This document shows positions 1 to 61,316 of a DNA stretch of 61,316 nt, piece by piece. A program made the translations under genes and the position numbers. The stretch is from a virus. The number at the start of each line of letters is the position of its first letter. Position 1 is the first letter of the stretch. The notes below the pieces were generated by a model, which made no database searches, was not told where the DNA came from, and saw only the letters and a program-made list of their open reading frames with translations. The stretch is from positions 1-61,316 of IMG/VR virus record IMGVR_UViG_3300050119_000050. The stretch is one strand, 5' to 3'.

Positions 1-207
1 GTGGTGCTGTGCGTTGTCGCTAAGCTTTATCTCTGGGACAAGGTCATTGGCTCATTCGTCGGCTGCTCGCAAGCGGCGGCGGGAACGTGTGGCATGTTCA
101 CAACCGATCCGTTCGACGACAACGCGTGGAAGATTTTTGGCATGGTCATGGCCTTCTACTTCGTGTCCGAGTTGACGCTCGGCGTGACGAGGCTAGTTCG
201 CAAATGA
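1..207 (+). CDS. Small membrane protein, 5' end possibly cut by window
   Basis: The reading frame opens at the first base with GTG, so the true start may lie outside the window. At least 68 residues with two hydrophobic stretches: one near the N terminus (LCVVAKLYL) and one near residues 42-58 (KIFGMVMAFYFVSELTLGV). Its stop overlaps the ATG of the next gene (ATGA), the usual coupling in this genome. It sits in a run of small membrane or exported proteins that could be a lysis cassette, but no holin family is recognised. Confidence 0.6.
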   Translation: MVLCVVAKLYLWDKVIGSFVGCSQAAAGTCGMFTTDPFDDNAWKIFGMVMAFYFVSELTLGVTRLVRK

Positions 208-422
208 ATATGCTGTTGGTCATCGCAACTGCTTGCTTCCTGCTCTTCTGCCATGGTTCGTCCCATCGGCACGTGAAGCACGCGCGCCCGGTCGCCGACT
301 GCACCACGATCACTGCCGAGTGGGACGCCGATCACGCGTTCGACCGGGACACGTTTGTCAAGAGATACCCCGCTGATCAGCAGCACCGGGTTCTCGAATG
401 TTTAGACCAGCGGGGACTGTGA
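204..422 (+). CDS. Small exported protein with signal peptide
   Basis: 72 residues starting at the ATG that overlaps the preceding stop. Residues 1-15 (MNMLLVIATACFLLF) form a hydrophobic signal sequence or anchor followed by Cys and a His-rich region; the mature part contains two further Cys. No lipobox of classical form is present. Position between two membrane proteins would suit a spanin-like or lysis accessory role, which is inference only. Confidence 0.6.
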   Translation: MNMLLVIATACFLLFCHGSSHRHVKHARPVADCTTITAEWDADHAFDRDTFVKRYPADQQHRVLECLDQRGL

Positions 423-637
423 TGAGCGCGACAGTCGACGAGAGCACGCAACGCCTGATCGGTCAGATGAGCGCTAACATCGAAACGATCATGAAGAAGC
501 AAACGGAGTTGGAAGTGAAGCTCGACGCGGTTGTCGCGATGACTAACCGCTGGAAGGGCGCGACGACGATCCTGATCATGTTGGGCGGGTTCATCGGGTG
601 GGCAACTAACCTCCTCTTCAAGGGACACACCGGATGA
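422..637 (+). CDS. Tail-anchored coiled-coil membrane protein, holin/XhlA-like layout
   Basis: 71 residues from the ATG overlapping the previous stop by one base. Residues 1-45 are polar with heptad-like leucine/isoleucine/valine spacing (coiled coil), then RWKGATTILIMLGGFIGWAT forms one C-terminal membrane span. This layout, soluble coiled coil plus C-terminal anchor, is shared with XhlA-type lysis accessory proteins. Homology is not demonstrated. The stop overlaps the next start (ATGA). Confidence 0.6.
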   Translation: MSATVDESTQRLIGQMSANIETIMKKQTELEVKLDAVVAMTNRWKGATTILIMLGGFIGWATNLLFKGHTG

Positions 638-1113
638 ACGATCCATTCGCCAAGTTTTACGACAGCGGCACGTGGGGCTCCCTTGTCCTGAACGTCGTCT
701 CCGGGGCCGCGTTGCTTGTGGCTTCGGCATGGTTCGTCAACAACCTGATCAGCACGCGCGACATCGACATCCCGCCGCGCATCGTCAACAGCGTCGTGCT
801 CGAACCTACGATCATGTTGCCCGGCCACCCCTTCAGGGCTCACATCAATGTGACGCTCAACAAGCTCTGCCCTTACGAGGTCCACTGGTCGCTGGTGCGC
901 GCCACGGATAACGTTGAAGTCGTCAAGGTCATTGAGCCGATCAAGCAACCGCCTGCCGAGACCGGCACGCAAGAGCTTCCCGTTGTCGACCGCTACATTC
1001 CGAGTTCGACGGCTCCGGGAGATTATCAATACGTCTCCGAGGTCTATGATATCTGCGGCAAGGGACACACCTTCATCTCCGTCCGCAAAAATGTCGGGGT
1101 CAACATTCGCTGA
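634..1113 (+). CDS. Membrane-anchored protein with beta-rich exterior domain
   Basis: 159 residues. One transmembrane segment at about residues 16-40 (LVLNVVSGAALLVASAWFV), followed by an approximately 115-residue soluble domain with alternating hydrophobic residues and two Cys (near LNKLCPYEV and YDICGKG) that could form a disulfide, suggesting an Ig-like fold outside the membrane. No family recognised. Last gene of the coupled set 1-1113. Confidence 0.65.
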   Translation: MNDPFAKFYDSGTWGSLVLNVVSGAALLVASAWFVNNLISTRDIDIPPRIVNSVVLEPTIMLPGHPFRAHINVTLNKLCPYEVHWSLVRATDNVEVVKVIEPIKQPPAETGTQELPVVDRYIPSSTAPGDYQYVSEVYDICGKGHTFISVRKNVGVNIR

Positions 1114-1178
1114 TCGTCAGTAGCCGGAACGATTGCCTTGTGCTATCGTTGTCCCTCAGAATGGGAAGGGACGCCCCT

Positions 1179-1577
1179 ATGCTTCTTGAACATGAACTCG
1201 CTGCCATGGCAGAAGCCATCGCCGACCGCCTTGTCCCGAAACTCACCGCCATCATCCAGAAGGAAATGAAAGCCATGACCGATCAAGCCGTTCTCGATCT
1301 TACCGCAGCGACCGACGCCATCGTTGCGGAACTGACCACGCTCGTCACCGACCTTCAGGCCGACGCCAAGTCGCTGGCGTCCGCCGTCTCCGCCCAGCCG
1401 AACCTCGATCCGGCCATCGAAGCTCAGGTCGCCCGGCTCGTTTCCGGCACCACCGCCGCCAAGGCCGCCGTCGACGCCCTCGCTGTTCCGGCCAGCCCGC
1501 TGGCAAGCCCCAGCCCGGCCGCCACAGCGGCTGCCGCAGCGGCCCCGGTATCTGCGGCCCCTGCCCAGACCGCCTAA
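1179..1577 (+). CDS. Alanine-rich helical protein, unknown function
   Basis: 132 residues from ATG 1179, chosen because a GGAAGGGA ribosome binding site lies just upstream; an in-frame ATG at 1140 would have none. The first 110 residues are amphipathic helix (repeated AxxA, LTTLVTDLQADAKSL), the last 35 are a low-complexity Ala/Pro/Ser tail. Such layouts occur in phage virion accessory proteins. Followed by a strong terminator. Confidence 0.7.
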   Translation: MLLEHELAAMAEAIADRLVPKLTAIIQKEMKAMTDQAVLDLTAATDAIVAELTTLVTDLQADAKSLASAVSAQPNLDPAIEAQVARLVSGTTAAKAAVDALAVPASPLASPSPAATAAAAAAPVSAAPAQTA

Positions 1578-1621
1578 CCCAGCGCCACGCCAGCCCCGGG
1601 ACGGGGCTATCCACAAACAGA

Positions 1622-1655
1622 ACGGCCCTCGGGAGATCACTCCGGGGGCCGTTTG
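1622..1655. terminator. Rho-independent type terminator between convergent genes
   Basis: An 11-bp stem ACGGCCCTCGG/CCGGGGGCCGT (one GU pair) around a 9-base loop, followed on the plus strand by TTTG. It separates the rightward gene ending at 1577 from the leftward block ending at 1681 and can serve both directions. A smaller hairpin, AGCCCCG/CGGGGCT, lies just before it. Confidence 0.75.
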
Positions 1656-1680
1656 CTTGGCGAAGTCGAACGCTTTTCAA

Positions 1681-2022
1681 TCAGTCCGTCGTCGGGTCGC
1701 CTACGATTTCCGATACACGATCTTGTGATCCGAGCAGATCAAGACCAGAGAAGCGATCACCGATTGTTGGGCCTCGCGAGGGCATGATCACCGTGTTCGT
1801 CGACGCCGAGCGCGTCTCGTTGACGACACGGACCACGGCCTCACTCTCGGCCTTGGTGATATCGTGCAACGTCAACGTCAACTCCGCCGTCGTTGGCCGT
1901 TGCTGAAACATGCGAGACGATCCGTCGTAAGTGTTCACGCGGAGGAGGTCTTCGGTGACCGCCAGCGTCCATCGCACCAGATCGCTGCCGTCGCGTCCGC
2001 CTCGACCGCCTTCGTATCTCAC
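1681..2022 (-). CDS. Unknown protein with internal RFSGLDL motif
   Basis: 113 residues. Middle part is beta-rich (TLAVTEDLLRVNTYDG, ELTLTLHDITKAES). Near the C terminus it carries DRFSGLDLLG, a motif also found at the ends of three other proteins of this window (genes at 40633, 41296 and 44626), encoded with different codons. Last gene of the leftward block; its start overlaps the stop of the gene at 2019 (ATGA). Confidence 0.6.
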   Translation of the reverse strand: MRYEGGRGGRDGSDLVRWTLAVTEDLLRVNTYDGSSRMFQQRPTTAELTLTLHDITKAESEAVVRVVNETRSASTNTVIMPSRGPTIGDRFSGLDLLGSQDRVSEIVGDPTTD

Positions 2023-2255
2023 GACACGACCTCCGTCTTGAGCTTCAGGTATCGATCACGGGTCCGCCGGTTGTTACTGAGCTTCGGGTCCCATCCCAGA
2101 TCGAGCAGCCGACCCTCGCGCGACAGCGGCTGCATGGTCGCTCCGCAATAGATGAGCCTGCGGCGCTGGCGAGAATTGGCTTTGCGAGGACGCGAGAAAC
2201 CGCGCCAGCCTTTTGTGGGAGATGCGTCGAAGCCGCCGATCTTGAAGTTCGCCAT
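2019..2255 (-). CDS. Small basic protein, unknown
   Basis: 78 residues with a basic central stretch (SRQRRRL) and a basic C-terminal half, perhaps nucleic-acid binding. Coupled to the following gene by ATGA and placed one base after the upstream GNAT gene. No family recognised. Confidence 0.55.
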   Translation of the reverse strand: MANFKIGGFDASPTKGWRGFSRPRKANSRQRRRLIYCGATMQPLSREGRLLDLGWDPKLSNNRRTRDRYLKLKTEVVS

Positions 2256-2256
2256 T

Positions 2257-2724
2257 TTAGATGTCCACCCGTTGGAGAATTTTCAGCATCAAGTACCAGT
2301 CATTGCCGACGTGATGCAGCTTGAAGAACCCGAACTTGGAAAAGTAGTCCGGCTTCTGCGTGCAGAGCGTCACCATCTGGCCGTTCTGTTTCTTGATCTC
2401 GTTGAGCCGCCACTCGACCAGCGCTTTGCCGACGCCCAAACTTTGGTATGTCTGATGCACTGCGATCCAGATCAGATCGAACGTGCCCTTCATCAGCATC
2501 GACGGAGCGTAGGCCGCGAAACCAACAGGCATCGGCGTGAAGTCGCGCGAGAGTGGATCGCCGATGTCCATGATCCCGAAGACTGGCGAGTAGGGCCCCT
2601 TCTTGAAGCTCTCGATCATCTGAAGATGACAGCGGTCGGCGGCAGCGGGCCCCCAGTTGGTCATCGCCATATCGCAGCAGAAGTCTATGTCGGACCCAAG
2701 GGTCGGCTGACGCACGTACATCAC
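2257..2724 (-). CDS. GNAT-family N-acetyltransferase
   Basis: 155 residues. The acetyl-CoA binding motif A of the GNAT fold is seen as YQSLGVGKALV preceded by a hydrophobic strand (FDLIWIAVHQ), with the downstream strand MVTLCTQ and a Phe-rich C-terminal strand (KFGFFKLHH) as in family members. Substrate unknown; phage GNATs may modify host or virion proteins. The gene start overlaps the stop of the deoxyribosyltransferase gene, so both are co-translated. Confidence 0.75.
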   Translation of the reverse strand: MMYVRQPTLGSDIDFCCDMAMTNWGPAAADRCHLQMIESFKKGPYSPVFGIMDIGDPLSRDFTPMPVGFAAYAPSMLMKGTFDLIWIAVHQTYQSLGVGKALVEWRLNEIKKQNGQMVTLCTQKPDYFSKFGFFKLHHVGNDWYLMLKILQRVDI

Positions 2725-3347
2725 TTGTCCTCATGCGTGTAAACGGGCGTCGTGCGCGGCGGCGGCTCATAGGCGTTATCGAAGCCTATCGAAGGCTTGA
2801 CGAATACCGGATTGCAGTCGCCACGCGGCTCGTAGGGGCCGGGCTTGTCGAATGCCGGGATGTTGAAGGCGTCATCATCATCTGTGAACACACGCGGCGG
2901 GGTCATCAGTGGCTGATAGGGTTGCGCGCTCGGCCAGCGGTCGCGGATGTCCCGGTCAATCTGCTCGGCCAGTTCTTGCACCGACTTGAACGGCATCAGG
3001 ATCACGACATTGGCGCTCTCGGTCATCATCAGGTTGACGATGTCGACCTTGCCCACACGGAAGTCGGTGCGATAGACCATGGTGAACTTGTTCTTGGCGT
3101 AGCCGTAGCCTAGCTCCCAGCACGTGCCGCTGTCGCTGTTCGCGCCGTCGAGATTGCCGAGCACCATCTGGCACCAATCGATCCCGGCGACATCGGAACG
3201 GAAAATATTTCCGAGGTCCGTGTCGCTCTGGTCCTGCTCTTGCGGCAGGAAGACGTCATGACCGTACAGGCGAAGCTGTTCACACAGACGCCGGTTGAAC
3301 TCGATCTCGGCCGCAGTGAACAGCGGCCCGGCCATATAAATTCTCAT
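2721..3347 (-). CDS. Nucleoside 2-deoxyribosyltransferase-like protein
   Basis: 208 residues. The N-terminal MRIYMAGPLF and the central DSGTCWELGYGYA are family signatures of nucleoside 2-deoxyribosyltransferases (PF05014), which exchange the base of deoxyribonucleosides through a Glu nucleophile; the Glu of the WELGYA segment is present. The enzyme domain covers roughly residues 1-135; the remaining 70 residues are a Pro/Asp-rich tail of unknown use. With the MazZ-like, HD and MazG-like genes it forms a nucleotide-pool set. It could salvage bases or help make a modified nucleotide; the sequence does not say which. Confidence 0.8.
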   Translation of the reverse strand: MRIYMAGPLFTAAEIEFNRRLCEQLRLYGHDVFLPQEQDQSDTDLGNIFRSDVAGIDWCQMVLGNLDGANSDSGTCWELGYGYAKNKFTMVYRTDFRVGKVDIVNLMMTESANVVILMPFKSVQELAEQIDRDIRDRWPSAQPYQPLMTPPRVFTDDDDAFNIPAFDKPGPYEPRGDCNPVFVKPSIGFDNAYEPPPRTTPVYTHEDK

Positions 3348-3350
3348 CGG

Positions 3351-3692
3351 TCAATCTCCCAGTGCGCCATACGCGCCGACAGCGTGCCTGTCGCGCTCGG
3401 TTTTGTTTCTCCAGCGGCGCTTGCAGTGCGCCGGGTTGCAGTAGTACCAGCCCTTGTGGACATGGAAGTGGTGATCGTCAACACACTTCGTGCGTTTGTA
3501 ATACTGGATCGGCGTCTCATCGCGGTGACGTGGCGGCCGGTACGCCGTGAACAGTGTTGCCCGGCCTTGCGGCGTGTCGCGCGTGATCGATATCTGCACG
3601 CACTCGGTCCACTTCTTCATCTCGGCGCGCGTGACCCGCTTCCACCCGTCTCCGGGCGGACCGATCAGCGCTCTGATAATCTCAGTGGCCAT
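3351..3692 (-). CDS. Small protein with Cys/His cluster, unknown
   Basis: 113 residues from the ATG at 3692 that overlaps the upstream stop; an extension to 3755 would overrun that gene. Contains VDDHHFHVHKGWYYCNPAHC, a Cys/His-rich patch that may bind zinc. Operon with the deoxyribosyltransferase downstream. No family recognised. Confidence 0.6.
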   Translation of the reverse strand: MATEIIRALIGPPGDGWKRVTRAEMKKWTECVQISITRDTPQGRATLFTAYRPPRHRDETPIQYYKRTKCVDDHHFHVHKGWYYCNPAHCKRRWRNKTERDRHAVGAYGALGD

Positions 3693-4111
3693 CAGACCGG
3701 CCCCGTGCGACGCTTGCCGCGCTGATCCGTGCGCGCGTCTTCTTCGGAGCGCCACTCATGCACGGTGTAGGGGTCTTCACCGGGGCCATGCATCGGCACG
3801 AAGGGGCGGACCTCGTCGGGCCCGAACCGCAAGCTCTCGCCGAGTTCGTGGTTCATCGTGCGCAGGCACTGCTCGAATATCCACCGACGCCATGTCGCCT
3901 CGTTGTAGGTCGCGATGGGCACCGGGTGGTAGTGAGAGATGCGATAGTCGGGACTGTCGACGTCCGCGTCACCGTCGTAGTTGTCATTGGTCGTGAGCGT
4001 GATCACCAGACGCTTAGCGCCCTCCTCGTCGACAAGACGAAAGCTCCAGCCCGGCTTGCATTTGGTTTCAGCAACGATCCGGGCGAGCAGATCAAACGTG
4101 TCTTGGGACAT
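3692..4111 (-). CDS. Conserved phage-type protein, unknown function
   Basis: 139 residues. The segments RRWIFEQCLRTMNHELGESL and FVPMHGPGEDPYTVHEW resemble a conserved hypothetical family seen in many actinobacterial and proteobacterial phages; a function is not known to me. First gene of a leftward operon; its ATG follows the bases GTCCCCC, a leader also found before the genes at 9028 and 30878. Confidence 0.7.
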   Translation of the reverse strand: MSQDTFDLLARIVAETKCKPGWSFRLVDEEGAKRLVITLTTNDNYDGDADVDSPDYRISHYHPVPIATYNEATWRRWIFEQCLRTMNHELGESLRFGPDEVRPFVPMHGPGEDPYTVHEWRSEEDARTDQRGKRRTGPV

Positions 4112-4554
4112 GGGGGACTTTCGTGCCGCCGCCCGATCCGCATAGACGCGCTACGGATCGGGCGTTTAGAACTTCGAATGCCACAACGCGATGCGACACC
4201 CGCTCTAACGACCTCTGAATTGGGTTGACGTGGTAGGGAGCCCGGCTCCTACCACGCCCGGTCATTCTGTGACTTCCGGGAGGTCCTCTCGTTCTCAAAA
4301 ATATCTGTGTTGTGCGTTGGTTCTAAAGATGGCGTTGATTACATCGTCATGGCATCGCCTCCGGGGCTGTTGTTCGTGGTCCTTTCCTAGCCGAGGTCCG
4401 AAAGCCTGTCAACTAGAAAAACGCTCGTCGTGCGCGGGCAGAACTCTTCGTGGTTAAAAGCGTCCGGTTCACTAGGTCACGGAGAGATGGACCCGCACAC
4501 GACAAGACCCGCGCTTGGTAGCGCGGGCCCTGCATCATGTCAACAGCAATTCGG
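4112..4554. other. Non-coding control region with two perfect inverted repeats
   Basis: 443 bases without a convincing gene. It holds an 11-bp perfect inverted repeat 4130-4140/4154-4164 (CGCCCGATCCG) in what would be the leader of the gene at 4111, and a 9-bp one, 4229-4237/4248-4256 (CGTGGTAGG), plus a terminator hairpin near its right end. A promoter for the leftward operon should lie here but no clear -35/-10 pair was found. Confidence 0.55.
4508..4527 (-). terminator. Hairpin terminator downstream of metallophosphoesterase gene
   Basis: Perfect 8-bp stem CCCGCGCT/AGCGCGGG with a TGGT loop, followed on the minus strand by TCTTGTC, a weak U tract. It lies 27 bases after the stop of the leftward gene 4555-5685. 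Confidence 0.5.
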
Positions 4555-5685
4555 TCAGGCGGATTTGGGCTTCGTCGTGTCCCACGCCAGCCACGCTGAC
4601 GAGCCCTTCTTCACGCGCTCGCCTGCAGTGAGATCGATGCCACGCTGCACAGTGATCCCCCACTTCGGATGCACGAAAGCCAATGCCTGCTTCGGCGAGG
4701 CCGGACCGGCGCGCAGCAGCAGCCGCGCGTATTCGTTGTAGCCGATCAGCGATCCGTTGGCGAGCACCGGCACCGCATCACCGCGCGGGATGTAGGTGTG
4801 ATAGTGGCCGATGATCAGCGTGTCGAAGTCGCGACCGCACTGCGCTTCGGAGCGGCCGACCTTGATCGCGCCGCGCGCGATGGGGCCGAGCGCGCCGATG
4901 ATGCCGTCGCCGCCCTTGACGCCGAGCGTGTCACCGTGCGTGAGCATGAAGCGGTGCCCGTAAATGGCGAAGTGAGCGTCGACTTCGTTCGGCACGTGGA
5001 TCGTGACGCGCGGGTCTTTGGCATACCACTTCTCCAAGTTCTGATAGATCACCCACTCCCAGCTATCGAACACGCGGTTCTTCGCGCGTGGCTTCAGCGT
5101 GGTGCGTCCGTGATTGCCCGGCACGCACGGAACGAAGACCTTGCCGAACTTGGCGGCGAGCAACTCGATCAGGCCGATGATGTTCTCCTGCACTTCCATG
5201 ACCGACAGCGTCACCGGGCCGTCGTTGGTCTCTCGGAGATCGTCGTGGATCGCGCCCGTGATCATGTCACCAGCGAGACACAGAACGATGCCCGGGTAGT
5301 TCGGGTTCGTCATATGGTTGAAGCACAGATCGATGATCGTGCTCCCCATCAGCTTGACGCGCTTCTTCGCGATGGCGCGGTTGAAGGCGTTCATGCCGCC
5401 AACCTGATCCGGGTCGACCGTCTCGCCCCAGTGCCAGTCGGATGCGACGACGAGCGGGACCTCCATGAGATGTCCGGACTTCGAGACCGACGCATCGAGC
5501 CACTTCGGCGGCTCGCACGTGTAGGCGCTCAGGCCGAAGATGCTTTCGCGCAAGCTCTCCGCCGTGTCGTTGATCGTGGTGCGGGACCGGAGTTCTTTTT
5601 CGAGCGCTTTGATTTGGCTCTGCTTGCCCCGGATGATGTCGTTGGCGTCGTTGAGACGGTCGGCGTCTGTTTTCTGGTTAGGCAT
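4555..5685 (-). CDS. Calcineurin-like metallophosphoesterase
   Basis: 376 residues. Metal-binding motifs of the calcineurin-like phosphoesterase superfamily are all visible in order: DWH (in VASDWHWGE, near residue 83), GD (LAGDMI), GNHG (PGNHGR), H (LTHGD) and GHYH (IIGHYHTY). The first 40 residues are a charged coiled coil. Phage members act as nucleases or phosphodiesterases, sometimes as Mre11/SbcD-like DNA-end processors; the exact substrate cannot be read. Start at ATG 5685 has an AGGGA ribosome site. The upstream small gene overlaps it by 157 bases in another frame. Confidence 0.8.
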   Translation of the reverse strand: MPNQKTDADRLNDANDIIRGKQSQIKALEKELRSRTTINDTAESLRESIFGLSAYTCEPPKWLDASVSKSGHLMEVPLVVASDWHWGETVDPDQVGGMNAFNRAIAKKRVKLMGSTIIDLCFNHMTNPNYPGIVLCLAGDMITGAIHDDLRETNDGPVTLSVMEVQENIIGLIELLAAKFGKVFVPCVPGNHGRTTLKPRAKNRVFDSWEWVIYQNLEKWYAKDPRVTIHVPNEVDAHFAIYGHRFMLTHGDTLGVKGGDGIIGALGPIARGAIKVGRSEAQCGRDFDTLIIGHYHTYIPRGDAVPVLANGSLIGYNEYARLLLRAGPASPKQALAFVHPKWGITVQRGIDLTAGERVKKGSSAWLAWDTTKPKSA

Positions 5686-5840
5686 TTTCTATAGTCCCTG
5701 TCTGTTGCCCGCCCCTTCGGCGAGGATTGATAAACACGTTTGCGTGCGAGATACTTCGGTGACGCTTGATAGCGCTGCTTGGCCGCTCTGCCTTTCGGCG
5801 AGAGCCAATAGCGTTTCGACATTTCCTTTCTAGTCATCAT
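5529..5840 (-). CDS. Basic repeat protein overlapping the phosphoesterase gene
   Basis: 103 residues; the ATG at 5840 overlaps the upstream stop (ATGA), which supports its start. Residues 7-45 carry three copies of a basic repeat around SPKGRA, SPKYLARKR and SPKGRATDRD, typical of DNA-binding linker repeats beside HNH nucleases. The last 50 residues lie inside the phosphoesterase gene and read like a shadow, so the frame may really end earlier or be frameshifted. Treated as tentative. Confidence 0.4.
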   Translation of the reverse strand: MMTRKEMSKRYWLSPKGRAAKQRYQASPKYLARKRVYQSSPKGRATDRDYRKCLTRKQTPTVSTTPTTSSGASRAKSKRSKKNSGPAPRSTTRRRACAKASSA

Positions 5841-6226
5841 GCGCGAGGGGGAATTGTGAAATTGAGATACCGCAGACGGCGCTCCAGCCGCCGGAGAGTG
5901 GCGGCGCTCGGGGAGTGCTCAGGGAATTTTGTCTTGACGGCGGTCGCGACGTTTCGGTGTGCGTGTGGGCCGCCCCGCTTCAACAGCAGCGACATCGCGT
6001 AGGCGTGAGCGGTGCCGCGATTGCGGCGACCTCGGATCGGCATCTTCGTGTGGAGGTTTAGTTCGGAAGCCATCTTGCGGACCCAGTCACGCGATGTCTT
6101 CGAGTTGGGAAATTGCTCTTTGATCTTTTCGAGAATGTAGCTGTAGTCGTAACCGATGTTGCGCCCGTGGATGTCGGTGAAGTTGGTCTTGACGAAATAC
6201 CCCTTGGCAAATTCCTTGATCGTCAT
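5837..6226 (-). CDS. Small basic protein, possible DNA-binding
   Basis: 129 residues from ATG 6226, which has AAGGA nine bases upstream; the longer frame to 6367 lies inside the upstream nuclease gene. Contains SRDWVRKMASEL and SAATLRRLERRLRYL, both helical and basic, suggesting helix-turn-helix-like units. Follows the nuclease gene directly. No family recognised. Confidence 0.6.
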   Translation of the reverse strand: MTIKEFAKGYFVKTNFTDIHGRNIGYDYSYILEKIKEQFPNSKTSRDWVRKMASELNLHTKMPIRGRRNRGTAHAYAMSLLLKRGGPHAHRNVATAVKTKFPEHSPSAATLRRLERRLRYLNFTIPPRA

Positions 6227-6227
6227 C

Positions 6228-6665
6228 TTACCATCCTTCGCAGGCGCGGAGGAGGACTTCGGCGACGCTGGCATCGGGGTCGACAACGGAGAGATGCGCG
6301 AGGACGTGTTCCGTCGCGATGACCTCGTCGTAGTTACTGCCGGGGATGAGATAGAGTTTTGCAGCATGCGCCTCGCCTACCTGTATCAGGACCCAGTGGA
6401 TGCGGCTGCCAGCCGTCGTGCGTTCTCGGTGCCAGATCGACTGGCTCTCCCGCGTCTTCGACCGGATGACCGTCGTGGCTCGCGCCGGTCGGGCATTGGT
6501 CTTCAGTTCGATCCAACATTGATCGCCGTTGATGACACCCTCGACATCGGGGTTGCCATCACCAGCGTCGTTCTCGATCCGACAGAAGTGCGTGAGATGT
6601 CCGCACTTCCGCAGATGCTTGATGCCATTCCGGCACCGCTGCCATAGGGCGGTCTCACGTGCCAT
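6228..6665 (-). CDS. VRR-NUC-type PD-(D/E)XK nuclease
   Basis: 145 residues. The PD-(D/E)XK core is visible: an early Glu (RIENDAG), then GNPDVEGVINGDQCWIELK giving PD...ELK, followed by a helix with SIWHRERTTAG as in phage VRR-NUC proteins, which act on branched DNA such as Holliday junctions. Size fits the family (100-150 residues). Immediately follows the MazZ-like gene (start and stop share one base). Confidence 0.8.
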   Translation of the reverse strand: MARETALWQRCRNGIKHLRKCGHLTHFCRIENDAGDGNPDVEGVINGDQCWIELKTNARPARATTVIRSKTRESQSIWHRERTTAGSRIHWVLIQVGEAHAAKLYLIPGSNYDEVIATEHVLAHLSVVDPDASVAEVLLRACEGW

Positions 6666-7168
6666 TACGCGTTCGGTCGCTTGACACCGAGCGGGTTCTC
6701 GTTACGCCGCTCCTCCGCGATCTTCATCGCCTCCGCAACGGTGCGCTGCTTCGGCAACTCCGCCGGGGCCTGCTCGCCGTTGGGGCCGACGAGGGAATTG
6801 GTTTCCTTGAACGCACGTGCGTCGACGACACCACGGGGGAGCGTCAGGCCGTACTTGCGCTCCAGCACTTCCTGACAGAGCGCACCGGCTCGCCAGAACA
6901 GCGCGACCGCTTCGAGCGCGTCGCCGTCCATGCCGTCGTAGTTCGCGGCGTGGCGCATGATGCAGTCGGTGTGATCCATGCTCTTACCGCGTGCGTGGTG
7001 CAGCGGCTCGCCCGGGTTGTGCTTCTCGTTGCCCTTGAACGAATGCTCGGCCAGCGCGGCGATGGCGTCCGGGAAGTAGTCCATCACACCGGAGAAGATC
7101 GGCACGCGCTTGCGGCCCGCGCTGTCGAAACGATCAAGGTAGCGTTTGAAGCGAACTAATTCAGACAT
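6665..7168 (-). CDS. DUF5664 protein, MazZ-like dATP/dGTP diphosphohydrolase domain
   Basis: 167 residues from ATG 7168 with an AAAGGAAG ribosome site. Family signatures of the DUF5664/dATP-dGTP diphosphohydrolase N-terminal domain are clear: RVPIFSGVMDYFPDA, GNEKHNPG, LHHARGKSMDHTDCIMRH and a following helix with WRAGALCQE. MazZ of cyanophage S-2L, which belongs here, turns dGTP to dGMP for 2-aminoadenine genomes, but the domain is common in phages without that chemistry. No PurZ is seen in this window. Likely role: trimming the dNTP pool. Confidence 0.8.
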   Translation of the reverse strand: MSELVRFKRYLDRFDSAGRKRVPIFSGVMDYFPDAIAALAEHSFKGNEKHNPGEPLHHARGKSMDHTDCIMRHAANYDGMDGDALEAVALFWRAGALCQEVLERKYGLTLPRGVVDARAFKETNSLVGPNGEQAPAELPKQRTVAEAMKIAEERRNENPLGVKRPNA

Positions 7169-7184
7169 GGGTCTTCCTTTTGGT

Positions 7185-7445
7185 TTAGAGGTCGTTGACG
7201 ACGCACACAACTCGACCGAGACATATCGGGATGTCCCGTCCAATGATGCCTCGGCCACGCCCGATGTAGTCGATCAGGTTTGCAGCGTCCAAATCAGCAA
7301 GCCCTTCAGGGCTCACGAAAAAGAACGTTTGGCCTTCGCCGCGTTCGCCTAAGTGGTCGACAAGTCGCGAGGCTAAGCTGGCAACGGGGTCAGCGTCATT
7401 GGCGGGTCTGGTCTCAAAAATCGCGAAAGCTACAGACAAAGGCAT
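7185..7445 (-). CDS. Small protein, unknown
   Basis: 86 residues; ATG 7445 is preceded by GAAAGGAC at good spacing. Alternating hydrophobic segments (AFAIFET, TFFFVS, VVCVVNDL) suggest a small alpha/beta fold. Lies just upstream of the MazZ-like gene in the same operon. Confidence 0.65.
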   Translation of the reverse strand: MPLSVAFAIFETRPANDADPVASLASRLVDHLGERGEGQTFFFVSPEGLADLDAANLIDYIGRGRGIIGRDIPICLGRVVCVVNDL

Positions 7446-7487
7446 GGGTCGTCCTTTCGGTTCTGTCAGAAATTTGAGGTGAATTTC

Positions 7488-7742
7488 TTACGCGCGCTGA
7501 CCGCGCCGGACGGACGTCGCGAGAGTGCGGATGTCTTCGATCAGTCCGTCGCCGAAACCGAGCATCACGCCAGACGGCGCGGCTTGGATTTCATCATGCT
7601 GTTCGTCGGTGAGGTTGGGCTGCTCATGCATCGCTTCAATGTCATTGAGGACCTTGAAGAGGCTTTGAAGGGACTGGCCGGTCCGGTATAGCGCGAGGCC
7701 TTGGGCGTGGCGGGCTGGACTGATCGGCGGATGTCTCGACAT
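7488..7742 (-). CDS. Small helical protein, unknown
   Basis: 84 residues, mostly helical and acidic in the middle (NLTDEQHDEIQ). ATG 7742 has GGGAG nine bases upstream. It is the first gene behind the promoter at 7767-7795, directly after the tRNA-Ala terminator. Confidence 0.65.
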   Translation of the reverse strand: MSRHPPISPARHAQGLALYRTGQSLQSLFKVLNDIEAMHEQPNLTDEQHDEIQAAPSGVMLGFGDGLIEDIRTLATSVRRGQRA

Positions 7743-7766
7743 GCGGCACTCCCGGGTTGAGGCCGT

Positions 7767-7795
7767 TGCTTACCTGATCCCGGAGAGAATTGCAA
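7767..7795 (-). promoter_or_regulatory. Leftward promoter with CTCCGGGA in spacer
   Basis: Read on the minus strand: TTGCAA, 17 bases, TAAGCA. The spacer contains CTCCGGGA, resembling the CTCCGKGAG element in three other promoters (10865, 12619, 50620). A GTTAACC site lies three bases upstream of the -35 box. It would drive the gene at 7742. Confidence 0.6.
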
Positions 7796-7806
7796 TAGGG
7801 TTAACG

Positions 7807-7835
7807 AAAAGAAAACGCCGCCCAGAAGGCGGCGT
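7807..7835 (-). terminator. Strong terminator after tRNA-Ala
   Basis: On the minus strand an 8-bp stem ACGCCGCC/GGCGGCGT with a 5-base loop is followed by TTTTCTTTT. It ends the tRNA-Ala transcript four bases after the CCA end. Confidence 0.85.
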
Positions 7836-7839
7836 GCAT

Positions 7840-7915
7840 TGGTGGACCGGGTCGGGCTCGAACCGACGACATCTCGCTTGCAGGGCGAGTGCTCTCCCAT
7901 CTGAGCTACCAGCCC
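7840..7915 (-). tRNA. tRNA-Ala (anticodon TGC)
   Basis: 76 bases with encoded CCA. Acceptor GGGCTGG pairs with CCGGTCC and includes the G3-U70 wobble that marks alanine tRNAs; D stem GCTC/GAGC, anticodon stem CTCGC/GCGAG, loop CCTGCAA, T arm GTCGG-TTCGAGC-CCGAC. The loop places C instead of the near-universal U at position 33. A terminator follows and a TTGACA-type promoter precedes it, so it is transcribed alone. Confidence 0.9.
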
Positions 7916-7938
7916 GCGATGTCGACAGTGGGCAAACC

Positions 7939-7968
7939 GTATAACCGACCCTTCGAAATCACTGTCAA
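7939..7968 (-). promoter_or_regulatory. Promoter of tRNA-Ala
   Basis: Minus strand TTGACA, 18 bases, TTATAC, about 24 bases upstream of the tRNA 5' end. Consensus sigma70-type boxes. Confidence 0.65.
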
Positions 7969-7972
7969 GCCT

Positions 7973-9028
7973 TTAGCGGGAGAGCGACAACCCAAGCTCT
8001 GACGCGCGATTGCGAACTCCCGGGATAGTTCTTCGCGTTATGATCGCGATCTTCTTCGAAGACCAACCCCCTTTGCTACCCTGAAACAAGAGGGCATCGT
8101 CTTCAGGGGTCCAGTGTGTCCTCTTTGCTTTTGCAGTTCCTTCATCCGGGACTGCAACGAGACCAATAGGGATGACCGGCTTGAATACTTTCCGAAGCGC
8201 GTTCGAAAACTTCGCGCTGTCAGTCGGCGTGGACTTGAATGTCATCTGACCTCCAAGTTCTTCGGTCGTCGCCCTGAACAGCCGAGGCAGTTCAAGACGA
8301 CCACGACCGCGATTGGTGGCTTTAGTGTACTGAAAGTAGAACGACGCGAACATCGGAGGCATCGATCCCGGGGTCTCAGCAAGCATCGCCGAAATTATTT
8401 TTGTGAGGTATTCTCGGCTAGAGGTCTCACCCATAAGATGCATGATGCACGCAAGCTGAAACGGGGCGGATCGGAGTAGTCTGCGGCTCGTCGGTAAATC
8501 AGCGTCGAACCCAAGATCGCGCCAAGCCTTCTCCGCAAAGTCCGCGAAACGCGCGACTTCATCCTCGCCCATGGCAGCAAATTTGGGCGCTCCAGCGTGG
8601 TGTTTAAGCGCGTACCCGGCGATTGAGATCAGCTTGCTGTCCCTTCCGGTATTGAAGGATATAGAGCGCGGCTTCCCTTTATCTATCGGGAGATCGTGAA
8701 CTGACCGAAGATTATCGTCACGACAGATGACTACCCTGATGGACTTCCCGGCGCGAACACATCCGCCCAACCGATGAACACCATCCGCAAGAAATCTGTC
8801 TAGGTCTCTGTGTCTCAGGCTCTCGGAGCAGCCGGGCACTTTCACACCGAGTGCAATCCCTTGATGGGTTTCGCGCCACTCGTCGCGTTCGATGATGCCT
8901 CTGAATTTATCCATATGCTGGTCTTCGGCAGCGGCGGACATTCGATTGATGTTATCGCCACGACAGACATCCAAAAGCTCCTGCGCGAACGCAGGGGTGA
9001 TTTCTTCTACATACCAACTCTTAGACAT
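7973..9028 (-). CDS. ParB-like fold protein with C-terminal Myb/SANT-like helix-turn-helix
   Basis: 351 residues from ATG 9028 (GAAAGG upstream; a GTG at 9037 is less well placed). The N-terminal 100 residues follow the phage ParB/sulfiredoxin-like pattern: ITPAFAQELLDVC, WRETHQGIALGV, LADGVHRLGGCVRAG and VVICRDD, where the G-HR segment corresponds to the ParB nucleotide-binding GxxR box. The last 50 residues (HWTPEDDALLFQ, GVRNRASELG) look like a Myb/SANT DNA-binding unit. Probably a DNA-binding regulator or NTP-dependent switch; its role is unknown. Ends close to the tRNA-Ala promoter. Confidence 0.7.
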   Translation of the reverse strand: MSKSWYVEEITPAFAQELLDVCRGDNINRMSAAAEDQHMDKFRGIIERDEWRETHQGIALGVKVPGCSESLRHRDLDRFLADGVHRLGGCVRAGKSIRVVICRDDNLRSVHDLPIDKGKPRSISFNTGRDSKLISIAGYALKHHAGAPKFAAMGEDEVARFADFAEKAWRDLGFDADLPTSRRLLRSAPFQLACIMHLMGETSSREYLTKIISAMLAETPGSMPPMFASFYFQYTKATNRGRGRLELPRLFRATTEELGGQMTFKSTPTDSAKFSNALRKVFKPVIPIGLVAVPDEGTAKAKRTHWTPEDDALLFQGSKGGWSSKKIAIITRRTIPGVRNRASELGLSLSR

Positions 9029-9186
9029 GGGGGACACCTTTCGTTTGGGGGTTTTCGTGGTCTTACGCTAATCCCGGTTCTAAAGTCAAGTGTGACAGAT
9101 GTTCGGTATTGATCGGTGTTGTTATCTACAGACGTCTACAGATATCTCCAGTAGTGCTGAGAAAATCCCTCACAATGATGTGAATG

Positions 9187-9222
9187 AAAAACCGGCGAGG
9201 AGGCAGCAACCCTCCCCGCCGG
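9187..9222 (-). terminator. Rho-independent terminator
   Basis: Minus strand: 12-bp stem CCGGCGGGGAGG/CCTCCTCGCCGG (one G-T pair), 7-base loop, then TTTTTC. Lies 28 bases beyond the stop of the gene at 9251 and ends the operon 9251-9941. Confidence 0.85.
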
Positions 9223-9250
9223 TCCGACGCAACGCTCGCTTCCCGGGGGA

Positions 9251-9454
9251 TTAGGAAGCGACCGTATTCTGTGCGGCCCAGACGCGGTCGAGAGCTTCAT
9301 AGAAGCGGCGCGTCGCAGCCTTCACCCAACGGCTCCCGCGAACGCGGGACCGCTGTAGCTCGCCTTGCGCGGCTAGAAGTTCGCGCCGTGCGTCCGTGAG
9401 GAGTGTGAGGGCGTCGACGAATGGGCTCGCCGAGAGGGCAGGGTGATAATTCAC
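9251..9454 (-). CDS. Small helical protein, unknown
   Basis: 67 residues beginning at GTG 9454, which overlaps the upstream stop as GTGA and has GGAGACACAAA just before it, matching the leader of neighbouring genes. Two basic helices (TLLTDARRELLAAQGELQ, RRFYEALDRVW). A longer frame to 9616 has no ribosome site. Followed by a terminator. Confidence 0.6.
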   Translation of the reverse strand: MNYHPALSASPFVDALTLLTDARRELLAAQGELQRSRVRGSRWVKAATRRFYEALDRVWAAQNTVAS

Positions 9455-9603
9455 TTTGTGTCTCCGTTGTTGATCTCGCGAAGCTCGCGCTCCAATCCGA
9501 TGTAGTCTTCGCTCCGGGCGTTCTTCCAGCCGTCGCGCGAGAGGTCGCTGAGCGCCTTGACGATCTCGACCTTGCGTCGCCAGCATTTCAATGGCTTCCC
9601 CAC
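9451..9603 (-). CDS. Very small protein, unknown
   Basis: 50 residues from GTG 9603, which follows GGAGG with a seven-base spacer. Lys/Arg-rich first half, acidic second half. Overlaps the 3' end of the gene at 9588 by 16 bases and the next start by four. No family recognised. Confidence 0.55.
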   Translation of the reverse strand: MGKPLKCWRRKVEIVKALSDLSRDGWKNARSEDYIGLERELREINNGDTK

Positions 9604-9941
9604 GACGCGCCTCCATCGTGTGAGTGCACGCCCTGTGCGAGGGCCTGCTTGTTGACCGGACGTCCGGCCAGTTGTTCGGCCCGGGCGATGGCCATCTTCG
9701 TCAGCGAGTTGCCGTTCATCATCAACTGGCGATAGACGCACGCGTCCGACACGCCGTCGCGCTGGTCTTCGCTCAAACCCGTGAAGGCTATCGCGCCTGT
9801 CATGCGGTCGACTACTGGCTTGACCTTGCCAGCGGCGACGAGAGAATTGACGTCGGTCATTACTTGCTTCACGTCCGCCTTGCGCTCGGACAGCGTTTGC
9901 TTCCGGCCGTAGCGATTGCGAAGTCTGGTTTCACAAGCCAT
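9588..9941 (-). CDS. Small basic protein, unknown
   Basis: 117 residues, helical, basic N terminus (RLRNRYGRKQTLSERKADVK). ATG 9941 is preceded by the leader ACAGCAACTAGGAGACACCAA, shared almost exactly with the genes at 10824 and 12570. First gene of the operon ending at 9251. Confidence 0.65.
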   Translation of the reverse strand: MACETRLRNRYGRKQTLSERKADVKQVMTDVNSLVAAGKVKPVVDRMTGAIAFTGLSEDQRDGVSDACVYRQLMMNGNSLTKMAIARAEQLAGRPVNKQALAQGVHSHDGGASWGSH

Positions 9942-9985
9942 TTGGTGTCTCCTAGTTGCTGTAGGATGTCCCGGATTTAGCTGGC

Positions 9986-10013
9986 CCAGAGCGGCCCGTC
10001 AAGGCCGCTCTGG
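9986..10013. terminator. 11-bp perfect inverted repeat, possible terminator
   Basis: CCAGAGCGGCC/GGCCGCTCTGG with a 6-base loop between the genes at 9941 and 10022. No U tract follows on either strand, so it could be a factor-assisted terminator, a leader hairpin or an operator. Confidence 0.4.
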
Positions 10014-10021
10014 ATTAGTGG

Positions 10022-10824
10022 TTAACCGAGCATGTCTTCCAGTTCAAGGTCCGGCGCGCGGGCGGCCTCGGGCTCGCGCTCGATCACCACTTCCGGATCG
10101 AGATCGAGCACCCGGCTCGACGTGTCCGCCACGTCCTGCACTTCGTTTGCGCCATCCAGATCAAGGAACAGCGTGCGAGCGGCGTGCAGTCTTTCGAGCA
10201 CGGTCTTGTCGACTTCGACAGCCGCGACGTCGGCCGCCTTGTTGAGCTTGGTGGCTACGCTGCGGGCAGCCTTGAGGGCGTCCTGCAAGTTGGCCTGCGC
10301 TTCGGGCGAGAGCATGTTACCCAGTTGCGTCGCACGCTTGGCGGCGTCCCGGATGCCTTCCACGCTGGCCTTGGTGACGCCTTCTTCCATGTCGGCGATC
10401 AGGCCACGGATTTCGCTGTTGATCGCACGGACCGCCGTCACGTCGTCGGCAGCGATGCGGCCGGTGATCGAAGCGAACTTGATCCGGGTCACGCTGGCGG
10501 TCGCGTTGAACGCGTCGCACAGTGCGACGGCCTCGGCGAAAGCCTCGTCGAGCTTCTCGCGGTCGTCTTCCGGGCAGAGATACCCGAAGGCGGTCGCCGA
10601 GCAAACCGATCCGACCAGCGAGCGCGCTTTGGCGCGGACTTCAATGGCACGGCCCATCTCGGCCGCGTCCTTGATGGTCTTCTCGGTCTCCCACTCTTCG
10701 AGCGTCGCACCGTTGTCGAGCGTGCGACCGTCTCGGTCTTCGAGTAGGTGACGTTGCCCTTGATGGAAGTCGACAGGCCGACGAGGAGGCCCGGGCGGAG
10801 GGTGGTGTAAAGGGGGTTCTTCAT
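10022..10824 (-). CDS. Conserved phage replication-region protein, frameshifted
   Basis: The N-terminal part starts at ATG 10824 (MKNPLYTTLRPGLLVGL) with a good ribosome site, and reads through KGNVTYSKTET near 10745; the rest of the conserved protein (RTLDNGATLEEWETEKT..., KARSLVGSVCSATAFGYLCPE...) continues in the frame ending at 10022. Joining them gives about 265 residues. Going from one to the other needs a -1 shift, as if one base were missing between about 10725 and 10750; no classical slippery heptamer is present. Homologous proteins in other phages read continuously, by recollection. The C terminus ends DLELEDMLG, an acidic tail of the type shared by many proteins here. Function unknown. 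Confidence 0.7.
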
Positions 10825-10864
10825 TTGGCGTTCCTTAGTTGCTGTAAGGCGTTTCGATCTCTCT

Positions 10865-10916
10865 GGTATAGTCGGGTCTCCCGGAGAGTGCAAGCGACAC
10901 CCTCCGGGATAGTTAA
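10865..10916 (-). promoter_or_regulatory. TTAACYA-class leftward promoter
   Basis: Minus strand: TTAACTA (10910-10916), 16 bases, TTGCAC (10888-10893), 17 bases, TATACC (10865-10870). The spacer holds CTCCGGGAG. Drives the gene at 10824. Confidence 0.7.
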
Positions 10917-10923
10917 TTTTCCG

Positions 10924-12570
10924 TTACAGGTCGAACTCGACCCCGCCGACGATCCCGGTCAGTTCTTTCGGCGGCGTGCTGGCGGCCCGGGCGTTAGTCT
11001 GGCCCCACTTGCGCAGTTCCTTGATCAGGTCCGACTTGGACGTGCTCAACGGCACCACGTGGCTGGCGGCTTCAAGCAAGTCTTCCGTCGTGATCTCCCG
11101 GGCACCGTCTTCGAACCCAGAGTAAAGCGCGGTCGGCACCAGTTCGGCGATCTCCGCACCCGTGAAGCTCTCGGTAGCGTCGACCACTTTCGCGAAGTTG
11201 ATCTTGACGTCCTGCCGACCGTTCTGTTTCAGCGCGGCGTACAGCACGCCCTTGCGTTCGGCCGCATGCGGCAGATCGACAAAGAACACTTCATCAAAGC
11301 GGCCCTTGCGGAGAAGCTCCGGCGGCAGCGTCGACACGTCGTTAGCGGTGGCGATCACGAAAGCTTCGCCATCGCGTTCCTGCATCCATGACAGGATCGT
11401 GCCCAGTGCGTCCGCAGAGACACCGCCGTCCGACGAACCGCCGCCGGACGAACCCTGCATGGCCTTCTCGATTTCATCGATCCAGACCACACACCGGCCC
11501 ATGGCTTCGATCACCTTGAGCGCCTTGCGGAGGTTGCCTTCCGAACCGCCGACGAACTTGTCCTTCAGCGCGCCGAGGTCGAGCCGGAGGAGCGGGATGC
11601 CCCACGCGGTGGCCACAGCCTTAGCGGTCAGCGACTTGCCGCAGCCCGAGATACCGACCAGCACCGCGCCCTTGGGGGCAGGCAGGCCATACTCGCGAGC
11701 TTCCGGGCTGTAAGCCGACTTGCGAGCCACAAGCCATTTCTTCAAGTTCTCCAGCCCGCCGACAGCGTCCAAGCCGCCCTTGATAGGATCGTGCCATTCG
11801 AGCACGCGCTCACGGGCGATCACCCGCTTCTTTTCATTCGACACGATCACCGGGTCGATCTTCCGGGTTTGCACCAGCGACTTGGCATAGCACGACGCGG
11901 CCTCTTCAGCGGTCAAACCAACCGCCGCGTTGATGGCCTGATCCCGGACTTCACCCGGGCAGGCAGCCGCACGCATGGGCTTCGTCTTGTCCGGCTCGCC
12001 GGTCTTCGGATCGGTCTCGAACTCCGGCACCGAGTTGACGGCGCTGTCCAAAACCTTTTCGATCTCGCTGCGATCCGGGAGCGGAAATTCGATCACGGTA
12101 GCATGGCCTGCGATGTCGGACGGCACGTTGCCTTCCGGGGTCAGGACGATGACGGCCTGCGCCGCCTTGCGGACAACACCGGGCAGATACTTCGCGAGGT
12201 TGCGGAGTTGCCGCCGGGGCGACGTTCCCGGGAAGCCTTCAAGGAAGGCGGGCAGATCGCGGAAAATCCAAACCTGACGTTCGCCCTTCTCGCCCTTGTC
12301 CGCGTCGTCGCGAAGAGCTTTGAAGGCAGCGGCCGGGTCTTCACATCCACGATGCGCGCTCGACGGCTTGCCGTCGATGGTGGTGACACCCTGCGAGACA
12401 TCCCAGAACAAGGGCTTGTATCCGGCAGCGGCGGCGGCCTCGATCAGGAAGCCTTCGACGCGAGCCTCTTCACGGGTGGTCACCCAGATGAGGGGGTTAC
12501 GGGCGCGAAGCAATGCGGAGATGTCCTGCGCAGTCTTCTGACCCTTTGAGGTTGTTACGGTGGCGGTCAT
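10924..12570 (-). CDS. Ycf46-like AAA+ ATPase
   Basis: 548 residues. Residues 1-250 have the N-terminal Ycf46-type region (NPLIWVTTREEARVEGFL, PLFWDVSQGV). The AAA+ module follows: Walker A GISGCGKS near residue 308, Walker B CVVWIDEIEKAM near 360, sensor region VIATANDVSTLPPELLRKGR and a C-terminal lid with SFTGAEIAELVPTAL. ATP-driven remodeller of unknown target; placement next to the replication genes suggests loading or remodelling of replication proteins. It ends GGVEFDL, similar to the shared acidic-hydrophobic tails. The leader before ATG 12570 (CAGCAACTAGGAAACGC) matches that of two other genes. Confidence 0.85.
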   Translation of the reverse strand: MTATVTTSKGQKTAQDISALLRARNPLIWVTTREEARVEGFLIEAAAAAGYKPLFWDVSQGVTTIDGKPSSAHRGCEDPAAAFKALRDDADKGEKGERQVWIFRDLPAFLEGFPGTSPRRQLRNLAKYLPGVVRKAAQAVIVLTPEGNVPSDIAGHATVIEFPLPDRSEIEKVLDSAVNSVPEFETDPKTGEPDKTKPMRAAACPGEVRDQAINAAVGLTAEEAASCYAKSLVQTRKIDPVIVSNEKKRVIARERVLEWHDPIKGGLDAVGGLENLKKWLVARKSAYSPEAREYGLPAPKGAVLVGISGCGKSLTAKAVATAWGIPLLRLDLGALKDKFVGGSEGNLRKALKVIEAMGRCVVWIDEIEKAMQGSSGGGSSDGGVSADALGTILSWMQERDGEAFVIATANDVSTLPPELLRKGRFDEVFFVDLPHAAERKGVLYAALKQNGRQDVKINFAKVVDATESFTGAEIAELVPTALYSGFEDGAREITTEDLLEAASHVVPLSTSKSDLIKELRKWGQTNARAASTPPKELTGIVGGVEFDL

Positions 12571-12618
12571 TTGCGTTTCCTAGTTGCTGTAGGGCGGGGC
12601 CTGTCCCCGACAAACGAA

Positions 12619-12670
12619 CATCTAGCGGGTCTCACGGAGGAGCGCAACACCATAAAACAATCGTGGTTAA
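12619..12670 (-). promoter_or_regulatory. TTAACYA-class leftward promoter
   Basis: Minus strand: TTAACCA (12664-12670), 16 bases, TTGCGC (12642-12647), 17 bases, TAGATG (12619-12624). Spacer contains CTCCGTGAG. Drives the AAA+ ATPase gene. Confidence 0.7.
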
Positions 12671-12728
12671 CGACGGGTAAATACCTTGCTTTTGTGATCA
12701 ATCCGGGACATACTGTGCGCTGGAATGC

Positions 12729-12935
12729 ATGCTAGACACAGTTCCTCGAAGTTTTGAGGGCGGATCAGTGTTCCATTTCATAGCGCAATTTTGCGCGATC
12801 TTTTCAAGTGTCAATACAGTGCCTTCGATGGCGATCACGGCTAGGTGGCTTGCGGGTGAACTCTCGCGCCATGAGGACACGGAGCCGTGCCCCTTCCGTC
12901 ACTTCCTCGAAACGCTTGAGAGCCCCGCCGACTAA
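12729..12935 (+). CDS. Possible small rightward gene, unknown
   Basis: 68 residues in an otherwise gene-free stretch (12571-12939), ending four bases before a bidirectional terminator, which favours a real transcript. The ribosome site is weak (GGAATGC before ATG). Acidic C terminus (RHEDTEPCPFRHFLETLE). No family recognised; may be spurious. Confidence 0.3.
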   Translation: MLDTVPRSFEGGSVFHFIAQFCAIFSSVNTVPSMAITARWLAGELSRHEDTEPCPFRHFLETLESPAD

Positions 12936-12939
12936 AAAC

Positions 12940-12970
12940 GAAAAAGCCCCGGATGATCCGGGGCTTTTTC
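12940..12970. terminator. Strong bidirectional terminator
   Basis: Near-perfect stem GAAAAAGCCCCGGA/TCCGGGGCTTTTTC with a TGA loop, giving A and U tracts on both strands. It closes the leftward gene at 12975 and any rightward transcript from 12729. Confidence 0.9.
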
Positions 12971-12974
12971 TTGG

Positions 12975-13208
12975 TCACTTGACGATGACGGTTTTCTCGG
13001 GCGGGTCCTGATGTCGCTTGCCCGGATGATCCTTGCGATCAGGATCGGGAGCGACGATCACCTTGTTCTTGTGATCGCGATGCTCGTCGCGATAGTGATC
13101 GCCGTGATCCGGGCCACCGACAGTGACGCCGACGCCCAGACCTTCGGCTTGCGCCGGAACAGTGATAAGGGCGAGAGCGGTCACGATAGCTGCGACAAAA
13201 AGCTTCAT
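12975..13208 (-). CDS. Secreted His/Asp-rich small protein
   Basis: 77 residues. Residues 1-21 are a textbook signal peptide (MKLFVAAIVTALALITVPAQA) with AQA cleavage site; the mature part is rich in His, Asp and Lys (DHGDHYRDEHRDHK), so metal binding is possible. RBS GGAGGT. Such periplasmic proteins are unusual in phage early regions; may be a morphology or host-modifying factor. Unknown family. Confidence 0.7.
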   Translation of the reverse strand: MKLFVAAIVTALALITVPAQAEGLGVGVTVGGPDHGDHYRDEHRDHKNKVIVAPDPDRKDHPGKRHQDPPEKTVIVK

Positions 13209-13281
13209 GCGAAGTACCTCCGTTGACGTTGCGCCGGATACAACAGCGACTAGGCTGGATCGTTCCCGGGTACGCCTCTCG

Positions 13282-13734
13282 TCAGTGGCGCGAGGCGACC
13301 TCCGCCTTCCTGTTCGCGGCCTTGGCCTCGTCTTCCAGCCGGGCGCGAAGCCCAGCCATCACGCGTCGACCGTCCTCCGCGCGTTCGGGCGGCGAGAAGC
13401 CGTGGCCCAGCGTCGACAGGTACTCTTCCGCGACCGGGTTCGATGTATCGTCGATCAGGCCCGCGCCACGCGCCAACTCGTAGCCGCGCAGAAGCTCGGC
13501 GACGATGGCCGGACTGATCTCGCACAGAAAGACCGCGCAGTCACGGTGCGGTTGCGTGTCGTTCTCGATCAGTAAATCGCGCTTGCCGTCCGACGTGACG
13601 AGCAGCGTATTGCTGTGATCGTACTCGAAGCGACTGATCGTCGGGCCGTCCGCTTTGTGGCGGTTGATGCGCCAAAAAGATTTGTTGATCCGCTCGGCTT
13701 TCGATTTGCCGATGGTCGTGTTGATGTTGCTCAT
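13282..13734 (-). CDS. Unknown protein
   Basis: 150 residues; N-terminal two thirds alpha/beta (RFEYDHSNTLLVTSDGKRDLL, CAVFLCEISPAIVAELL), last third a charged helix (RVMAGLRARLEDEAKAAN). No ribosome site of clear form before ATG 13734. No family recognised. Confidence 0.6.
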   Translation of the reverse strand: MSNINTTIGKSKAERINKSFWRINRHKADGPTISRFEYDHSNTLLVTSDGKRDLLIENDTQPHRDCAVFLCEISPAIVAELLRGYELARGAGLIDDTSNPVAEEYLSTLGHGFSPPERAEDGRRVMAGLRARLEDEAKAANRKAEVASRH

Positions 13735-13768
13735 GGCTTATACCACTTTCGCGGTTTGAGTATAACTT

Positions 13769-13798
13769 AGCCCGGCGCGCAGGATGCGCTGCCGGGCT
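13769..13798. terminator. Hairpin between genes, possible terminator
   Basis: AGCCCGGC/GCCGGGCT 8-bp stem with further inner GCGC pairing. Lies in the 214-base gap between the leftward genes ending at 13949 and starting at 13734. No U tract. The rest of the gap shows nothing recognisable. Confidence 0.4.
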
Positions 13799-13948
13799 TC
13801 GTATCTCGCCGGTCAGAAGTTGGCTATTGAGTAGCCCTGACCGGCGCGTCTATAACACCCTTGAACGGATGGAGCACAAAGGAACACCGAGGACCGCAGG
13901 ATGTCTTTCTAACCGAGCGACGAACCCGATGCGAAACGTCCTCGGGTC

Positions 13949-14671
13949 CTAGCTCTGATATTCCTTCCGTGCATGTTCGGCAGCCGTGATTGCGGCCTCC
14001 GGGATTTGATACGCGATGGGCTCGTCGTGCTTGTTGAGCACCTTGCGCCAGACGACGCCTTCGTCTGCGCCGACAGTCCGATACTCGCCGTGATAGGCCG
14101 GACGCTTGCCGCCCAGATACTCGACCGGCGTGGCAGGCACGGCACGCAAGCCATCCCACTGTTTGCCGATGAAGGTCAGCGAGCCGATGGGGGTGTCACC
14201 GCCGCCGAAGGCTTTGCGAGCGACGCCGTAGGTCGCCTCCGGGAGACCCTGTTCGGCAAGCCCTTCGTTGAGCTTGAACCAGAACTGAATGAACGGAGGC
14301 TCGCCGTCGATGGCCGAGTGGACACGTTCCTGATGCTCGGGCTCCGGCGTGGGCTTGCCAGAAGCCTTGGCCTGCTCCGTTGCCTGCGCAACGATGTCGA
14401 GCAGCAGTGCGGCGAAGAACAGATCGGCGGCCTTCGATGCCGGATCGAGTGCGGCGTGCGCCTTCGAGCCCGGCGCAGGGACGCCGATGTCGACGAGGAG
14501 TTGGGCAGTGACGTCCTGCGCAAGTCGGTCACGGCGACGCTTGTCGCGGAGGTTGGTCTCGAACGAACGATAGGCAGTCGGGTCGCCTTCGTGAGTGCTG
14601 GTGCCGAACTGTTCGTCAGTGCGGTGATGAGGATTTTCGTTGCTGGTCTTGATGTCTTCGATGCCACGCAT
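13949..14671 (-). CDS. Unknown helical protein
   Basis: 240 residues from ATG 14671, preceded by GGAGACACCA, the same leader core as genes 9941 and 9454. Mostly helical and charged; a hydrophobic helix at ADLFFAALLLDIVAQATEQA. No family recognised. First gene behind a TTAACYA-class promoter. Confidence 0.65.
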   Translation of the reverse strand: MRGIEDIKTSNENPHHRTDEQFGTSTHEGDPTAYRSFETNLRDKRRRDRLAQDVTAQLLVDIGVPAPGSKAHAALDPASKAADLFFAALLLDIVAQATEQAKASGKPTPEPEHQERVHSAIDGEPPFIQFWFKLNEGLAEQGLPEATYGVARKAFGGGDTPIGSLTFIGKQWDGLRAVPATPVEYLGGKRPAYHGEYRTVGADEGVVWRKVLNKHDEPIAYQIPEAAITAAEHARKEYQS

Positions 14672-14711
14672 CTGGTGTCTCCGTTTTGGGGTTGCGACTA
14701 TTCGCAGTCCC

Positions 14712-14763
14712 GATCTAGGCCCGATCTTCGAATGCGTCAAGCGGAGATTTTACGGATGGTTAA
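14712..14763 (-). promoter_or_regulatory. TTAACYA-class leftward promoter
   Basis: Minus strand: TTAACCA (14757-14763), 16 bases, TTGACG (14735-14740), 17 bases, TAGATC (14712-14717). The TTAACCA overlaps the stop codon of the upstream gene. Drives the gene at 14671. Confidence 0.7.
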
Positions 14764-15026
14764 TCGACCGTTTCCCAACGTCGCCTTTTTGGATCACGGT
14801 CGAAGCGCTCGACAATATCTCCCGGAGAGACAGCGACCGCGACCCAGTAGTCGAGCCCGACGAACAGCACGGCCTTCGCACAACGGATCGTTAGCGTCGT
14901 CGGCACATTGTTCGTGTCGAGCATGTTGACAACCGGCCGCCATGCGCCGTGCCAGAGCATCTGGTAGCGCGTGTCGGGGCCAGCGACATCGCACCCGCCT
15001 CCCCAAGGGATAATCTCTTCGTTCAT
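14760..15026 (-). CDS. Small protein, unknown
   Basis: 88 residues, beta-rich (MLWHGAWRPVVNML, LTIRCAKAVLFVGLDYWVAV). Start overlaps the upstream stop (ATGA). Probably a small barrel-like protein; no family recognised. Confidence 0.6.
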   Translation of the reverse strand: MNEEIIPWGGGCDVAGPDTRYQMLWHGAWRPVVNMLDTNNVPTTLTIRCAKAVLFVGLDYWVAVAVSPGDIVERFDRDPKRRRWETVD

Positions 15027-15280
15027 TTCAGCACCGCGCGTCCGCCGACGTATTTGTAGTCACGCGCCGGGCGTCCGCTGTCCCGGGACGCACGATCAAT
15101 CGCGCGCCCGGCAGGACCCATGGCCTCGCGCTTCTGACCGGCGACCGTGAGACGCTCGCTGTTCTGATGCATGTGGCCGCGCTCACGGAGGATGGTGACC
15201 GCCTCGTCGTGAGCGTTCGGTGTGCCGTGCTTTGCGATCTGACGCGTCAGGCGCGTCACCAGTGGAAGATGTTTTGTCAT
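15023..15280 (-). CDS. Small basic protein, unknown
   Basis: 85 residues, basic throughout, with a helical first half (VTRLTRQIAKHG) and a C-terminal Arg/Tyr patch (RPARDYKYVGGR). Coupled on both sides by ATGA overlaps. Confidence 0.6.
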   Translation of the reverse strand: MTKHLPLVTRLTRQIAKHGTPNAHDEAVTILRERGHMHQNSERLTVAGQKREAMGPAGRAIDRASRDSGRPARDYKYVGGRAVLK

Positions 15281-15531
15281 CGCATGTCCATCTCAAGCCA
15301 TTGTCTCTGACGCGGGTGAATGTTCCCCAGATGATCGCGCTCAATGCGCTCGCGGATGATGCAGTCCTGATATCCGCCCCACGACACGACGTGATAGTCA
15401 GCCACGTCCGCCAGCTTGAGCAGCAACTCAATTATCGTCGTCGACTGAATTAACATTTTGTCGGCGACGATGTCGAGCTCCATGCTCATCGGATACTCGT
15501 TGAGGATGCTGCGCAGTTGTTTTATTTGCAT
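15277..15531 (-). CDS. Small alpha/beta protein, unknown
   Basis: 84 residues from ATG 15531 (AAGGACT nine bases upstream; ATG 15537 is two codons earlier). Hydrophobic helix TIIELLLKLADVADY and HVVSWGGYQDC. Overlaps the 3' end of the upstream frame by about 100 bases. Confidence 0.6.
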   Translation of the reverse strand: MQIKQLRSILNEYPMSMELDIVADKMLIQSTTIIELLLKLADVADYHVVSWGGYQDCIIRERIERDHLGNIHPRQRQWLEMDMR

Positions 15532-15904
15532 CGGCATAGTCCTTCAGTTTGGCGCAGAGCTTGGGATCAAGCTCGCCGGTCTTGATGAAGTGATCGCAGT
15601 AGGCAGCGCGAAGCTTTTGGACGCCCAGCGGCGAGACGTCTTCCGTTTGACGGCCTCCCTTGCGCGCCCGAACCTTCCGCTCCGGTCGCATCCACGCGTA
15701 CATCCGTTGCAAGTCCTGCACGCTCACGCGAGGCGGCGCGATAGGATCAGGCCTCGCCGGTCGTGGATGCAGGCGACGCTTGGCATGGGGCGGCGTGCTC
15801 ACGGCGCGTTCAAGGTCCCAGCCCTGATCCATGCGGGTATAGGCCAGCCCCCACCCTACACCGGGCGACAGCATCTCGCGCGTCAATCCATATTTGTTAG
15901 ACAT
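15428..15904 (-). CDS. Basic protein, unknown; 3' end overlaps next gene
   Basis: 158 residues in the open frame; the first 120 (QRMYAWMRPERKVRARKGG, GVQKLRAAYCDHFIKTGEL) look genuine, while the last 35, inside the following gene, are Arg/His-rich and resemble a shadow. Start at 15904 overlaps the helicase stop. No family recognised. Confidence 0.55.
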   Translation of the reverse strand: MSNKYGLTREMLSPGVGWGLAYTRMDQGWDLERAVSTPPHAKRRLHPRPARPDPIAPPRVSVQDLQRMYAWMRPERKVRARKGGRQTEDVSPLGVQKLRAAYCDHFIKTGELDPKLCAKLKDYADANKTTAQHPQRVSDEHGARHRRRQNVNSVDDDN

Positions 15905-17462
15905 CGGTCCTCAACAATAAATCTCTAAGCCCTCGACCGCTCAGGTCATCTGCCACGGTGAGCTTACCATCGACCAGTCCCCAGTTCCTGTCATCCACCG
16001 TTCCCGGCGTTCGAAATCTGACCACGCTGACTGGATGTCCGGCCACAAGGGTGGCTCGCTCTTCCCCTTGGGTGACGTGAATAGCATTTGGTGTAGACGA
16101 GAAGAAAATGACTGCATCAGCGCCGCTGAAATCTCGGCCCTCTCCTCCGGCTCCGGGATGCCCAACGAGGACGTTATAGCTAGGGTCGTTGTTAAATGCA
16201 AGTCGGATGCCTTCACGCTGCTCGGTAGGTACGCCTCCGTGAAATTCGAGCACTCGGAAGCCTTCGGATTTGAGCCGAGCACAAACACGTCGGATGTCTT
16301 CCCGATAGCGGCACCAAACAATGGTTTTGCCGGGAAGGCCTCCTCCCACTTCGTCCATGAGCGCATCGTAGACAGGTGCGAGGGGATCGATGTCAATGAT
16401 ATCGTCGCCATCTTTGATATACCCATTCAAAATTTGCTGGAGCTTCTGCACGCGAGCGCCAGCGTCCTTGGCAGAGACCATGTCGTCACCGATCTCGACC
16501 AGATGCCGCGACACCATTTCCAGATACGCGCGCCGCTGTGTCTCGCTCATCTGGATGATGCGCTCGGTGCGGATCAGCGGCGGCATGTCTTCGATGTCTT
16601 CTCGAAGCACGACCGAGGACCACTGGGCCATACGCTCTTGCAGCCAGTCGAGATTTTTGTAGCCGGTCACCTTCTTGTAGCGGCGGCCGGTGTTGCGTCG
16701 ATACCTCGACGATGGATCGCCCGGCTCAAACTTAGGAGTGCTGTCTTCGACGACCGCGATCCTGCTATGAAACTTCCCGAACGTGTCGCCCGCGAACTCG
16801 GGACCGAACGCTTCGTCATTGAGGATTTTATAGATGGAGTACGCACGCAACGGCGAGTTCAAAATCGCGGTGCCCGTCTCGACCGTGATGAATTTTGCGA
16901 TGCGTCCCAGATTGCGCGCCATCTTCGTGCGCTTCGCACTGGCGCGGCCGAAGTGATGTGCCTCGGATATCGCCAACATAAATTTGCCGTGACACGTTGC
17001 TACGAATTTTCGGACCGCCTTGATGCACTCTTTCGTCGCGACGCCCTTGTCACTGCCGAACGCCTCCATGTTCACCGTCAACCACTTCAGGCCGCCCGTG
17101 TGCGCATACAGCGCGTCGAGCTTAGCGATCTGACCGAAGTCCCCACGACGCGGCGCTTCCCAGCCGAACGCCATGGCCTGCCCGTTCGTAGGCCATGACC
17201 ACTTCGGTATCTCGTTGATCACCCAGTTGAGATGGATGCCATTAGGGGCTAACACAACGACCCCTTCGATAGCACCCTTCGAGAACTGGTACTCGGCCTT
17301 GTCGATCACGGCCTTCGATTTGCCCGTGCGCATCGACCAGAGCAGCGCGCGGCACTTGGTGTCGCGGTGCTCGTCGAACTCTTTGGTTTGATGAGACCAC
17401 GGAGCCTTGACGGGCTCGGGCCCCAGCAGATCAAACCATTCATCGTCGGAAAGGATTGTCAC
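15897..17462 (-). CDS. SNF2/SF2-type DNA helicase
   Basis: 521 residues starting at GTG 17462 with GAAGG upstream. Motif I SMRTGKS (near residue 35), motif Ia VVVLAPNGIHLNWVINE, motif II LAISEAHHFG, motif III-like TGTAILNSP, then the second RecA domain: GKTIVWCRYREDIRRVC, FHGGVPTEQREGIRLAF, VLVGHPGAGGEGRDFSGAD, and a motif VI-like GEERATLVAGHPVSVVRF. Likely unwinds or remodels at the replication fork. Odd: motif II reads SEAH rather than DEAH/DESH, codon TCC, so the magnesium-binding Asp is replaced. Upstream gene overlaps by 23 bases. Confidence 0.85.
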   Translation of the reverse strand: MTILSDDEWFDLLGPEPVKAPWSHQTKEFDEHRDTKCRALLWSMRTGKSKAVIDKAEYQFSKGAIEGVVVLAPNGIHLNWVINEIPKWSWPTNGQAMAFGWEAPRRGDFGQIAKLDALYAHTGGLKWLTVNMEAFGSDKGVATKECIKAVRKFVATCHGKFMLAISEAHHFGRASAKRTKMARNLGRIAKFITVETGTAILNSPLRAYSIYKILNDEAFGPEFAGDTFGKFHSRIAVVEDSTPKFEPGDPSSRYRRNTGRRYKKVTGYKNLDWLQERMAQWSSVVLREDIEDMPPLIRTERIIQMSETQRRAYLEMVSRHLVEIGDDMVSAKDAGARVQKLQQILNGYIKDGDDIIDIDPLAPVYDALMDEVGGGLPGKTIVWCRYREDIRRVCARLKSEGFRVLEFHGGVPTEQREGIRLAFNNDPSYNVLVGHPGAGGEGRDFSGADAVIFFSSTPNAIHVTQGEERATLVAGHPVSVVRFRTPGTVDDRNWGLVDGKLTVADDLSGRGLRDLLLRTDV

Positions 17463-17691
17463 GATCCGCCTTCGCTGTTTTCGAGCAGTCCCCGCAGAAG
17501 TGTTCGGAGGCCTTGGCCCCGGGCGAGTTGTTGGCGAGGTTGTTGATCGTCCATCCCTCCTCGCGGAGGACCCGCCAGCACGCGAAGAAGTCTCCGATGT
17601 CATCGCCCTCCGCCTTGTTGAACTCGTAGGTGTCGAAGCAGGCGTCGCACTGGAAAACCAGTATCCCCTTAGATGGCCGTTCGATGCTCAT
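17440..17691 (-). CDS. Small zinc-ribbon protein
   Basis: 83 residues from ATG 17691 (overlapping the HD gene stop, ATGA). Two Cys pairs, FQCDACFDTY near the start and HFCGDCSK near the end, form a zinc-ribbon-like arrangement around a helix (DIGDFFACWRVLREEGW). Phage proteins of this look are common and of unknown role. Confidence 0.65.
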   Translation of the reverse strand: MSIERPSKGILVFQCDACFDTYEFNKAEGDDIGDFFACWRVLREEGWTINNLANNSPGAKASEHFCGDCSKTAKADRDNPFRR

Positions 17692-18347
17692 GATGCGTTC
17701 TCTTCCTTCAGGATTGCTTCCCAGCGCTTGAGAAATTCTCGCTGGGTTCGTTCCGTCCCCCACGGGACAATCTTCTTGGGCATTGGCGGTGCCATGAAAC
17801 TACGTTCGGTGTTGGGCGGCATGAAGTCGCGGTTTTCGGTCGCGAGCAAGATCAGATCGGCTTCCTTGATCTCTGGGTCCCACGGATACTGCACGCCCAG
17901 ATGGCGGCACAGCGCGGCGTCCACGCGGTTCTCCAGCTTGAACAGTTCATCGTTGCCCTTGGAGCGCATCCACCACTTCAGCGGGCTCGGGAAGTCCGGC
18001 ATATAGGCTTCTGCGCCATCGTGCAAGAGGCCCTGCTTGCGCTTCGACGGCGTCGATGTCCCCATCTTCGCGATCACGTCGTGCACCAGACAGCAGTGCT
18101 GGCCTATGGAGATGAAACGCCCATTGACACGCTTGACGTGGCCGGTCCATCGGACCCGGGCCGCGAGTGCGAACGCGATATCGGTGATGGAGAAGTCGTG
18201 CTCGTCGACGTGGTCCCAGTAAAGCTTGCGCCCGCTGACCGTGCGAATGTAGTAGCCTTCCTTGTCCATCCCGGTGCGATGGTCAACAGTGCCTCCGAGG
18301 CCGATTGACGTGACCTTGGGAGCGCGCCAGACTTTCGATCCTGCCAT
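17688..18347 (-). CDS. HD-domain phosphohydrolase, YfbR-like
   Basis: 219 residues from ATG 18347. The HD superfamily pattern is complete: DFSITDIAFALAARVRWTGH, then ISIGQHCCLVHDV (H), LLHDGAEAYMPDFPSPLK (HD and following D) and a later D (EIKEADLILLATE). YfbR-like enzymes are 5'-deoxynucleotidases; phage DatZ dATP triphosphohydrolase is also an HD protein. With the MazZ-like gene it probably adjusts dNTP pools. Confidence 0.8.
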   Translation of the reverse strand: MAGSKVWRAPKVTSIGLGGTVDHRTGMDKEGYYIRTVSGRKLYWDHVDEHDFSITDIAFALAARVRWTGHVKRVNGRFISIGQHCCLVHDVIAKMGTSTPSKRKQGLLHDGAEAYMPDFPSPLKWWMRSKGNDELFKLENRVDAALCRHLGVQYPWDPEIKEADLILLATENRDFMPPNTERSFMAPPMPKKIVPWGTERTQREFLKRWEAILKEENAS

Positions 18348-18348
18348 A

Positions 18349-18603
18349 TTAAATCCCTTCGAGCTTGTCATACGCTCGCAAGATGCGAGACGCAAGGTCA
18401 TAGGCCCCCGGAGCATCGGTCACCAAGCTCGCCAACACGCCCTTCGCGTTGATGAAATTGATGCACATCTCATTGTCGTTGATGTTGATGTTGATGTTGT
18501 ACGTCGTAGCTTCGGTGTCGTCGAGCAGTTCGATCACTCGCTCGTCGCCGCCAGCGAGCATCGCGTTGACGACCGTATCGTTTTCGTCCGTTTTTCTTGT
18601 CAT
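18349..18603 (-). CDS. Small acidic protein with Asn-Ile repeat
   Basis: 84 residues; contains NINININD, encoded by a tandem AACATC hexanucleotide repeat (about 18479-18498), a possible slippage site. Remainder acidic and helical (VIELLDDTEATT, LASRILRAYDKL). Between the polymerase and the HD gene. Confidence 0.6.
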   Translation of the reverse strand: MTRKTDENDTVVNAMLAGGDERVIELLDDTEATTYNINININDNEMCINFINAKGVLASLVTDAPGAYDLASRILRAYDKLEGI

Positions 18604-18613
18604 TGTAGGTCCC

Positions 18614-20893
18614 CTACTTCCGAAGCCGTGGGCCTATCCAGCCCTCTGCCGTGATGGGCATGTTGGGAGCCCAGTCTGGCACTTCGGACATGATAGCCTC
18701 AAATTCGTGAAGTTCGCAAGTCCCAATATCACCTTCCGCGATGACCTCGTCGTGGATCGAAAGCAGCAGCGCGAATTGATCCATCTGATCGATGCGAAGC
18801 ATCGCTTCGGCGAGCAGATCGCGCGATGATGCCTGATCGTAGTTCTCGACCAGCGATCCTCCGTGAGTGCCGCAGCGCTTCCACTGTTTGGTGTAGGTGT
18901 CGCGACCCATGAACGAAAGATGCGGCGAGATGAAACTCTCGGGCGCGTCAGGCAGCAGCGTCTTGCCCTGCTTCTCCGCCATCTTCTCGGCGTGCCAGCG
19001 CACGCGGTGTTGCGGGACGCTCTTCTTGGCCGGGAAGTTGACAGTCGTCGGGCGACCGCGCGCATTGAGCGCGGCGAAGCGGTACGTGACGCGCATGTTG
19101 ACGCGCGGATAGAGATAGGCGAGCAGTCGGCCGCTCGGCAAGCGACAGTGCAGGAAGTTGCGATCATCGGACATGAAGTAGCTGACCGAACCGATCCCAA
19201 ACTCGTCACCGCCGCAATAGTATTCAGTGCCCGGATCGAGCACGGCGTTGATCGCGGCGCGCTCACTGTCACGCCACAACTGCGGGACCTCGGGGTATTT
19301 GTCTTTGCGATAGATGCGAACGACCATCTGGCAGAACTCATCGTCGAGCCAGATGCCCTCATCGTTCCAGACGGTCATCTGGAATTTTTCCCAGCCCATC
19401 GCGTAGCCGAGACCCAAGATGGCTTTCTTACCGAGGTTGCGCTCTGACTTGTCGGCCTTGGTGATCAGGCGACCATAGATGCCTGACGCCATGTCGCAGT
19501 AAATATCCTGCCCGGGAACGAACATCCCCAACATGGGAGCGCAGCCGGAGAGCCACGCGAGCTTGCGCGCTTCGATAGCGTTGAAGTCGGCGGCGTAAAT
19601 CTCTTTGCCCGGCGATGCGACCAGCGCACCACGGCAGGCCTTGGCCAATGCAACCATTGGCTCGCCCCACATCATGGTGATGAGTTCGCGGTCGAGCGTC
19701 ATGATGTCGCGCCACGCGTCGCCCATCTCGTCGAGCCCGTCCGACGTCAGCTTGTCCTTGTAGCCGCCGCCGTAGCCGCGCACGAAGTTGTGTGGCTGCA
19801 CGCCCTTGCCACTCCAGCGGCCGGTCCGGTCGGCCCCGTTATAGAGCATGATGTCGTGGAGCTTATTGTCTGGGCAGACCGAGAGAAGCATGCGCTTGTA
19901 TTTCGCAACGGAAGATCGGTTGACCTCCATGCAGATGCGCAGCGCGCGATTGACGCGAGCACCTTCCTCGCCGAGCGCGTCCCATTTCTCTTTCGCGATG
20001 GGCTCGGCCGCCTCGCGCGCCTCGTCGCCCGCCTTGGTGGGGACGCCGTCGAGCGCAAACGAGAGCGTGTCGGCTTTGGTGTTGATCAGCGGCTCCTCGC
20101 CCAGCGAGACGAGCTTGCCATTGGCCCACGCGAGCATTGCCTTGCGCTGCGATCCCTTGCCAACGACACCACCAGTGATGTCGCTCAGTTCACCGTTGAG
20201 GCGGATCGCTTCGAGCCCGGCGAGGCCGAGCGCGGCCTCCGCGCCTTCGCGGTCAAGCGTGATGCCCCGAAGGTTCATCCGCATGTCCATCAACCAATAC
20301 TCGCGCTCGCGTGGTGTCATCTCCGGACAGAACTTGGAGAGGCCGCGCTCGGCCTTCACATCGCCCTTACAGTAAACCCAGTTGGCGCGATGCTCGGCCT
20401 CTTCCTCGCAGAACGCTATGACACCGTCGCCCTTGTTTTTGCCGCGCCGGATCATCGGCTTCGAGAGTTTGTTGATCAGGCGCTTGCCATCTGCGATCTT
20501 GTGGTCAGGCAGGCCGACTGACGTGACCGCGTCTTCAAGCGAGCGCGGCAGTGATACGCACGACGCCTTCGCGGCCGAGCAGTACAGTTGCTCCAGCGCG
20601 ATCTCGACATCGAACTCGGGAAACTCGCGGCGAAGGGAAATATTCCAGATGTTGAACTCGAACCCGGCGTTGTGTGCTTCGACCGGCTCACCGGAGCGGA
20701 TGCGCTCGATCAGTTCGTCGGGTCGCTCACTCTTCTCGATCCATGGGTGATCGCGATGCCAGAGATGAAACTCGTCTTCGTCATCGTATGCCCACGCGAG
20801 GCATAGCGCTTGTGTGCTGACGTCGAACGCATAGCGCCGCGCACCCCACTTGATGAGGTCCGCAGCGCTTCTCGTCTCGAAATCGATGGTAAT
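18614..20893 (-). CDS. Family A DNA polymerase with 3'-5' exonuclease domain
   Basis: About 759 residues. N-terminal exonuclease: ExoI TIDFETRS (D and E), ExoII VEAHNAGFEFNIWN. Polymerase motif A YAADFNAIEARKLAWLSG near residue 434, motif B KSERNLGKKAILGLGYAMG near 484, motif C LSIHDEVIAEG near 712. Replicates the phage genome. The frame is open upstream of an ATG at 20455 and that upstream part encodes the exonuclease core, so the true start is near 20893. No ATG, GTG or TTG is there: the codons after a GGGAGG ribosome site are ATA then ATT, giving MITIDFETR-like N termini. Start is taken as ATT 20893. The upstream HNH gene ends at 20893. Confidence 0.85.
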   Translation of the reverse strand: MTIDFETRSAADLIKWGARRYAFDVSTQALCLAWAYDDEDEFHLWHRDHPWIEKSERPDELIERIRSGEPVEAHNAGFEFNIWNISLRREFPEFDVEIALEQLYCSAAKASCVSLPRSLEDAVTSVGLPDHKIADGKRLINKLSKPMIRRGKNKGDGVIAFCEEEAEHRANWVYCKGDVKAERGLSKFCPEMTPREREYWLMDMRMNLRGITLDREGAEAALGLAGLEAIRLNGELSDITGGVVGKGSQRKAMLAWANGKLVSLGEEPLINTKADTLSFALDGVPTKAGDEAREAAEPIAKEKWDALGEEGARVNRALRICMEVNRSSVAKYKRMLLSVCPDNKLHDIMLYNGADRTGRWSGKGVQPHNFVRGYGGGYKDKLTSDGLDEMGDAWRDIMTLDRELITMMWGEPMVALAKACRGALVASPGKEIYAADFNAIEARKLAWLSGCAPMLGMFVPGQDIYCDMASGIYGRLITKADKSERNLGKKAILGLGYAMGWEKFQMTVWNDEGIWLDDEFCQMVVRIYRKDKYPEVPQLWRDSERAAINAVLDPGTEYYCGGDEFGIGSVSYFMSDDRNFLHCRLPSGRLLAYLYPRVNMRVTYRFAALNARGRPTTVNFPAKKSVPQHRVRWHAEKMAEKQGKTLLPDAPESFISPHLSFMGRDTYTKQWKRCGTHGGSLVENYDQASSRDLLAEAMLRIDQMDQFALLLSIHDEVIAEGDIGTCELHEFEAIMSEVPDWAPNMPITAEGWIGPRLRK

Positions 20894-21324
20894 TATGGCA
20901 GCCTCCCATAGAAGTCTGCAATCTTGCGAAGTTCTGCGACCGTCGCCTGCCCCTTCAACAGATTGGCGCGAAGGCTGATGACGATCACGTTGCCCTTCAC
21001 GTAGCCAAGATGGTTGTGGATGCGGTCGAGCGACGCGGCATTTGGGTTCTCATACAGCTTGCGTCCACGTCCCGGTCCATAAGCCAACCTCATGCCGAGC
21101 ACGGGGCAGTGCGTCGGCAACGGCACCAGATCGGTGTAGACGAGATCGAACGGAATACCCTTGCGGCGTGCCCGCCGCCGCGCGTTCTGGAGCAACGCCT
21201 TCTCCGGGTTCGCTGCTACCCATGCCGCGAGCTTAGCCGCCATCACTCCCGGCGCAGCGGGCTTGCTAGCCCTCCAGCGTGCGGTGTTGACGCGGCATTG
21301 CTCTCGGCGGGCGAGTGTGATCAA
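20893..21324 (-). CDS. HNH/endonuclease VII-like homing-type endonuclease
   Basis: Up to 143 residues. The part from about residue 40 (NARRRARRKGIPFDLVYTDL, THCPVLGMRLAYG, SLDRIHNHLGYVKGNVIVIS, RANLLK) matches a common phage family of small HNH nucleases with a D-R-I...GY..GN signature. The start is unclear: TTG 21324 or ATG 21243, neither with a good ribosome site. Its position right against the polymerase start suggests a mobile insertion. Confidence 0.7.
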   Translation of the reverse strand: MITLARREQCRVNTARWRASKPAAPGVMAAKLAAWVAANPEKALLQNARRRARRKGIPFDLVYTDLVPLPTHCPVLGMRLAYGPGRGRKLYENPNAASLDRIHNHLGYVKGNVIVISLRANLLKGQATVAELRKIADFYGRLP

Positions 21325-21335
21325 ATGGAAAGGAC

Positions 21336-21638
21336 CTACGCGAGGTTCATTCCGTCGATGCCCTGCCCACCGTAGGGCACGTGCTCGGCTACGGTGCGGG
21401 TCAGCGTCGTTGAGATATCACCGACCTCGTCACGTTTTTGCGTCTGGACGACGCGGAGAGATGGCTGGAGAAATTCCTTGAGCGAGCCCTTCAGCACCGC
21501 GCGAGCGTCGACGACGTTCTGGTGGTTGAGGGCGCGATCTTTATCGGCGGCGGAAGTGGCGACGACTACAGCGAGGATGAGGGCTTCGATACTTTCAGTG
21601 ACGAGTTCAAGCTTGGTCTCAATTACAGGATGCGACAT
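21336..21638 (-). CDS. Small helical protein, unknown
   Basis: 100 residues; N-terminal helix with a hydrophobic face (TESIEALILAVVVATSAADK). ATG 21638 has GGAG ten bases upstream and a clear promoter behind it. No family recognised. Confidence 0.65.
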   Translation of the reverse strand: MSHPVIETKLELVTESIEALILAVVVATSAADKDRALNHQNVVDARAVLKGSLKEFLQPSLRVVQTQKRDEVGDISTTLTRTVAEHVPYGGQGIDGMNLA

Positions 21639-21668
21639 GCAGGCAACTCCAGTTTGCTTTTCAGCCGA

Positions 21669-21696
21669 ACCATAGAGCGATGTTCGTTCATGTCAA
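21669..21696 (-). promoter_or_regulatory. Leftward sigma70-type promoter
   Basis: Minus strand TTGACA (21691-21696), 16 bases, TATGGT (21669-21674), 31 bases before ATG 21638. Confidence 0.6.
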
Positions 21697-21710
21697 GTCC
21701 TCAAATGGTT

Positions 21711-21740
21711 GGGGCCGCAATCATTTCTGACTGCGGCCCC
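21711..21740 (-). terminator. GC-rich hairpin terminator
   Basis: Perfect 9-bp stem GGGGCCGCA/TGCGGCCCC, 12-base loop, between the structured element at 21826-21928 and the promoter at 21669. No U run follows, so strength is uncertain. Confidence 0.45.
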
Positions 21741-21825
21741 TGTCGGCCCCGTGATCTCACGGACGGATCAGCAGTTTCGGAAAACCGCTTACGGCACTGT
21801 GGCCCCGATTAGGAAATTAAATCGC

Positions 21826-21928
21826 AGGCGCGCTTCGGGATCGAACCGACACACCCGTCACTATTGGTCAACTAGGAGAAGTCACCGGCCTTGTCGGCAT
21901 CTCCAGCGGGTTCACTAGATACCCCGCC
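21826..21928 (-). ncRNA. tRNA-like structured element (degenerate class II tRNA?)
   Basis: In the 428-base gap 21639-22066. The minus strand holds a tRNA T arm TCGG-TTCGATC-CCGA, then GCGCGCC, partly complementary (5 of 7) to GGCGGGG 103 bases upstream. Between them lie stems GGAGA/TCTCC and CTA-TTG/CAA-TAG. No standard anticodon loop with U33 was found; one reading puts AAG in a loop ACAAGGC. No CCA end. It may be a decayed tRNA or a tRNA mimic. Confidence 0.35.
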
Positions 21929-22066
21929 CTAACCCAGTGGCCTGCGGAGAGACGGGAGACCAACGGGCTCAAGAATGGCCCGTCGATATCTCCGTCGCTC
22001 TAGCGACCGCGTGTTTTGTCAGGCCTTTACAGCCCCGGCGTCGCGACGCCTGACGCGGTCGTGTCG

Positions 22067-22699
22067 TTAGCCCAGATCGTCATCATCGTTGGTGAGATCG
22101 TCGTCATCACCACCGCCGGTGAAGCCCTCGGCCGGATCATCGCCGAAGTCATCCTCGGCCGACGTGAAGCCCTCGAAGCTCTCGTCATCGCCAAGCTTCT
22201 GGATGTTGCCCAGACCGATGGCGAGGCCCTTACCGATGTTGTCGAAGGCGTAGGGGTTGACGGACGCACGCGCCCAGCAACCGGCGTAGAACTCCTCGGC
22301 GTTTTCCGGCGTGATCGGATTGCTGTTCACGTCGAGAATTTGCGGACGGCGTTTGGAGTTCGCCATCGAGAAGTAAATCATGTCGGGGTCGCCGTAGCCC
22401 TGATAGGTCTTCTCGTCGCCCTTGTGAAACGGGATTTTGAACTCCCGGTTCGCCTTCATGGTCTTCAGGTCCTTCTTGAAAAATTCCTGACAGACCTCGC
22501 CGAGCTTGGCGCGGATGGCCTGCCACTTCGCAGTGTCCGACGCCGTGAACTGCTTGGGATAGAACAAGCCGACGAGCGAGAAGCGCGGCGTGCCGCCGTT
22601 GTATGAGCCGCGTTCGAAGACTTGGGGGAAGCTGACGCGGAATTTCGGGGTCAGCAGACGGGAGCCGGATTTGGTCGCGGCTGTGGCGTTGGTTGCCAT
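22067..22699 (-). CDS. DUF2815 family ssDNA-binding-like protein
   Basis: 210 residues from ATG 22699 (AAAGGACACACC leader). DUF2815 features: LLTPKFRVSFPQVFERG, SLVGLFYPK, FHKGDEKTYQGYGDPDMIYFSMANSKRRPQ split over the core, and AGCWARASVNPYAFDNIGKGLAIGLGNIQKL. The family works as a phage OB-fold ssDNA-binding protein, typically beside DUF2800 and a family A polymerase as here. The last 40 residues are a very acidic tail ending TNDDDDLG, like T7 gp2.5 and bacterial SSB tails that recruit partners. Confidence 0.85.
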   Translation of the reverse strand: MATNATAATKSGSRLLTPKFRVSFPQVFERGSYNGGTPRFSLVGLFYPKQFTASDTAKWQAIRAKLGEVCQEFFKKDLKTMKANREFKIPFHKGDEKTYQGYGDPDMIYFSMANSKRRPQILDVNSNPITPENAEEFYAGCWARASVNPYAFDNIGKGLAIGLGNIQKLGDDESFEGFTSAEDDFGDDPAEGFTGGGDDDDLTNDDDDLG

Positions 22700-22752
22700 G
22701 GTGTGTCCTTTCGATGTTGATGTGATTGATGATATGGACCGTTGGCGTGTGG

Positions 22753-22781
22753 GTCTTAACGATTTGTAAACCATATGTCAA
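22753..22781 (-). promoter_or_regulatory. Leftward promoter of the DUF2815 gene
   Basis: Minus strand TTGACA (22776-22781), 17 bases, TAAGAC (22753-22758); a TTAAGA one base away is equally possible. Confidence 0.5.
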
Positions 22782-22784
22782 CAG

Positions 22785-23192
22785 TTATTTTGGGAGCCCC
22801 TTGACATAATCGAGAGCACGCTGAAGCCCCGCCGCGTCGTCGCCGAGTTTGCCAAGCCCGGTATTGCAATGGAAGCACAGCCATCCCCGATGACACTCCA
22901 GCGCCGAGAAACCTTGTGCTTCCAGCCTGTGATCATGGTCCCAATACAGCTTGCGCGGTCGCTGACATAGATCGCAGTGCCCGGCCTTGATCGGGGGCGG
23001 CATCAGCGCGAGCCGGACCTTCTGCTTTCTTATCCAATAGTGTTGCTCCGCCAGCTTAGTTGATGGCCTTGCACGATAGGCACGTTGCGACTTCCTGACA
23101 TTCGGACTGAGATTGGTCAGCCGAACACATTCAATGCATCGCCCGCTGTTCGCGTATCGACCGGACGTATGACCATGGGAGCAGGGTTTCAT
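22785..23192 (-). CDS. Recombination endonuclease VII
   Basis: 135 residues from ATG 23192, which overlaps the upstream stop (ATGA). N-terminal C-x2-GH...C-x2-C ribbon (PCSHGHTSGRYANSGRCIEC), then the Endonuclease VII core HCDLCQRPRKLYWDHDH, GWLCFHCNTGLGKLGDD and a final helix. T4 endonuclease VII cleaves branched DNA before packaging. Size is close to the family norm. Confidence 0.85.
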   Translation of the reverse strand: MKPCSHGHTSGRYANSGRCIECVRLTNLSPNVRKSQRAYRARPSTKLAEQHYWIRKQKVRLALMPPPIKAGHCDLCQRPRKLYWDHDHRLEAQGFSALECHRGWLCFHCNTGLGKLGDDAAGLQRALDYVKGLPK

Positions 23193-23578
23193 TTTCGGAG
23201 GACTTGACACTTTATTTTGGTCTTGCCCAGCAGCACCGATGCCGTCGCCCGATGATTGCCGTCCCAGAGCAGAAACCATCCCCCACGCATTGGGATGACC
23301 GTGGGGAGCTTCTTGAGCGGGTGACGCCGTAGCTGATAGATCAGGCGGCGCGGGCCCAGACAGCCCTGCGTGCTCTTCACACGGTCGGCCCTGATCCATT
23401 GAACCTTCTCATACGCGTGCACCGCTGTTTTCTCCGCGCGCAACTCTTCGGCGCGCGTGCAGCGGGGGAAGAATGTCTGCTTGATGTAGCAGTACCCGGA
23501 CCTTGCGGGTCGCGTGCATCGCTGATCGCGATAGCGCGTCAGATGGCTCACCACGTTGATCGCATGCTCGCGTTTCAT
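23189..23578 (-). CDS. ParB-like fold protein
   Basis: 129 residues from ATG 23578, overlapping the upstream stop. C-terminal PTVIPMRGGWFLLWDGNHRATASVLLG fits the ParB/Srx-like nucleotide-binding segment (DGxHR, then A-A--G). Cys at RCTRPARSGYCYIKQTFFPRC could bind zinc. Second such protein in the window. Function unknown. Confidence 0.65.
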   Translation of the reverse strand: MKREHAINVVSHLTRYRDQRCTRPARSGYCYIKQTFFPRCTRAEELRAEKTAVHAYEKVQWIRADRVKSTQGCLGPRRLIYQLRRHPLKKLPTVIPMRGGWFLLWDGNHRATASVLLGKTKIKCQVLRK

Positions 23579-23757
23579 CTTATGCGCCTGACCCCGTCTC
23601 TGATATCTCTGCGACACTCCCCGCACACGATCACGGAGTGCGGGCGTTTGTAGTTCGGCTTCGGGCAGACGAGCCAGAGAGCTTTCGAGCAGATGTCGCA
23701 TCTCGCGTAGCCGAGAAATGGAAACGCCTCGATCAGCATCTCTTGCTCGCGTGTCAC
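23575..23757 (-). CDS. Small zinc-finger protein
   Basis: 60 residues with two CxxC pairs (RCDICSKA and VCGECRRD) around a Pro-rich turn. Coupled both sides by ATGA overlaps. Probably a nucleic-acid or protein adaptor. Confidence 0.65.
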   Translation of the reverse strand: MTREQEMLIEAFPFLGYARCDICSKALWLVCPKPNYKRPHSVIVCGECRRDIRDGVRRIR

Positions 23758-24416
23758 ACGAATGCCCTCCAGCCGAAGAACACGGCAGCACCGAGCAGCG
23801 CTCCCGGGATCACGTCGACCACGTAGTGCTGTTTGGTCTTGAGCGCCGACGTCGCGATGAGCAGCGGAAAGAGCAGGCCGACGTAACCGGCGACCGGCCA
23901 GTTCGAGCCGATGGTCAGGTCCACCATCATCGCCACGGAGACGTGCATGCTCGGAAGACTGTTGCGCAGCTTGTCATAGCTCCAGACCATGTTGAGCATG
24001 CGCATGGATCGGGGCCAGTGCGCTTCAGCGCTCGCGCGGCTGATAGTGCCCTTGTCGATATAGCTGTCCCGGACGATGCTGACCGGCATGTAATTCCGCC
24101 ACGACGCGGGGATCGCGACCGGCCAGAGCGTGAACATGGTGACCTGTATCGCGAGCAACGTCAGGAAGCATCCGACGCTGTAGGCGTAGGCCTGCCACGA
24201 TGGCACCGACAACGCGGCGAGCAAGATCATCGGGTAGTACAACCCGGAATAAATCCAGACCCAGCGCGGGTCAAAAGTGATTTTCGCGTCCCACTCCGTT
24301 TCGAAGTAGCGCGCCTCGAAGAACGTCTGGCGCTGCGCCCAGAAATAGAACTGGTAGCCGCCGACGATCAAGACCACGGTGATGAATAGTTCGAGCAGTC
24401 GGTCAAACAAATCCAT
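23754..24416 (-). CDS. PAP2-family integral membrane phosphatase
   Basis: 220 residues with about six transmembrane segments (FITVVLIVGGYQFYF, YPMILLAALSV, VGCFLTLLAIQVTMF, VAGYVGLLFPLLIAT, IPGALLGAAVFFGW). PAP2 motif 2 is KLRNSLPSMHVS and motif 3 is SALKTKQHYVVDVIPG, the SxxxxxHxxxD pattern with the catalytic His. Motif 1 (Kx6RP) is not obvious. The layout is like inositolphosphotransferase/Aur1-type PAP2 proteins. It would act on lipid phosphates, possibly altering the host envelope. Unusual in a phage early region. Start ATG 24416 (or GTG 24419) overlaps the previous stop. Confidence 0.8.
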   Translation of the reverse strand: MDLFDRLLELFITVVLIVGGYQFYFWAQRQTFFEARYFETEWDAKITFDPRWVWIYSGLYYPMILLAALSVPSWQAYAYSVGCFLTLLAIQVTMFTLWPVAIPASWRNYMPVSIVRDSYIDKGTISRASAEAHWPRSMRMLNMVWSYDKLRNSLPSMHVSVAMMVDLTIGSNWPVAGYVGLLFPLLIATSALKTKQHYVVDVIPGALLGAAVFFGWRAFV

Positions 24417-24706
24417 CACTGAAGCCCCGGGTCAAAGTTGATCATGTACTTGATCGCCATCGCTGCGATCTGACAGGCCTCTTTGCCCGCGTCGTCAGTG
24501 CGGCCGGTGTCGGCCTTTATGTGGTCCCAGAGTTCATCCTCCTCCTCCCGGATCACAGACATCGCTTCATGCGGAGACGCGAAGTTGAGGCCGTGCTTGA
24601 CCTCGGCTCGCATCAGTTCGGACTTAACAAGCTTCAGCGCTTGGTCAATCTGCCGCTCACGGCCCAAACCGAGAAACACGGATTGGCGGCTAATCGGGTT
24701 TGGCAT
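24416..24706 (-). CDS. MazG-like nucleotide pyrophosphohydrolase-type protein
   Basis: 96 residues from ATG 24706 (GGAGAACTCG leader). Contains the MazG-superfamily helix pattern MSVIREEEDELWDHIKAD and KEACQIAAMAIKYM, where the EExxE cluster binds magnesium. Probably a dNTP-cleaning enzyme; another member of the nucleotide-pool set. Confidence 0.65.
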   Translation of the reverse strand: MPNPISRQSVFLGLGRERQIDQALKLVKSELMRAEVKHGLNFASPHEAMSVIREEEDELWDHIKADTGRTDDAGKEACQIAAMAIKYMINFDPGLQ

Positions 24707-24854
24707 CGAGTTCTCCGTTAGAGATGGCTTCATCGTGAAGCCGCTTGAGGATTTCTTGGAACGATGGCCCGGTCGGGTTGAGCGCCCACGTCTTACCGGC
24801 CTCGATCATGAGCCGACCGATCACTCGGCGGCGCTCGCATGCTCGACAAGCCAT
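24690..24854 (-). CDS. Very small protein with CxxC
   Basis: 54 residues from ATG 24854: CRACERRR near the start, then a helix FQEILKRLHDEA. Overlaps the MazG-like gene by 17 bases. Longer frame to 24935 lies inside the upstream gene. Confidence 0.5.
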   Translation of the reverse strand: MACRACERRRVIGRLMIEAGKTWALNPTGPSFQEILKRLHDEAISNGELDAKPD

Positions 24855-24856
24855 TG

Positions 24857-25108
24857 TCAGAAGTGGCTGTGTGGCCAGAGCGACCAGACGAGCAGCGCGA
24901 CCGCAACCGCCCAGCCGACGAGCGCAGAGACCCATGACCGGCTGTAGGACGTGATCGGCTCATCGTATACGGTCTGGTATCGAACTTGCGGACCATGATC
25001 GCGACCGTCCGGGCACATCGGGTGATTGCACACGATGTATAGCGTCTCGTCGGTCGAGCGACACGTTGGGCAGCGATACGGGATGTCCGGCCCGTGTTCG
25101 TCACTCAT
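24857..25108 (-). CDS. Zinc-ribbon protein with C-terminal membrane anchor
   Basis: 83 residues. N-terminal zinc ribbon: YRCPTCRSTD and IVCNHPMCPDGRDH (C4/H), then one transmembrane segment WVSALVGWAVAVALLVWSLW at the C terminus. It would face the cytoplasm at the membrane. No family recognised. Confidence 0.65.
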   Translation of the reverse strand: MSDEHGPDIPYRCPTCRSTDETLYIVCNHPMCPDGRDHGPQVRYQTVYDEPITSYSRSWVSALVGWAVAVALLVWSLWPHSHF

Positions 25109-25511
25109 GGCCGTGGGCCTCCTCGTTGATCGTGAGACCGAAGATGTCCGGCCGCTCTTTCTTCATCTCCTCGGCGAGATCGCGACCGGAGAACCCGGCA
25201 GCGGTCGCGGGATTGATCGCCGCTGCCTCGTCTGCCATTGGAAGCTCGCCGTCGCGGATCGGCTTGACCACGTACATCCGCATGGGCGGCTGGGTCGTGT
25301 GACAGATACCGACCTCGATCACACCGCCGCCCATGAGGTTCGTGATCTCGTCGTGGCTCGGCTTCCATGTGCTGATGAGTTCGACGACTTGGCGTTCGCC
25401 CAGACATTCGGCGCGGACTTCGAGATCGCCGCACGGACCCTCCGTTTCGGGGTTCCAGTTTCCGGGTGCGCTGAAAAGGTGCGTCGCGCCGCGCGTGTTG
25501 GTCGGTTTCAT
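25101..25511 (-). CDS. Conserved-looking protein, unknown
   Basis: 136 residues from ATG 25511, overlapping the stop of the 45-residue gene upstream (ATGA). Core ATHLFSAPGNWNPETEGPCG, then GGGVIEVGICHTTQPPMRMY and an acidic C terminus. No family recognised. Confidence 0.6.
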   Translation of the reverse strand: MKPTNTRGATHLFSAPGNWNPETEGPCGDLEVRAECLGERQVVELISTWKPSHDEITNLMGGGVIEVGICHTTQPPMRMYVVKPIRDGELPMADEAAAINPATAAGFSGRDLAEEMKKERPDIFGLTINEEAHGHE

Positions 25512-25645
25512 GACTTCCATTCTCCAGTTGCTTTATACAAGACAAAACGGATTGGCCCGAACGCGAACAGATTTTTCTTTTCGCGTGGCCAGTATCCGAT
25601 GTGCCACGACAAAGGAAAAATCACAACTCCGAACCCGCGCTTCAT
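25508..25645 (-). CDS. 45-residue small protein
   Basis: ATG 25645 follows a perfect AGGAGGT ribosome site. Sequence is aromatic and basic (GVVIFPLSWHIGYWPREKK, LFAFGPIRFVLYK). Its stop overlaps the next start. Too short for most automatic annotation. Confidence 0.6.
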   Translation of the reverse strand: MKRGFGVVIFPLSWHIGYWPREKKNLFAFGPIRFVLYKATGEWKS

Positions 25646-25654
25646 GGGGACCTC

Positions 25655-26161
25655 CTAGAGTGGCATTTCAGGATGGGGGACGTCGACGAGCACGCTGCAC
25701 ATGAGCAGCACGTCGCGCGGCGAGATATGGTGGAAGGGAACGGCCAGCCACCACTGGAGGACACCGCCCTTACGCATCGCGGCAGCGGTGATGGCCGAGC
25801 AAATTAGTTCGCCCTGATGGTGCAAATTCCACGACGGGATGATGAAGCTGATGATCGACCGCCAGTCGTAGGCCTCTTTGTTGACCTTGCTTTCAAGGTA
25901 GCCATAGTAAGCATCGGACTGCTCTTGTGTGCACTCTATGGTGACGAAGAACTCATGCAGCAGCGTGGCCGCGTCGTAGCCCTTGGGCCGCTTCTGTAGG
26001 CCGCCGACGATGTGCTCGCCGTAGTACCATTGGCCATCGGGAGACACGCTCTCGACGTGGTTCGGGGTGAATGGCATGCAGATGCCCGCCTGCAAACGGA
26101 TGAGCCACGATATGAAGCCCTTCTCCGCAATGAAACGGATAACGATTTTTGCTTCGCTCAT
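25655..26161 (-). CDS. YiiX/YebB-like NlpC/P60 cysteine hydrolase
   Basis: 168 residues. Permuted papain-like features: TPNHVES with His near residue 35, VTIECTQEQ, then GELICSAITAAAM with the likely catalytic Cys near residue 121. Related proteins cleave peptide or acyl bonds, some in cell walls or lipids. Start overlaps the DUF2800 stop. With the PAP2 gene it may act on the envelope; this is inference. Confidence 0.7.
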   Translation of the reverse strand: MSEAKIVIRFIAEKGFISWLIRLQAGICMPFTPNHVESVSPDGQWYYGEHIVGGLQKRPKGYDAATLLHEFFVTIECTQEQSDAYYGYLESKVNKEAYDWRSIISFIIPSWNLHHQGELICSAITAAAMRKGGVLQWWLAVPFHHISPRDVLLMCSVLVDVPHPEMPL

Positions 26162-27453
26162 GAGAAGTCGTCCTCTTCCTCGTCGTCGGTCATAAACTCG
26201 TTGGTCGCGTCTTCGAGCGCGGACACGGCCTCACGTGGATCATACATCGGCGCGATGGTCAAGCGTCCGTTTGGCGTGTAGGACAACTCGCTAACTTTCT
26301 GCTTGACGAGCTTGCGTTGCGGGCGGCCGACGCCGAGCTTCTCCAGTTGCGCGGGCGACTTCAGCTTCGGCGGCACATAGAGATCAGCAGCGTCGAGACC
26401 GACCTCTTCGGTCAGCACCGTGATCGCCTGCTCTTCACTGATGATGCGCCGGTTCGCGCGACCGCGCACCAGCTTCCACTCGGGCTCGCCGAACTCGCCG
26501 ACAACGTTTCCGTTTTCAAGCTCGCGCTGGATGTCGGCCTTAACCAGATTGCACCATGCCTCGATCACCGGAACCCATTTAGCCTTGTGGGCGAGCGCGA
26601 GGGAGCTTTTCGGAACGGGTAGCTGCTCGGGCGGCTCATCGTCGCGGAAATCCGCTCCAGCCTCTTCCAGCAGCATCTGGTCGTGTTCAACGCAGCGCGT
26701 CTTGGCCGGACACCACGCGCACCACTCGCCCGTCTTGCGCGGCGCGTCCGGCGCTCCCGTAGCTTCGGCTGCTGCCTTCATCTGGATTTCGTAGACCTTC
26801 AACTCGTCGACCGTGTAAGTGGCCGAGCGAACGAAGCCTTCGATGTGCGGCGCGTTCGGCTGCGAGATCGTGACCGTGACGCTCTCGACATCGGGATGCT
26901 CATGCAGAATGAACACCGCGTATTGCTTCAGTTGGTCGTTGTCATTGTGCTCGACCAAAATGCGACCGTTCTTGTGGTCGACCAGTTCGGCCTTGCCAAA
27001 TGGTTCGACGAGCGTGATGTCGGCGGTGCCTCCCAGACGACTGTCGAGCCACGTGCCGTCGAGATAGCGCTCGGTGAAAAGCTCGGTGCCCTCGCACATC
27101 TCCATCATGAGGCGGTCGACCTCATCGATAGTCTGCTGCACGCCTTCAACCATCTTCTCGTCGACAACGAACATGAACCATCCCGGGCGCGGGACGTCGG
27201 GATTGAGCGCGGGCTGTCCGGGCGCATAATACTCGGTCTCCTCATCGCCATCCGCCTTCACAAGGAAGGTCGCGCCAGCGAACTCGCGTGCGTCGCGGAT
27301 GATGCTCTGGAGCATGATCTCGATCAGCTTGTGCGCAGCGGTGCCCATCATCGCCGCATTGTTCGTCGACGACTGCTCGTCTCCGATCAAGGCGACGGAG
27401 CCGGGACAATTCATCCAGCGGTGCGAAGAGGACGGGCCAAGTTTCGCGTGCAT
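26158..27453 (-). CDS. DUF2800 family, RecB/Cas4-like PD-(D/E)XK nuclease
   Basis: 431 residues from ATG 27453. N-terminal SSSHRWMNCPGSVAL and MMGTAAHKLIE (GTxxH), then LGGTADITLV (GxxD), ELVDHKNG (DxK) and QLKQYAVFIL: the RecB-type nuclease core of DUF2800, with a C-terminal Cys set WCAWCPAKTRC plus the early Cys forming an iron-sulfur-like cluster as in Cas4. Acts with DUF2815 and the polymerase in replication or recombination. Ends FMTDDEEEDDFS, one of the shared acidic tails. Confidence 0.85.
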   Translation of the reverse strand: MHAKLGPSSSHRWMNCPGSVALIGDEQSSTNNAAMMGTAAHKLIEIMLQSIIRDAREFAGATFLVKADGDEETEYYAPGQPALNPDVPRPGWFMFVVDEKMVEGVQQTIDEVDRLMMEMCEGTELFTERYLDGTWLDSRLGGTADITLVEPFGKAELVDHKNGRILVEHNDNDQLKQYAVFILHEHPDVESVTVTISQPNAPHIEGFVRSATYTVDELKVYEIQMKAAAEATGAPDAPRKTGEWCAWCPAKTRCVEHDQMLLEEAGADFRDDEPPEQLPVPKSSLALAHKAKWVPVIEAWCNLVKADIQRELENGNVVGEFGEPEWKLVRGRANRRIISEEQAITVLTEEVGLDAADLYVPPKLKSPAQLEKLGVGRPQRKLVKQKVSELSYTPNGRLTIAPMYDPREAVSALEDATNEFMTDDEEEDDFS

Positions 27454-27454
27454 G

Positions 27455-27559
27455 TCATGACCTTCCGTTGATCTTGACGCTGCCCACGAACACGCCAAGC
27501 GTGAGGATCGTGCCGACGATGGTGGCCGCGAACAGCGGTTTGTTGGGGATCGTAATCAT
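27455..27559 (-). CDS. 34-residue single-span membrane protein
   Basis: ATG 27559 follows GGAGTGTCCC. Sequence is one membrane span (LFAATIVGTILTLGVFVGSV) with short tails. Next to the DUF2800 gene. Unknown role. Confidence 0.55.
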   Translation of the reverse strand: MITIPNKPLFAATIVGTILTLGVFVGSVKINGRS

Positions 27560-27657
27560 GGGACACTCCAAGTTGAAAGATCGGTGGGCGCACCAGAGCG
27601 GACACGGGGATAGCTTGCGAGATGCTCGCCCGAAGGCCAGAGCCCTCATCCCTTACG

Positions 27658-28146
27658 TCAGCGTCCAGTGGTGACTAGCCAGCCCGGTGCCATCATGTCA
27701 CTTGTCCGGGTTATCCGGGAGCGCAAGCCTGCTCTCCCCTTTCCCCCAGCATTCGTCAAACCTTTTTTGTAGCGGGCGTCGTATGCCATCTCGGCATCCG
27801 GGCTGTAGGGGAAGCGGATCGCGATCCGACCTTTCCGCACGTCCCACGCCATGGCGTCGTCCTTGAACACCTGACGGCATCGCTTGTTGATCACCAACTG
27901 ATCGGTGCCTCCAACAGCTTCCCACTCGTCGTCTTCGCCGGTCAATGGCGTGAGCGGCATGTGCCGCGCGACCTTGTCGAACACGTCAAGGGTCATCGCC
28001 AGACTGCTGCCGGAGTGGTTGTACGCATAGAGCGTCTCCATCAGCGCGGTGACTTGCACCGCGATCTCTCCGTTGAAGTCGCTGTCATCGTCGAATAGAC
28101 CGGCGGCGCGAAGTTCGGCCTTGGAGTGCTGTAGCAACGTAGTCAT
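27658..28146 (-). CDS. Unknown protein
   Basis: 162 residues. Acidic N terminus (AAGLFDDDSDFNGE), a central beta segment (AMAWDVRKGRIAIRFPYSP) and a Gly/Lys/Arg-rich C terminus. No family recognised. Between 27560 and 27657 nothing else is seen. Confidence 0.65.
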   Translation of the reverse strand: MTTLLQHSKAELRAAGLFDDDSDFNGEIAVQVTALMETLYAYNHSGSSLAMTLDVFDKVARHMPLTPLTGEDDEWEAVGGTDQLVINKRCRQVFKDDAMAWDVRKGRIAIRFPYSPDAEMAYDARYKKGLTNAGGKGRAGLRSRITRTSDMMAPGWLVTTGR

Positions 28147-28148
28147 TT

Positions 28149-28403
28149 CTAACTTCCTTGTTTTAGGTATTCAGAGATCATCTCTGCCTTGGTGATTTCG
28201 ATCCGGCCGACCCAGTCCGGGAAGTCGGCCAGCGCCGTATGATCATTTTCCCAGTGCTCTTTCGCGTCGCGCCAGAGTATAACGACGCCGGACACGTTGC
28301 CCGCTTTTGCCTCGGCGAGCACCCGCTCCAAGGTTTCGACGGCGTCCGCTCGAACGCTCTCCGACAGCTTTGGCGGGGCGACGACGTGAAGGTCAATAGC
28401 CAT
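28149..28403 (-). CDS. Small protein, unknown
   Basis: 84 residues from ATG 28403; contains a helix (AVETLERVLAEAKAG) and strand (GVVILWRDAKEHW). Resembles small phage proteins that handle substrate recognition, but no family can be named. Overlaps the upstream gene by 11 bases. Confidence 0.6.
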   Translation of the reverse strand: MAIDLHVVAPPKLSESVRADAVETLERVLAEAKAGNVSGVVILWRDAKEHWENDHTALADFPDWVGRIEITKAEMISEYLKQGS

Positions 28404-28683
28404 CGACAATATCCACATAAGAGACATCAGCGCCGCGATCTTCGGTGATCTTGACGTTCACCGCCTGCCCGGCGCGAGGAGGTGCGATGCCCAGACGAAT
28501 GGTTTCGTTTCCGTCGTGCGACGTCACCATGGCCTCGATCCGAGAGCCGCAGTTGAACAGCACGACGCTCCAGCCGGGGCCGGGCGTGATGCGGACAAGG
28601 TCTTTCGAAATGTGCTTGACAGTTGCTGCGCTGATCAGCGCGTCGAGCGGGGCGGGGCATTGGTTGCGGTGGCTCTCGATCAT
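28393..28683 (-). CDS. Small beta-rich protein, unknown
   Basis: 96 residues. Beta-rich (LVRITPGPGWSVVLFNCG, EAMVTSHDGNETIRLG, VNVKITEDRG). Start ATG 28683 (GTG 28686 also possible) overlaps the upstream stop. Confidence 0.6.
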   Translation of the reverse strand: MIESHRNQCPAPLDALISAATVKHISKDLVRITPGPGWSVVLFNCGSRIEAMVTSHDGNETIRLGIAPPRAGQAVNVKITEDRGADVSYVDIVDGY

Positions 28684-28994
28684 CACAGTTTCTCCTGCGC
28701 GGCGATGCGGGCCATGTTGTCGTTATGCTTCGCGAGCTTCAGCTTCTCTTTGAGCCGGGCCTGTTTGTCAACCATGTCCTGCCATGCCGGGCCCCAGCTT
28801 TCCCACGGCTCGTCGCCGGTATGCGTCGAGATGATCACCCACGACCAGTCACGCGCGTCGAGTTGCTCGACCCGGTACTTGATGCAGGCGTCGTCACGGA
28901 CGACGCGTAGGGCTCGGGTGGGGACTGCGATGGTGACGACATGCCATCCCGGCGGGACGGCGTTCACGACAGCATCAACCTGATTTACGTCCAC
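28683..28994 (-). CDS. Unknown protein with coiled-coil end
   Basis: 103 residues; beta N-terminal half (WHVVTIAVPTRALRVVR, YRVEQLDARDWSWVII) and a charged helix at the end (MVDKQARLKEKLKLAKHND). Overlaps the metallopeptidase gene by 20 bases. Confidence 0.6.
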   Translation of the reverse strand: MDVNQVDAVVNAVPPGWHVVTIAVPTRALRVVRDDACIKYRVEQLDARDWSWVIISTHTGDEPWESWGPAWQDMVDKQARLKEKLKLAKHNDNMARIAAQEKL

Positions 28995-29406
28995 AATTTT
29001 TGACCTTGCGATTGACCCAGCGAGCGATGTGCCGTTCGATGGGGACGCCTCGTTTCCTATCAGCCTTGATGTGCTCGCGCAAGCGATACTTCACATCCCG
29101 GATTATAATGTTCGTGATCGGGATGCCTTCGGTCTTGAAAACATGGATAGCAAAGTGCTCGGCCTCAAACTCTTCGCGATGCTTCGAGAGATTGACGTTC
29201 CAGTGTCGCCGCACGATGTGTCCGACTTCATGGAGGTAGAGGAAGAGGCTGTCGTCATCCTTGAGCGTAGGAACGTAAAGGGTGCGTTTGTTCGGGTCGG
29301 CTTGCGCGCTGCTCCAATCCCATCGGTAGCGCGACTGCGCAACTCGCCAGCCGCGTGGGCGGTGACGCTTGACGATCTCATTGATCCTCCCCTGCGCCAG
29401 CGGCAT
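28975..29406 (-). CDS. ImmA/IrrE-type zinc metallopeptidase-like protein
   Basis: 143 residues from ATG 29406 (GGGAG seven bases upstream). FLYLHEVGHIVRRH carries the HExxH zinc site and EEFEAEHFAIHVF the downstream Glu helix, as in ImmA/IrrE (COG2856-like) peptidases, which cut repressors in mobile elements. A 45-residue basic tail follows. The target is unknown. Confidence 0.7.
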   Translation of the reverse strand: MPLAQGRINEIVKRHRPRGWRVAQSRYRWDWSSAQADPNKRTLYVPTLKDDDSLFLYLHEVGHIVRRHWNVNLSKHREEFEAEHFAIHVFKTEGIPITNIIIRDVKYRLREHIKADRKRGVPIERHIARWVNRKVKNCGRKSG

Positions 29407-29707
29407 TTGGTATCTCCCATTCGACAACGATCACGCCGGTCTTCGCGAAGCGCGGGTCCTTGGATTTCCAAGCCTTGATCGTGCCACCCGCGTCGACGAG
29501 CGGTGCGACCTCGGCCGCGAAACCTCGCGGGAGATGTCCCAGCTTTTGGTTGAAGTAGTGCACGGCGATTGCGTTGGCATCATACGGGTTCTTGGGCTCG
29601 CGGACAACTCGCAAAGCCTGACCGGCGCGCATGGTCAAAATCGTCTGCCCGGCCCCCGGATAAAAGCCGGAACCCACTATGGAGACTTGCCTTTTCTCGG
29701 TGGCCAT
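29378..29707 (-). CDS. HIRAN domain protein
   Basis: 109 residues from ATG 29707. HIRAN hallmarks: VSIVGSGFYPGAGQTI, LRVVREPKNPYDANAIAVHY, KLGHLPRGFAAEVAPLVDAG. HIRAN domains bind DNA 3' ends or stalled forks, fitting the replication context. Stand-alone HIRAN proteins are common in phages. Confidence 0.8.
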   Translation of the reverse strand: MATEKRQVSIVGSGFYPGAGQTILTMRAGQALRVVREPKNPYDANAIAVHYFNQKLGHLPRGFAAEVAPLVDAGGTIKAWKSKDPRFAKTGVIVVEWEIPNAAGAGEDQ

Positions 29708-30286
29708 CAGAACCACTTTCGCAGGGAGTTGGAGACAGCCGTCTCGACCTCGGCGCGCGTCGCCGGGCGCGGGATCGCGTCGACCCACTCATGGCCGTAG
29801 GGCCAGAACACGCGCGCCTGTTCGGTATCGCCCACCCGTTCGTTGAGGGTGACCGCACCATCGGCGAAGAACGTCTCATGGATTTCGTTGGCCTGCTGCG
29901 CATACGTATCACCGGCCCTCGTAGTGCTCGGTCGGGTACGGCATCAGGGTGCAGTTCTCATACGTCGAGAGGCTGCCGCCGCCTACGCCGGTCTTGATGA
30001 TACCATAGGCGTGTGTCGGGTTGTCCTGCGACGATGTCGGTCGCATCACGTATCGCTTGTTGCCGAAGTCTCCAGCGACGATCAGCGACTTGAAGTCCCA
30101 CGGATGATCATGGATCGTCGAGACGTTGGGCACAGTGAAACGAGCATCCCAAAGATTGAGCCTGAAGCGCTTGGGTTGATCCGGCGGCCCGAAATAGGTA
30201 CGGAGAAATCCGAAGCCTTGGGCGGTCCACTCACGACGTTCGTCACGTAGCGCGCTGATAATCAGGGGACGAATAAAATTCAACAT
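29707..30286 (-). CDS. Cupin-like protein, frameshifted
   Basis: ATG 30286 opens a frame (MLNFIRPLIISALRD..., FGFLRTYFGPPDQPKRFRLNLW, DHPWDFKSLIVAGDFGNKR) that stops at 29909 after YPTEHYEGR. The next frame continues without a start codon as AGDTYAQQANEIHETFFADG and VFWPYGHEWVDA to TGA 29707. Together they read as one approximately 190-residue cupin-like protein. Removing one G from the GGG near 29925 would join them, so an extra base is likely. Function unknown. Confidence 0.65.
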
Positions 30287-30347
30287 GGCTGTGCTTTCGA
30301 AGTTGGGACGGCGCACCATTGCACCGTCCCAGTCTCCTCGCGGCAGA

Positions 30348-30878
30348 TTACATCAAGTCGTCTTCGGGCGCGGGGGCAGCCGTAGCCGGAGCGCCTTCGC
30401 TGGAGAGCAGGACCTGACAAGCTTCGAAAACCTTGTCGTAGTTCTCGGGCTTCAGATCGGCGACGCGTTCGACACCGCCGCCGTCGTCGGTGAGGATTTC
30501 CTTGGCCGACGCTTTGCCGAGGCTTTCGTTCGCGGCGACCTTGCGGATCGCATCGCGGACCTGTTCGATGGTGTGTTTGCCGCCCGGTGCTTTGGTGCCA
30601 GCGGCCGGACCCTTGGCAGCGGTCGCTGCGGTGGCAGCGGCAGTGGCCTTGTCGGCAGTGACCTTGTCAGCGGCTTTCTTCGCGGCGACCTCGGCGGCCT
30701 TCTCGGCAGCGGTCTTGACCGGCGGCGCTGTGCCAGCACCCGGCTTCGGAGCGGTCGGCGCACCAGCGGCGGTTTGGGCCTTGGTCGGACCAGCGCCAGC
30801 GGTCGCGGCACCGCCCTTCAGCGCAGCGTGGATGTCGCTGAGCTTCGATGAAATTTCCTTGAGCAGTGCATCGGACAT
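30348..30878 (-). CDS. Ala/Lys/Pro-rich protein with acidic tail
   Basis: 176 residues. Short N-terminal helix (LKEISSKLSDIHAALKGG), a long low-complexity Ala/Lys/Pro linker (residues 25-95), a folded part (KHTIEQVRDAIRKVAANESLGKAS split around residue 105; ENYDKVFEACQVLL) and the end PAPEDDLM. The middle resembles histone-like Ala/Lys-rich tails. The C terminus belongs to the shared acidic-hydrophobic set. Leader GTCCCCC before ATG. Confidence 0.7.
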   Translation of the reverse strand: MSDALLKEISSKLSDIHAALKGGAATAGAGPTKAQTAAGAPTAPKPGAGTAPPVKTAAEKAAEVAAKKAADKVTADKATAAATAATAAKGPAAGTKAPGGKHTIEQVRDAIRKVAANESLGKASAKEILTDDGGGVERVADLKPENYDKVFEACQVLLSSEGAPATAAPAPEDDLM

Positions 30879-30922
30879 GGGGGACGGTCTCCGGGGGGTT
30901 AATGGTTCGTTAAGATTGCAGC

Positions 30923-30951
30923 CCTATACCCGCCTGACCTAAGAAAGTCAA
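30923..30951 (-). promoter_or_regulatory. Leftward promoter of the Ala-rich gene
   Basis: Minus strand TTGACT (30946-30951), 17 bases, TATAGG (30923-30928). A GGTTAAT site lies at 30897-30903 between the -10 box and the ATG, where a bound protein could block transcription. Confidence 0.65.
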
Positions 30952-30971
30952 GCGGGTTTAGGAAACCATTT

Positions 30972-31245
30972 TTAGGCGCGCGGCGGTGCGCCGTAAAGCT
31001 CCATCGCGGCGACGCCGAGCGCGGTCACCTTGCGAATGTCCGGGAGACACGCACTGCCTCCATCCGGGCGGTGCCACGCTTCACGGGCGGAGTTGAGATA
31101 CCGCTCCATGCAGAGAAATGAACTCGCCCGGGGTCATCTCTGGCTTCTGGCCTTCATGGCGTTTCGCGTTGCCGCGACCGGCTTCTTGGTAGTCGCGCTC
31201 GCCGTCGATCACGTCGTAGACGCGGGCTCGGGTCTCAGGTCTCAT
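30972..31245 (-). CDS. Conserved small phage protein, frameshifted
   Basis: ATG 31245 after a perfect GGAGG. The frame reads RPETRARVYDVIDGERDYQE..., KPEMTPGEFIS and then stops early; another frame continues CMERYLNSAREAW, RKVTALGVAAMELYGAPPRA to TAA 30972. This matches, by recollection, one continuous family of 80-100 residues in other phages. Removing one T from ATTTCTC near 31113 joins them. Function unknown. Confidence 0.65.
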
Positions 31246-31249
31246 ATTT

Positions 31250-31486
31250 TTAACCTCCAGTTAGTGCGAACAGCAGTCGCACGGCGCGGTTCAATCGTCG
31301 GCCTTGACGTCCATCGCGGTGAACCATTCGGCGATAACGTTTCTCTGTGATCTTCTTCTGATCGGGGTGGGCTTGGATGTAGTCTCGCTGGCGGCGCGCA
31401 GTGCGCACGCGGCTGCATTCTGGAGAGCATGTCTTGGAGTTTGCCTGCGGCACGAACTCCGTGCCGCAGACGACGCACGTCTTCAC
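31250..31486 (-). CDS. Zinc-finger small protein
   Basis: 78 residues from GTG 31486 (GTGA overlap with the upstream stop). KTCVVCGTEFVPQ and KTCSPECSRVR form a C4 zinc finger typical of phage and HNH-linked proteins; rest is basic (KKITEKRYRRM). Confidence 0.65.
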   Translation of the reverse strand: MKTCVVCGTEFVPQANSKTCSPECSRVRTARRQRDYIQAHPDQKKITEKRYRRMVHRDGRQGRRLNRAVRLLFALTGG

Positions 31487-32040
31487 TGTGGCACTGCCCA
31501 CGTCGTGGTGGCGACGGGCTGCTGCACGCCGCGCAGGGCTTCGACATACGCCTTGCCCTTCTCGGTCGCACGATACGCCCAGCCCGGATAGTCCTCGCGT
31601 TCTTCGCGTGAGGGCCGCTCGACCATTCCCTCGCGCAGTAGCTGCTTGATAAACTTGGTGTAGGCGGGCGACGTGCGCGATGCCTCGGGCGCGTAGGGAC
31701 CGATGGTCGTCGCGAAGTGCAACATCATCGCGATCTTCATCGGCGGCGGATTGTAGCGACGCGGCTCTTCAATGAACGTGATGTCGGTCCACGTTGGCAT
31801 CTGGAGCGGGCCGAACAGCGCGTCGATATCGATCAGAGAGTGGTAGTATGGCTCTTTGGCCATGGGATGTTCCTTGTGTGAGAGGATGCTTTCCATCATC
31901 TGATGGACTGCGGTGCCGAGCGACGCCTGTCGACGACCCTCCATGTATCGCTTGCGCCAGCGCGGCGCACCGGAGTAGCTGATCCAGCATTCCGGGTCAT
32001 TTGCGTAGGCGAGTTCTTTGATGGCTTGGGGGTACGGCAT
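31483..32040 (-). CDS. Unknown protein with winged-helix-like C terminus
   Basis: 185 residues from ATG 32040. N-terminal WRKRYMEGRRQASLGTAVHQ is basic helical; the C-terminal part TKFIKQLLREGMVERPS, YRATEKGKAYVEALRG looks like a MarR/winged-helix unit. The promoter at 32047-32076 would start transcription at or next to the ATG, and there is no ribosome site, so the mRNA may be leaderless. Confidence 0.6.
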   Translation of the reverse strand: MPYPQAIKELAYANDPECWISYSGAPRWRKRYMEGRRQASLGTAVHQMMESILSHKEHPMAKEPYYHSLIDIDALFGPLQMPTWTDITFIEEPRRYNPPPMKIAMMLHFATTIGPYAPEASRTSPAYTKFIKQLLREGMVERPSREEREDYPGWAYRATEKGKAYVEALRGVQQPVATTTWAVPQ

Positions 32041-32046
32041 GGCTCG

Positions 32047-32076
32047 CTTATAGGTCTCGACAATTGGAGATGTCAA
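32047..32076 (-). promoter_or_regulatory. Leftward promoter, near-leaderless
   Basis: Minus strand TTGACA (32071-32076), 18 bases, TATAAG (32047-32052), only six bases before ATG 32040. Confidence 0.7.
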
Positions 32077-32108
32077 GCCCCTAGATGTAGAGCGGTTAAC
32101 AAAGCCCC

Positions 32109-32137
32109 TTGCAATAGTTAACGGCCGATGCTATAGC
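32109..32137 (+). promoter_or_regulatory. Rightward promoter of the primase gene
   Basis: TTGCAA (32109-32114), 17 bases, TATAGC (32132-32137). GGTTAAC at 32094-32100 and AGTTAAC inside the spacer flank the -35 box. Divergent from the leftward promoter at 32047-32076. Confidence 0.7.
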
Positions 32138-32167
32138 GCGGATCGTCCCCGCCCCGGAAAGGTCCTC

Positions 32168-34474
32168 ATGCCAATTCGTAAACGCACCATCGGCCTTGCG
32201 CTGGACTACACTGAGAAGCACTTCGGGGTCCGCAAACTCTTCCCCATCAAGCCGGGTGCAAAGTTTCCTCCGCTCATCAAGGACAACCTCGCGAAGGCGT
32301 CATCGGACCCTGCGCAGTTGATCGCATGGGAGAACCAGTGGCCCGGTTGCAACTGGGGCCTGTCTCATCGCGTCAGCAACGTGATGGGTATTGACATAGA
32401 CACCAATCCGAAGAAGGGCAAACAGGGTCAGGCCACCTACGACGATCTCGATCTGATCTATGGATGGCCCGATACCGAGATGACGATCACGCCCTCCGGC
32501 GGCTATCACAAGATTTACGAGGCGCTGCCCGGGCTCGATATCCCGATGGCCCTCGGTGAGAACGGGATCGGCAAAGACATCGACGTGCCGAACTACACCC
32601 TGATCGCGGGCAGCACGTTCGACGATGGCACCAGCTACGTCGCGGGCAACGGTCTTGATAGCGTCCCATGTCCGCAGTGGATTTACGACGTCATCAAGAG
32701 CGCGAAGACAAAGGCACGGATCACCAACGCTGGCGAGGTAGTCGTCGAGCTTGACAAACAAACCAACATCAACACCGCCATCGACTTCCTGAAGGTCGAC
32801 GCCGAGCCCTCGATCCAAGGGTCGGGCGGTGACTACAATCTGTTGAAGGCGGCCTACTATCTCAAGGACCTTGGCATCTCGCAAGAGCTTGGTGCATCGC
32901 TGCTCAATGACTACTTCAACCCGCGCTGCGAGCCGCCGTGGGATATGGATGATCTCGCAAAGAAGATGGTGGCGGCGTACAGCTACGCCAACCTCTCGAA
33001 GGTCGGCGGCAAGACAGCGGAAGCCGACTTCGCGGATGACGATGCAGCGACAGCAGCGGCGACGCCGGTCCCCACTGGCATCTATAACGTCGAGCAGAAA
33101 AAGTACGTCACCAAGGAAGAGACCAAGGCCGAAGACGACAAGCTTTTCGCCGAGTTCTCGGACTGGGTGTGGGTCATCAACATGAAGCGGTGGATCAATA
33201 CCAAGGACGGCATCGCCGAGCGCAAGACATGGGACACGACGTCTTTCGATAGCCGCTACAACTCGCGCGTCGCGAAGAAGCGAGGCAGCGCCTCCGACAT
33301 CCTGCTTCGCCGCGCCACCGGCATCCGAAAGGTCGACACCATCGCGTTCAAGCCGGGTATGCCTCTCATCGTCACTGACGCTGGCACGTCGGCCCTCAAT
33401 CTGTATCGCACGCCGCTCATCGTCCCGCGTGAGGGCGATCTCACGTGGTGGAATGAGCATCTGGAATACCTGTTTCCGGAGCAAGAGTATCGCGGCCATC
33501 TGTTGAACTGGATGGGGTGGCTCGTCAAGAACATAACTAAGAAACCGAAGCACGCCCTGATCATTCAGGGTGAAGTCAACGGTACGGGCAAGAGCTTCAT
33601 CGGTAAAGTGCTCGCGGCCATCCTGCACTCCGCTAACGTCGCGGTCGTGCCGCAGAACGGGCTCGCGGGCCGGTTCAACTCATGGGCCGCTCAAGCGAAG
33701 CTGATCCTGATCGAAGAGTTGCGCGCTGGCGACCGCATGGCCGTCAAGGAAGCGCTGCACGACATCGTCACGGAGGATACGATCTCGGTCGAGCGCAAGG
33801 GCGTTGATCCGATCAAGGTCGACAACTGTTTCGGTGTGCTGGCCTTCACCAACGACGACGCCGCGCTCTCGCTCGACAAGACCGACCGGCGCTATCTAGT
33901 GATCAAGACTGACCGCACCAAGGCCGAGGCTGACGCCAAACAGGCCGAGGGGTATTTCATTCGGCTGTTCGCAAAAATCGACGATCCGGATGCGATGGCA
34001 GCGGTGATGTACTCGCTCGTCAATCGGGACTTCGGCGGCTACAGCGGACAGCAGGCCGCGCCGCTCACCGCTGCCAAGCAAGTCATGCATCGCGCTTCAA
34101 TGCCGGAGCTTGAACACTGGCTTGACGAGAACCGGCTCAACTGGCCTCTTGACGCGCGCATCATCCGGGTCGACGACGTCCTCGAAGCAATGCCCACGGA
34201 CCTCACACGCAAGAGCGCAAAACCTCGGATAGCCATCAAGAAGTTTTTGATGAGCGAACTGGAAATGGTTTCTCTGGGACAATGCACGACGCCGAGAGGC
34301 GACCGGCCGCACCTGTACGCGTCGAAGAGCGCGGCTGGCATCCTCATGAACCAGCCTCGGACTGTTGCGGGCAAACTATATGAAGACGACATGAAGAAAA
34401 TAAAAGCGAGCCTGCCGCTCAATCCTCTTGACACGGCGGCCGAGTTCGACGATGTTGACGATATGTTGCAGTGA
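32168..34474 (+). CDS. Prim-pol primase fused to SF3/D5-like helicase
   Basis: 768 residues. Residues 20-170 form a bifunctional primase-polymerase domain with GIDIDTNPKKG (DxD) and PSGGYHKIYEA. A central linker (about 200-300) contains LLNDYFNPRCEPP. The SF3 ATPase is at about 465-600: Walker A GEVNGTGKSFIGK, Walker B AKLILIEELRAGD, motif C VLAFTNDDAALSL and the arginine finger region TDRRYLVI. It starts and drives replication. Only replication gene on the plus strand. Ends EFDDVDDMLQ, a shared acidic tail. Confidence 0.85.
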   Translation: MPIRKRTIGLALDYTEKHFGVRKLFPIKPGAKFPPLIKDNLAKASSDPAQLIAWENQWPGCNWGLSHRVSNVMGIDIDTNPKKGKQGQATYDDLDLIYGWPDTEMTITPSGGYHKIYEALPGLDIPMALGENGIGKDIDVPNYTLIAGSTFDDGTSYVAGNGLDSVPCPQWIYDVIKSAKTKARITNAGEVVVELDKQTNINTAIDFLKVDAEPSIQGSGGDYNLLKAAYYLKDLGISQELGASLLNDYFNPRCEPPWDMDDLAKKMVAAYSYANLSKVGGKTAEADFADDDAATAAATPVPTGIYNVEQKKYVTKEETKAEDDKLFAEFSDWVWVINMKRWINTKDGIAERKTWDTTSFDSRYNSRVAKKRGSASDILLRRATGIRKVDTIAFKPGMPLIVTDAGTSALNLYRTPLIVPREGDLTWWNEHLEYLFPEQEYRGHLLNWMGWLVKNITKKPKHALIIQGEVNGTGKSFIGKVLAAILHSANVAVVPQNGLAGRFNSWAAQAKLILIEELRAGDRMAVKEALHDIVTEDTISVERKGVDPIKVDNCFGVLAFTNDDAALSLDKTDRRYLVIKTDRTKAEADAKQAEGYFIRLFAKIDDPDAMAAVMYSLVNRDFGGYSGQQAAPLTAAKQVMHRASMPELEHWLDENRLNWPLDARIIRVDDVLEAMPTDLTRKSAKPRIAIKKFLMSELEMVSLGQCTTPRGDRPHLYASKSAAGILMNQPRTVAGKLYEDDMKKIKASLPLNPLDTAAEFDDVDDMLQ

Positions 34475-34667
34475 CCGGAAGTTTGCAGTCCCGGGATCGC
34501 GTTCGAAAGCGAGATGGGAAGCAGCCGGTGCCCCGCTAACCCCGAGGGCAAGACGTGATCGCAGTGAGACGCGAGTGGCCGCTGTTGCAAGGCGGACTAA
34601 AACGCGCATTGGATCATTCATCGGGGGACGAACCAACGTTGCGGCCTAGCGAACCGCCTGCACATCG
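34475..34667. other. Gap after the primase gene, no gene seen
   Basis: About 190 bases with short complementary segments (for example TCGC/GCGA around GTTCGAAA near 34497) but no convincing frame or known RNA. Ends in the terminator at 34668. Confidence 0.4.
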
Positions 34668-34704
34668 AAAACGCCCGGGCAGCATCCACTGCCCGGGCGT
34701 TTTT
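34668..34704. terminator. Strong bidirectional terminator
   Basis: 15-bp stem AAAACGCCCGGGCAG/CTGCCCGGGCGTTTT with a 6-base loop and U tracts on both sides. Ends the primase transcript. Confidence 0.9.
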
Positions 34705-34709
34705 GCATC

Positions 34710-34738
34710 TTGACATCTTAGTTCGGCGGTCGTAGTCT
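34710..34738 (+). promoter_or_regulatory. Rightward promoter of the LAGLIDADG gene
   Basis: TTGACA (34710-34715), 17 bases, TAGTCT (34733-34738), directly behind the terminator, so the endonuclease has its own transcript. Confidence 0.6.
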
Positions 34739-34799
34739 GCGCTCGCACGTTAGCACCACGTGTGATGGTTCTGAATGTTGAGACGGACTGCGGTCAGAC

Positions 34800-34828
34800 G
34801 CGGGATGCGAAGCCCGCCGCCTCCACCA
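34800..34828 (+). other. tmRNA/tRNA 3'-end-like sequence
   Basis: CCCGCCGCCTCCACCA (34813-34828) equals the 3' acceptor end typical of bacterial tmRNA. It is preceded by GCGGG (34800-34804), which can pair with CCCGC, but the loop ATGCGAAG is not a canonical T loop. It may be a remnant att site, a mobile-element scar or chance. Confidence 0.3.
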
Positions 34829-34840
34829 TATAGGGAAAAG

Positions 34841-35242
34841 ATGTCTACAGACTTGGCGTATCTAGCGGGAGTTATCGACGGCGAGGGCACAGTAACTCTC
34901 ACTAAAAATAACAAACGCGATCCATTCCGCCGGATCAGTGTCAGTGTTTCTAACACAGACCTCGATCTAATTGAATGGTTGCACGCCGAGTTCGGAGGCA
35001 AGGTCAGGATACGGGCGCGTCAAAAAGCTCACTACAAGGTCGCCTATGAGTGGCGCATCGAAAGTGATCAGGCGCTCAACCTCTTGAAGCGAGTGACTAA
35101 ATATCTTCGGGTCCGAAGCCGAAAACAGCGAGCGGAGTTCATCTGCGCGAACTGGGCCAAGGTAACGAAGAGAAACGGTCACTACTCGGAAAACGAAAAG
35201 GTCGACAAGTGGGCCTTCGAGTTTGCCGTCCTCTCTATCTGA
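34841..35242 (+). CDS. LAGLIDADG homing endonuclease
   Basis: 133 residues from ATG 34841 (AGGG upstream). LAYLAGVIDGEGTVTL is a LAGLIDADG motif near residue 5; a single motif implies it works as a dimer. The middle part has the beta strands of the DNA-binding saddle (RRISVSVSNTDLDLIEWLH, VRIRARQKAHYKVAYEWRI). Free-standing and mobile; own promoter. Structured RNA follows. Confidence 0.85.
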   Translation: MSTDLAYLAGVIDGEGTVTLTKNNKRDPFRRISVSVSNTDLDLIEWLHAEFGGKVRIRARQKAHYKVAYEWRIESDQALNLLKRVTKYLRVRSRKQRAEFICANWAKVTKRNGHYSENEKVDKWAFEFAVLSI

Positions 35243-35252
35243 TGGCCACCCT

Positions 35253-35535
35253 CATCACGAACGGCGCACTGAGGCATTGATGCCTTGTGCCAAGAGCACG
35301 CCCTAACCTTGGGCACGCGCCGTTCTTGATGGGGGCGAAATAGGATCGATGGACGCTCGGAAAGTCTCAGTGTGAGCCCGGCATGATACCGCCGTTATCG
35401 GGTCACCATCTAAATGTGAACGACAACGTTCCCATGAGCGAAATGGCCCTCGCGGCCTAATCGTTCGGGGCCGCCGATGGGAAGGCCTAGCAACAGAATG
35501 CCCAGCGCCCAGAACTTCGGTTCTGGGCGTTTCCA
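35253..35535 (+). ncRNA. Putative structured non-coding RNA
   Basis: The 295-base gap 35243-35537 can fold strongly. Segment 35253-35331 makes a three-way junction: 15-base outer stem CATCACGAACGGCGC/GCGCCGTTCTTGATG (one mismatch), hairpin AGGCAT/ATGCCT, hairpin GTGCCAAG/CTTG(G)GCAC. A second domain near 35428-35502 has TTCCCAT/ATGGGAA outside GCGGCC/GGCCGC. A terminator with a UUCG loop follows. No known RNA family recognised. Confidence 0.5.
35506..35529 (+). terminator. Terminator hairpin with UUCG tetraloop
   Basis: CGCCCAGAAC-TTCG-GTTCTGGGCG, a perfect 10-bp stem, followed by TTTCC on the plus strand. Ends the RNA or the LAGLIDADG transcript. Confidence 0.75.
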
Positions 35536-35537
35536 TG

Positions 35538-35975
35538 TCAGTAGGGTACGTCGGCAGCCGGGTCCGGGCGGGGCGCTGTACGGGCCGCGCTGCGGGCTGT
35601 GGCCCTATTCTGGGCAGGCGTCGCCCATTCAAGGTTCCAGCGCTGGCAGTTCAATGAGTTCCCGTCGCCGTGATCGCCCATGGTATGCCGCGCGCTCGGC
35701 GGCAGCTTCATGGGTCGCTTCAGGACCTCTTTGTGAAGGTAGTATTTGACCCGGGGCGTGCCCCTCGGGGAGCGCGTGGCGTAGGCCTTGCGCTTGTGCC
35801 GGTCCCACGTGATCTGCCAGCGCCACTGAAGCGCCCACGCGTAGTCCTCGAATGAGACTACCGCGTAGATGCCAGCGTCGACGTCAAGCCAGATGCGGTA
35901 CTCAGGCGGCTCGGCAGAACAGGATGACGTTGTCGCAGGGGATGTCTTCGCCTTCGCCGTCGCTGCCACCATCAT
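35538..35975 (-). CDS. HNH-type endonuclease
   Basis: 145 residues from ATG 35975. Core IYAVVSFEDYAWALQWRW, YATRSPRGTPRVKYYLHKEVL, MGDHGDGNSLNCQRWNLEWATPAQN split as in phage HNH proteins (H..., DH-GD---N, NL-WAT--QN). The first Asp-His pair reads GDHGDGN. Probably a mobile nuclease. Start overlaps the upstream gene by 74 bases, so the N terminus is uncertain. Confidence 0.7.
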   Translation of the reverse strand: MMVAATAKAKTSPATTSSCSAEPPEYRIWLDVDAGIYAVVSFEDYAWALQWRWQITWDRHKRKAYATRSPRGTPRVKYYLHKEVLKRPMKLPPSARHTMGDHGDGNSLNCQRWNLEWATPAQNRATARSAARTAPRPDPAADVPY

Positions 35976-36093
35976 ATCCCTCAAGCAAGAGCACCATCAC
36001 GGCCAACGTCTTCACGGCGTGCGTGTCGCCTCCGGTCGCCCGGCGCTCGATCTCATTGACGTGCTCAACTATCAGTTCGCGGAGAGACGCCAT
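35902..36093 (-). CDS. Small helical protein, unknown
   Basis: 63 residues; helix LRELIVEHVNEIERRA, hydrophobic TLAVMVLLLEGY, acidic DGGSDGEGED. Could be a phage regulator of membrane or protein contacts; unknown. Confidence 0.6.
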   Translation of the reverse strand: MASLRELIVEHVNEIERRATGGDTHAVKTLAVMVLLLEGYDGGSDGEGEDIPCDNVILFCRAA

Positions 36094-36094
36094 T

Positions 36095-36298
36095 TTAGAC
36101 CTCTTCTGCGATGAACTCGTTGTGGAATGGAAGACCGCAGCGCTCGCAGCGGCCGAAACACATCATCATGATGTCGGGGAGTTCTGCACCCGCGTCGAGC
36201 ACTTGCACGACATTCCCATCAGGCATCACCACCTGATGGTAGCTCACGGCACACTGGCACGTGAGCAGCTTGTCGTCGCTCGATAGGGGCTCACTCAT
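36095..36298 (-). CDS. Small zinc-ribbon protein
   Basis: 67 residues with TCQCAV near the start and RCERCGLPFH near the end, suggesting zinc binding. Coupled to the upstream gene by an 8-base overlap. Confidence 0.6.
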   Translation of the reverse strand: MSEPLSSDDKLLTCQCAVSYHQVVMPDGNVVQVLDAGAELPDIMMMCFGRCERCGLPFHNEFIAEEV

Positions 36299-36584
36299 TG
36301 GGCCTCGTCTCGAAACACGATGGTTGTGCGGGGCCCTCGACCTCGGTCTCGTTTTCGGCTTTGCGCCAGACGTCGATCTCGGCTTCAGTCATGGGCCGGA
36401 TATTGTCGAGCGGACAGCCCTTGATCGTGAGCGTGGTGACCTCGGCCGCGAGCGGGAGTAATGGCTTGTCCATGTTCTCCTCGGCGACCAGAGCGGTCCA
36501 CTTCGAAACAAGGTCGGCGTCGTCGGACGTGCTCATCCGCGAAACAGTGACGAGGTATAGCTGCTTGAGTTTTTCATCGGGCAT
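36291..36584 (-). CDS. Unknown protein
   Basis: 97 residues from ATG 36584; helical N-terminal half (EKLKQLYLVTVSRMS, LVSKWTALVAEEN), C-terminal MTEAEIDVWRKAENETE. The longer frame to 36617 lies in the upstream gene. Confidence 0.6.
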   Translation of the reverse strand: MPDEKLKQLYLVTVSRMSTSDDADLVSKWTALVAEENMDKPLLPLAAEVTTLTIKGCPLDNIRPMTEAEIDVWRKAENETEVEGPAQPSCFETRPNE

Positions 36585-36696
36585 GTCGTTCAATCCTTTG
36601 TGAGATGCGGAAGCCATGTTCTTTTCGTTTGCGTGCGGCCGGTTGCTTCGCGAGATTGCGAAGGGCCTTCCGCTGTTTCTTGTTGAGCTTGATCAC
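36574..36696 (-). CDS. 40-residue basic protein
   Basis: GTG 36696 overlaps the upstream stop (GTGA). Strongly basic (KLNKKQRKALRNLAKQP, ARKRKEHGF), so RNA or DNA binding is possible. Short and without a family; moderate support from coupling. Confidence 0.45.
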   Translation of the reverse strand: MIKLNKKQRKALRNLAKQPAARKRKEHGFRISQRIERHAR

Positions 36697-36989
36697 GATC
36701 TAAACCCTGCAACGATCTCGGAGACGCGACCGCCGTCGACACCAAACTTGAGACCGATCTCCCGATACAGAAGGTCGTCGGGATTTGCAATAGCGAGCGC
36801 GTAGATTTCCTGCTTCATGGAAGCAGTAATTGTTTTGCTCTTCGCGCGAGCGCGCCGCGCGTAGGGCCGTCGATAGAGTTCGCCGACCAGCACATCGATC
36901 CGGTCCGCTGCGATCTCCGGGTCAAGGGTCCACGTGCGAAGCTCGGCGGCTATCACGGACAAATCCGTTCTGACTTCTGGAATGCGCAT
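36693..36989 (-). CDS. Helix-turn-helix-like small protein
   Basis: 98 residues from ATG 36989. C-terminal LYREIGLKFGVDGGRVSEIV is a helix-turn-helix of the type found in small terminase-like and sigma-related phage proteins. Basic middle (RRPYARRARAKSK). Probable DNA-binding regulator. Confidence 0.6.
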   Translation of the reverse strand: MRIPEVRTDLSVIAAELRTWTLDPEIAADRIDVLVGELYRRPYARRARAKSKTITASMKQEIYALAIANPDDLLYREIGLKFGVDGGRVSEIVAGFRS

Positions 36990-37147
36990 CAAAATCTCCC
37001 ATCGTCAGCACGGGGCCAGCGATAGCCGCCCTTCTCCAGAGCGTCGAGCACGGCCTCGCGTGCGGCCTTCGCTCCGTTGTCTCGCTTGCCCTTGAGGAGG
37101 GCTTCGAGCGCGAGCAGGATCGCTTTTTCACTATCCGAGTGGGCCAT
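36989..37147 (-). CDS. 52-residue helical protein
   Basis: ATG 37147, TGATG overlap with the next gene. Helical (SEKAILLALEALLKGK, AREAVLDALEKGGYRWP). Missed by simple length filters; sequence looks protein-like. Confidence 0.55.
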   Translation of the reverse strand: MAHSDSEKAILLALEALLKGKRDNGAKAAREAVLDALEKGGYRWPRADDGRF

Positions 37148-37388
37148 AGATCACCTTGGGTGGGTTCGCCTTGAGCGCTACGGTGCGCGCCTGTCGTTCG
37201 GTGACGACGGCGGAGACGCCTGTCCTGCCCGCCAGCGTGCGGGCCAGCAGCGCCCGGGGCGTGGCCTTGCGACCACTCGGACCAGACCCGGACATGCGGC
37301 CAGTGCCACCGCGCTTGCCCTTGATGATAAGCGGCTGGCCGGACCGGATCATTCCGGGCGTTGCGAACACTGGGGCTCTGGCGTGCAT
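37131..37388 (-). CDS. Small basic protein, unknown
   Basis: 85 residues, Gly/Arg/Lys-rich (KGKRGGTGRMSGSGPSGRK), with VVTERQARTVALKA near the end. Likely nucleic-acid binding. Start and stop overlap neighbours. Confidence 0.55.
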   Translation of the reverse strand: MHARAPVFATPGMIRSGQPLIIKGKRGGTGRMSGSGPSGRKATPRALLARTLAGRTGVSAVVTERQARTVALKANPPKVIYGPLG

Positions 37389-37585
37389 TACATTAGCTCC
37401 TCAAATTCATCGAATGGTTTGTCCAGCCCGAACTCTTTGAACCGTTGTCGGGCCGTATCGATATCGCTCACGCAGTAGGCGTTGTCAATACAGAAAAGCA
37501 AAAACTTGACCTCGCTCGGCAGAGCTTCGATCAGCGCGCGACAGCGCGCTCGCTCTTCCTGCATGAGAACTGAGATATCACCCAT
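37388..37585 (-). CDS. Small acidic protein with DEFEELM tail
   Basis: 65 residues from ATG 37585. Helical (QEERARCRALIEALPSE); ends KPFDEFEELM, one of the shared acidic-hydrophobic tails. Confidence 0.6.
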   Translation of the reverse strand: MGDISVLMQEERARCRALIEALPSEVKFLLFCIDNAYCVSDIDTARQRFKEFGLDKPFDEFEELM

Positions 37586-37769
37586 GACGTAAGACTGACC
37601 GGACGAACCACGCACACGGCGCAGTAATGAGCAGCCAGCGCCATTCGCCGGACCATATGGCGACGCCGAGCGACGCGGGGATAGCAGCCGTCACGACCAT
37701 CATCGTGTACTTTCCGAGGGCGTACCAGCGCCGGATGGTCTTCTTCTCTTCTGCAGTGAGTTCACGCAT
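37578..37769 (-). CDS. Two-span small membrane protein
   Basis: 63 residues; charged N terminus then two hydrophobic spans (MMVVTAAIPASLGVAIW and LLITAPCAWFVRSVL). Unknown role. Confidence 0.6.
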   Translation of the reverse strand: MRELTAEEKKTIRRWYALGKYTMMVVTAAIPASLGVAIWSGEWRWLLITAPCAWFVRSVLRHG

Positions 37770-38350
37770 CAGAAGCTCCTATGTGCCCAGACTTTCCACG
37801 CCTGCACCATGCAGTCATAGATCGGTTCGTGCGGCACGCCTGCGATGTTGAGCGTGTCATCGCTGCGCAGAAGCCGCGTCGGCGGCGTCTCGCGACAATA
37901 GGTGCGCATGTCGCGCGGCTTTTGGTAGTGCCAGAGTTCTTTCTGTCCTAACGGGCCCAACTGCTCGTTGAGCGTCTCCAGATTGGACAGATCGAACTGT
38001 GTGCCGTTGGCCCAGACGCGGCTGGCGGTCGCGCAAAATTCCTTGACCCAGCGCATGGTGCTCGGCAGATCGACGCGCTCGCCGTGATATCCGACCCAAT
38101 GCGCGCTCGCATCCTCGCTCTGGTCGCGCCAGAATTTCTGTGTGCTCGTCGAGACCTCGCGGCCCAAGAGCAGTTGTCGATTGATGTCCGGCAGCAGCAG
38201 CATCTGCCCACCGAAGCGCGGCCCCTCGATTGGATCGGGATCGAACTCGACCATGCCGATGGACAGGATCAGCGCGTTGTGCTTGCTAAGCGACAACGTT
38301 TCGATATCGATCATGACGTGATCGCACGGCTCATCTAAAGCTCTCACCAT
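37769..38350 (-). CDS. DnaQ-like 3'-5' exonuclease
   Basis: 193 residues. ExoI VMIDIETLSLSKHNALILSIG (DxE), ExoII-type ANGTQFDLSNLETL, and a late YDCMVQAWKVW with the final Asp: RNase H-like exonuclease fold, as in the Rv2179c/phage 3'-5' exonuclease group. May proofread or trim DNA or RNA ends. ATG 38350 with GGAG. Confidence 0.8.
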   Translation of the reverse strand: MVRALDEPCDHVMIDIETLSLSKHNALILSIGMVEFDPDPIEGPRFGGQMLLLPDINRQLLLGREVSTSTQKFWRDQSEDASAHWVGYHGERVDLPSTMRWVKEFCATASRVWANGTQFDLSNLETLNEQLGPLGQKELWHYQKPRDMRTYCRETPPTRLLRSDDTLNIAGVPHEPIYDCMVQAWKVWAHRSF

Positions 38351-38371
38351 GAGAAGCGCTCCAGCATTGTA

Positions 38372-38464
38372 TCAGAACGGGATGTCATCGTCAGTCTCCA
38401 GTGTTGGGCGCTGATGAAACTCAGCGCGTTTGCGAACTATTTGTCGACGCTCTCGGTCCGGTTG
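38372..38464 (-). other. Orphan SSB-type C-terminal tail, no start codon
   Basis: An open stretch in one frame ends RPTLETDDDIPF then TGA. DDDIPF is the exact C-terminal tip of bacterial SSB. No ATG, GTG or TTG precedes it in frame; it may be the true end of the gene at 38437 after a frameshift, or the remnant of an SSB gene. Confidence 0.35.
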
Positions 38465-38763
38465 TTAGTTGGCTTGCGATGCCCGTCGACCTTCTCGACC
38501 TTGTATCCATGTAGCAGAGCGGTTGTCAACCACTTTCGCGCAACCTCTTTGTTCTTAAATTCGACGCCGACGTGGTCCTTGACAATCCAGTCGTATCGCA
38601 TCGGGCACGGCAGACACTTCGGCGGCCGGACGTCGTGATTGATCTGGAAACGAAATGGTGGATCAGTGAACCATAGCAGCTTGTCCGCGATGATCATCGC
38701 GACGCGGCGATCACTGTCAGCCGACGTCACCGCGAGCAATTGCTCTGTGGGTGTCTTCTTCAT
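38437..38763 (-). CDS. Unknown protein, possibly frameshifted at its end
   Basis: 108 residues (AMIIADKLLWFTDPPFRFQI, VGVEFKNKEVARKWLTTALL). Ends RTESVDK. A one-base shift near 38440-38460 would add a tail ending DDDIPF, like SSB. No family recognised. Confidence 0.6.
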   Translation of the reverse strand: MKKTPTEQLLAVTSADSDRRVAMIIADKLLWFTDPPFRFQINHDVRPPKCLPCPMRYDWIVKDHVGVEFKNKEVARKWLTTALLHGYKVEKVDGHRKPTNNRTESVDK

Positions 38764-39095
38764 TTGATCTCTCGCATCGTCGGATCGCCGTCGACGCCTG
38801 TCGCAATGGCATAGCCATCGCCAGCACCAACCTTGCGAGTATCCCAGCCCTCACGGATGCCTCGCGCCACGGTGCGCAGACCATGAGCCGCTGCCTCGGT
38901 ATCTTTCGCGGCGCGCTCGACACTCGGTATGACGCTCTTCTTCCGGCCTAACCACCCGTAGTTGAACGTGCCATCGATCCGAAACTTGGCTGCGCTGCGC
39001 TCCCATCGGCCAGCTAAGTCTTCAGCGAGCAGGGCACAACGCTCGCGCTCATCGGCGAGCATGGCATTGATTTCATCCTCAGTCAGGTTTGCCAT
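38760..39095 (-). CDS. Unknown protein
   Basis: 111 residues from ATG 39095 (GAGGGGA upstream). N-terminal helix LTEDEINAMLADERERCALL is common in small phage proteins; C-terminal RKVGAGDGYAIATGVDG. Confidence 0.6.
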   Translation of the reverse strand: MANLTEDEINAMLADERERCALLAEDLAGRWERSAAKFRIDGTFNYGWLGRKKSVIPSVERAAKDTEAAAHGLRTVARGIREGWDTRKVGAGDGYAIATGVDGDPTMREIK

Positions 39096-39378
39096 CACCG
39101 ATCCCCTCGTTGTGGGCAAAGCAGTCAAAACATTTGTCGCCTTTGCTGCCGAGCACGTGATCGCCACAGCGTTTGGCCTCGGCCTTTGGCGGCGGGAGTT
39201 TTTCCACCGCTGCCTCGAAGCGCTGAAGCCAATCGTCCATGAACGTGCGAAGCCTGTCGACTGAGCAATCGATGGTCATCGCGGCTCGCGACATTTCCTC
39301 GCTCGCTGCGCGCATGGTGCGCGCCGCGTTGCTCACTGTCTCGGCTCCGTCGAGATGAATGCTGTCACCGAAAGCCAT
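39079..39378 (-). CDS. Helical protein with CxxC/H motif
   Basis: 99 residues from ATG 39378. Long helix (TMRAASEEMSRAAMTIDCSV) and C-terminal Cys/His KRCGDHVLGSKGDKCFDC, a possible zinc site. Confidence 0.6.
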   Translation of the reverse strand: MAFGDSIHLDGAETVSNAARTMRAASEEMSRAAMTIDCSVDRLRTFMDDWLQRFEAAVEKLPPPKAEAKRCGDHVLGSKGDKCFDCFAHNEGIGDGKPD

Positions 39379-39605
39379 CAATCCATCTCCGCCTTGTATC
39401 TGTCGGGCAGTTCGGCCCGGGCTGCGACGATGGCACGGTCAATCGCGAACTTCAAGTCCGGAAGCTCGGTATGACGAATGCCATAAAGACGATTGCGGTC
39501 GCGCTCAGCATAGCTCTCGCGCTCACCATAGAAAATCTCGATCCACACTGGGTATCCACCCTCGGCGACCGTGACCTCGAAGTTGTTGGCTTTGATGGTC
39601 TTCAC
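39378..39605 (-). CDS. Small protein, unknown
   Basis: 75 residues from GTG 39605, overlapping the upstream stop (GTGA). Beta then helix (FEVTVAEGGYPVWIEIFYG, DLKFAIDRAIVAARAEL). Confidence 0.55.
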   Translation of the reverse strand: MKTIKANNFEVTVAEGGYPVWIEIFYGERESYAERDRNRLYGIRHTELPDLKFAIDRAIVAARAELPDRYKAEMD

Positions 39606-39769
39606 GACACATTCTCCGTCCACCAGTTCGCGAGCTTGCGAGCCTGTTCGTCATCGCTCTCGACCTCATCGTGCGTGACACGGCAGCCGATGCTGCGCGC
39701 GTACTGCAAGAAGTCGGTGTATAATTTCTCGGCTCGCCATGCTTGCTGGCGCAGCCCTATGATGCTCAC
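39602..39769 (-). CDS. 55-residue helical protein
   Basis: GTG 39769 overlaps the upstream stop. Helical with RQQAWRAEKLYTDFLQYARS and ESDDEQARKLANWWTENVS. Supported by coupling on both sides and protein-like composition. Confidence 0.5.
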   Translation of the reverse strand: MSIIGLRQQAWRAEKLYTDFLQYARSIGCRVTHDEVESDDEQARKLANWWTENVS

Positions 39770-40035
39770 CCGCACGTCCTGACCTCCAACTCATAGTTGA
39801 TGGTGCACAATGGCGTCGCGCTGACGAACTCGTAGTCACAGCGCGCCGGATATTTGTGATCGAACGCCACTCGGGCCATTGCGTAGGTCGGCGCGATGAT
39901 GTGAACGGTCCGCTGCACGCGCGCTTCTGTTTGCCATTCAACAGTGCCGCTCTCATGCCGCGTGTATTGCGTCGAGCCGTAGACGACCTCCCAGACAATC
40001 CGTTCACCGCCGCTGTTGCTTTCAAGTTCGCTCAT
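39766..40035 (-). CDS. Small beta-rich protein, unknown
   Basis: 89 residues from ATG 40035. IVWEVVYGSTQYTRHESG, RVQRTVHIIAPTYAMARVAF, YEFVSATPLCTINYELEV. No family recognised. Confidence 0.6.
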   Translation of the reverse strand: MSELESNSGGERIVWEVVYGSTQYTRHESGTVEWQTEARVQRTVHIIAPTYAMARVAFDHKYPARCDYEFVSATPLCTINYELEVRTCG

Positions 40036-40175
40036 TTGTCCATCCTCATTAGGAGCCAGATGATAAAGCCGCTCGCAATCCCGCCGCCGATCCATCCCAG
40101 ACAGAACGTGTTGATCGCGCCGTCAATGCATCTTGAGCGCTCGATAAACGCGGCACCGAAGGCGAGCATGATCAT
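40032..40175 (-). CDS. 47-residue membrane protein
   Basis: ATG 40175, ATGA overlaps at both ends. C-terminal membrane span LGWIGGGIASGFIIWLLM. Short, no family. Confidence 0.5.
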   Translation of the reverse strand: MIMLAFGAAFIERSRCIDGAINTFCLGWIGGGIASGFIIWLLMRMDK

Positions 40176-40378
40176 TTGCCCATACTCACTGTGACATCTC
40201 TGAAGCGCGCGACATTGACATAGCCCACCACTGGCAACTCGGCAAGCGTGAGGTAGTGCGGATAGCCCGGCGTTGGGTTCGGCAGCACGCGATAGATCGA
40301 GTGCAGCTTTCCAAAGTCAATCTCCGGGTGCACCGACGAATGATACTCGTCGATGCAAATCACATAACGATCCGTCAT
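40172..40378 (-). CDS. Small protein, unknown
   Basis: 68 residues; RYVICIDEYHSSVHPEIDFG then YLTLAELPVVGYVN. Coupled at both ends. Confidence 0.55.
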   Translation of the reverse strand: MTDRYVICIDEYHSSVHPEIDFGKLHSIYRVLPNPTPGYPHYLTLAELPVVGYVNVARFRDVTVSMGK

Positions 40379-40512
40379 TTGAACAGGTCCTTCCCATGGA
40401 TCAGGTCGCCGCCGTGGATCACGACGAACTCGTCGAGCCCGGCCGCGTAGGCATAGGTTTCGATATGCGCGTTGAGCCCACTGTCACCGATGTGGTAGTG
40501 ACCGAACACCAC
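40375..40512 (-). CDS. 45-residue protein, possibly a metallophosphoesterase fragment
   Basis: GTG 40512 (start uncertain). VVFGHYHIGDSGLNAH is similar to the GHxH region of metallophosphoesterases, and FVVIHGGDLIHGKDLF follows. May be the remnant of a larger enzyme. Confidence 0.4.
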   Translation of the reverse strand: MVFGHYHIGDSGLNAHIETYAYAAGLDEFVVIHGGDLIHGKDLFK

Positions 40513-40519
40513 GACACGA

Positions 40520-40636
40520 TCACCCGGTCTTATAGTCGAGCACGTTGTTGATGTCGCGTTTAAGCTTCGCGACCTCCTCGGCGATGTCGCGCCGCTCTTT
40601 CTTACGTCGGCCTTGGCGATACTTTGCTTTGCTCAT
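40520..40636 (-). CDS. 38-residue basic protein
   Basis: ATG 40636 overlaps the upstream stop; the upstream gene's end (CAGGA) supplies the ribosome site. Basic coiled coil (KAKYRQGRRKKERRDIAEE, VAKLKRDINNVLDY). Confidence 0.45.
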   Translation of the reverse strand: MSKAKYRQGRRKKERRDIAEEVAKLKRDINNVLDYKTG

Positions 40637-41025
40637 AGGTCCAGTCCTGAGAACCGATTGTCTTCTGCCGATCTAACGGGCTCGGTCGGCTCTGTCAATA
40701 GGTTCTTGGTGATCTCGTCGATAGTGTCGGTGACCGTGGTTAATCGTGCCATGGTGGAGTTGCGCTTGCGCTCGGCCTCGGCGAACAGCAGGACCTCCTC
40801 ACGCGTGAAGTTGCGCCGCTTTATGATCTCTCGCATGTCGTCGGTCGTGAACTCTCTCGGCTGTCCCGTAGCGCTGCGCTCCGATGCAGTCACGCGAACC
40901 TCATAGGCAAACTTCGCGATGATCTCGGCCTCGCGCTTGGTCAGGTTCATGATGCCGAGCGACCACGCGCAATCAGGGTTGTCTCTGGTGGGCGTTTGGT
41001 ATTCGTGGACTTCGACGCGTTTCAT
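40633..41025 (-). CDS. Unknown protein ending NRFSGLDL
   Basis: 130 residues from ATG 41025. Helical (LTKREAEIIAKFAYEV, DDMREIIKRRNFTREEVLL). Ends AEDNRFSGLDL. The bases coding FSGLDL plus stop are identical to those at the end of the gene at 41296 and contain the ribosome site of the next gene. Confidence 0.65.
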   Translation of the reverse strand: MKRVEVHEYQTPTRDNPDCAWSLGIMNLTKREAEIIAKFAYEVRVTASERSATGQPREFTTDDMREIIKRRNFTREEVLLFAEAERKRNSTMARLTTVTDTIDEITKNLLTEPTEPVRSAEDNRFSGLDL

Positions 41026-41026
41026 C

Positions 41027-41299
41027 TCACTCACTTCCGGTTTTGAGCGAGCCGGGTATCTTAGCTAAATACCTCGCGCGCAGCCGCATCGCCTCATCGT
41101 AGTTTGTGCCCTCGCCCGCCAGCGTCAGGTGCGCCGTGCTCACCGGCATTCCCAAGAAGTCACCGCGCGTGATCAGTGCGATGTCGCCATCACTGTAAGC
41201 CATCTCGCCGATCAGGGTGAACTGCTCGGGCGCGAATGGCTTGATCTCGCAGATCACTTCGTCGCCGATCTCGATAGGTCTCTCGTTGCGGTCTTTCAT
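41027..41299 (-). CDS. Small beta-barrel-like protein, unknown
   Basis: 90 residues; IEIGDEVICEIKPFAPEQFT, GDIALITRGDFLGMPVSTA suggest a small SH3-like barrel. Ends in a basic helix. Confidence 0.6.
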   Translation of the reverse strand: MKDRNERPIEIGDEVICEIKPFAPEQFTLIGEMAYSDGDIALITRGDFLGMPVSTAHLTLAGEGTNYDEAMRLRARYLAKIPGSLKTGSE

Positions 41300-41565
41300 A
41301 GGTCCAGTCCTGAGAAGCGGTTTCCATATTCGGTCGGCGACAGGACGTCGCCCGTTCTAGCCTGCTCCAGCTTGATCACGAAGTCAATCAATGCTCGCGC
41401 CTCTTCCACCGTGACACCCTCGAAGCCGACCGCGACGGCATCTGGGCCAAGCCGCCCCGGTAGCAGGAACGCCGTCGTCTTGATCAAATTCGGGTTTATC
41501 GTCGAAGCCATCTCTGCCTCTTTCAACGCGGCGGCGAGCTTTGCACCTAGGTTTAGACCGTTCAT
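41296..41565 (-). CDS. Unknown protein ending NRFSGLDL
   Basis: 89 residues from ATG 41565. First gene left of the putative origin. Contains GPDAVAVGFEGVTVEEARAL and ends EYGNRFSGLDL, the motif shared with the gene at 40633. Confidence 0.6.
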   Translation of the reverse strand: MNGLNLGAKLAAALKEAEMASTINPNLIKTTAFLLPGRLGPDAVAVGFEGVTVEEARALIDFVIKLEQARTGDVLSPTEYGNRFSGLDL

Positions 41566-41749
41566 TTTTCTCAACTCTCTCACTGGGCCGCTTGCACGGG
41601 CCCGGCCGGTGGGGTGGTTTCCCAGTCCCCTTGGGGGCTCGGGTCAAACTCTAAACTCGGGCTCGCCCCGGCCCCTTTTGGGACTGGGGTGCCGGTGGTT
41701 TTGGCATGCCGTTTTTAAGCAGTCAAGAGGGGTCTTCTCATTGAACTTT

Positions 41750-41787
41750 CTCGGTCCGAGAAATTGGGGCTCGGTCCGAGAAATTGG
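41750..41787 (+). repeat. Tandem 18-bp direct repeat with 20-bp period
   Basis: CTCGGTCCGAGAAATTGG occurs at 41750-41767 and 41770-41787. The core CTCGGTCCGAG is nearly palindromic. Further TTCTCGG copies lie near 41848, 41860 and 41901, so this is probably a protein-binding array. Confidence 0.8.
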
Positions 41788-41898
41788 AGGCTCGCGGGCT
41801 CGGCCGCTTGGCATTTGTCTAAATCACAACCGTGTAACCTCGAAGGTCTTCTCGGACCTCTTCTCGGCAAGGGGTCAGCTAACCCATTGATTTCTTCT

Positions 41899-42038
41899 AT
41901 TTCTCGGCTTCTCACATCTTTTCTAATACACATACAGCACAAGGGGTATAGTAGTGACGGGGGGTGGTGGGGAGGAGAGTTTATAGTATATGGCGTGTTC
42001 TGGGGGACGATTTCATTTCATGTGAGAAGCCGAGAAAT
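41899..42038. repeat. 19-bp perfect inverted repeat pair
   Basis: ATTTCTCGGCTTCTCACAT at 41899-41917 and its exact reverse complement at 42020-42038, with 102 bases between. The inner part is purine-rich (GGGGGGTGGTGGGGAGG near 41961). Confidence 0.85.
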
Positions 42039-42207
42039 GGGTCGGATTTTCGGGTCGGAATACCACTCCGTTTTGTGGGGTATGGCTTGCCTCCGCACGA
42101 CCATGCTTCGCAGCCCTCACAAAGGGTGCTGGCAAGGCATTGCACATACAGTGGATATTGACTAATGGATCGCGCTATCACAGACAACCTAGCAGGGCAA
42201 AGCATTA

Positions 42208-42489
42208 GTTTAGGTTAATTGATTTCAAGGCCGCGTTAACCTTAATAGTTTAGATTTATTGCATATGAGGGCCCTATTAACCTTAATTCTTAACCATTTG
42301 ACCACTATGGAGCGGCCATTAACCCTACTTATTAAGGTTAATCAGAGGGTTAGGTGCAGTATGCATGGGTGGATGTGGATGTCAACACTACTATACTACC
42401 TATGCCTATTAACCTTAACTATTAAGGTTAATGACACTATGGTATCGTAGTAGTGTTGTGGCATTAACGTTAATAATTAAGGTTAATGC
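42208..42489. repeat. Array of TTAACCTTAA palindromes (iteron/operator array)
   Basis: Core TTAACCTTAA or its complement is at 42236-42245, 42277-42286, 42332-42341 and in two large palindromes: 42408-42432 (11-bp arms, CTA centre, perfect) and 42461-42489 (13-base arms, one mismatch). CAACACTACTA at 42382-42392 and TAGTAGTGTTG near 42448-42458 flank the first palindrome as a further inverted pair. Confidence 0.8.
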
Positions 42490-42684
42490 GCGATCACGCT
42501 TGACCACTACCGATAGATGGTGCATGGTAGGATGGCGCGAGATACGGGGTAGGCACCCCAAATCGCGACCATATGGCAGGTGCAATGTGCCCTAGCCTGC
42601 ACGCTTTCGACCCGTTTTGAGCTAAATTCCGAAAAATAAAAATCCCTAATTCCGGAAAATGTTTCCCTGACCCACAATTTAGGC

Positions 42685-42713
42685 TTGACACGACCGCCGC
42701 GATCCATTAGGGA
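42685..42713 (+). promoter_or_regulatory. Rightward promoter of the 42746 block
   Basis: TTGACA (42685-42690), 17 bases, TAGGGA (42708-42713), 32 bases before ATG 42746. Confidence 0.55.
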
Positions 42714-42745
42714 ACCGGACCACGCCCTCTCCTACGGAGCGACAG

Positions 42746-43027
42746 ATGTCCACACGTTTAATCGCCGAGCACGTCGGCCCGGAAGCCGCACACCGCGTCC
42801 TCACGGAGACCCATCGACAGTTCGAAGACCTCGGCCTGCAGCCGCGTCATGCGCGCCGCCTCCGTGAGCTTCAACTCGACCGCATCCGCGAGACGCACGT
42901 CATCGTCGGCGATCATCCGCCGGAGCCACGGCGCAATCTTGATCCGTGCGACTGCAACGACGGCTCGACCGTCGCGCAGTGCAAAGGCGCGGCGTGCAAA
43001 TCTCACAACCGATGTTGCTGGCAATGA
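42746..43027 (+). CDS. Small helical protein with Cys cluster
   Basis: 93 residues. Helical basic N-terminal 65 residues (RQFEDLGLQPRHARRLRELQ), then PCDCNDGSTVAQCKGAACK, a Cys-rich end that may bind zinc. First gene of the right block. Confidence 0.6.
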   Translation: MSTRLIAEHVGPEAAHRVLTETHRQFEDLGLQPRHARRLRELQLDRIRETHVIVGDHPPEPRRNLDPCDCNDGSTVAQCKGAACKSHNRCCWQ

Positions 43028-43173
43028 ATAACATCCAGAAGGGATGGGCGTTGAACGCGCTCGGTGTCGCGTTCGGGTCAGGGCTTGTGTTCAACCATCT
43101 CGTCGTGTTCGCTCTCGCGGCAGCCTGCTGCGGAGCGGCGATGATGTGCTTCTATAAAGGTGACCCGCAATGA
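43024..43173 (+). CDS. 49-residue membrane protein
   Basis: ATG 43024 overlaps the preceding stop (ATGA). One or two spans (ALNALGVAFGSGLVF, LVVFALAAACCGAAMMCF). Unknown role. Confidence 0.55.
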   Translation: MNNIQKGWALNALGVAFGSGLVFNHLVVFALAAACCGAAMMCFYKGDPQ

Positions 43174-43529
43174 CCGAACCAACCTACGACCCGGTCGCCA
43201 AACGATGGAGCGACGACGCGCCGATCACCGACGCGGAGAAGCACGCCTACTGTCGACGGCGCTGGAACCATGACGCGGTCTTTCTGTCGCCAGTCGTCTA
43301 CGAAGCGGCCCGGCGCGCGGACTTCGACATGCGCACCTTCGTGATCAACCAGCCGATCCCGGTCGATGGCGGCACAGTGACTGGCACCATCATGACCGCC
43401 GAGAAAATGAAATCGCAGTATGCGAAGGGCCCTGCGCACTCAACCTTCGGACCGTCGAGCTTTCTGCGCTGGAACGATTGTCCGGGAGCAACCAAGAAGG
43501 ATGAGCCAGATGGCGGGAAGACCTCTTAG
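43170..43529 (+). CDS. Unknown protein
   Basis: 119 residues, polar; RADFDMRTFVINQPIPVDGG and MTAEKMKSQYAKGP. Coupled to its neighbours. No family recognised. Confidence 0.6.
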   Translation: MTEPTYDPVAKRWSDDAPITDAEKHAYCRRRWNHDAVFLSPVVYEAARRADFDMRTFVINQPIPVDGGTVTGTIMTAEKMKSQYAKGPAHSTFGPSSFLRWNDCPGATKKDEPDGGKTS

Positions 43530-43809
43530 TCCAAATCGCGAGCTTGCGCTGCTCATGGGCGACAAGACCTATCACGGATCGCTGCACGCGAAGTGCGGCA
43601 CCAACGAGCGCTACGTCACGGGCGGCGGCTGCGTGCACTGTGCGCGCCTGATCGCGACCGAGCAGCGCGACGCGAGGAAGTTTCTGAAAGAGCATGCGGC
43701 CGAGCAGGCCAACGAGAAAATTCGAGAACAGGACGGCGTCACCCTTGACAGCGTCCCAACGAATGGCTTATCAGCATTCGAACAGTCCATCGAAGACGAC
43801 CTCATGTGA
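43510..43809 (+). CDS. Small protein with zinc-like site and IEDDLM tail
   Basis: 99 residues from ATG 43510 (AAGGA eight bases upstream). LHAKCGTNERYVTGGGCVHC looks like a zinc site. Ends FEQSIEDDLM, a shared acidic-hydrophobic tail. Confidence 0.65.
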   Translation: MAGRPLSPNRELALLMGDKTYHGSLHAKCGTNERYVTGGGCVHCARLIATEQRDARKFLKEHAAEQANEKIREQDGVTLDSVPTNGLSAFEQSIEDDLM

Positions 43810-43839
43810 TGGTTGTCTAACCACGAAAGGCGTGATGCC

Positions 43840-44127
43840 ATGCGACCGACCGACGAACTCGATATCAAGCTTGCTGCCAACCGGGTGCGCTCTCCGAGAT
43901 ACCCGACGATTGCTGAAGTGCTCGCGCACCGCGAGCGCCGTCGCGCCATACTCTCCGCAAGATTTCTCCTCGCGATGTTCGTGATCTTTTTGGTCGCGGC
44001 TCCGTTCGTGGACGGCTACGGGTTCATGTTGCTCGGCGCAGCGATTTTCTTCGCGGGCTTCGTGATCAACTGCCTTGTCATCGGCAACAGCCACAACACC
44101 GGAGGGAGCAATGCCGATCCGTTCTGA
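43840..44127 (+). CDS. Two-span membrane protein
   Basis: 95 residues from ATG 43840 (AAAGG upstream). Basic N terminus, then two spans (FLLAMFVIFLVAAPFV, FMLLGAAIFFAGFVINCLV). First of a set of small membrane proteins. Confidence 0.6.
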   Translation: MRPTDELDIKLAANRVRSPRYPTIAEVLAHRERRRAILSARFLLAMFVIFLVAAPFVDGYGFMLLGAAIFFAGFVINCLVIGNSHNTGGSNADPF

Positions 44128-44266
44128 CAAAGAGGTCAACGACATCGCCAGCATTCGCATCCTGCTTGAGCAACGCAAACGCGAGCGCGAATATCGTGAT
44201 CAGGCGCGGTTCACCATCGCCGCGTTCATGGTGATCGCTGCCATCGTTATGTTGGCCGCGCTATGA
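44111..44266 (+). CDS. 51-residue tail-anchored membrane protein
   Basis: Charged helix (SIRILLEQRKREREYRDQ) followed by a C-terminal span (FTIAAFMVIAAIVMLAAL). Very similar in layout to the next gene. Confidence 0.6.
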   Translation: MPIRSDKEVNDIASIRILLEQRKREREYRDQARFTIAAFMVIAAIVMLAAL

Positions 44267-44460
44267 ACGAGGACGAAAAATTCGATCTGGTGGCCAAACA
44301 ACTGCGGATCGCAGACCGCAATCGTCGCATTTCGCGGCGGCTCGAAGAGCGGCGACATCGGCGTGCCCAGAGGAATGCCTTCGGTGTCATCGCATTTATC
44401 ACGCTCGCATCCGCTGTGGGCCTGCTCATCACGCTACTGTTCGCTGGAGGATCACCATGA
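44263..44460 (+). CDS. Tail-anchored membrane protein
   Basis: 65 residues: basic helix (RIADRNRRISRRLEERRHRR) then a C-terminal span (FGVIAFITLASAVGLLITLL). Overlaps neighbours by ATGA. Confidence 0.6.
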   Translation: MNEDEKFDLVAKQLRIADRNRRISRRLEERRHRRAQRNAFGVIAFITLASAVGLLITLLFAGGSP

Positions 44461-44636
44461 TCAACCCGTGGAAGCTGATGGCCGACTGGCTCGTCTGGTA
44501 TAGCGTCTTCGAATGCGTGGGCCATTCGCTCCCCGCCATCTTCAGCGGTCAAGTTTACGGCCCGGGTGCGTTCGTCGCCGGGGCCATCATGATCTCTGCC
44601 GCTCTGTTTGGGGAGTTTTATTTCCGTGAAGTGTGA
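44457..44636 (+). CDS. 59-residue membrane protein
   Basis: ATGA overlap with the previous stop. Two hydrophobic parts (MADWLVWYSVFECVGH and GAFVAGAIMISAALFGEFYF). Its end overlaps the next start by 11 bases. Confidence 0.55.
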   Translation: MINPWKLMADWLVWYSVFECVGHSLPAIFSGQVYGPGAFVAGAIMISAALFGEFYFREV

Positions 44637-45303
44637 TATCTGTCGAGACACGAAGTCCATCACTCTGCCGGTCCATCGCGACCTGACCATCGAAGACATG
44701 GTCGGTGACTACGCGATCCCGGTCAAGGCCGGTGAGATGACGCGTTCATTCCCGTGCCCGAACTGCGCGAAGCTGGTGCCGTTCGAGCGCGTCCGCGCGA
44801 TGCGTGCGATGACGAAGATCGACTTCGAGACCTTCGGCAAACTCCAGAACCCAACCGAGCGCGGCCTCGCGCAACAGTTCGGCGCGTACCTTCACAAGGA
44901 AGGCCTCCTACGATTTGACAACGACAGCCTGACCACCAAAGAGGATCGTGTCACGGTCCGTGCGATGCTCAACATCGTGCTCCCGGAGAACGCGGAAGGC
45001 GTTGAAGCGCTCGTCGCCGAAGTCGAGCAGCCGCCGATCCCGGGCAGAATTTTGCGCGAGATGAGACAGCGTGCGAGCCGTGGGGAAGTCGTGTCCGGAT
45101 ACAACCCGGAAACGACGACGCGGTACGATCCGGAAGTGCTGCTGGGCAGGCCGACCACGTGGAAGCCGCGTGCCTTCATCCCGGAGGCCGAACTGCCCGC
45201 GCCCAAGACCAAACGTGAGACGATGAAAGAAGCCGCCGCGCAACGCAATGGCATCTCCAACCGTTTCTCCGGTATCGACTTCGATGGAGACGATCTGTTA
45301 TGA
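44626..45303 (+). CDS. Unknown protein, zinc ribbon at start, RFSGIDFDGDDLL at end
   Basis: 225 residues from GTG 44626 (GGGGAG upstream). Zinc ribbon KCDICRDTK / FPCPNCAKL. Middle helical. Ends GISNRFSGIDFDGDDLL, combining the RFSG motif with the acidic-hydrophobic end. Unknown function. Confidence 0.7.
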   Translation: MKCDICRDTKSITLPVHRDLTIEDMVGDYAIPVKAGEMTRSFPCPNCAKLVPFERVRAMRAMTKIDFETFGKLQNPTERGLAQQFGAYLHKEGLLRFDNDSLTTKEDRVTVRAMLNIVLPENAEGVEALVAEVEQPPIPGRILREMRQRASRGEVVSGYNPETTTRYDPEVLLGRPTTWKPRAFIPEAELPAPKTKRETMKEAAAQRNGISNRFSGIDFDGDDLL

Positions 45304-45479
45304 GTGGTCCGCCGGACAGCGAACACTATGAACTCCGTCAGCAGTTGCGGCGGCTCTCGGCACAGCACCGCGACGTGTTGGTGCCGTCGCGCGCCCTGAT
45401 CAAGCTGGTCGACTACATCGACAAGCTGGAGGAAGGCGCGTATAGCGCGTGGGAAGATCACATGGGAGAGGACCTATGA
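45300..45479 (+). CDS. 59-residue helical protein
   Basis: ATGA overlap with the previous stop. Helices HYELRQQLRRLSAQHRD and ALIKLVDYIDKLEEG; ends DHMGEDL. Confidence 0.55.
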   Translation: MSGPPDSEHYELRQQLRRLSAQHRDVLVPSRALIKLVDYIDKLEEGAYSAWEDHMGEDL

Positions 45480-45637
45480 GGACGCTACCGGAGACCATCG
45501 CGTATCTGCGCGACATGATCGCAAACGAGAGCGTCTCGATCATGCTGATCGAGAGCGCAGAGCTTACTGCGCTGTGCGACGCGGCGGAAGCTGGGCGGCG
45601 GCCTGCGCACCCTGACGATCCGGGGTTCACCGAATGA
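45476..45637 (+). CDS. 53-residue helical protein
   Basis: ATGA overlap. Helical, acidic (ETIAYLRDMIANESVSIML, ALCDAAEAGRR). Unknown. Confidence 0.55.
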   Translation: MRTLPETIAYLRDMIANESVSIMLIESAELTALCDAAEAGRRPAHPDDPGFTE

Positions 45638-45903
45638 GCCACGTCTACGAAACAGCCGCTGTCCGCATTCTGGATTGGCTTCATCACGCCGAGCGCGACC
45701 TCACGGGTAAGGCCGTGTTAACCTTCAATGGAGAAGCTGGCACCGTTCGCGCGATCCAGCTTGACGAGCACCATGGGCTGTGCTTTACGATTGACGAACC
45801 AAATATCCAAGGTCACGGTCGGCGCTACTATCCAGTGTCGACGATCAAGCAACTGGAGCCATGCGATGTCAAAAGTGAGAGCGATATCGACACGTCCGAT
45901 TAG
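45634..45903 (+). CDS. Small beta-rich protein, unknown
   Basis: 89 residues. GKAVLTFNGEAGTVRAIQLD, GLCFTIDEPNIQG, YYPVSTIKQL suggest a small barrel. Overlaps the next gene by 38 bases. Confidence 0.6.
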   Translation: MSHVYETAAVRILDWLHHAERDLTGKAVLTFNGEAGTVRAIQLDEHHGLCFTIDEPNIQGHGRRYYPVSTIKQLEPCDVKSESDIDTSD

Positions 45904-46117
45904 CGCGCCGCGCACCATCAACGGCGACGTCAGTGACCTGTTCTTCAACACCGAACTCGACAGCGCTCGCGTCTACGATCATCGCGGTCACTTCACCGGG
46001 TGGGACGCGACGCGGCTGGAGCAAGAGGCGATGCAGTTTCTCGCCAGCCTCGGCCGCCTCGGCGTCGACACTCCGACCGTCGACGACCTGATCGCCGACT
46101 TCCACGGGCGGGCGTGA
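45866..46117 (+). CDS. Small protein, unknown
   Basis: 83 residues from ATG 45866. GDVSDLFFNTELDSARVYDH and GWDATRLEQEAMQFLASLG. The GWDA segment recurs in the gene at 46822 (FFAGWDACQQA), perhaps a common small-protein fold. Confidence 0.55.
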   Translation: MSKVRAISTRPISAPRTINGDVSDLFFNTELDSARVYDHRGHFTGWDATRLEQEAMQFLASLGRLGVDTPTVDDLIADFHGRA

Positions 46118-46398
46118 TGCCCACTCACACCTTTCACAAGGCCGATGCCATCATCGACCGCATGAACGCCGCCTACTGGGCGGAGTACGAGCGCTGGGTA
46201 TGGCGACGCAAGATCAACCGTAAGGACGGCTTCGAGCTTGTCCGCAACTCATCGCCGAACAACGACATCGTCTCCGACGAGTACAACGAGATCACGAACC
46301 TGACCAAGCGCGAGTGCAAGGACAGCTATAGCGCAGATGAATGGTATCAGACGTATGCGAGACGCGCTGCGATGCGCGCCGCTCTGGGAGAACTGTGA
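46117..46398 (+). CDS. Small charged protein, unknown
   Basis: 93 residues; KADAIIDRMNAAYWAEYERW, RKINRKDGFELVRN, DEWYQTYARRAAMRAAL. Start and stop share bases with neighbours. Confidence 0.6.
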   Translation: MPTHTFHKADAIIDRMNAAYWAEYERWVWRRKINRKDGFELVRNSSPNNDIVSDEYNEITNLTKRECKDSYSADEWYQTYARRAAMRAALGEL

Positions 46399-46574
46399 TG
46401 CTGCTGCTCCGTGCTCGCACGAAGCCGGATGACGGCGTCGTGTTCGTCATCTGGCCACGCTGGACACCAGACGGCTGGGTCGCTTTCGAACGCGTGCTAC
46501 GAACTTGGAACGGCGGCTGGGGCTGGGGCTCCAGCGGCTTCTATACCTACGAACGATTGGCCTACTACAAATGA
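46398..46574 (+). CDS. 58-residue aromatic-rich protein
   Basis: GVVFVIWPRWTPDGWVAFER and WNGGWGWGSSGFYTYERLAY: Trp/Tyr-rich, probably a small beta fold. Coupled to neighbours. Confidence 0.55.
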   Translation: MLLLRARTKPDDGVVFVIWPRWTPDGWVAFERVLRTWNGGWGWGSSGFYTYERLAYYK

Positions 46575-46825
46575 TCATCACCATGTTCGTCACGCTATGC
46601 CACATGGGCTCGGTCGCTCCGGGATTGCCGCCGGTCGAGCTTTGTGAAGAACAACCTGTTGCGACGCGCGACGTCGAAGCGACGACGCGCCGCGACAAGC
46701 TCGAAGCGATCAACGCGTGCTTCGCTGCGATACAGCCGGAGATCGCGCCGCGCATCAAGCCCGGCTTCACGTTCCAGAGCGGGCGCTGCATCGAAGGCAA
46801 CGAGAAACCAAGGGGATCAATATGA
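46571..46825 (+). CDS. Small exported protein
   Basis: 84 residues; hydrophobic start (MIITMFVTLCHMGSVAPGL) with later Cys (ELCEEQ, NACFAAI, GRCIEG), so it may be exported with disulfides. Unknown. Confidence 0.5.
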   Translation: MIITMFVTLCHMGSVAPGLPPVELCEEQPVATRDVEATTRRDKLEAINACFAAIQPEIAPRIKPGFTFQSGRCIEGNEKPRGSI

Positions 46826-47094
46826 GCCGTGAACATGATGACGTGTTAGCCGCTGCCGCTCGCCGCGCCGGGCCGCCAACGCCGCGCAATGCGCCGCCGC
46901 AGACGCACGGTGACAAGGCGCTGACGTTCGGCAACTCTGATCTTTACGACGCACGCAACGCGGCGTGGAAGAAGTATCACGGCGAGCAGTGCGCCGATTG
47001 GACGCCCGCTGCCGAGCACTACGAGAAGGATGGCTTCTTCGCCGGATGGGACGCGTGTCAGCAAGCGATGACCATAAAGGAAGTTGACAAATGA
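46822..47094 (+). CDS. Small protein with GWDAC motif, unknown
   Basis: 90 residues; Pro-rich N-terminal third, then YEKDGFFAGWDACQQAMT, a pattern widespread in small phage proteins. Overlaps neighbours by ATGA. Confidence 0.6.
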   Translation: MSREHDDVLAAAARRAGPPTPRNAPPQTHGDKALTFGNSDLYDARNAAWKKYHGEQCADWTPAAEHYEKDGFFAGWDACQQAMTIKEVDK

Positions 47095-47174
47095 GCACTG
47101 AGATGATCTTAGGTGGGTGCATGCTCGCCGTTCTGATCGGCGGGATCATCGCATACTTGAGGATGCCGTCGTGA
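47091..47174 (+). CDS. 27-residue single-span membrane peptide
   Basis: ATGA overlap with the previous stop and GTGA with the next start. Nearly all of it is one span (LGGCMLAVLIGGIIAYL). Too short for a family. Confidence 0.45.
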   Translation: MSTEMILGGCMLAVLIGGIIAYLRMPS

Positions 47175-47251
47175 ACGAAACACAGATGAGGACATGGGCC
47201 GTGTGCTTGACGCCGCTGCTCATCCTCGCGGTCCGGAGCTTTGTCGTCTGA
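47171..47251 (+). CDS. 26-residue membrane peptide
   Basis: GTG 47171; span MRTWAVCLTPLLILAV. Stop shares one base with the next ATG. Supported only by coupling and hydrophobicity. Confidence 0.4.
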   Translation: MNETQMRTWAVCLTPLLILAVRSFVV

Positions 47252-47451
47252 TGGATTTGAACAGCGCCATGGAAGTCGCCCAGTCCGGCGCGAGTGTAGT
47301 CGAGCCCTCGCTGATGCGCGAGGGCTGGACCGTGCGCTGGGACGCCAAGGAAAAGCTGTTCTACTATTTCAATCCGCTCGGCGAGCGGGCGCACAAGATC
47401 ATGTTCAATGATGCGCACCGCGCGTCATATCAATGGAGCATTGTGACATAA
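47251..47451 (+). CDS. Small protein, unknown
   Basis: 66 residues; SLMREGWTVRWDAKEKLFYY and HRASYQWSIVT. Last gene before a 78-base gap that contains TTGACA (about 47507) but no clear -10. Confidence 0.55.
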   Translation: MDLNSAMEVAQSGASVVEPSLMREGWTVRWDAKEKLFYYFNPLGERAHKIMFNDAHRASYQWSIVT

Positions 47452-47529
47452 GCGCAGGCATACGGTTTGCTGCCGACGTACCGCCCGCTCCCGAAGTTTG
47501 ACAGCAGTATCATCAAAAGGAAATAGGTC

Positions 47530-48423
47530 ATGTTTCTCGTTCTGGCTATCACGGCAGCATTCTTTGCTGGATGCTACGCTGTTTACCGCTGGCGCAGACA
47601 GGTGGTGACGACGTCGCTTTCGACGGAGGACCTCATACTCCCGGACCCGCCGAGTGGCGCGCGTATCGTCGGGCGTAGTCCCGCGCTCGATCTGCCGTAT
47701 GGCAGGCACAAGCGTTTCGGCAAGCGCACTGAGCCGCCGGTCCGCTACCGCGCGATCTCGCTGACACCGCGCATGCTGGAGCGCATGAACCACGAACGTC
47801 GCCGCCGAGGCGCACCGCCGCTCAACCGCGAGGGTATCAAGGCCGCCGTCGCGACCGCGTCGACCGAGTATGTCACGCATGGCAATCGCCAGCCGGGCAC
47901 GTCGAGCGATTGGTTGACGTACCTGATCCTCTACGAGGTCTTGTTCGACGATCACAAGTCCACCTACTGCACCGGGACCGGCGGCTTCACCGTCGACCCC
48001 AATCAACCGTTCAACGGCGCAGGCGGCGAGTTCGCCGGGGCCGGGGCTTCGGGGGACTGGACTGCCGCGCCTGTCACGGCGAGCATCGCCGCCACCATCG
48101 TGCAGCCGGAGAGCTTCGCGCCGATCCCGATGGGCGATCAGGTCGGCGACGGCGGCGGTAAGTACAGCGCAGGCGATTTCGTCGGAGGTTATGGCGGGGG
48201 AGGCTACCCGCAATCGCAACCGTCCGATCCGTCGAGCAGCGGCCCGGGCCCGAGCTACAGCGCGCCTGATCCGTCCCCGAGCAGTTCGTCGAGCGACAGC
48301 AGTTCGTCCTCGTCGTCGTCGAGCGACAGCCGTTCGTCCTCGTCGAGCAGCTACGACAGCGGCTCATCGAGCAGCTTCGACAGCGGCGGTTCGTCGGGCG
48401 GCGGCGGCGGCGACGGGTCCTGA
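47530..48423 (+). CDS. Anchored Ser-rich low-complexity protein
   Basis: 297 residues. N-terminal span (MFLVLAITAAFFAGCYAVYR), basic middle (RMLERMNHERRRRGAPPLN; a helix with GIKAAVATASTEYV) and WLTYLILYEVLFDDHK, then a Gly/Pro region and about 70 residues of Ser/Asp/Gly repeats (SSSSSSDS). The middle resembles conserved bacterial membrane proteins with GGGG-type tails. Function unknown. Confidence 0.65.
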   Translation: MFLVLAITAAFFAGCYAVYRWRRQVVTTSLSTEDLILPDPPSGARIVGRSPALDLPYGRHKRFGKRTEPPVRYRAISLTPRMLERMNHERRRRGAPPLNREGIKAAVATASTEYVTHGNRQPGTSSDWLTYLILYEVLFDDHKSTYCTGTGGFTVDPNQPFNGAGGEFAGAGASGDWTAAPVTASIAATIVQPESFAPIPMGDQVGDGGGKYSAGDFVGGYGGGGYPQSQPSDPSSSGPGPSYSAPDPSPSSSSSDSSSSSSSSSDSRSSSSSSYDSGSSSSFDSGGSSGGGGGDGS

Positions 48424-48427
48424 TCCC

Positions 48428-48610
48428 GTGGAACGCAACGTAGCCGGGCTGATGATCTACAAGGGGCCTGTCGGCTCCGGCTACTATCGCGTGATCGATT
48501 GTCGGCGCGTGCCCTTCGAAGAATGGGGCACGCTGCCACGGAGCTTCAACATCTGGCAAAACATCGGCCAGCTAAAAATCTTTTTCCTCGCACACGGAGA
48601 TCGTGACTAA
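48428..48610 (+). CDS. Small protein, unknown
   Basis: 60 residues from GTG 48428 (ATG 48452 is an alternative). AGLMIYKGPVGSGYYRVID, NIWQNIGQLKIFFLAHG. Confidence 0.5.
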   Translation: MERNVAGLMIYKGPVGSGYYRVIDCRRVPFEEWGTLPRSFNIWQNIGQLKIFFLAHGDRD

Positions 48611-48611
48611 C

Positions 48612-48842
48612 ATGGCAACTTCAGCAGAACAACTGATCTTGAGGGGCTTGCACCTTCTGATCCGAACGACCTTTTCACCGAATGACGGGGTCGCGCAGGC
48701 CAAGCACTTCATGAGCCTTCAGCGCGACGTCGGTCCGTGGCTCACGGACTACGCCGCCGAGATCGAGAAGCCTGCAATCGATCCGTCGATCATCATGGTC
48801 CCGGTCGACGACGGCGAGGGTCAGGGCGGGCTCCAGCAGTGA
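48612..48842 (+). CDS. Small helical protein, unknown
   Basis: 76 residues from ATG 48612 (GTG 48603 also possible). SAEQLILRGLHLLIRTTF, AKHFMSLQRDVGPWLTDY, acidic end. Confidence 0.55.
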   Translation: MATSAEQLILRGLHLLIRTTFSPNDGVAQAKHFMSLQRDVGPWLTDYAAEIEKPAIDPSIIMVPVDDGEGQGGLQQ

Positions 48843-49093
48843 GCGAAGACCCGGCCAAACTCATCACGGTCACGTGGAAAGTCATACGTGACCGGAGCGG
48901 GGCATACGTGCTCGAATTTACTGATGGGCAATTGGCTTTGACATTCGGCCCGATGCCCAACGACAAAGTCGATCCGCTAATCGCGGAGCGACGAAAGCAT
49001 GTTTCCGATATCTTCGACCGATGCTTGGAAAGGCTCAAGAATGAAAACGCGCCGCCACAAAATCAACAAGGCCCCGATCCGTCCGTACCGTAG
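48839..49093 (+). CDS. Small protein, unknown
   Basis: 84 residues from GTG 48839 (GTGA overlap). LITVTWKVIRDRSGAYVLEF and RRKHVSDIFDRCLERLKNE. Overlaps the next gene by 53 bases. Confidence 0.55.
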   Translation: MSEDPAKLITVTWKVIRDRSGAYVLEFTDGQLALTFGPMPNDKVDPLIAERRKHVSDIFDRCLERLKNENAPPQNQQGPDPSVP

Positions 49094-49445
49094 CGCCACG
49101 GCTCACATCGTGGTGCAGGGTGACCGCATCACCTGTCAGGGTGTGCGCGGTCGCACCCGGGTCAAGCGCGTGCTCGACCCCGAGGGCAAGCGCGTGACCT
49201 CCGTGCGTGTCACGGAGGACGTTCCGCAGATCGTCGCCAAGCCGGTCGGCGACCGCAAGCCGACCGCGATCTATGTGGGCCGCTGCTATACCGGCGTGGC
49301 TCGCAGCAAGGCGTACCCAGCGCGCGGCATCAAGCAGGGTGGCTCTCCGCCCCCGGCCAAGCCCGGGCTCTTCCAGCGGGCTGCCAAGGCCGTGAAGCGG
49401 GTAGTCGTCGGAGACGATGGCGAAGGCGGGCTGGCGGTCCGGTGA
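49041..49445 (+). CDS. Basic protein, unknown
   Basis: 134 residues from ATG 49041 (GGAAAGG upstream). Basic, beta-rich (AHIVVQGDRITCQGVRGRTR, VTSVRVTEDVPQIVAKPVG) with a Lys/Pro C terminus (PAKPGLFQRAAKAVKRVV). May bind nucleic acid. Confidence 0.55.
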   Translation: MKTRRHKINKAPIRPYRSATAHIVVQGDRITCQGVRGRTRVKRVLDPEGKRVTSVRVTEDVPQIVAKPVGDRKPTAIYVGRCYTGVARSKAYPARGIKQGGSPPPAKPGLFQRAAKAVKRVVVGDDGEGGLAVR

Positions 49446-49621
49446 CCGGGGCAGAACTGATGGACCGCGTCATCTGGACGCGGTTCATGGCTGCTATCGG
49501 CCCCGAACTACGGGACCTGTTCCAGACTGCGGAAATTCCGAAAAATAAGCCCGGCGAAAAATCACTGATTAGGGCGTGTAGCTCAACGGAAGAGCATCGG
49601 TCTCCAAAACCGAAGACGTAG
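49442..49621 (+). CDS. 59-residue frame running into tRNA-Trp
   Basis: GTG 49442 overlaps the previous stop. The first 43 residues (ELMDRVIWTRFMAAIGPELR) look genuine; the last 16 are encoded by the tRNA. A natural stop upstream of the tRNA is lacking, so the tRNA may have been inserted into the gene's end. Confidence 0.4.
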   Translation: MTGAELMDRVIWTRFMAAIGPELRDLFQTAEIPKNKPGEKSLIRACSSTEEHRSPKPKT

Positions 49622-49763
49622 GTTCGACACCTAACTCGCCCGCCAATCCGATCCATGCCTCGCCCAGTTGCTGGGAGGCCATTCGCTCACGCACTCGGGC
49701 GAAGGCCCGGCGTTCAAGCCGAGCCAGTTCGATGATGATGTCGTCGTGATCCTGCGCGGTCAT
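49569..49763 (-). CDS. Small helical protein, antisense end in tRNA
   Basis: 64 residues; ATG 49763 overlaps the upstream stop. Helical first 45 residues (DDIIIELARLERRAFARVRE). The last 25 residues are antisense to tRNA-Trp, the mirror of the situation on the other strand. Confidence 0.45.
   Translation of the reverse strand: MTAQDHDDIIIELARLERRAFARVRERMASQQLGEAWIGLAGELGVEPTSSVLETDALPLSYTP
49572..49645 (+). tRNA. tRNA-Trp (anticodon CCA)
   Basis: 74 bases with encoded CCA. Acceptor GGGCGTG/CTCGCCC (U6-U67 mismatch), D stem GCTC/GAGC, anticodon stem TCGGT/ACCGA with loop CTCCAAA (anticodon CCA), T arm GTAGG-TTCGACA-CCTAA (G49-A65 mismatch), discriminator G. Overlapped by coding frames on both strands. 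Confidence 0.85.
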
Positions 49764-49954
49764 AGTATGCTCGCGTTAACGAGCCCGCCGACCGACGCGC
49801 AGTAGTAGGCGATGAACCGGACAGTCGTCCCCCGATGCGCGATCTCCGACAGTTCGCCGAAGTGCTTGTCGGCGTCCTCGCGGCTGGAATACCGCTCCTC
49901 GGTTGTGTGGCCAAAGTCCGAGCACACGACGAAGGTGAATTTCTCAATTTCCAT
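49760..49954 (-). CDS. Small protein, unknown
   Basis: 64 residues from ATG 49954. EKFTFVVCSDFGHTTEERYS, ADKHFGELSEIAHRGTTVRF. Part of a four-gene leftward island. Confidence 0.55.
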   Translation of the reverse strand: MEIEKFTFVVCSDFGHTTEERYSSREDADKHFGELSEIAHRGTTVRFIAYYCASVGGLVNASIL

Positions 49955-50306
49955 TGATCGTCTCCGGTTTGCAGTCCCAAAAATACGAGACGGGGAAGGT
50001 GCCCTCGTCGCGCGCTCTCGCGAAGTCACTGCCCTGATAGCAGCGACGTCCCTTGGTGTCGACGCACATCGCCGGGACTGGGACCGTGCAGCCGCTGGTC
50101 TCGCATGTCTTGTTCGCAAGAACGCGCGTCGCCCGGCGGACCCAATCGTTGAAGTCCACGAAAGCCCCGTCGATGTTCGGCACCAGAAGCTTGCGCTCTT
50201 TGCCGAAGTGTTTCGCTTCGACCAGTTCGCACATCCCTTTCGCGAACTTCAGGGTCCCGCACCACGTGATGGAGTAGAGTGCGCGATCATACGGAAGTTT
50301 CGTCAC
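49944..50306 (-). CDS. Unknown protein with several Cys
   Basis: 120 residues; SITWCGTLKFAKGMCELVE, VLANKTCETSGCTVPVPAMC, GRRCYQGSDF. Five or more Cys may bind zinc or form disulfides. No family recognised. Confidence 0.55.
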   Translation of the reverse strand: MTKLPYDRALYSITWCGTLKFAKGMCELVEAKHFGKERKLLVPNIDGAFVDFNDWVRRATRVLANKTCETSGCTVPVPAMCVDTKGRRCYQGSDFARARDEGTFPVSYFWDCKPETINGN

Positions 50307-50497
50307 AGTGTTCTCCTCTCAAGTCTCCACGTGTACTCAGACCAGCGCAGGACGTTCAACGCTTTGAGGTCGCGCTCGTCTTCGATGAACCGAACGATGT
50401 CATAGGCGTATTTGCCATCGCAGTGGGCGCGCTCGAAAGCGGCCCGCTTCTGCGCGCCCGACAACGTCTTGAACTCTTGTTTCAGTAATTTGCTCAT
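50303..50497 (-). CDS. Small basic helical protein
   Basis: 64 residues (LKQEFKTLSGAQKRAAFERA, YAYDIVRFIEDERDLKAL). First gene of the leftward island, behind a TTAACYA-class promoter. Confidence 0.55.
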   Translation of the reverse strand: MSKLLKQEFKTLSGAQKRAAFERAHCDGKYAYDIVRFIEDERDLKALNVLRWSEYTWRLERRTL

Positions 50498-50504
50498 GTC
50501 GTCA

Positions 50505-50555
50505 CAGCTATCACGCCCAGCGCGGGATGCAAGCGCCGCCTGTCCCTATGGTTAA
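50505..50555 (-). promoter_or_regulatory. TTAACYA-class leftward promoter
   Basis: Minus strand TTAACCA (50549-50555), 16 bases, TTGCAT (50527-50532), 16 bases, TAGCTG (50505-50510). Divergent from the promoter at 50597. Confidence 0.6.
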
Positions 50556-50596
50556 TAAACCGTAAAAGCCCCTGTGCCGCAGGCGTTATCGATCTG

Positions 50597-50648
50597 TTAA
50601 CCATGTCGAGCGCTTTGCCTTGCGCTCTCCGTGAGGCGCTGCTAGATC
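50597..50648 (+). promoter_or_regulatory. TTAACYA-class rightward promoter, near-leaderless
   Basis: TTAACCA (50597-50603), 16 bases, TTGCGC (50620-50625), 17 bases, TAGATC (50643-50648). Spacer has CTCCGTGAG. The -10 box ends seven bases before ATG 50656, which lacks a ribosome site. Confidence 0.7.
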
Positions 50649-50655
50649 AGTGTCC

Positions 50656-50877
50656 ATGAGCAAGATCACTACCAAGCAAGTCATCAAGGCGGTCGGAAGC
50701 GAACACCTTGAACTCGTCGCCGGAAACGGCTACTGGTATTTCATCTACGACGATGTTGCCAAGGGCCTTTACGACACGAAAAGCATCTATACCATGCGGC
50801 TCGGGGACTTCACCGTCGAGCAGTGGGCGGCAGATGGCCGCGAATTCGTAGCCAAGATGGAAGCGAAAAATGTCTAA
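50656..50877 (+). CDS. Small protein, unknown
   Basis: 73 residues. ITTKQVIKAVGSEHLELVAG, YWYFIYDDVAKGLYDTKSIY, a small alpha/beta protein similar in feel to anti-restriction or regulatory phage proteins, but unassigned. mRNA may be leaderless. Confidence 0.6.
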   Translation: MSKITTKQVIKAVGSEHLELVAGNGYWYFIYDDVAKGLYDTKSIYTMRLGDFTVEQWAADGREFVAKMEAKNV

Positions 50878-51076
50878 GGCCCATACGTGTTTCGAAACCG
50901 GCAGCGTGAAGCTCGTCCAAAACGGAGTGGATAAGTTCACCGTCGTCTACGGCAAACAGGTCAGAGCCGGGCTCAGCTACTCGGCTGCCGCTCTTGAACT
51001 CGGCGCATGCATCATGCACGAAAGAGCATGCGAGGGCGGGCTTGACAATAGCGAGCCCCCTCGGAGGGTCAGATGA
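50870..51076 (+). CDS. Small protein, unknown
   Basis: 68 residues; KFTVVYGKQVRAGLSYSAAA and two Cys. Overlaps both neighbours. Confidence 0.5.
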   Translation: MSKAHTCFETGSVKLVQNGVDKFTVVYGKQVRAGLSYSAAALELGACIMHERACEGGLDNSEPPRRVR

Positions 51077-51243
51077 CACGCGCTGTCCCCCTGCACGAAG
51101 GCTGGCTCGCCTTCTATCTGGCGGCCAATGGAAAATGGAAGCTCGCACGCGATGCGCGCGGCGAGCCCATCACATGCGAGACAGAAGCGCTCGCGCAGTC
51201 CGTCGCCCGGTATCGGCGGCGGCGATTGAGGAGGATGAAATGA
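51073..51243 (+). CDS. 56-residue basic protein
   Basis: ATGA overlap. EGWLAFYLAANGKWKLARD and a basic C-terminal helix (ARYRRRRLRRMK), which also encodes the AGGAGG ribosome site of the next gene. Confidence 0.5.
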   Translation: MTRAVPLHEGWLAFYLAANGKWKLARDARGEPITCETEALAQSVARYRRRRLRRMK

Positions 51244-51617
51244 GGAGACTGCTGTTAGCTGCCGCCGCTGTTGCCGCGCTCGCGGCCCCGGCCTCGGCGA
51301 GAGACTACTGGAACGGTTCGGGCTTCCCGCTCGATCACCAATTCCATTCGCCCTACGACAACATCGTCCGCCCATACCACGGCGGCGGTTACTACCCCGC
51401 GCTGCCACGTGGCGGGATCGTGCAAGTCCCAGCGGACCTGTTCGAGACCGACCGCACCGAGGTCGAAGTCCCTGAGCTTTCGAGCGAGCGATACTTTCGT
51501 GAGCAAGAGGCGAAGGCAGTCGCCAAGGCGATCCACGACGAGCGCGTCTGCGCGCCTGTCACCGTTTACACCGACGACGGGATCATCCGTCACGCTGCGC
51601 AGGGATGTCGGCCGTGA
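51240..51617 (+). CDS. Secreted protein, unknown
   Basis: 125 residues from ATG 51240 with GAGGAGG upstream. Signal peptide MRRLLLAAAAVAALAAPASA, then an aromatic/His-rich segment (PYHGGGYYPALPRGG) and a C-terminal helix with two Cys. Exported; role unknown. Confidence 0.65.
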   Translation: MRRLLLAAAAVAALAAPASARDYWNGSGFPLDHQFHSPYDNIVRPYHGGGYYPALPRGGIVQVPADLFETDRTEVEVPELSSERYFREQEAKAVAKAIHDERVCAPVTVYTDDGIIRHAAQGCRP

Positions 51618-52039
51618 AGAAGGCCAACCCGGTGCGGCTGGTCGAGACCGACCTGACCGAACACGTTCGGCAGGAAAACGCGGCGTATCGCGAGATCGTC
51701 CGCAGAACAATGGAGCGCGAAGTGAGTGAAGCATCAGGGCATCGCGGACTGTGGACCGAGCCCAAGTACCCGGGCGGCGACGTCCGGTATCTGGGACTGT
51801 ATCACCACGGTCGACGTGAGTGCGGCATGATCTCGATCCAGCACTGCGGGCGAACCGTTCGTGTCGGATCGTTCCTGCCGGGCACATGCTACAATCTGCC
51901 GGGCGACACGCCCAAAACCGTCCCGGAGAAGTCCGAATACTTCCGGGCCGACAATCAAACCGATCTGGCCGACGCCGAGTTTGACAAGTACGTGCAGGAA
52001 GCGTATGCGGACGGCTGGCAGAACACACCGGGGAGCTAA
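51614..52039 (+). CDS. Unknown protein
   Basis: 141 residues from GTG 51614 (GTGA overlap). Helical start (HVRQENAAYREIVRRTMERE), beta region (VRYLGLYHHGRRECGMISI, TVRVGSFLPGTCYNL). No family recognised. Confidence 0.6.
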   Translation: MKKANPVRLVETDLTEHVRQENAAYREIVRRTMEREVSEASGHRGLWTEPKYPGGDVRYLGLYHHGRRECGMISIQHCGRTVRVGSFLPGTCYNLPGDTPKTVPEKSEYFRADNQTDLADAEFDKYVQEAYADGWQNTPGS

Positions 52040-52044
52040 AGACG

Positions 52045-52359
52045 ATGGCGAACCTTCTCAAGGAAAGCAAACGCGGCGGCTATCTGCCGCGCCTCTCGGG
52101 CGCTCGAATACACACGGGCGTGAAGTACGCCGAGTGGGGCGACGAGAAGCATGAACACGGCGCGATGCCGCCGCTGTTGTCCACCCTCAACGTCGCTGCT
52201 CCCACAGTTGGCGGCGATGAGTATCAGCTTCAGTTCACCGAAGACGAAGTGCTTCGCATCATCGCCGAGTGGACGTCGGAGATAAGCGTGCGCCGCTCGC
52301 GTATCGCCTATGACGCCCGACAGGCCGCTGAAAAGGTAGCTCGCCATGCCGCTCGATGA
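52045..52359 (+). CDS. Unknown protein
   Basis: 104 residues. Acidic centre (GGDEYQLQFTEDEVLRII), C-terminal helix. Overlaps the next small gene by 14 bases. Confidence 0.6.
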   Translation: MANLLKESKRGGYLPRLSGARIHTGVKYAEWGDEKHEHGAMPPLLSTLNVAAPTVGGDEYQLQFTEDEVLRIIAEWTSEISVRRSRIAYDARQAAEKVARHAAR

Positions 52360-52522
52360 CATCCCATCGTTCCTGAAGCTCTCGGCCGAAGAGCGTCGAG
52401 CCGCGTGGGAGAAACACCGGCTCGAAGCGAAAGCCCTGCCACTGGAAACGATGGCACCCCTGAAACGCATCAAAGGCATACCCGGAGCTAAAGATGAGCA
52501 CGCCGACGACAATGACGATTGA
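52346..52522 (+). CDS. 58-residue helical protein
   Basis: ATG 52346; IPSFLKLSAEERRAAWEKH then KRIKGIPGAKDEHADDND. Its start segment (PSFL-L---ERR-AW) is common in small phage proteins. Confidence 0.5.
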   Translation: MPLDDIPSFLKLSAEERRAAWEKHRLEAKALPLETMAPLKRIKGIPGAKDEHADDNDD

Positions 52523-52823
52523 AGACACCATCCGTGAACTCGCCGCACGCGGAGAGATCAGCGACATATCGTTCGGCCGCAACCCGACCAACACGAAGTG
52601 GCGTGCGGTGTTCGTGCCGTGCAGCGTGTTCGGCAAATCGGTCGGTGAAGACGAGGACCCGATCAAGGCCATGATGATGGCTTTGAAATCGATCCCGCTG
52701 AAGAGCAGGAAGCCGCCGACTGACCGCGAACTCGACGCGGCCATCGCGCGCGGCACCGCCAAAATTGATCAGGCGACGGTCGACGCCGACCCGGTCGACG
52801 ACGGGATCGAAGACCTGATGTAG
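52494..52823 (+). CDS. Unknown protein ending GIEDLM
   Basis: 109 residues (GGAG upstream). TIEDTIRELAARGEISDISF, DPIKAMMMALKSIPLKSRK; ends VDDGIEDLM, a shared acidic-hydrophobic tail. Confidence 0.65.
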   Translation: MSTPTTMTIEDTIRELAARGEISDISFGRNPTNTKWRAVFVPCSVFGKSVGEDEDPIKAMMMALKSIPLKSRKPPTDRELDAAIARGTAKIDQATVDADPVDDGIEDLM

Positions 52824-52885
52824 AACGTCAGTTGTCCCGGAGAGACGGATGGGCTAAGTTCCGGGCTTAATCGGAGACCTAGCCC

Positions 52886-53134
52886 ATGGCCAAGCTGACC
52901 GCAAAAGCGCGCAAGAAACTCCCCGCTGGAAAGTTCGGCCTGCCCGGCAAAGGTGGCAAGTCGGGCAAGTACCCGATGCCGAACAAGGCGCACGCCGTCG
53001 ACGCCGAAGGCCGCGCGACGCAACAGGTCGCGAAGGGCAACCTCTCGCCCGAACAGGCGTCGAAGATCAAGCACAAGGCCGCTGCCGTCCTCGGCAAGCA
53101 CGATTGCCAGTATCACAACAAGAGCGTCGTGTGA
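52886..53134 (+). CDS. Basic Lys-rich small protein, virion-associated type
   Basis: 82 residues. KLTAKARKKLPAGKFGLPG, YPMPNKAHAVDAEGRATQQV, LSPEQASKIKHKAAAVLG resemble the short KLTAKARK...LP family found upstream of phage capsid and terminase genes. Function unknown; perhaps DNA-binding in the virion. Confidence 0.65.
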   Translation: MAKLTAKARKKLPAGKFGLPGKGGKSGKYPMPNKAHAVDAEGRATQQVAKGNLSPEQASKIKHKAAAVLGKHDCQYHNKSVV

Positions 53135-53141
53135 GGTCACC

Positions 53142-53486
53142 ATGCCGAAAGACGCACTAGGTCACGGCTCTGATGAGCGCGGCGTTCACGCCGCCCAGAC
53201 CGCTTCGCTCCCCGCCAAGGGAACGCCGATCTCCGATGCGACTTATCATGCCAACATGCCGAAGGAAAACTTCACCGGCATGGTGCAAGATTTGCTCGGC
53301 ATGTGGAAGGGCACTCAACAGCCCGACGCGCTGAGCCCGGGCGAAGCGAAGCAAGTAAGCGACGCGTATGAAGCGCGCGGTGACTGGCGACAGGTCGCTC
53401 GCGATCTCGATGATGCCCGCAAGGGTCAGAAGCTCGGTGGCCCCGGTGGTGGCCAGCCGAATGCACGCGGGAGCGGATGGGCATGA
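53142..53486 (+). CDS. KDxxGHGS-tag protein 1
   Basis: 114 residues. Begins MPKDALGHGSDERG, the first of five nearby proteins with this N-terminal peptide. Remainder MVQDLLGMWKGTQQPDALSP, DAYEARGDWRQVARDLDDA. Role unknown. Confidence 0.65.
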   Translation: MPKDALGHGSDERGVHAAQTASLPAKGTPISDATYHANMPKENFTGMVQDLLGMWKGTQQPDALSPGEAKQVSDAYEARGDWRQVARDLDDARKGQKLGGPGGGQPNARGSGWA

Positions 53487-53854
53487 AAGACGCACGGGGC
53501 CACGGCAGCAACACACACGGCGGTATCGCGAGCACGTTTGCAGCGGAGGCCGCGCAGCGTCAGGCGTTCGGTAACCGAAACGCGGGCGGCGGGATCGCGA
53601 GCACGTTCGCCGATGAGACTACGCAGCGACAGAACTTCGGTCGCGTTACGTCGAACGCCGAGGCCGCGCGAGCGCTGGCGTCAACACTGAAATCAACGCA
53701 AGCCCCGATCCATAGCGCGATGGACCGCACCATGGTCGCGGGCGACGACAGCGATGGGACCGATGCATGGTCGCGCACCCCCGGCGGTGATCGCGGCCCT
53801 CGCTACAGTTCGAAAGAGCTTGCAGCGGATGACCGCCGCCGGGAGTTGCTGTGA
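53483..53854 (+). CDS. KDxxGHGS-tag protein 2
   Basis: 123 residues from ATG 53483 (ATG 53477 also possible). Begins MKDARGHGSNTHGGIASTF; the GGIASTFA segment is repeated about 20 residues later. Contains ALASTLKSTQAPIHSAMDR, a variant of a motif shared with the next two genes. Confidence 0.65.
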   Translation: MKDARGHGSNTHGGIASTFAAEAAQRQAFGNRNAGGGIASTFADETTQRQNFGRVTSNAEAARALASTLKSTQAPIHSAMDRTMVAGDDSDGTDAWSRTPGGDRGPRYSSKELAADDRRRELL

Positions 53855-53855
53855 C

Positions 53856-54053
53856 ATGATCAGCAAGAACCTAGTTCTGACCAACGGGCAGATCAGCAAC
53901 GAGGTCGCTGCTGATGCGCTCGCCAGCGGCGCGAAGTCAACGCTGCCGCCGATGCACCCATCAATGGGCGGTGGCCCGGAAGACGCTCCGGCGGCGAACC
54001 AGACCGACGCCAGCGATGACTGGGACAGCGACGAGGATCAGACCAATGGCTAA
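53856..54053 (+). CDS. Small protein with LASGAK motif
   Basis: 65 residues. DALASGAKSTLPPMHPSM is nearly the same as motifs in genes at 53483 and 54046. Acidic C terminus (DDWDSDEDQTNG). Confidence 0.6.
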   Translation: MISKNLVLTNGQISNEVAADALASGAKSTLPPMHPSMGGGPEDAPAANQTDASDDWDSDEDQTNG

Positions 54054-54597
54054 AGACGCACTCGGCCACGGCAGCGACACGCGAGGCATGCGTCTGGGCA
54101 AGACGCATACGGTCGGCCCGCACTCGGCGAAGGTTTACAAAGCTCCCGGCGAAAGCGAACTCGTCACCAAGACGTATCGCAACGGCGCGTACCAATCAAA
54201 GAACGATTATCACACTGACGACATGGGCGATGCCAATGGCACCGCTCTCTCGCAGTTGAACCGCTGGGCCGCGCAAGACGTCGGCAAAGTCAGCAACTCG
54301 GCGGCGGCCTCCGAACTCGCGAGCGGCGCGAAGACCGCGACGATCCCGACGCACGATGGCATGGCGGGAAATCCGCGCAACGAAGACAGCTATCCCGGCG
54401 CAGGCCCGGCCCCATCGCACTGGAGCGGCCCGGATCAAGCGAAGTACAACAAGGCGAATGGCTACAACGAACACGGCAGCCGTCACGGTTACAACCCCGA
54501 CGCGGTCAATAGCGCCATCGCCTCTTCGAACCGTGCCGGTCGCCGGATCGGCGGCAAAGAGGCCAGCGCGATCCACCGACTGTTGAAGGGCCGCTGA
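54046..54597 (+). CDS. KDxxGHGS-tag protein 3
   Basis: 183 residues. Begins MAKDALGHGSDTRGM; contains ASELASGAKTATIPTHDGM and a Tyr/Asn/Gly-rich end (NEHGSRHGYNPDAVNSAI). Probably structural or scaffolding by position, which is inference. Confidence 0.65.
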   Translation: MAKDALGHGSDTRGMRLGKTHTVGPHSAKVYKAPGESELVTKTYRNGAYQSKNDYHTDDMGDANGTALSQLNRWAAQDVGKVSNSAAASELASGAKTATIPTHDGMAGNPRNEDSYPGAGPAPSHWSGPDQAKYNKANGYNEHGSRHGYNPDAVNSAIASSNRAGRRIGGKEASAIHRLLKGR

Positions 54598-54827
54598 TGC
54601 ACCGAATGCAGCGGCGGTCGCGCCACGCGCACGCGGCTGGAATATCCATCCTTGTGCCGCACAGCAGTTTCACTCCAACGCCGACGATGTCGCCGTTGGA
54701 GATCGCGTTTCTGAAGGGACGCGATGCCAAGCGCCGAGGGCGGCCTGCGGAGAACCCGCATAACGATTTGTTAACCCCAAATAACGGGGAGCTTGCGGCG
54801 GAGTGGGAGCGGGGGTATAACACATGA
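54597..54827 (+). CDS. Small protein, weak RMF-like pattern
   Basis: 76 residues from ATG 54597, or 46 from ATG 54687. IAFLKGRDAKRRGRPAENPH and ELAAEWERGYN faintly resemble ribosome modulation factor (G-A--G-----P, W--G). Not firm. Confidence 0.5.
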   Translation: MHRMQRRSRHAHAAGISILVPHSSFTPTPTMSPLEIAFLKGRDAKRRGRPAENPHNDLLTPNNGELAAEWERGYNT

Positions 54828-54973
54828 AGGTCACCTGTCCGAAGTGCCACCGCCAATACGACGATCAGGTCCGACTGAAGCAGTGCCCACACGCGTTGCT
54901 CCCAATCGGCAAAGACCTTGACAAGGCGCTCGATGAATTCGTAGCGGACAAGCCGAAGGATATCATGCGATGA
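54824..54973 (+). CDS. 49-residue zinc-finger protein
   Basis: VTCPKCHRQYDD and QCPHALLP; ATGA overlaps both sides. Typical small phage zinc protein. Confidence 0.55.
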   Translation: MKVTCPKCHRQYDDQVRLKQCPHALLPIGKDLDKALDEFVADKPKDIMR

Positions 54974-55203
54974 AAGACCCACTGGGACACGGCAGCGATG
55001 GCAGGGGCGCGTTTCGTCCGGCCAAGCATCAGTTCAAGGTCGAGCGGCACGTCGCGTTCCACGCGGCTACAGCGGCGGGCCAAAAGGTCACCACCACCGG
55101 CAACGTCTGGCAGAAAGTCGGCGGCGGTCGGCGCGCGGTCGCGGAGAAGATCGCGATGGGCGCGCGGATCGACAACCCGAACACGCAAATCAGGATCAGG
55201 TAG
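54970..55203 (+). CDS. KDxxGHGS-tag protein 4
   Basis: 77 residues. Begins MKDPLGHGSDGRGAF; rest basic (KVERHVAFHAATAAGQKV, RRAVAEKIAMGAR). Confidence 0.6.
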   Translation: MKDPLGHGSDGRGAFRPAKHQFKVERHVAFHAATAAGQKVTTTGNVWQKVGGGRRAVAEKIAMGARIDNPNTQIRIR

Positions 55204-55647
55204 ATGAAAGACGCGAAGGGCCACGGCAGCAACGCGCACAACGCGGGCATCGCCAACCTCAAGAACTCCCAGCTTGGCATCAAGCTGCATCCGAACGTGT
55301 TCGCCGCCGTCAAAGCGAACCCGGGCGGCTTCTCCGTGAAGCCGACCACCGGCCAGATGCCGACCTCGGGCTATATGGTTTCGATACCGGGTCACACTCA
55401 GATCGTCGACAACGCGACGCCGGAAAATGTCGCGGCCTACGCTAATGCACACGCGGTCGCACTGAAAGACCCGGCGGCGCACATCGGCGGCTGGACCGAC
55501 AGCGACAGCGGCAAGACCTATCTCGACGTCTCGCACAACATCGGAAACCGATCTCGCGCGGTGCAACTCGGTGTCCTCCATAACCAGAAAGCGATCTGGG
55601 ATGTGAAGGGCAACCGCGAGATCGACACCGGGGGAGACGGCACATGA
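55204..55647 (+). CDS. KDxxGHGS-tag protein 5 with polyvalent-like domain
   Basis: 147 residues. Begins MKDAKGHGSNAHNAG; then a compact domain PTTGQMPTSGYMVSIPGHTQ, GGWTDSDSGKTYLDVSHNIG, LGVLHNQKAIWDV, a pattern I associate with conserved phage proteins of unknown function. Confidence 0.65.
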   Translation: MKDAKGHGSNAHNAGIANLKNSQLGIKLHPNVFAAVKANPGGFSVKPTTGQMPTSGYMVSIPGHTQIVDNATPENVAAYANAHAVALKDPAAHIGGWTDSDSGKTYLDVSHNIGNRSRAVQLGVLHNQKAIWDVKGNREIDTGGDGT

Positions 55648-55850
55648 GCTATCCAGTCACAGACGCGGGGGTCACGGATGAAGACGCCGCGAACACTCTG
55701 GCAAATCATCATCCCAAATGCCGTCCATCGTCGGCTCAAAATATTGGTCCGTGGCCTCAAGTTACGTCGGGCGCGGGCGAGGCTCCGGGCGCGAATGGGC
55801 CGCCTACCACGGGCGCGGTCGGCCCCGGTGGACCGATGAGCGCCGCCTAG
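55644..55850 (+). CDS. Small Pro/Gly-rich protein, tentative
   Basis: 68 residues, ATGA overlap with the previous stop. DAGVTDEDAANTLANHHPKC then Pro/Gly-rich. Other frames here are also open, so the choice is not certain. Confidence 0.45.
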   Translation: MSYPVTDAGVTDEDAANTLANHHPKCRPSSAQNIGPWPQVTSGAGEAPGANGPPTTGAVGPGGPMSAA

Positions 55851-55951
55851 CCCGAGGCCGCTCCGCGAACCTCGGGAGAACGTCAGTTGTGGATCGCCGT
55901 CAAGCCTTGTAAGCTTGGCGGCGAAATCATATCCACGCGAGGGCTTTTCAC

Positions 55952-56257
55952 ATGGTAGCAGTTCATCCCGGCATGAAGGATCAGACCTCCAGCAACATCG
56001 CGCGCGATGGCGCTGCGAAGAAGACCCAGACCAAATTCCCGGTCAAGGAAGGCATGAAGGATCAGACCACGATCCTCAGTGGCGTGAGCCCGGCCAACCC
56101 CGGTGTCGGCCCCGACGCTTCGACGTCGAACCCGCTTTCACCCGAGCCCAAAACGAAGCATCTGGACAAGGTCGCCACGTCGTGGGGCATGAAGGGCAAG
56201 CACGATCCGGTTCTCGGCTCGGCCGTCCTGAACGAAGCGGCCAATCTCGGCCGCTGA
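55952..56257 (+). CDS. Small protein with GMKDQT repeat
   Basis: 101 residues. HPGMKDQTSSN and EGMKDQTTIL are an internal repeat; SWGMKGKHDPVLGSAVLNEA follows. HPGMK recurs in the gene at 56376 (THPGMKSP). Basic. Confidence 0.6.
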   Translation: MVAVHPGMKDQTSSNIARDGAAKKTQTKFPVKEGMKDQTTILSGVSPANPGVGPDASTSNPLSPEPKTKHLDKVATSWGMKGKHDPVLGSAVLNEAANLGR

Positions 56258-56379
56258 TGGACGACTACGAAGCGGAATTGTTAGCCGAGTGGGCTCTCGC
56301 CGATCTTGAAGCAGAGATGCTGGAGATCGAAGCCGAGCCCCTCGGTAGCGACGTAGACGATAGAGGACAAGAACCATGA
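56257..56379 (+). CDS. 40-residue acidic protein
   Basis: ATG shares a base with the previous stop; ATGA to the next. Acidic helix (DDYEAELLAEWALADLEAEM). Unknown. Confidence 0.5.
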   Translation: MDDYEAELLAEWALADLEAEMLEIEAEPLGSDVDDRGQEP

Positions 56380-56708
56380 CGAACCCGATTGACGCGCAGG
56401 CGGCCTCCTCCGAAGCCTTCATCGGCTCCAAGCAGAAGCCGAAGAATGGTTACGGCCAGAACGGCTTCGGCGGTCCGTCAAGCGATCTCCCCGGCCATCA
56501 CACGACCTCCGGCTTCCTGCCGCAGACCAAGCTGCCGGACGAAGCGAGCGATGGCCAGACCCGCGCGGTGTCCACGCTCGGCAAACACCCCGGCACCGAC
56601 ATCCCGACGCACCCGGGCATGAAGTCGCCCGCCGCCCCCACCAAGATCGGCGGCGGCAACATTCGCAGGCCGACTGAGCGCGTCATGGGCGGCCACTTCC
56701 AACGCTAA
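56376..56708 (+). CDS. Small polar protein, unknown
   Basis: 110 residues; Gly/Asn-rich start (KNGYGQNGFGGPSSDLPG), STLGKHPGTDIPTHPGMKSP, which resembles the P-H--M motif of neighbouring genes. Likely related in origin to genes 53483-54597. Confidence 0.6.
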   Translation: MTNPIDAQAASSEAFIGSKQKPKNGYGQNGFGGPSSDLPGHHTTSGFLPQTKLPDEASDGQTRAVSTLGKHPGTDIPTHPGMKSPAAPTKIGGGNIRRPTERVMGGHFQR

Positions 56709-56724
56709 CCGGAGTTTCAAACAA

Positions 56725-57090
56725 ATGCTGAAAGCGCTGTCCCTCGCTTTGCTGATCGTCGCGTCATCCGCTTCCGCTCTTGCCAAGAACACGACCATCG
56801 CTCCGCCGACGCACGTGTGTCGAAGCCCGGACGAACTGATCGAGAAGTTCGTCGACGCGGTTGTCGTCGACGACTTGACCGGGCCCGCGCTGAAGGCATT
56901 CAACGAAGCCTACGCGCTGACCGGAAACAATCCACCGGCTCTGGACCGCGCCGTCATCTTCACGTCGAAGGCCAATCCGGACACCGAGACCTACCTGATG
57001 ATCGGTTCACGCGGCGACTGTGTCGTTGGTGTGCAGCCGATCTCGAAAGAGAACTACCTCTATCTTCGCCATCCCGGTCAGGGCATCTGA
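56725..57090 (+). CDS. Exported protein, unknown
   Basis: 121 residues; signal peptide MLKALSLALLIVASSASALA, then two Cys (THVCRSPDE, GDCVVGV) probably in a disulfide and a central helix. Periplasmic; role unknown. Confidence 0.65.
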   Translation: MLKALSLALLIVASSASALAKNTTIAPPTHVCRSPDELIEKFVDAVVVDDLTGPALKAFNEAYALTGNNPPALDRAVIFTSKANPDTETYLMIGSRGDCVVGVQPISKENYLYLRHPGQGI

Positions 57091-57091
57091 T

Positions 57092-57241
57092 ATGTCCAAA
57101 CCGAACACGTGTGCACCTTCAAGTATACAAAAGCGTCTCGAACGTCAACTCGAAGGTATCCTAAAACATCTGGAGCAGTTTCCGGATGACAAGCTGAGCC
57201 AGCAGCGGGCCGCGACCATTCGCGCCCAACTCGGCAAATGA
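57092..57241 (+). CDS. 49-residue helical protein
   Basis: RLERQLEGILKHLEQFPDDK and QQRAATIRAQLG, a helical hairpin. Followed by a 107-base gap before TerS with no clear element beyond an RBS. Confidence 0.5.
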   Translation: MSKPNTCAPSSIQKRLERQLEGILKHLEQFPDDKLSQQRAATIRAQLGK

Positions 57242-57348
57242 TCCATATCTGATCCGTAAGATGATCTTGCGGTTTGTTTATGGATAGGACGCGGCGAGCA
57301 TGCGCTCGCTCCATCGCTTGAGCGGTGATACCGAAGGGGGACACCCGC

Positions 57349-58167
57349 ATGAGCGGTGATGCAGAGTTAGACGATATGCTTGCGCTGCCCAGCGACGAGC
57401 TAGTGCCAGAAGAGACCCTAGTTTCAGCGGCCCCGAAATCGCGCCCCATGGGCGAGGCGAGCCGGGCCCTGCTAGAGCGGTCCCGCAGTTTTCCGGTCAA
57501 CCGGGCTGCGAAAAAGAACACCCCCGAACGATTGCGCCGACTGCTCGACTACATCGCCGAACTGCCCGTCACCAGTGACGCGTGCGTTCGCGCAAACATC
57601 AGCACGTCCACCCTCAAATACTGGCTGCAGAAATCTCTCGAAGGCAAATTGGGAGATGGCTTCGACATCCCCATGGGCGAGAACGACGAGAACGGCACCG
57701 ACGAAAACTTCATCCGCTTTCACGACGCGTGGGAGGCCGCGATGGAGTGCGGCGTGGGCCTCGTCGAGAAGTCAGTGCTGCAGCGTGCCACCGGCTACAG
57801 CGAGCCGCTGACGTATCAGGGCCGCGTGCAGTATCGCTTCGATCCTGAGTTGCTTGCTGCCGCTCGCGCGGACGGCAAGCCCGAGTATGTCCCGGAGAAC
57901 TATCTGCTCGACCGCTTCGGCTCGCCCGTCCCGGAGAGCGTATGGAAGATGGACCCGGACCTCGCGATGTTCATCTTGAAGACGCGCAAGCCGCTCGTCT
58001 ACGGCGCGAAGGCGACGCTGGACGTCAACGTGCGCGGCGGTGTGCTGGTCGTGCCGATGCGCGCCCTCGCGCCCGAAGACCTCAACGTGATCGAACAGCA
58101 GGACCGGGCTCGCGGCCGGAAGACCATCACGTTCGATGAGGGCGATGAGGACGCGACCGATGTTTGA
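57349..58167 (+). CDS. terS: Terminase small subunit
   Basis: 272 residues from ATG 57349 (GAAGGGGGA upstream). The segment RRLLDYIAELPVTSDACVRA and NISTSTLKYWLQKS is a helix-turn-helix used to recognise the packaging site; a C-terminal acidic end (DEGDEDATDV) follows. Placed right before TerL, overlapping it by eight bases. Binds pac/cos DNA and delivers it to TerL. Confidence 0.75.
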   Translation: MSGDAELDDMLALPSDELVPEETLVSAAPKSRPMGEASRALLERSRSFPVNRAAKKNTPERLRRLLDYIAELPVTSDACVRANISTSTLKYWLQKSLEGKLGDGFDIPMGENDENGTDENFIRFHDAWEAAMECGVGLVEKSVLQRATGYSEPLTYQGRVQYRFDPELLAAARADGKPEYVPENYLLDRFGSPVPESVWKMDPDLAMFILKTRKPLVYGAKATLDVNVRGGVLVVPMRALAPEDLNVIEQQDRARGRKTITFDEGDEDATDV

Positions 58168-59794
58168 GATCACCGGCCTAGTTGAACAGTTCAAGCTGAT
58201 CCGGGGCGAGTACGTCCCGTTCATCAAGGACGCCACTGGTAAGCTCATGGCGGTTGCGTGGGCACCGCAGCCGGGATCGCAGGGCTACTTCCTCGCGGAC
58301 ACCACGTTCGAAGTTCTCTATGAGGGCACGCGCGGCCCCGGCAAAACCGATGCGCTCATCATGGACTTCTGTCAAGACGTCGGCAAGGGATACGGCGCGG
58401 AGTGGCGTGGCATCATTTTCCGCCGCACGCATCCGCAGTTGAAAGACATCATCGAGAAGTCGAAGAAGTGGATCAAGCGCATCTGGCCCGATGCGACTTA
58501 CAACGAGGGCAAGACATTCTGGGAATGGCCGTCAGGCGAGCGCCTGTACTTCGGCCACTTCGACGTCCGCAACGACTACAACAACTATCACGGCCACGCC
58601 TATCCGTGGATCGGCTGGGAAGAGTTGACGAACTGGCCCGCCGACGATTGCTACAAGAGCATGTTCTCTTGCTCGCGTTCGACGGTGAAGGGCATGCCGC
58701 GCAAAATCCGCGCGACCACAAACCCCTATGGCGTTGGACACAACTGGGTCAAGCTGCGGTTCAAGCTGCCGATCAATGGCGAGTTGGGACCGGATGGATC
58801 GAAGCCGACAGTCGGTCCGATCATCCCCGGCGACAAGGACGCGCTCGGCAACCAGCAGCCGCCGCGTCGCGCGATCCACGGCTATCTCGACGAGAACCAA
58901 ATCCTCTTGCACTCGGACAAAGAGTACAAGGGAAAGATCGTCGCCGCCGCGCGCAACGCATCGGAGCTTGCTGCGTGGCTCGACGGATCGTGGGACATCG
59001 TCGCAGGCGGCATGTTCGACGATCTCTGGTATGAGTATCGCAACTCGGTCATCGTGCAGCCATTCGACATTCCGCCGGGCTGGAAAATTTATCGCGCCTA
59101 CGACCACGGCTCGTCGAAACCATTCTCGGTCGGCTGGTACTGCGTGAGCGACGGCACCGATCTCAAGCTGCCCGACTACACCGACCTGAAGACTGGCACC
59201 ATCATGAAGGGCGGCACGCGTGCGACCGTGCGCGGCGACCGCTTCCGCTTCAAGGAATGGTACGGCTGCCGTGCGGGCGCGGTGAACGAAGGCCTGCGCA
59301 TGCTCGTCACCGATATCGCGAGGGGCATCATCGAACGTGAAATTCTCTGGGGCTTGCGCGCTGCTGATGGATCGTGGACCCGTGTATCGCGCGGACCGGC
59401 CGACAGCGCCATCTTCGACGACAACACCAACGGCTCCGACATCTCCATCGCCACCGACTTCGAGAAGCCGGTCACGATCAATGGTGTCAAGCACAAGGGC
59501 GTTTTCTGGGAGCGCGCCGACAAGGGCCCGGGATCGCGCGAGCAGGGCTGGGAGCAGATACGCAAGAACTTCAAAGCGACCAAGCGTCCTCCCGGAGGCT
59601 TCCGTGAGACGCCCGGGCTGTTCGTGACCACCGACTGCGTTGAATGGCTTAGGTGCGTTCCGGTGCTGCCGCGCGATGACGAAAAGATCGACGACGTCGA
59701 CGATGACAGCGAAGATCACAGCGGCGATGAGACCCGGTATTTTCTCCGGTTCGATACGACCCCCATGATGAGGGCCAACCGGACCACTGCTTGA
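58160..59794 (+). CDS. terL: Terminase large subunit
   Basis: 544 residues from ATG 58160. ATPase: Walker A YEGTRGPGKTDALIM near residue 53, Walker B YPWIGWEEL near 147, coupling motif region KIRATTNPYGVGHNW. Nuclease: IYRAYDHGSSKPFSVGW near 312 with Asp, and DSAIFDDN near 415. Cuts concatemers and pumps DNA into the capsid. Long insert between ATPase and nuclease domains (RRAIHGYLDENQILL). Typical length. Confidence 0.9.
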   Translation: MFEITGLVEQFKLIRGEYVPFIKDATGKLMAVAWAPQPGSQGYFLADTTFEVLYEGTRGPGKTDALIMDFCQDVGKGYGAEWRGIIFRRTHPQLKDIIEKSKKWIKRIWPDATYNEGKTFWEWPSGERLYFGHFDVRNDYNNYHGHAYPWIGWEELTNWPADDCYKSMFSCSRSTVKGMPRKIRATTNPYGVGHNWVKLRFKLPINGELGPDGSKPTVGPIIPGDKDALGNQQPPRRAIHGYLDENQILLHSDKEYKGKIVAAARNASELAAWLDGSWDIVAGGMFDDLWYEYRNSVIVQPFDIPPGWKIYRAYDHGSSKPFSVGWYCVSDGTDLKLPDYTDLKTGTIMKGGTRATVRGDRFRFKEWYGCRAGAVNEGLRMLVTDIARGIIEREILWGLRAADGSWTRVSRGPADSAIFDDNTNGSDISIATDFEKPVTINGVKHKGVFWERADKGPGSREQGWEQIRKNFKATKRPPGGFRETPGLFVTTDCVEWLRCVPVLPRDDEKIDDVDDDSEDHSGDETRYFLRFDTTPMMRANRTTA

Positions 59795-59819
59795 CATTAT
59801 GGTTAACGGCTGTTATAGG
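59791..59819 (+). promoter_or_regulatory. Promoter before the portal gene
   Basis: TTGACA (59791-59796), 17 bases, TATAGG (59814-59819), starting over the TerL stop. A GGTTAAC site (59801-59807) lies inside the spacer, where binding would occlude polymerase. Confidence 0.7.
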
Positions 59820-59845
59820 GGCCTCGCCCCCAGATAGGATCATCC

Positions 59846-61316
59846 ATGGCGCTTCCTGACAAACATCCCGAGTACGTCGAACGGCTCGGCGAGTGGATAC
59901 AGATGGTCGACACCTACGCGGGCGAGCGCGCGGTCAAATCGAAGCGTCTCGACTACCTTCCAGCGACCGAAGGCATGGTGATGGACGGCATGGTCACGCC
60001 ATCCTCGCCCGGCTGGAAAGATTACGAGGCGTATCTGCTTCGAGCCTACTTCCACGACGTTGTCAAGGACGCCGTGAAGGCCATGGTGGGCATCATGCAC
60101 AACAAGCCCGCCGTGATCAATCTCCCGGTGAAGCTCGCGGACATGATGACGAAGGCGACGAAGAAGGGCGAAACGCTGCAACAGTTGCTGCGCCGGATCA
60201 ACGTAGCGCAGCTTGTCATGGGCCGCTGCGGTTTGCTCGCGGAGGTCCCAGCGGGCCAGTCCATCGACATGGCGGTCCCATACATCACTTTCTACGACGC
60301 GATGCGCATCATCAACTGGGACGCGGGCGCGCTCAATGAGGGCGCGGAAGAGCTTGAACTCGTCGTGCTCGACGAGGGCGGCTATCGGCGCGAGGGCTTC
60401 ACATGGAAGACCGAACGCAAGTATCGCGTGCTCACGCGCGGCGGTCAGCCCGAACTCGACAGCGGCTGGGAACGCCCGCCGGTCGGTGCTCCCTACGCAG
60501 TCGCCACCAAGGTCAACGACACCTCGATGCCGACGCTGGCGGACTTCACTTATCCGTCCATCGGCGGTCGCACGCTCAATCAAATTCCGTTCGTCTTTGT
60601 CGGCGCGGATGATCTGGTCCCCGAGCCCGAGACCTCACCGCTGCTCGGCCTGTCCAACCTCGCGCTGGTGATCTATCGCGCCGAGGCGGACTATCGCCAG
60701 ACCCTGTACTTGCAGGGCCAGCAGACGCTGGTCATCATCGGTGGCGCGGTCGACGAAGCCGCGCCGGGCAAAATCCGGACCGGCAACAAAGGCGTCATCG
60801 ATCTGAAGATCGAAGGCGACGCGAAATATATTGGCGTCTCTGCGACCGGGCTCGGCGAAATGCGCCAGTCGCTGAAGCAGGATCAGGATGCTGCCGCTGC
60901 GCTCGGCGTCGCGTTCTTGGATGTCGGCAATGCTCGCGGCGAAGCCGGTGAAGCGCTCCGCATCCGCGTCGCCGCACGCACGACCACGATCTCATCCATC
61001 GCCCAGTGCGGCGGGGCCGCGCTTGAACAGGTTCTGAAGTTCTGTGCGGAGTTCGTCGGCGCTGATCCGGACGAAGTCTCGGTCAATCCGACCACGAACT
61101 TCGCCGACCAGACCGTCGCCGGGGCCGCGCTGCTCGCGTTTATGCAGGCCAAGCAACTCGGTTTGCCCTTGTCTCTCCGATCCATGCATCGTATGATGCA
61201 AATGAACGACATGACAGAAATGGACTTCGATGAAGAGAACGAACAGATCGAAGAAGAAGCCTCGTCCATGCTTGGAACGATGGTCGGACCGTTTCAAGAC
61301 ACGGTCACCGATGATA
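59846..61316 (+). CDS. Portal protein, DUF4055-type, 3' end cut by window
   Basis: 490 residues visible, no stop before the window end. AGGA precedes ATG 59846. YLPATEGMVMDGMV, RAYFHDVVKDAVKAMVGIMH and the later GLGEMRQSLKQDQDAAAALG fit the DUF4055 portal group; a Met-rich acidic end (RMMQMNDMTEMDFDEENE) is beginning to appear. It forms the ring through which DNA enters the head. Confidence 0.75.
   Translation, partial: MALPDKHPEYVERLGEWIQMVDTYAGERAVKSKRLDYLPATEGMVMDGMVTPSSPGWKDYEAYLLRAYFHDVVKDAVKAMVGIMHNKPAVINLPVKLADMMTKATKKGETLQQLLRRINVAQLVMGRCGLLAEVPAGQSIDMAVPYITFYDAMRIINWDAGALNEGAEELELVVLDEGGYRREGFTWKTERKYRVLTRGGQPELDSGWERPPVGAPYAVATKVNDTSMPTLADFTYPSIGGRTLNQIPFVFVGADDLVPEPETSPLLGLSNLALVIYRAEADYRQTLYLQGQQTLVIIGGAVDEAAPGKIRTGNKGVIDLKIEGDAKYIGVSATGLGEMRQSLKQDQDAAAALGVAFLDVGNARGEAGEALRIRVAARTTTISSIAQCGGAALEQVLKFCAEFVGADPDEVSVNPTTNFADQTVAGAALLAFMQAKQLGLPLSLRSMHRMMQMNDMTEMDFDEENEQIEEEASSMLGTMVGPFQDTVTDD

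Follow-up and report, generated by a model that had tools for sequence, protein, structure and literature searches.

The window, i.e., the whole stretch of DNA analysed here, is a single IMG/VR record of 61,316 bases and represents a fragment of a genome of about 120 kb, the collinear relatives of which reach 127 kb (G003). Its middle 12 kb has no close DNA match in 50,697 phage records. Two outward-facing genes are separated by a gap of 1,162 bp (Table 1). Most genes to its left, up to 41583, point leftward (helicase, PolA-type polymerase, exonucleases), with the PrimPol gene as an exception, and most of those to its right, from 42746, point rightward (small genes, then the terminase and a likely portal). 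The sole ORF of at least 80 aa lying wholly within the gap, 41764-42165, has no homolog in the compared relatives. The GC content is 0.500 in the gap and 0.603 in the remaining window; with 0.547 in the left half of the gap, the AT-richness is concentrated in the box array at 42200-42500, where the value falls to 0.375, lower than in any other 300 bp of the window. The first-pass annotation of this DNA had described 1.16 kb free of genes at the point where gene direction flips outward, with a stronger AT-richness than elsewhere, and both descriptions hold, the latter mostly owing to the array.

Several other genes of the window deserve mention. The gene at 27658-28146 (minus strand) shows a clear match to the Tad3 family (Type I Thoeris inhibitor, E 3.5e-22) and is an anti-defence gene. 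The 76-aa protein encoded at 54597-54827 (plus strand) is conserved in relatives and has a weak match, under the curated cut-off, to the ribosome modulation factor RMF (E 4e-4). A 155-aa ORF at 34775-35242 (plus strand), possibly a mobile insertion, has a strong match in Sphingobium phage Lacusarx (74324-74869) and none called in the collinear relatives. Genes for tRNA-Ala (tgc) and tRNA-Trp (cca) are located at 7840-7915 and 49572-49645, respectively, and a portal-like gene at 59846 is cut by the window end.

The array contains six exact TTAACCTTAA boxes and eight with at most one mismatch, all inside 42209-42486, whereas 1,000 dinucleotide-shuffled versions of the gap gave at most one and two, respectively; at least five such cores had been reported before. 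The boxes form pairs of the design TTAACCTTAA-N3-TTAAGGTTAA, in which they are 13 bp apart, and the general form of a pair is TTAACC-N11-GGTTAA. Five pairs were observed in the gap and none in the shuffles. The segment 42408-42432, described earlier as a perfect 25-bp palindrome, does have two perfect 11-bp arms, but its 3-nt centre, CTA, is itself non-palindromic. The 29-bp near-palindrome at 42461-42489 proved to have 14-nt arms with one mismatch, and the flanking elements CAACACTACTA and TAGTAGTGTTG at 42383 and 42448, also recorded in the first-pass annotation, make up an exact inverted pair with no other copy in the window. Together with the flanking CACTACTA/TAGTAGTG, pairs 4 and 5 (42403-42495) could fold as one long ssDNA hairpin (z -7.4), a potential that exists because the pairs are inverted.

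Table 1. Features of the divergent gap and of associated genes in the window (positions in the 61,316-base record).
Feature	Position	Strand	Remarks
Whole divergent non-coding control region	41584-42745		same place in G001, G003, G006, G008, G011, G015
Left flanking gene	41296-41583	minus	diverges from right gene
Right flanking gene	42746-43027	plus	diverges from left gene
Left half, seven CCGAGAA/TTCTCGG iteron-like repeats	41748-42036		starts 41748, 41756, 41776, 41849, 41861, 41901, 42030
Least stable 50 bp of left half, candidate unwinding element	41886-41935		nearest-neighbour stability scan
Left arm, perfect 19-bp inverted repeat including iteron-like repeats	41899-41917	plus	
Right arm of that 19-bp inverted repeat	42020-42038	minus	
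Box pair 1	42236-42258		degenerate second half
Box pair 2	42277-42299		degenerate second half, overlapping single TTAACCAT at 42290
Box pair 3	42319-42341		two mismatches
Candidate leftward promoter P_L, TTGACA-N16-CATACT	42358-42385	minus	23 bp from box pair 4
CAACACTACTA, flank of P_L	42383-42393	minus	inverted copy 42448-42458
Box pair 4	42409-42431		exact TTAACCTTAA-N3-TTAAGGTTAA
Box pair 5	42464-42486		TTAACGTTAA-N3-TTAAGGTTAA
Candidate rightward promoter P_R1, TTGACC-N17-CATGGT	42500-42528	plus	13 bp from pair 5; position kept in relatives
Conserved leader block ACGGGGTAGGnCCCC ... GAAAAATAAAAAT	42540-42672	plus	aligned in six genomes
Candidate second rightward promoter P_R2, TTGACA-N17-TAGGGA	42685-42713	plus	
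PrimPol + DUF5906/VapE-like helicase	32168-34474	plus	possible left-half initiator, judged by domain content only

By comparison of whole records, the window was placed in a collinear group together with the six records named in the first line of Table 1. In these seven genomes 29 box pairs are present in the same divergent gap, four to five in each, and none elsewhere in the genomes, which answers favourably the comparison between related phages suggested in the first-pass annotation. Scanning 2.9 million viral contigs for the box array pattern yielded 16 stretches, and two of the contigs concerned were also recovered independently via the right-flank gene. The most frequent arrangement in the window group is inward-facing TTAACC with an offset of 17, and the same holds for the phages MMDA13 and Lacusarx and the genomes G004 and G005, the last of which is grouped with the Lacusarx/CbK-like phages by its terminase. 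The gap is a real, conserved, phage-specific control region.

Promoter predictions made on single genomes are no better than those on shuffles, and therefore the weight of the candidate promoters rests on conservation. A TTGACA-like -35 of the P_L type is also present in G003 and G008, at 23 and 24 bp from the pair, and the distance between the pair and the -35 of P_L is 23-24 bp wherever both were called. For P_R1 this distance is 13-14 or 22-25 bp (13 in the window), i.e., one helical turn apart, the values for G001 and G003 depending on the counting of a degenerate second half-site and that for G006 having been taken by eye from the alignment. Eight pairs in G005 have a measured promoter, and seven of them end 49-50 bp upstream of its -35, the remaining one 59 bp upstream; TTAACCAT-like sites are located 27-28 bp beyond the pair, and 37 bp beyond it in the 59-bp case. 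This geometry, upstream of the -35 and with one DNA face kept, indicates transcription control, and because the boxes lie upstream of the -35 instead of over it, activation is slightly favoured as the sign of the putative regulation.

Right of the array, between two promoter-like sites, a leader block (ACGGGGTAGGnCCC ... GAAAAATAAAAAT) is found, the pattern of which matched four of the 2.9 million contigs, every one of them array-bearing. A structured leader RNA was considered and rejected: RNAalifold gave three pairs with zero compensatory change, and the only Rfam result was a sub-threshold miRNA match, due to the inverted repeat. The leader is conserved as sequence rather than as an RNA fold.

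Each of the nine phages tested from Caulobacterales or Sphingomonadales hosts carries the single box TTAAGGTTAA (Delta 6 copies, BabaJaga 7, CbK 4, CcrSC 79, Bajun 4, Lacusarx 12, EliS-L02 41, RXM 5, MMDA13 2), whereas no copy was found in four Rhodobacterales phages (RDJL3, DSS3P8, RcXuper, RcSimone-Hastad) or in six gamma/betaproteobacterial cousin phages; the backwards control box was absent from all 19 phages of this small, homology-chosen sample. Three of the Rhodobacterales phages lack the box despite kinship with carriers, DSS3P8 and RcXuper being cousins of Lacusarx by terminase and RcSimone-Hastad a cousin of Delta by polymerase. The box therefore tracks host order across several phage lineages, and its presence suggests that the host of the window belongs to the Caulobacterales, the Sphingomonadales or a neighbouring order.

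Sphingomonas phage vB_StuS_MMDA13 (MN820898; PMC7472734) resembles the window in having a 1,186-bp non-coding region (GC 50%) between opposite gene arms, with box pairs at its right end, but it has two pairs only, with a TTAACCAT direct-repeat set beside them, and its gene content is largely unrelated. The CbK-like phages (Lacusarx, EliS-L02, CcrSC) carry the same box in promoters of their terminal-repeat regions, and in Lacusarx it is found upstream of sigma70-like promoters at recurring distances; in these phages, however, the boxes are mostly single and spread over many genes rather than gathered in one hub. Nearly all 79 boxes of the Caulobacter phage CcrSC (MH588547) lie within its terminal repeats. 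Variants of the spacing were also noted: a 156-kb phage, G007 (L048), has the same box repeatedly at 15-bp and not 13-bp spacing (e.g., 11404-11419 and 12207-12222), and the loci L051 and L053, and L005 and L019, have arrays of pairs upstream of genes with a period of 47-48 bp (pair, 34 bp, pair).

In bacterial chromosomes the picture is negative. The exact inverted box pair was found 0 times in 257 Gb of bacterial genome contigs, the box pair was present in one of 115 alphaproteobacterial genomes, a class-wide sample showing no enrichment, and the single box was not enriched in 289 alphaproteobacterial genomes, likewise class-wide, scoring below the backwards control. A chromosomal regulon was rejected on these class-wide samples and on a relaxed pattern, which returned 47 dispersed stretches, most of them AT-rich or simple repeats and none a phage-like array. 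This lack of chromosomal enrichment weakens the case for a host regulator with its own regulon, though the sample is class-wide.

The left half of the gap is organised differently. Its CCGAGAA repeats, among which a tandem 18-mer occurs at 41750 and 41770, number seven, against at most four for any shuffled 7-mer (0 of 200 shuffles), so that short tandem repeats are present above chance. In each of nine genomes, a stability scan run without a null model placed the least stable 50 bp either between the repeats or next to them. The repeats themselves differ between relatives, with seven CCGAGAA in the window, nine ACTCAGA in G006, eight CTGGCAC in G015 and fewer in G008; the signal is weak or absent in G001, G003, and G011, and MMDA13 and, marginally, Delta have left-half repeat sets of their own. 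Such diverging repeats round a weak duplex would be expected of an iteron origin that co-evolves with its initiator. The left half, with phage-specific repeats round an AT-rich stretch, is more likely to be the origin than the TTAACC array, and the PrimPol-DUF5906 protein is a possible initiator for these repeats. The likeness to iteron-type origins lies in the short repeated elements round a weak-duplex stretch and does not extend to the TTAACC array; the differences are that no initiator was found and that skew gives no support.

From the box pairs, their conservation in one place, their phasing to promoters and their host-linked distribution we infer protein binding and regulation, including its sign. 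The TTAACCTTAA array is probably a transcription-control region in which paired boxes occupied by a DNA-binding protein steer the divergent arms, the left half of the gap being the likelier origin. A sequence-specific DNA-binding protein would occupy the TTAACC-N11-GGTTAA pairs between and beside divergent sigma70-type promoters, and, once bound, would set the timing of the leftward arm (replication, early) and of the rightward arm (small genes, then packaging).

Other explanations have to be weighed against this one. The main idea of the first-pass annotation, that the TTAACC boxes are initiator-binding iterons of a replication origin, is probably wrong, and as an account of the array it is very unlikely. 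The array is indeed AT-rich, present in a single copy per genome and located at the turn of gene direction, and in six genomes the cumulative AT-skew minimum falls at the array or within about 0.3 kb of it. However, skew at 4-fold sites tracks the coding strand, so the AT-skew turn is explained by gene direction or transcription; no skew turn independent of gene direction was found at the array, and GC skew, which had been proposed as a check, has no extremum there. The box, moreover, precedes gene after gene in Lacusarx and G005 and is scattered over kilobases in EliS-L02 and CcrSC, and the neighbouring left half has a separate repeat set around a weak-duplex core. Host CtrA is the sole known candidate binder, but its canonical spacing is absent, and the array is unlikely to belong to the published "lytic deferment" type of CtrA control region, in which CtrA on TTAA half-sites couples phage transcription to the host cell cycle. 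Mascolo et al. 2022 (PMC9437464) describe TTAA-rich gaps of Alphaproteobacteria phages as CtrA-binding regions, their main example being Brevundimonas phage Delta (vB_BsubS-Delta, MN862068), the best-studied case, in which CtrA binds the divergent gap and represses. This gap is TTAA-packed and has the layout of the window gap (1,312 bp, GC 0.497 vs 0.625); re-read here, it holds four box pairs of the same design, with none outside it, and the replication and terminase proteins of Delta are related to those of the window (25-36% identity). The sequence directly upstream of DELTA_120, which fits the published description of the 81-bp CtrA-bound probe, shows one pair along with three N7 sites. 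TTAA half-motifs can serve CtrA, being functional in Caulobacter (PMC4287350), and TTAACC resembles the CtrA half-site TTAACCAT. Delta differs, however, in that canonical TTAA-N7-TTAA sites are also present, which the text consulted treats without separating them from the box pairs. The seven window-group gaps contain 0 TTAA-N7-TTAA (offset 11) vs 43 N9 arrangements (offset 13), and the region is therefore not classed as a CtrA region, although CtrA may still read half-sites in it. Divergent gene blocks separated by a large gap, as in one of the several layouts published for CtrA-site (LPEG) phages, are indeed found at 41584-42745 and in the six relatives, but the motif concentrated in it (29 in gaps, 0 outside) is the box pair and not the CtrA motif, with no clustering of canonical N7 sites. 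In G005 and G004, TTAACCAT and the box pair are found at separate distances from the -35, which suggests two readers. CtrA is known from Rhodobacterales too, yet the four tested phages of that order are without the box.

As for the protein that reads the box, a regulator encoded by the phages and circulating among those of the same host orders, with the boxes as its operators, is a close alternative to a host factor, though taken by itself it is rather less than probable. The box is phage-specific, a small dimeric repressor would fit the paired 10-bp dyads, and HigA-type repressors bind similar TAACGTTA dyads (PMC6393540), which is a lead only; a HigA/GraA-like reader was not retained, the likeness being one of resemblance alone. 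Against such a regulator, no regulator family is common to the window group, Delta, Lacusarx, and MMDA13, yet the site barely varies, and one would expect a phage-specific reader and its site to drift together, as seen in the left repeats. Pfam found no known regulator family among the scanned proteins of the window, itself a genome fragment, nor was a common one found in the array phages compared. A phage OmpR/CtrA-type regulator (PF00486) is absent from the window group, bar a weak sub-threshold match in G006, and the small conserved proteins beside the array were discarded as binders, that encoded at 43420-43809 being zinc-ribbon-like and unlinked to other array phages, and the box being present also in phages without such proteins. 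A literature search with the box letters gave no regulator of the TTAACC box among the matches listed. Of the earlier suggestion of an operator array for a phage regulator, the operators are well supported by conserved position, phasing to divergent promoters and promoter-upstream pairs in other phages; the phage regulator was not found. Within the transcription-control reading, the balance tips slightly towards a host factor rather than a phage-borne reader, since phage lineages that are unrelated but share a host order have the same box, and since the box stays constant across lineages while the array phages have no regulator family in common. Tentatively, TTAACC-N11-GGTTAA may be a control element unseparated until now and distinct from CtrA sites, acquired independently by unrelated Caulobacterales and Sphingomonadales phages and read by one host DNA-binding protein.

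Alphaproteobacteria phages are known to have a "divergent TTAA gap", and the gap studied here is a variant of it, its new part being the distinct paired box. Published work credits TTAA-rich gaps to host CtrA; the paired box shares such gaps but has another geometry, and the window group, in which it occurs without any canonical CtrA site in the gap, separates two signals that were possibly read as one. In addition, the gap contains a specific candidate for the origin, marked by a set of repeats whose sequence has diverged. If the reader of the box is a host protein, unrelated phages would converge on an undescribed host signal; if it is phage-borne, they would have a switch in common.
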